The notes under the pieces were generated by a model. The model was given only the letters and a program-made list of their open reading frames with translations. It was not told the origin of the DNA and did not search any database. Both the position numbers and the translations under genes were made by a program. 11,057 nt of DNA from a candidate division KSB1 bacterium. Its GTDB lineage: Bacteria; Zhuqueibacterota; JdFR-76; DREG01. The stretch is from assembly GCA_022566355.1 (NCBI GenBank), contig JADFJB010000144.1, positions 1 through 11,057 on the forward strand. The letters are read 5' to 3'. This document shows, in pieces, positions 1 to 11,057 of the stretch (position 1 is its first letter; each line of letters starts with the position of its first letter).

Positions 1-1
1 G

Positions 2-226
2 ATAACTTTGACAGGCGGTATATACATCTTAATTCCCCATTTAGTCTATTTTATTGGAAAAAGGACTTTACCGACCCATTCCATTTCCAAGAAAGCGCTC
101 AATTCAAGAAGAGCTATTACTTTTGACAAAGAGAAGGCGGTTGAAATTGGCTCGGAATTCAATAGTCCATATTTCCGGGAACAAGAGGAATTCAGCGCTG
201 TGATGGAGCATTCTGAACAATCCTAA
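2..226 (+). CDS. C-terminal fragment of an unrecognised membrane protein (5' end outside window)
   Basis: The frame is open from the window edge and ends at TAA 224-226, so only about 74 residues are visible. A TTG at position 8 could serve as a start, but there is no room to judge it and a longer gene running in from the left is more likely. The first ~18 residues (GGIYILIPHLVYFIG) are hydrophobic and look like a last transmembrane helix. They are followed by a basic patch (GKRTLP, KKALNSRR) and then a charged tail ending in EHSEQS, so by the positive-inside rule the tail is probably cytoplasmic. I do not recognise the family. The next gene lies 450 bp away, so nothing suggests a shared operon. 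It could also be a chance open frame, but its codon use and the hydrophobic-then-charged layout argue for a real terminus. Confidence 0.5.
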   Translation: MTLTGGIYILIPHLVYFIGKRTLPTHSISKKALNSRRAITFDKEKAVEIGSEFNSPYFREQEEFSAVMEHSEQS

Positions 227-367
227 ACAAAACTTCAGGAACGACAAATTATTTTTTTTTGACTGACTGAATTTGTAGTTAGATTGTTATTATGCATTTT
301 TATTTGAAATTACCCAACTGAAATATTCAAAAGGGGAGTCCTCACATACATCCCTCAAATCACAAAG

Positions 368-483
368 TAAATTAACCTGGATAATTCATGAATTATAGTT
401 TTAAGCTTAAAATTTCCTAATTGTCATCCCGTTGCGACGGGATGACAGTGATAAGGTTTATGAATAGATCAAGTTAAATTAGC
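368..483. repeat. Short form of a palindromic MITE-like repeat
   Basis: Positions 371-435 match the reverse complement of 8511-8575 at 61 of 65 bases. The match resumes after the central hairpin: 437-483 resembles the reverse complement of 8263-8309 with scattered substitutions. The outer ends are inverted repeats of each other (TAAATTAAC at 368-376, GTTAAATTA at 473-481), with looser similarity continuing about 25 bp inwards. The flanking DNA at the two loci is unrelated, so the boundaries behave like those of a mobile element. The element has no coding capacity. A TA dinucleotide at each end could be a target duplication of the IS630/Tc1-mariner type, but that is inference. Confidence 0.7.
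422..447. repeat. Perfect hairpin at the centre of the short repeat
   Basis: Arms TGTCATCCCGT (422-432) and ACGGGATGACA (437-447) are perfectly complementary over 11 bp, with the 4-nt loop TGCG. No T-run follows, so it is not a typical intrinsic terminator for either strand. It is the joined core of the repeat; in the long copy at 8263-8578 about 200 bp separates the two arms. Confidence 0.85.
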
Positions 484-674
484 CTCACTGATTTTTTCCC
501 TCACAAAAATATAATCCTTTCAATTCAACCGCAATATCAGGATAATCCCGATTTACATAAAAATCTTTTTGGTAAGTACATCAGTCCAAAACTGAATTCA
601 AGCATAGTTCCAAATCTGCCGAGAACATAAAAAGGAAAGGTAAAATGTGAATAATTATTAATGACAGGAAAACC

Positions 675-1484
675 ATGAATATTTTTCGTTCGATCATGTC
701 TATTATTATTTCAATTTGTATGGTTTCAAATATCATAGCAGGTACACCCCATGAAAAATATTCTTCTCATTCCATGCTTGGATTACACGGTAAAATCTAT
801 GGACCAGCATTTTTGAAATTAAATGGGACAATCTCGATTTGTCCGGAATCCGATCAAAATCAAATTTCTCAAATTGTCAGGTACAAATCCATTCCCAAAG
901 GTTTATTCTTTTCATTTCTTCTCCCCGGGAGTGGTGAATTCTACTCAGGTTCCAAATTGAAAGGGTTGCTATTTTTTGGCTTTGAAGTTGGCGCATGGGC
1001 GTCTTATAAAACCAGCCTTGATAGAGGTAGAAAATGGGAACAAGAATATATAAACATTGCCAATGAGTATTGGGACGAAGACCGGTGGCAAACATGGTGG
1101 AACTCCCTTGTACCCAATGACCAGGAAAAATTCCTGGGAGTGGAATTGCCCGATGAGAAAAACTCGGAGTATTACGAGGCAATCGGGATTTATGAAAAAT
1201 TTAATGCCGGCTGGAAAGATGTACAGTGGGATGCAGGCTCTACCTATACACAACCCTCAGGAAAAAGTTTGAATTTTAACGAGACGCGGCGAAACAGCAA
1301 CAACAGCCTTAAGTGGGCGACTGCCGCGACATCCTTAATTATAGCGAATCATCTATTAAGCGCAATGGATGCTGCCTGGTCTGTTTTCCGGTATAACAAA
1401 AATGTGAAACCAACTGTGAGAGTGAAGTATGTATATGCGAATCCGGAACCGCAGTTATTGACCGGAATTCAGATAGGATTATAA
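675..1484 (+). CDS. DUF5683-like exported/membrane protein of unknown function
   Basis: A 269-aa protein. Residues 1-22 form a signal peptide or N-terminal helix (basic start, then an I/S-rich hydrophobic core, ending near NIIAG). Residues 75-115 hold the hallmark of DUF5683-like proteins: a hydrophobic segment with PGSGEFYSGSKLKG (84-97) and then LLFFGFEVGAWASY. A second hydrophobic segment lies at about 214-236 (WATAATSLIIANHLLSAMDA). Between them is a soluble, W/Y/E-rich stretch (120-200, with DEDRWQTWWN) likely on one side of the membrane. ATG 675 is preceded by AGGAAA at about 666-671. The gene stands alone on this strand and converges on the cyclase gene. Family assignment rests on the PGSGxFYxGxxxKG pattern; the biochemical role of this family is not known. 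The cellular location, inner membrane facing the periplasm, is inferred. Confidence 0.75.
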   Translation: MNIFRSIMSIIISICMVSNIIAGTPHEKYSSHSMLGLHGKIYGPAFLKLNGTISICPESDQNQISQIVRYKSIPKGLFFSFLLPGSGEFYSGSKLKGLLFFGFEVGAWASYKTSLDRGRKWEQEYINIANEYWDEDRWQTWWNSLVPNDQEKFLGVELPDEKNSEYYEAIGIYEKFNAGWKDVQWDAGSTYTQPSGKSLNFNETRRNSNNSLKWATAATSLIIANHLLSAMDAAWSVFRYNKNVKPTVRVKYVYANPEPQLLTGIQIGL

Positions 1485-1626
1485 GCCTTTTCGCAGATGG
1501 TAATGTGTAAAAAGTCTAACGCCAGTGAACGAAAAGTAAATCCTAAATACTAAGCTCGAATTTCTAAAACAAATCATAAAAACTAAATTACAAATGATCA
1601 AAGCGATAAAGGATTAATATTGTTTT

Positions 1627-1660
1627 CTAATTTCTAATTTCGAAATTGTTTAGAAATTAG
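1627..1660. terminator. AT-rich inverted repeat between convergent genes, possible bidirectional terminator
   Basis: Arms CTAATTTCTAA (1627-1637) and TTAGAAATTAG (1650-1660) are perfectly complementary over 11 bp, with a 12-nt loop. It sits in the 273-bp gap between two convergent genes, where terminators are expected. The stem is almost all A/T, so it would be weak. The surrounding sequence (AAATCCTAAATACTAA, TTCGGATTTCGGATTTT) resembles the low-complexity 'AAATTCTAAATCC' intergenic repeats of some FCB-group and planctomycete genomes, so it may be repeat-derived rather than a dedicated terminator. Confidence 0.35.
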
Positions 1661-1757
1661 TTATTCGGATTTCGGATTTTAGAATCCTTTTCTATCAAAA
1701 ATAAATTATCGATGAGTACACTATTAGCGCCTATTATCCTAAAAAAATATACAAAAT

Positions 1758-2555
1758 TTAATCTTCCACAAAAGCCACAATCCGTAACGGCCCGCCACTG
1801 CCGCCTTTAATTTTCATCGGCAAGGCGATGATAAAAGCGCCAGTCGCCGGTAGTTGATCCAGGTGAGCTACATTCTCGAATCCGGGAATATTTTTTTCGT
1901 ACAGAATTTGATGGGTTTCAAACAACGTCGATTGGCCATAATCGATACTTGGCGTATCCAGTCCAACCGCCTTTATATTTCGATTTTCAACCAGCCATTT
2001 TGCCGCTTCCGGATCGATACCCGGAAAATGTAGCAGGGGAACGGCATCCGGACCAACCTGGTCTGTGCCCATATATTTCTTCCTATCCGGCCAGAATTGG
2101 CCATAACCCGTATAAAATAGTAAAATAGCGCCATCCTGTATCTGACCGTGCCGGGTTTCCCAGTCAGTTAAATCGGCTACACTGATCAAATAATCCGGAT
2201 TTGCCAGGGCAGCACTTGATACATCAATTACTGCTGCAGTTCCGATTAATTGATCAAGTGTCAACTGCTCAACAGACTTTTTTCCTTCAGAAAAATGAAT
2301 TGGAGAATCCAGGTGTGTGCCGCCATGTTCCGCTGCGCTGAAGTTATTGGCGGTATAGTAATAGCCACCCTCCGTCATGCCAGTGGCAACAACCTCCAAT
2401 TTAAATCCTTCGGCAGTTGGCCAATAAATCGTTTCAGATGAAAAATCGTGCGTGAGATCGATCCATTCCCCTTTGGTAAAGGGTTCCTGGTTGCCACATG
2501 CTAGAAGAAATAATAAGAAAATCAAAAGTAAAAACGACCGATGATTGAATTGCAT
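1758..2555 (-). CDS. Cyclase-family (kynurenine formamidase-like) lipoprotein hydrolase
   Basis: A 265-aa protein. Residues 1-20 form a lipoprotein signal peptide with lipobox LLAC and Cys20 as the lipidation site, so the mature enzyme is probably periplasmic and membrane-anchored. The rest is a full-length cyclase fold (PF04199, 'putative cyclase'). The family's metal-site motif is intact as EHGGTHLDSPIHF (residues 76-88), with His77, His81 and Asp83 as expected metal ligands and His87 nearby. The N-terminal WIDLTHDFSSETIYWP (31-46) and the C-terminal GGSGGPLRIVAF (251-262) are also typical. Characterised members hydrolyse amides or esters such as N-formylkynurenine, or act on cyclic compounds; this one's substrate cannot be read. 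The start is well supported: AAGGAGGT on the minus strand (2560-2567) lies 4 nt before the ATG. It is monocistronic. A lipoprotein version is less common than the cytosolic enzyme and argues against a role in tryptophan breakdown. Confidence 0.9.
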   Translation of the reverse strand: MQFNHRSFLLLIFLLFLLACGNQEPFTKGEWIDLTHDFSSETIYWPTAEGFKLEVVATGMTEGGYYYTANNFSAAEHGGTHLDSPIHFSEGKKSVEQLTLDQLIGTAAVIDVSSAALANPDYLISVADLTDWETRHGQIQDGAILLFYTGYGQFWPDRKKYMGTDQVGPDAVPLLHFPGIDPEAAKWLVENRNIKAVGLDTPSIDYGQSTLFETHQILYEKNIPGFENVAHLDQLPATGAFIIALPMKIKGGSGGPLRIVAFVED

Positions 2556-2830
2556 ATTTACCTCCTTACTCTATGAAATTGAAATATGTGAAATATGAAA
2601 TAGAATGTTTGTTTTTGATTAATGTACCATTGAATTTATTGGAAAAAAAGCAAAAAGTATAAATTAAATTGTTTCGAAAAGTTATTTTAAACCAAGCATT
2701 CAAAGTATTCTGGCTTTAAATTTCACCGGTTGTTTGTCCTCATTTGTTCATGCAGGAGTATTCATTTTTTACGTTCTGCTTTGAATAAGGAGATTGTGTG
2801 AAAACTAATTGAGCTATTGAGTTTCACGGA

Positions 2831-2845
2831 GCGGCCTTTGGCCGC
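2831..2845. repeat. Small GC-rich hairpin
   Basis: GCGGCC and GGCCGC pair perfectly around a TTT loop. No T-run follows on either strand, so it does not look like an intrinsic terminator. It lies 14 bp upstream of the palindromic repeat at 2859-3106 and may belong to the same repeat family. Confidence 0.6.
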
Positions 2846-2858
2846 AACCAAATAATTA

Positions 2859-3106
2859 AGCCACGGATTTTCAACTGATTGACACTGATAAAATCCGTTT
2901 AGAAAAAAAATTAAAAATCATACCATTCAATTTGAAATTTGTAGAATTGTTTTATGTTGGGAAAGTGAAATTTAGAGCTCCATTTATTAAAACTTGTGCG
3001 CCTACTGGCGTATTCGTGTATTATCTGTGTTCACCCTGTTAGATACAATTCTTTAGTATTTTCTGGTAAACTTGATGCTTTTATCTAACGGGGTGAATCC
3101 GTGGCT
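2859..3106. repeat. Imperfect palindromic intergenic repeat ('CCACGGATT' type)
   Basis: The outer ends are AGCCACGGATT (2859-2869) and AATCCGTGGCT (3096-3106), a perfect 11-bp inverted repeat. Inside the right half, CACCCTGTTAGAT (3032-3044) pairs with ATCTAACGGGGTG (3083-3095) at 12 of 13 positions. The left half continues with CAACTGATTGACACTGATA, and the right half holds CGTGTATTATCTGTGTTCA. Text of this kind (CCACGGATT...CACTGATA...AATCCG) is a familiar dispersed intergenic repeat in several phyla. It has no coding capacity. Family assignment is from memory and should be checked by searching the rest of the genome. Confidence 0.6.
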
Positions 3107-3605
3107 ATATTATTGTTTTTATGTTTTTATTTAAAACCCATGTTGTTTGTTGATCTGTGTGATTATCTTGGCCAACCAAAACTTTGCAAAAAAAATAACA
3201 TGATATTGCCGGCTTGTAGTACGAAATTACCACAGAATTAAAAACCTTCAAAGAATGACATTCAAGTCGCAGCCCCTTAATGACACTAAGCACATATTTG
3301 GTCTTATTGAGATTGGGACTCCTGGGGCTATGAATTCAGATTGACAAAAATAAAAAACAAAGTGCTTGCGTTTTGAAATTAATTTAGGTAATCTTATATT
3401 AAAATTCGGGAAAATATAATTTCTTCTTGTTATGACAATTCAAGAAAACAAAGAAGCAGTTTTACCCACGTTATTCGTTTTCTATTCCAACATTTCACCT
3501 GTTAAGACTTACATTTATTCAGTTTGAAAATTCTGTATTGAAGCTCATTTTTTTAATGGTAGTACCGTATAAATTAAACCTAATCACTAAATAAAGGAGA
3601 GGATT

Positions 3606-6600
3606 ATGAGTCATAATTCGACCAGACAAATTGGTATGAACATCCTTGCGATTTTCATGCTTCTTGTCTTTCTTGTGCCTGATGGATGGTCTCAAACAGA
3701 GACTGGGCCTGTCAAGGGCATTCGGGAGAATACGCCCACTGTGCATGCATTGGTGAATGCCCGAATTGTCCAAAAGCCGGGGGCTGTGATAGAAAAGGGG
3801 ACTATTGTGGTTCGCGATGGTGTAATTGAAGCGGTTGGCGCCGACATAAATATCCCTTCTGATGCAAGAATTTGGGATTATACAGGACTAACCGTATATG
3901 CCGGCTTTATCGAAATGAATTCCCAGGCTGGCTTGCCAAAACCAAAAACACAAAGGACTACCGGCTTTAATCCAGCGACGCCACAACAACCTCAACCGGA
4001 TACTCGAAGAGGTCCACAAAGCTGGAACCCCAATGTGAAGTCGCATCTGAAGGCAATAGATTTGTATAAGCCGGATAGCAAGGAAAACGAAAAGCTGCGC
4101 AAACTTGGATTTACCACTGCATTAATTACCCCCAACCAGGGAGTTTTCCGCGGAAGTAGTGCACTTGTGACTTTAGGAGAAGGGCCTGTTCATGATCATA
4201 TTCTCAAGAAAGAAGTATATCAACATGTAGCCTTAGACAGGGTTCGTGGCAGAAATTATCCTGGATCTTTGATGGGAGCCATTGCCCTTATCCGCCAAAC
4301 TCTGCTTGATACAAAATGGTATCGTGCGGCGCATGAGGTTTTTAATGCTAATCCAATTGGAAAAACCCGGCCAGAAGAAAACTTAACCCTGGCATCGTTG
4401 ATAAATGTAACTCAGGGCCAACAGCCGGTGATGATAGAAGTAACCGATGAATTGAATTTCCTGCGGGCGAATAAGATCATTAAGGAGTTCAGTTTAAAAG
4501 CCGCAATATTAGGAAGTGGTTTCGAATATCGTCAATTGAATGATATTAAGGCAACCGGTATTTCGGTGGTTTTACCCCTCAATTTTCCAAAAGTACCGGA
4601 AGTTGCTAGTGTGGAAGCAGCTCTGTCAGTAAGCCTGGATGCATTAAGCCATTGGGAATTAGCTCCCGAAAATCCAAAACGCCTGAATGAGGCTGGAATA
4701 TCCTTTGCATTTACAAGTGCAAAATTAGGTAAAGGAGATAAATTCCATGACAAAGTTCGAGAAACGGTTGAGAGAGGACTTGCTAAGAGTGCCGCTCTAG
4801 CTGCGCTCACCACGATTCCTGCTCAGATGCTTGGTATGGAAAATCAATTAGGAAGTATCGAAGCAGGTAAACTGGCCAATTTAGTTGCAATGGATGGCGA
4901 TTTGTTCAAAAGTAAAAGCAAGGTCATGGATACCTGGGTAAGAGGTGCGCGCTACGAGATCGAGAAGAAAGCGGCTGTGGATCCTCGTGGAAAATGGAAA
5001 ACAACATTCACTCTCGCCGATGCAGGTTCTATGGATGCGACACTAGAATTATCCGGTGAATTGAAAAAATTAAAAGGAAAGTTATCGTCGGCTCATGGTA
5101 AGGTTGATCTGAAAAGTGCTACGTTAGATCATCATCGGATGACTATTGTGATGCCCGGTGATAGTATGGGTTTTAAGGGCATGATCCGCATGAGTGCGAA
5201 AGTCGACAAGGATCGATTAAGAGGTCAGGGTGAATTACCGGACGGTACGACTTTCAAATGGATGGCGAGTCGCATAGATGAAATGGATGAAGAAAAATCC
5301 GATCAGAAAAAGGAAAAGGCATCAGACAAGAAACCAAAGGATAAACCTTCAACCATGGCAGCTCTTGGTTATCCGGCTGGAGCTTATGGCAGAACGAGCC
5401 CACTGGAACAGAAAAAAAATATCTTAATCAAGAATGCGACTATCTGGACAAGCGGCCCGGATGGTATTCTTAACAACAGTGATATGCTGATCACAAATGG
5501 CAAGATTGCTAAAATTGGCACCGGATTGAAAGCGCCGTCAGATGCTCATGTGATTGATGGCAATGGCAAACATATCACGGCTGGATTGATCGATGCTCAC
5601 TCACATACTGCAATCAATGGTATAAATGAAGGTTCCCAGGCAGTAACTGCAGAAGTTAGTATAGAGGATGTGATCAATAGCAAGGATATCAATATATATC
5701 GTCAATTAGCAGGCGGTCTTACAATAGCGAATCAATTGCATGGATCGGCAAACCCCATCGGTGGTAAGAGTTCAGTCATTAAACTTCGTTGGGGATCATC
5801 CCCCGAAGGGTTAAAATTTAAGGAAGCTCTACCGGGAATTAAATTTGCATTGGGAGAGAATGTAAAGAGAAGTAACTGGAATGATCCAACCCGGAGATAT
5901 CCGCAGACTCGAATGGGTGTGGAACAAATTATCCGCGATCGTTTTAGGGCAGCGGTAGAATATGAAAATGCCTGGAAAGAGTATGAAAGCAACAAAAAGA
6001 AAGGAGTCATTCCTCCGCGCAGAGACTTGGAGCTTGAAACTTTAGTCGAAATTCTAAATAGCAAAAGATTCGTCCATAGCCATTCTTATCGCCAGGATGA
6101 AATTTTAATGCTGATGCGTGTTGCCGAAGACTTCGGATTTCGCATTCGTGTTTTTCAACACGTCCTGGAAGGCTACAAAATCGCCGAGGTAATGAAAGAA
6201 CACGGCGCAATGGCATCGACGTTCAGCGATTGGTGGGCTTATAAGTTCGAGGTTGTCGATGCAATTCCTTATAATGGCGCGTTGATGCATGAAGTCGGCG
6301 TCGTCGTTTCATTTAACTCGGATAACGGTGAGTTAGCCAGAAGGTTAAATTTGGAAGCAGCCAAGGCGGTTAAATATGGCGGTGTCGATCCTTCTGAAGC
6401 GTTGAAATTTGTTACGCTAAATCCGGCAAAGCAACTCGGGGTTGAGCAATATGTCGGCTCATTGGAAGAAGGAAAGCACGGCGACTTCGTGATCTGGAGC
6501 GGCAGTCCGCTTTCAACCTATAGCAAATGTGAACAAACCTGGATAGAAGGACGGAAATATTTTGATATTGAAGAAGATATGGAAATGCGAGGTCAGGTAT

Positions 6601-6725
6601 TAGCAGAACGGGCAAGAATCATTCAAAAGGTAATGGCTGCAAGCGCAAAAGAAAAATCCAAGGGAAAGCAGGGTAAGCCAAAGGACAAACCCACGGAGAT
6701 AAACGGACAGGAGGTGCAACGATGA
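3606..6725 (+). CDS. Exported double-domain amidohydrolase (active C-terminal half, degenerate N-terminal half)
   Basis: A 1039-aa protein. Residues 1-29 are a signal peptide (LAIFMLLVFLVPDGWS). Residues ~45-450 form a first amidohydrolase-like module with the outer beta-sandwich (LVNARIVQKPGAVIEKGTI) and the terminal NQLGSIEAGKLANLVAMDGD signature (413-432). Where the metal-binding HxH belongs it reads YAGFIEMNSQAG (98-109), with no His. Residues ~460-556 are a beta-rich insert, followed by a Lys/Glu/Asp-rich linker (557-581). Residues ~605-990 form a complete second amidohydrolase domain: GLIDAHSH (660-667, His665 and His667), His824/His826 (VHSHS), His852 (FQHVL) and Asp906 (SFNSD) are the expected metal and catalytic residues, with KFALGENVK (746-754) nearby. 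The superfamily includes imidazolonepropionase- and prolidase-like enzymes cleaving C-N bonds; the substrate is unknown. AAGGAGAGG directly before ATG 3606 supports the start. The stop overlaps the next ATG (ATGA), so the two are translationally coupled. Confidence 0.88.
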   Translation: MSHNSTRQIGMNILAIFMLLVFLVPDGWSQTETGPVKGIRENTPTVHALVNARIVQKPGAVIEKGTIVVRDGVIEAVGADINIPSDARIWDYTGLTVYAGFIEMNSQAGLPKPKTQRTTGFNPATPQQPQPDTRRGPQSWNPNVKSHLKAIDLYKPDSKENEKLRKLGFTTALITPNQGVFRGSSALVTLGEGPVHDHILKKEVYQHVALDRVRGRNYPGSLMGAIALIRQTLLDTKWYRAAHEVFNANPIGKTRPEENLTLASLINVTQGQQPVMIEVTDELNFLRANKIIKEFSLKAAILGSGFEYRQLNDIKATGISVVLPLNFPKVPEVASVEAALSVSLDALSHWELAPENPKRLNEAGISFAFTSAKLGKGDKFHDKVRETVERGLAKSAALAALTTIPAQMLGMENQLGSIEAGKLANLVAMDGDLFKSKSKVMDTWVRGARYEIEKKAAVDPRGKWKTTFTLADAGSMDATLELSGELKKLKGKLSSAHGKVDLKSATLDHHRMTIVMPGDSMGFKGMIRMSAKVDKDRLRGQGELPDGTTFKWMASRIDEMDEEKSDQKKEKASDKKPKDKPSTMAALGYPAGAYGRTSPLEQKKNILIKNATIWTSGPDGILNNSDMLITNGKIAKIGTGLKAPSDAHVIDGNGKHITAGLIDAHSHTAINGINEGSQAVTAEVSIEDVINSKDINIYRQLAGGLTIANQLHGSANPIGGKSSVIKLRWGSSPEGLKFKEALPGIKFALGENVKRSNWNDPTRRYPQTRMGVEQIIRDRFRAAVEYENAWKEYESNKKKGVIPPRRDLELETLVEILNSKRFVHSHSYRQDEILMLMRVAEDFGFRIRVFQHVLEGYKIAEVMKEHGAMASTFSDWWAYKFEVVDAIPYNGALMHEVGVVVSFNSDNGELARRLNLEAAKAVKYGGVDPSEALKFVTLNPAKQLGVEQYVGSLEEGKHGDFVIWSGSPLSTYSKCEQTWIEGRKYFDIEEDMEMRGQVLAERARIIQKVMAASAKEKSKGKQGKPKDKPTEINGQEVQR

Positions 6726-8092
6726 AAAAATCAATCCATAAGAAGGCTTACTCGATTGCTTTAATTACTGCAGTAATCCTAGCGATAAATCTAAGCTTTG
6801 CATCGGATCAAATCCCAGCGCCGCCACAGGATCATCCTATTGCATTAATCGGCGGCACAATCCACACCATCAGTAATGGCATACTTTATGGTGGTACGAT
6901 CTTGTTTGAAGATGGCAAAATTACAAAAATCGGTACGAATATCGACTTGCCATCCGGAACCGAACGCATTGACATAACCGGGATGCATGTATATCCATCA
7001 TTGATTTCAACCAATTCAAATATAGGTTTAGTCGAAATTAATGCAGTTCAAGCCACGAGAGATTACGCCGAAAGAGGTGATATCAATCCCAACGTGCGGG
7101 CAGAAGCTGCAATTAACCCGGATTCGGAAATGATGCCTGTGGCCAGGGCAAACGGCGTTGCATTGGCGCTGAGTATTCCAAGCGGAGGAATTATATCCGG
7201 ACGATCTGCATTGGTAATGATGGATGGCTGGACCTGGGAAAGTATGACTCTCAAATCATCGGTTGGGTTGCATGTCAGCTGGCCTTCAATGGGTACACAA
7301 CGCGGCCGCTTCTTTCGGCGGGCGCAATCCTCCCCGGAGGAGCAGAAAAAACGCAGAGAAGAGCAATTAAACAAAATCAAAAATGCCTTTGCCGAAGCCA
7401 GAGCTTACATGGTCGCTAAAGAAGCGGAAGGTAAAAAAGGAATTCCGCATCATGATTCTGACTTGCGATGGGAAGCCATGATCCCATTTTTGAAAGGTGA
7501 AGCATCTGTATTCATTCGTGCAAATGAAATCCGGCAGATCCAATCCGCTGTGGACTGGGCAACAAGTGAAAACTTGAAGATGGTTCTTTTTGGCGGCCGG
7601 GATGCCTGGCGTGTTACAGATTTGCTGGTTGAAAATAATATCCCCGTTATTCTTGATGCTATCCAGGTTTCACCCATGCGCCGTTGGGAAGCTTATGATG
7701 CGCCATTGACGAATGCCAAAAAGCTGTTGGATGCGGGAGTTCAATTCTGTATCGCCGGCGGAGGCAGCGCTGCTAATCAAAGAAATCTGCCTTATCATGC
7801 GGCAATGGCTGCGGCATTTGGGCTGCCCAAGGAAGAGGCGCTGAAGGCAATCACATTAAGCCCGGCGCAAATCCTTGGTGTGGCTGACCAAGTTGGTTCA
7901 CTGGATGAAGGCAAAGATGCGACTTTGTTCGTCGCCAATGGCGATCCCCTGGAAATCATGACTAACGTGACTATGGAATTCATCCAGGGCCGAAGGATCG
8001 ATTTGTCTAGTAAGCATACCCAGCTGTATGAAAAATACAGGACCAAGTACAAACAAATGAACTTAATTCAGGAAAAGATAGCTGCGAAATAG
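6722..8092 (+). CDS. Exported amidohydrolase-like protein lacking the HxH metal motif
   Basis: A 456-aa protein with a signal peptide (1-28, basic MKKSIHKK then a hydrophobic core to LSFAS). It is one amidohydrolase-like module. The outer beta-sandwich reads ALIGGTIHTISNGILYGGTI (41-60), the middle has SGGIISGRSALVMMDG (154-169), and the C-terminus has LSPAQILGVADQVGSLDEGKDATLFVANGDPL (split as 379-393 and 394-410), the normal ending of the superfamily. At the position of GLIDxHxH it reads YPSLISTNSNIGLVEI (91-106), so the first two metal-ligand His are missing. The layout and the SALV motif resemble the N-terminal half of the upstream protein (RGSSALV, 182-188), suggesting shared ancestry. 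A charged coil-like insert lies at about 204-240. ATG 6722 overlaps the upstream stop, and AGGAGGT (6709-6715) sits 6 nt before it. The likely role is a partner or regulatory subunit of the upstream enzyme, or an enzyme using a different metal site; both are inferences. Confidence 0.85.
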   Translation: MKKSIHKKAYSIALITAVILAINLSFASDQIPAPPQDHPIALIGGTIHTISNGILYGGTILFEDGKITKIGTNIDLPSGTERIDITGMHVYPSLISTNSNIGLVEINAVQATRDYAERGDINPNVRAEAAINPDSEMMPVARANGVALALSIPSGGIISGRSALVMMDGWTWESMTLKSSVGLHVSWPSMGTQRGRFFRRAQSSPEEQKKRREEQLNKIKNAFAEARAYMVAKEAEGKKGIPHHDSDLRWEAMIPFLKGEASVFIRANEIRQIQSAVDWATSENLKMVLFGGRDAWRVTDLLVENNIPVILDAIQVSPMRRWEAYDAPLTNAKKLLDAGVQFCIAGGGSAANQRNLPYHAAMAAAFGLPKEEALKAITLSPAQILGVADQVGSLDEGKDATLFVANGDPLEIMTNVTMEFIQGRRIDLSSKHTQLYEKYRTKYKQMNLIQEKIAAK

Positions 8093-8120
8093 CGGTTAAA
8101 TAGAAAGGATTGAAAATTAG

Positions 8121-8172
8121 AAGGGGCTGTCCAAGAGTAGTCAAATTAGGCAACCTTATTGGACAGCCCCTT
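8121..8172. terminator. Strong hairpin downstream of the amidohydrolase operon
   Basis: AAGGGGCTGTCCAA (8121-8134) and TTGGACAGCCCCTT (8159-8172) pair perfectly over 14 bp across a 24-nt loop, and T-rich DNA follows (TTTCTTGTCTTCTGTTT). Its place 28 bp after the operon stop fits a terminator. The long loop and interrupted T-run are atypical, and GGGGCTGTCC resembles the terminal repeats of some insertion sequences, so it may be an IS-end remnant that serves as a terminator. Confidence 0.6.
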
Positions 8173-8262
8173 TCTTGTCTTCTGTTTATTCATTTGTCCA
8201 TTCAAGACTTATTTTTTTTGGGTGATTTGCTTCCATTATGTGTTTTTGATCTTTTATTTTAA

Positions 8263-8578
8263 GCTAATTAAACCTGATCTATTCATAATCCTTAACATTG
8301 TCATCCCGTTGCGGAGGCTGTTGCAGAATAGGCAAAAAGCCTGGAATTGTCATCCTGAACGGAGCGAAGCGGAGTGAAGGATCTTGTTTGAAACTCGTTG
8401 TAACTCTTGTATAATCAGGTTATTAAGGGCAGTACCAGCAAGATTCTTCTCCCGTCCAGGCGGGATCAGAATGACATTTCGCCAGATATGTGTATTCTGC
8501 GACAGACTGTGCGACGGGATGACAATTATGAAACTTTAAGCTTAAAACTATAATTCATGAATTATCCAAGTTAATTAA
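8263..8578. repeat. Long form of the palindromic MITE-like repeat, inverted relative to the copy at 368-483
   Basis: The outer parts (8263-8309 and 8511-8575) match, in reverse complement, the two halves of the short copy at 368-483. Here the arms are separated by about 200 bp of extra sequence. That insert has its own inverted ends and an inner nested palindrome (see 8299-8524). The element ends are AT-rich inverted repeats (TAATTAAAC at 8265-8273 and GTTAATTAA at 8570-8578). DNA outside these limits does not match the other locus. No protein is encoded; a 72-aa frame crossing the left part is a translation of repeat DNA. Confidence 0.72.
8299..8524. repeat. Nested palindromic core of the long repeat (GTCATCC type)
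   Basis: The outer arms 8299-8330 and 8493-8524 are inverted repeats with 27 of 32 bases matching. Both begin, read inwards, TGTCATCCCG and end in GCAGAATA. Inside lies a second imperfect palindrome: 8348-8385 starts TGTCATCCTGA and ends GGATCTTG, and 8439-8476 read in reverse starts TGTCATTCTGA and ends AATCTTG. The inner text, with GGAGCGAAGCGGAGTGAAGG, is the well-known dispersed repeat that gives spurious 'CHPERSE' peptides when translated. Confidence 0.75.
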
Positions 8579-8664
8579 CCATTTAGAGTTGAGTGCAAGA
8601 TGAAAATTGCCCGGTGATTTATTGCTGGGAGCGCATTTGATTATTTAACACTTGGTAAAGGATT

Positions 8665-9459
8665 ATGAACCCAAAACTAAAAAAATATTGGTCTGGCAAA
8701 TCCATCCTGATAACAGGCGCTTCTTCAGGTTTGGGCTATGCCCTGGCCGAAGCGCTTGCTCGCTATAATGTTCAATTAGGATTATTGAGTCGCAGGGAAC
8801 AACCCATGTGGGAACTGGCTGACAAACACCGGGACTCCGGTAGTAAGTTTTGGATCAAATCGTGTGATGTTCGGGAAAGAAGCGCTGTGGAATCTGCTGT
8901 GAGGGAATTTCATGAATATGCGGGAAAGATCGATGTCGCCTGGATCAATAGCGGTGTTGCCGGCAATACCCACTATCGAAAATGGAACTATGATTTTGTC
9001 GAAACCTTGATCGATACCAATATAAAAGGAGCTATTTATACCACAAAAGCATGCCTGGATTATATGGTTGCAAACGGTAGCGGCACGATCGTTGGTATTT
9101 CCTCGGCGTCTTCTATGCAAGGTCTTCCCGCCCGGGGAGTCTATAGCATGACCAAAATAGCGCTAACCTACTACCTGCAAAGTGTGGCGGCTGAACTACC
9201 GCAAATCCAGTTTACAATTATCAACCCGGGGTTTGTCGATACCCCGATCAACCGGGGCAATCCCAATCGATTTTGGTTGCTCTATCCGGACAAAGCAGCC
9301 CAACTGATGATAAAAGCCGTTGCAAAGAAAAAAGCGGTTTATACTTATCCCTTCAGGATGATGCTCCTGTATAAATTTGTCTGGCATTTGCCGGATTTCT
9401 GTCGAAACTGGCTGGCGCGTAAACTGGCCGCATTTAGTGATCCGGGGTCTGAGGGTTAA
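8665..9459 (+). CDS. Short-chain dehydrogenase/reductase (SDR)
   Basis: A 264-aa classical SDR, an NAD(P)-dependent oxidoreductase with a Rossmann fold. Visible motifs are TGASSGLG (17-24, dinucleotide binding), CDV with Asp68 (adenine pocket), NSG at 95-97 (NAG in most members), catalytic Ser147 in GISSAS, Tyr160 and Lys164 in YSMTK, and NPGFVDTP (187-194). Arg43-Arg44 after the second beta strand (LLSRRE) suggest a preference for NADP(H). The hydrophobic, basic C-terminal tail (PFRMMLLYKFVWHLPDFCRNWLARK in outline) could associate with membrane and is found in SDRs acting on lipid or sterol-like substrates, but the substrate is unknown. ATG 8665 follows AAAGGATT, a close-set ribosome site. 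The last 18 codons (9406-9459) are duplicated at 10229-10282, downstream of the toxin-antitoxin pair, so the present 3' end may have been supplied by recombination. Confidence 0.9.
   Translation: MNPKLKKYWSGKSILITGASSGLGYALAEALARYNVQLGLLSRREQPMWELADKHRDSGSKFWIKSCDVRERSAVESAVREFHEYAGKIDVAWINSGVAGNTHYRKWNYDFVETLIDTNIKGAIYTTKACLDYMVANGSGTIVGISSASSMQGLPARGVYSMTKIALTYYLQSVAAELPQIQFTIINPGFVDTPINRGNPNRFWLLYPDKAAQLMIKAVAKKKAVYTYPFRMMLLYKFVWHLPDFCRNWLARKLAAFSDPGSEG
9406..9459 (+). repeat. Direct repeat copy 1 (3' end of the SDR gene)
   Basis: These 54 bases, ending in the SDR stop codon TAA, recur at 10229-10282 with a single difference: G at 9417 versus T at 10240. In the SDR frame the change is GCG to GCT, both Ala. 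Similarity stops at the stop codon on the right. The two copies flank the toxin-antitoxin segment in direct orientation. Confidence 0.95.
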
Positions 9460-9550
9460 GTTTTACAAAAAAGAAGATAAAATAGTCTGACTAAGTTTCT
9501 CATAATTTAAAGGGGAATATCAAAAACTTCTTGAATCACTATTCGAAGTT

Positions 9551-9571
9551 TTGTACATTTAGAACGTACAA
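9551..9571. promoter_or_regulatory. Candidate operator of the toxin-antitoxin operon
   Basis: TTGTAC (9551-9556) and GTACAA (9566-9571) are a perfect inverted repeat with a 9-nt spacer, ending 20 nt before the antitoxin ATG. TACAAT (9567-9572) could be a -10 element and would overlap the right half. Phd/YefM-type antitoxins, alone or with their toxin, commonly repress their own promoter by binding short palindromes in this position. The function is therefore inferred from position and symmetry. No good -35 element was found. Confidence 0.5.
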
Positions 9572-9591
9572 TTTGTTTAGTGGAGTATATT

Positions 9592-9822
9592 ATGGAAACC
9601 ATTGCTGTAAGCGATCTAAGAGTAAATTTGATGAAGGTATTAAAAGAGATAGAACATGGGGCTATAATAAATATCACTTCTAGGGGTAAGGTTGTCGCCA
9701 AACTAATTCCTCCGGAATATAGTAAGGAAATTGCAAAAAAGAAATTGAAAGAAATTAGTAAAACGGCTGTTATTAATGATGTGATTTCACCTGTTGACGT
9801 TCAATGGAAAGTAATGGAATAA
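9592..9822 (+). CDS. Phd/YefM-family antitoxin
   Basis: A 76-aa protein. The N-terminal ~45 residues match the Phd/YefM DNA-binding fold: METIAVSDLRVNLMKVLKEI (1-20), then GAIINITSRGKVVAKLIPP (23-41), including the typical ITSRGKxVAxLIP ending. The C-terminal part (42-76, Lys-rich then SPVDVQWKVME) would be the flexible region that wraps the toxin. I chose ATG 9592 over the in-frame GTG at 9580 because GGAG (9582-9585) lies 6 nt upstream of it and the family starts close to this point. The stop codon shares its last A with the toxin's ATG (TAATG), so the two genes are translationally coupled. It probably neutralises the PIN toxin and represses the operon through the palindrome at 9551-9571. 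The pair is AT-rich compared with the SDR gene and lies between two copies of the SDR 3' end, which suggests it arrived as a cassette. Confidence 0.88.
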   Translation: METIAVSDLRVNLMKVLKEIEHGAIINITSRGKVVAKLIPPEYSKEIAKKKLKEISKTAVINDVISPVDVQWKVME

Positions 9823-10214
9823 TGGTAACTTTGGATACTCATGTCATTATCTGGGATGCATTAAACCCGAAATTAGTTAGTAGAAAAGCCAAAGAAGAAA
9901 TAAGAAAAGCTCAACAGACTGGAGGCATTATTTTTTGTGAGATTTCATTATGGGAAATAGCGATGCTCATGAAAAAACAAAGAGTAATAATTGATATTAC
10001 CTACAAAGAGTTGATTGGATTAATAAAAGCTTCAAATAACTATATATTTAAAGGTATAACACCGGAGATAGCTGAACTTGCAATAAATTTAGCGAGTGAA
10101 ATAAATCAGGATCCTGCAGATCGCTTAATTTTGGCAACCTCTATAGTCACGAATGCTCCATTAGTAACAGCTGATAAAAATTTACAACAATCAAAACTAA
10201 AAACAATTTGGTAA
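9822..10214 (+). CDS. vapC: VapC-type PIN-domain ribonuclease toxin
   Basis: A 130-aa PIN domain of normal length for VapC. The acidic metal-binding residues are present: Asp5 in LDTHVIIW, Glu45 in ISLWEIA (Glu40 nearby), Asp97/Asp100 in DPADRLILATS, and Asp118 in LVTADKN. VapC toxins are Mg2+-dependent endoribonucleases that stop growth by cutting tRNA or rRNA; the target here is unknown. I chose ATG 9822 because it forms TAATG with the antitoxin stop and puts the first Asp at residue 5, as in the family. An in-frame ATG at 9804 would add MESNGI and overlap the antitoxin by 19 bp. All catalytic residues are intact, so the toxin is probably active and needs the upstream antitoxin. Immediately after its stop codon a displaced copy of the SDR 3' end begins. 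Confidence 0.92.
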   Translation: MVTLDTHVIIWDALNPKLVSRKAKEEIRKAQQTGGIIFCEISLWEIAMLMKKQRVIIDITYKELIGLIKASNNYIFKGITPEIAELAINLASEINQDPADRLILATSIVTNAPLVTADKNLQQSKLKTIW

Positions 10215-10216
10215 CC

Positions 10217-10282
10217 GATTCTATTTGTAACTGGCTGGCTCGTAAACTGGCCGCATTTAGTGATCCGGGGTCTGAGGGTTAA
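10217..10282 (+). pseudogene. Displaced 3' remnant of an SDR gene (direct repeat copy 2)
   Basis: Positions 10229-10282 repeat 9406-9459 at 53 of 54 bases and keep the reading frame and stop codon of the SDR gene (NWLARKLAAFSDPGSEG, stop). Upstream, 10217-10228 has the same 12-nt spacing from a GAT (Asp) codon as the intact gene but has diverged: Asp-Ser-Ile-Cys against Asp-Phe-Cys-Arg. The remnant starts 2 nt after the toxin stop codon and has no start of its own. It most likely is the original or an alternative allele of the SDR end, cut off when the toxin-antitoxin segment was inserted. Confidence 0.88.
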
Positions 10283-10342
10283 TTGTTATATTGGGGAAGC
10301 ACAGATAAAAAATCTTTTGTAGTAGAAACATTTCAGCACTTT

Positions 10343-10371
10343 TTGACAGTGTATGAACAATGAATATACAC
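10343..10371 (+). promoter_or_regulatory. Candidate promoter for the gene at 10491
   Basis: TTGACA (10343-10348) and TATACA (10365-10370) are separated by 16 bp, a reasonable sigma70-type pair. GTGTAT (10349-10354) and ATACAC (10366-10371) form an inverted repeat inside it, which could bind a regulator. It would give a leader of roughly 115 nt before the ATG at 10491. FCB-group promoters often differ from this consensus, so the call is weak. Confidence 0.3.
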
Positions 10372-10384
10372 AAACATTGTGCAT

Positions 10385-10456
10385 CATACAGGAAAAGCCT
10401 CACATTAAGCACATTTGGTTTTTTGCCGACATACAGGTAAAGCGTTAAAAACCAAA
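10385..10456. repeat. Short direct repeat plus inverted repeat in the leader of the last gene
   Basis: CATACAGGAAAAGC (10385-10398) recurs as CATACAGGTAAAGC (10430-10443), 13 of 14 bases, 45 bp apart. TTTGGTTTTT (10414-10423) pairs perfectly with AAAAACCAAA (10447-10456) over 10 bp around the second copy. The block lies between the displaced SDR end and the last gene. It may be a leader-RNA structure or a fragment of a dispersed repeat; neither can be settled here. Confidence 0.5.
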
Positions 10457-10490
10457 ATACCATAATTTCGCCAATGCAAAAGAATCGAAT

Positions 10491-11057
10491 ATGGAAATAA
10501 CAGAAAAGCTACTAATTGAATTACAAAACCGACTGAAAGTTGGTAGCCGGAGAGGTGTACATTTAAATGCAATGCCAGCACGTTCAAGATATAAATTTGA
10601 CCTCACAAGATTATCCCATATAGATGAAGATTTACCTAAAAACTTCATCAATGCACTTCTAACTGAACAACCCTTAAAATTTAAAATAAGTTGGAAAGAC
10701 AACGTACCTGATTTGAATTCACTTTTTGAGGATAACCAAACTCAATTAGTAAAAATTACGAAATCATTTGAAAATTTAATTAATCAGACTGACGCAATAG
10801 AATCAGAAAAAGGTATAAATACTTTTGGATTTGGATTTCCTCTACTTGTCAGAAGAGATCAATCGGATAATAAACTGACTGTAGCTCCAATACTAATTTG
10901 GTCATTAAAGATTAAAAGAACGAAAGAATTTAATACTTGGGTAATTCTAAGAGATGAAGAGGACCCCATTTATATCAATGAAGTTCTTATTAATCATTTA
11001 CAAAGTGATTCAAAAATAGAAATTGATCAATTATCATCTGATCTATTAGATGATGGC
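10491..11057 (+). CDS. N-terminal part of an unrecognised, probably large protein (3' end outside window)
   Basis: An open frame runs from ATG 10491 to the window edge, 189 residues with no stop. The start is uncertain: no clear Shine-Dalgarno sequence precedes it (AAAAGAATCGAAT), and an ATG at 10474 in another frame stops after 8 codons. There is no signal peptide. The protein begins MEITEKLLIELQNRLKVGSR, then a conserved-looking block KFDLTRLSHIDEDLP (about 35-49), and later FGFGFPLLVRRD followed by KLTVAPILIWSLKI (about 112-141). A 'G-F-P-L-L ... L-x-x-A-P-I-L' pattern followed by polar text resembles the N-terminal region of very large AAA/SF1-helicase-type proteins (such as DUF4011-AAA-nuclease proteins) often found in defence regions. 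That is a weak, memory-based resemblance: the ATPase motifs would lie beyond the window. It is visibly more AT-rich than the SDR and amidohydrolase genes, which fits acquired DNA. Confidence 0.65.
   Translation, partial: MEITEKLLIELQNRLKVGSRRGVHLNAMPARSRYKFDLTRLSHIDEDLPKNFINALLTEQPLKFKISWKDNVPDLNSLFEDNQTQLVKITKSFENLINQTDAIESEKGINTFGFGFPLLVRRDQSDNKLTVAPILIWSLKIKRTKEFNTWVILRDEEDPIYINEVLINHLQSDSKIEIDQLSSDLLDDG

What the first reader, a model, noticed from the sequence alone, without database searches (positions are those of the whole stretch)
9406..10282. Toxin-antitoxin pair bounded by two copies of the neighbouring SDR gene's 3' end
The last 54 bases of the SDR gene recur just after the toxin gene with one synonymous difference (GCG/GCT), in the same direction and still ending in the in-frame stop. 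The 12 bases before copy 2 keep frame but have diverged. A simple target-site duplication on insertion would not be 54 bp with a synonymous change. The pattern fits a segment that replaced the gene's end with an allele from a relative and pushed the old end downstream, as integrating islands do at gene ends. Here the island is only about 770 bp and encodes just the toxin, the antitoxin and their control region. No integrase is visible, so the mechanism may be homologous or helped in trans. It could represent a minimal gene-end-targeting cassette.
Basis: partly seen in the sequence, partly recalled or inferred. Interest (0 to 1): 0.72.

Follow-up and report, generated by a model that had tools for sequence, protein, structure and literature searches.

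The report
Toxin-antitoxin insertion duplicating a gene end
A tiny two-gene toxin-antitoxin unit, with no enzyme of its own for moving DNA, inserted at the end of an unrelated gene and left a second copy of that gene's last ~54 bases behind it; similar scars around related units elsewhere suggest that such units can spread on their own.

Summary
The last 54 nt of the SDR gene (9406-9459) recur at 10229-10282 with one synonymous mismatch. The repeat is unique in the genome and brackets a Phd antitoxin / PIN-domain toxin operon.

The pattern recurs. Direct repeats bracket other loci of this Phd-PIN subfamily in unrelated bacteria: carB start (33 nt), an intergenic hairpin (51 nt), a ferredoxin gene start (38 nt). 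They also bracket other Phd-type pairs: Phd-YoeB at a Y-family polymerase gene end (39 nt), Phd-ParE at a glutaredoxin gene end (89 nt), Phd-VapC on a Fukatsuia plasmid (518 nt). In the window's phylum 13 of 99 Phd loci carry bracketing repeats, against about 4 of 160 control windows (p = 0.001); about half are dispersed repeats.

Best reading: insertion of a stand-alone toxin-antitoxin unit with long, variable target duplication, as described for restriction-modification genes. It is not a gene-3'-end-specific island: targets include gene starts and intergenic DNA, and the units share no end sequence. Whether the repeat is locally copied or came from a relative is unresolved.

The parts
8665..9459 (+). 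SDR-family oxidoreductase gene (264 aa), intact; the target gene
   Evidence: ORF; Pfam PF00106 E=6e-40; 67% identical orthologue in the same family followed by unrelated DNA
9406..9459 (+). direct-repeat copy 1: last 54 nt of the SDR gene including the stop codon
9551..9571 (+). probable operator TTGTACATTTAGAACGTACAA upstream of the antitoxin, part of the inserted unit
   Evidence: same palindrome (TTGTAC...GTACAA type) at the same place in L042, L060, L068, L069, L072, L137; role inferred
9592..9822 (+). Phd/YefM-family antitoxin (76 aa)
   Evidence: PF02604 E=8e-8; TIGR01552 phd_fam
9822..10214 (+). PIN-domain (VapC-like) toxin (130 aa); Asp5, Glu45 and Asp118 invariant and Asp97/Asp100 nearly invariant among 20 relatives
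   Evidence: PF01850 E=3e-13; alignment A2
9460..10228 (+). inserted segment between the repeats (769 nt): control region, antitoxin, toxin, 14 nt
   Evidence: bounded by the repeats; 84% nucleotide match to a unit elsewhere in G002/L042 covers 9531-10217 and fails outside it
10229..10282 (+). direct-repeat copy 2: orphan copy of the SDR 3' end, one synonymous difference

Best explanation
A self-contained Phd antitoxin / PIN toxin unit of about 0.77 kb inserted at the 3' end of the SDR gene, in an event that doubled 54-60 nt of the target, so that an intact SDR gene lies upstream and an orphan gene end downstream. It belongs to a wider pattern, insertion of stand-alone toxin-antitoxin units with long and variable target duplication, which spares the target gene because one copy stays whole. 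The unit is then probably kept by addiction. Shown: the repeat, its uniqueness, the same anatomy at unrelated targets, and the single-copy empty site at the thiH locus. Inferred: the insertion itself at the window's locus, addiction, and the joining step. For the joining step I favour recombination without a dedicated recombinase. It could be template switching or end joining at short homologies that recopies the target, or recombination with DNA from a relative that already carried the unit beside the same gene.
For: Repeat and uniqueness. In the Phd-PIN subfamily 6 of 40 loci have bracketing repeats scoring 23 or more: the window, L052, L060, L062, L072, L116. Controls give 1 of 991 positions scoring 25 or more. 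Leaving out the window and the gapped L072, 4 of 43 against 1 of 991 gives p = 1e-5, or p = 0.03 against a conservative place-level control. For Phd/YefM loci of the phylum, 13 of 99 score 21 or more, against 10 of 1400 random positions, p = 0.001 at place level. The targets are unrelated: carB 5' end, intergenic hairpin, ferredoxin-like 5' end, Y-family DNA polymerase 3' end, glutaredoxin 3' end, plasmid higA/lipoprotein junction with 518 nt (94, 98, 101, 111). The second copy starts about 0-16 nt after the toxin stop in win, L052, L060, L068, L116, L137, L158 and L288. Empty sites: in L257, L265, L272, L273, L274 and L278 one thiH end lies 20-122 nt from the next gene, while L068 has toxin, orphan thiH end, then the same next gene. 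A TGGTGA microhomology lies at the right junction of L288.
Against: No close relative of the window's species is held, so the empty site was not seen at this locus; the nearest orthologue (67% identical) has different flanks. Most subfamily loci (about 85%) show no bracketing repeat. About half of the 13 phylum-wide brackets are dispersed intergenic repeats rather than coding targets. L072 contains a 10-N scaffold gap, and L068 lacks its upstream thiH copy because the contig ends. Syn-biased differences between copies do not fit simple local duplication followed by neutral decay.
Confidence: 0.72

Rival explanations
1. Imported gene end (a sub-model of the joining step, not exclusive of the best explanation). 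The unit arrived by homologous recombination with DNA of a relative (linear, or a circle formed by recombination between repeats) that already carried it beside the same gene. Copy 1 is then the donor's gene end and copy 2 the displaced native end.
For: 23 of 34 differences between copies at third codon positions in five gap-free cases, p = 5e-5. The same subfamily sits at the same thiH 3' end in three Pontiellaceae genomes, as expected if it spreads with its gene. It also matches the e14/icd pattern (165-bp duplicated gene end, 12 changes, 2 replacements; PMC11148124).
Against: It does not explain how the unit first reached each unrelated gene, nor gene-start and intergenic duplications. The window has a single difference. 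In L288 both copies may be expressed, so selection on both is an alternative.
Confidence: 0.4
2. Relic of a larger integrating island: a tyrosine-recombinase element used the SDR 3' end as its attachment site, and everything but the toxin-antitoxin pair was later deleted, or the recombinase acts in trans.
For: Gene-end duplication with intact reading frame is the classic product of such elements. Copy 2 ends in the stop codon.
Against: No integrase in the window. Deletion would have to stop within 0-16 nt of the toxin stop at many unrelated sites. Attachment sequences and cassette ends share nothing. The subfamily is absent from viral contigs and phages.
Confidence: 0.1
3. No insertion of the pair as a unit: a second SDR gene or a tandem duplication was deleted down to its 3' end next to a pre-existing toxin-antitoxin pair.
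For: Orphan gene ends can arise that way; no empty site is known for this locus.
Against: It would need the same coincidence, with the orphan starting 0-16 nt after a toxin stop, at several unrelated genes. The thiH empty sites have one gene only.
Confidence: 0.07
4. Assembly artefact from strain mixture: the pair or one repeat copy was joined from another strain or locus.
For: Contig C149 of the same draft genome starts with 82 nt identical to the toxin gene and continues into an IS3-type element, so a second copy or strain variant exists. L072 shows that such joins occur (10-N gap).
Against: The window is gap-free, the copies have different flanks on both sides and differ by one base, and the same anatomy occurs in other assemblies, among them a plasmid record.
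Confidence: 0.06

Closest known systems
Insertion with long target duplication of restriction-modification genes (Nobusato et al. 2000, Gene 259:99; Furuta et al. 2010; cited in PMC3874152, PMC3031569, PMC1643837)
   Same: An addiction-type gene pair without transposase, flanked by long direct repeats of variable length made from the target; genes at the target survive.
   Different: Here the cargo is a type II toxin-antitoxin pair of about 0.8 kb, and the duplications (29-518 nt, mostly under 100) often fall on gene ends or starts. The reviews state it for restriction-modification systems and I found no report for toxin-antitoxin pairs in the searched library.
e14 / phage 21 type integration at the 3' end of icd (e14 as described in PMC11148124)
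   Same: Gene 3' end duplicated around an insert, reading frame kept, differences mostly silent.
   Different: That is a prophage with an integrase and one fixed site; here there is no integrase, no shared site and a two-gene insert.
Transposed genes with flanking repeats in Arabidopsis (PMC2869330)
   Same: Ordinary genes inserted with direct repeats of target, mainly genic, sequence; circle insertion by homologous recombination proposed.
   Different: Plant genes, no addiction; repeats often also present at the donor site.
VapBC-like Phd-PIN toxin-antitoxin systems
   Same: Domain composition, gene order, overlapping genes, palindromic operator.
   Different: Nothing unusual in the proteins; the novelty is in the insertion scar.

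Membership tests
Insertion with long target duplication | Insert bracketed by a long direct repeat of target sequence | tested here: met
   54/54 with 1 mismatch, unique in the genome
Insertion with long target duplication | Single copy of the target in relatives without the insert | tested here: inconclusive
   Met at the related thiH locus; no close relative for the window's own locus
Insertion with long target duplication | Repeat length and target vary between events | tested here: met
   29-518 nt; gene starts, gene ends, intergenic
Insertion with long target duplication | Cargo is a restriction-modification system (the only cargo so far described in the papers read) | tested here: not met
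   Cargo is Phd antitoxin + PIN toxin; hence 'works like', filed as a variant
Integrase-dependent gene-end island (ICE, prophage, mobilisable island, CIME) | Integrase gene or shared attachment sequence | tested here: not met
   No integrase in the window; related inserts share no repeat or end sequence
IS/transposon or composite transposon | Transposase or terminal inverted repeats, short fixed target duplication | tested here: not met
   No transposase gene in the window; duplication lengths vary
VapBC-like (Phd-PIN) type II toxin-antitoxin | Antitoxin DNA-binding protein upstream of an overlapping PIN toxin with conserved acidic residues | tested here: met
VapBC-like (Phd-PIN) type II toxin-antitoxin | Toxin inhibits growth and antitoxin neutralises it | not testable with these tools
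   needs expression in a laboratory strain

The most novel reading that the evidence does not exclude
Type II toxin-antitoxin pairs are autonomous selfish units that spread through bacterial chromosomes and plasmids without any recombinase. They insert at gene boundaries with long target duplications; the duplicated gene end keeps the target gene alive and may later serve as homology for excision and for transfer into relatives.
Probability: 0.35. Interest if true: 0.8.

Novelty: new variant of a known kind. Interest (0 to 1): 0.6.

Why it matters
How chromosomal toxin-antitoxin pairs spread when they lie on no recognisable mobile element is an open question. A scar that can be searched for, a repeat of a neighbouring gene end starting a few bases after the toxin stop, lets insertions be found, dated and compared with empty sites in any well-sampled species. 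It extends to toxin-antitoxin pairs a mode of movement so far described for restriction-modification genes, the other class of addiction modules.

Tried and rejected
(1) Gene-3'-end specificity: rejected, because L052, L062 and L155 duplicate the start or 5' part of a gene and L060 and L116 duplicate intergenic hairpins. (2) Common cassette ends or inverted repeats: sequences just inside the repeats of win, L052, L060, L137 and L158 share no motif by eye. (3) L072 (183-nt thiH repeat, 15 of 17 differences at third positions) looked like the best proof of an imported allele, but a 10-N scaffold gap lies between toxin and copy 2, so it is left out of the codon statistics. (4) Six of the 13 phylum-wide brackets (L127, L144, L167, L179, L196, L206) look like dispersed intergenic repeats; they inflate the count, so coding-target cases are named separately. 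(5) Search for the SDR end or the toxin on viruses and phages: none; plasmid relatives are under 40% identical. (6) A larger island around the subfamily loci, 4.5 kb each side: no consistent wider repeats. (7) Fifteen plasmid Phd-PIN loci: one clear case (L288), fourteen without. (8) The empty site for L288 is not found among plasmids or E. coli.

Full report
Observation. The window (contig C144 of a 4.6-Mb draft genome) contains an intact SDR oxidoreductase gene (8665-9459). It is followed by a Phd antitoxin (9592-9822), an overlapping PIN toxin (9822-10214) and, 14 nt after the toxin stop, a second copy of the last 54 nt of the SDR gene (10229-10282), with one synonymous difference. The match continues weakly for six more bases. 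The repeat is found nowhere else in the genome or in 82 genomes of the phylum. The nearest SDR orthologues (67% identical or less) are full genes; the one inspected, in G001, has a single 3' end and different downstream DNA. The most similar unit elsewhere (84%, L042) matches the window only from 9531 to 10217, that is, the unit itself. The SDR side and the downstream side are therefore not part of what moves.

Is it a one-off? Thirty-four relatives of the toxin were fetched from bacterial genomes, with a few more from later searches. In the window's subfamily, direct repeats bracketing the operon were found in L052 (33 nt), L060 (51 nt), L062 (38 nt), L072 (183 nt) and L116 (44 nt), besides the window. 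Controls at other positions of the same loci gave 1 of 991 at score 25 or more. Reading them showed unrelated targets. In L052 the true gene is carB, downstream, and the upstream 33 nt are an orphan copy of its start. In L060 the target is an intergenic hairpin of which only the left half is repeated upstream. In L062 it is the start of a ferredoxin-like gene.

Generality. All Phd/YefM antitoxins of the phylum were located and 99 usable loci tested: 13 have a bracketing repeat scoring 21 or more, against 10 of 1400 positions in 400 kb of random DNA from the same genomes. At the level of independent places this is 13 of 99 against about 4 of 160 (p = 0.001). About half of these brackets are dispersed intergenic repeats. 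The coding cases repeat the window's anatomy: L158, Phd-YoeB after a Y-family DNA polymerase gene, whose last 39 nt including the stop recur 7 nt after the toxin; L137, Phd-ParE after a glutaredoxin gene, whose last 89 nt recur 14 nt after the toxin; and L155 (5' part of a downstream gene). On a plasmid of Candidatus Fukatsuia symbiotica, a Phd-VapC pair is bracketed by 518 nt running from codon 13 of higA into the next gene; both target genes survive whole, one on each side, and the right junction lies on a TGGTGA shared by toxin end and target.

Empty-site test. Genomes without the pair (L257, L265, L272-L274, L278) have one thiH 3' end followed within 20-122 nt by the next gene. L068 has the toxin, then an orphan thiH end (LEPIFKNRDSTYREPARYQST*, with the otherwise conserved Trp changed), then that same next gene; its contig stops before the upstream copy. 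L069 has thiH, the pair, a further insertion of about 0.6 kb (probable IS) and the next gene. In L256 thiH is fused to a remnant of the antitoxin. L072 carries a scaffold gap and is not relied on.

Mechanism. Four facts constrain it: duplication length is variable; targets are unrelated and not only gene 3' ends; the insert carries no recombinase and has no common ends; and the right edge lies 0-16 nt after the toxin stop in most clear cases. A site-specific recombinase is therefore unlikely. Insertion with long target duplication, described for restriction-modification genes (PMC3874152, PMC3031569, PMC1643837), fits. Two joining routes remain. One is local recopying of the target at insertion. 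The other is import of the unit together with a relative's gene end. The second is favoured by the excess of third-position differences between copies (23 of 34, p = 5e-5, five gap-free cases) and resembles the icd duplication around prophage e14 (PMC11148124). The first is favoured by gene-start and intergenic targets and by the microhomology in L288. They can act in sequence: first insertion by recopying, later spread between relatives by recombination. Target-gene survival explains why the scars lie at gene boundaries: insertions that break a gene would be lost.

Verdict. The gene-end-targeting part is not supported. Known kind: insertion with long target duplication. New part: the cargo is a toxin-antitoxin pair, with several independent examples and an empty-site comparison at one related locus. 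No earlier report for toxin-antitoxin pairs was found in the searched library, which lacks most subscription papers (Furuta 2010 is not held; Nobusato 2000 was seen only as cited), so priority is uncertain.

Noticed in passing
G000 contig C149 (L040) 1-95; window 9805-9886: Another contig of the same draft genome begins with 82 nt identical to the antitoxin end / toxin start, then a 2-nt deletion and an IS3-type element (two transposase ORFs, TGTTTC...GAAACA ends) followed by unrelated DNA: a second, broken copy of the unit or a strain variant.
   Followed up: partly
window 367-435 and 8511-8579, also 434-483 and 8263-8312: Long inverted-repeat arms (69 nt, 93%; 50 nt, 88%) about 8 kb apart, intergenic, containing 'CGGGATGACA' type sequence: probably a dispersed intergenic repeat family of this genome.
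   Followed up: no
window 10491-11057: Start of a DUF4011 protein running off the contig; weak match to the anti-phage protein ProA model (score far below its cut-off), so the site may border a defence region.
   Followed up: no
L158 1425-2033: Phd-YoeB pair inserted at the 3' end of a Y-family DNA polymerase gene with a 39-nt gene-end copy after the toxin.
   Followed up: yes
L288 2015-3911 (NZ_CP021661.1): Phd-VapC pair bracketed by a 518-nt direct repeat that spans higA and the start of a lipoprotein gene; 14 differences, 10 at third codon positions.
   Followed up: yes
L256 1840-1953: thiH gene fused in frame to the C-terminal remnant of the Phd antitoxin, a footprint of a lost toxin-antitoxin insertion that changed the host gene's end.
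   Followed up: partly
L042 6067-6072: The closest relative of the toxin (84%) carries an in-frame TAA, so this copy is broken.
   Followed up: no
L115/L116 about 1090-1136 and 1895-1938: Toxin-antitoxin pair bracketed by AGGTTGGGTTAAGCGAAGCAACCCAAC hairpins, the toxin stop codon lying at the repeat boundary.
   Followed up: partly
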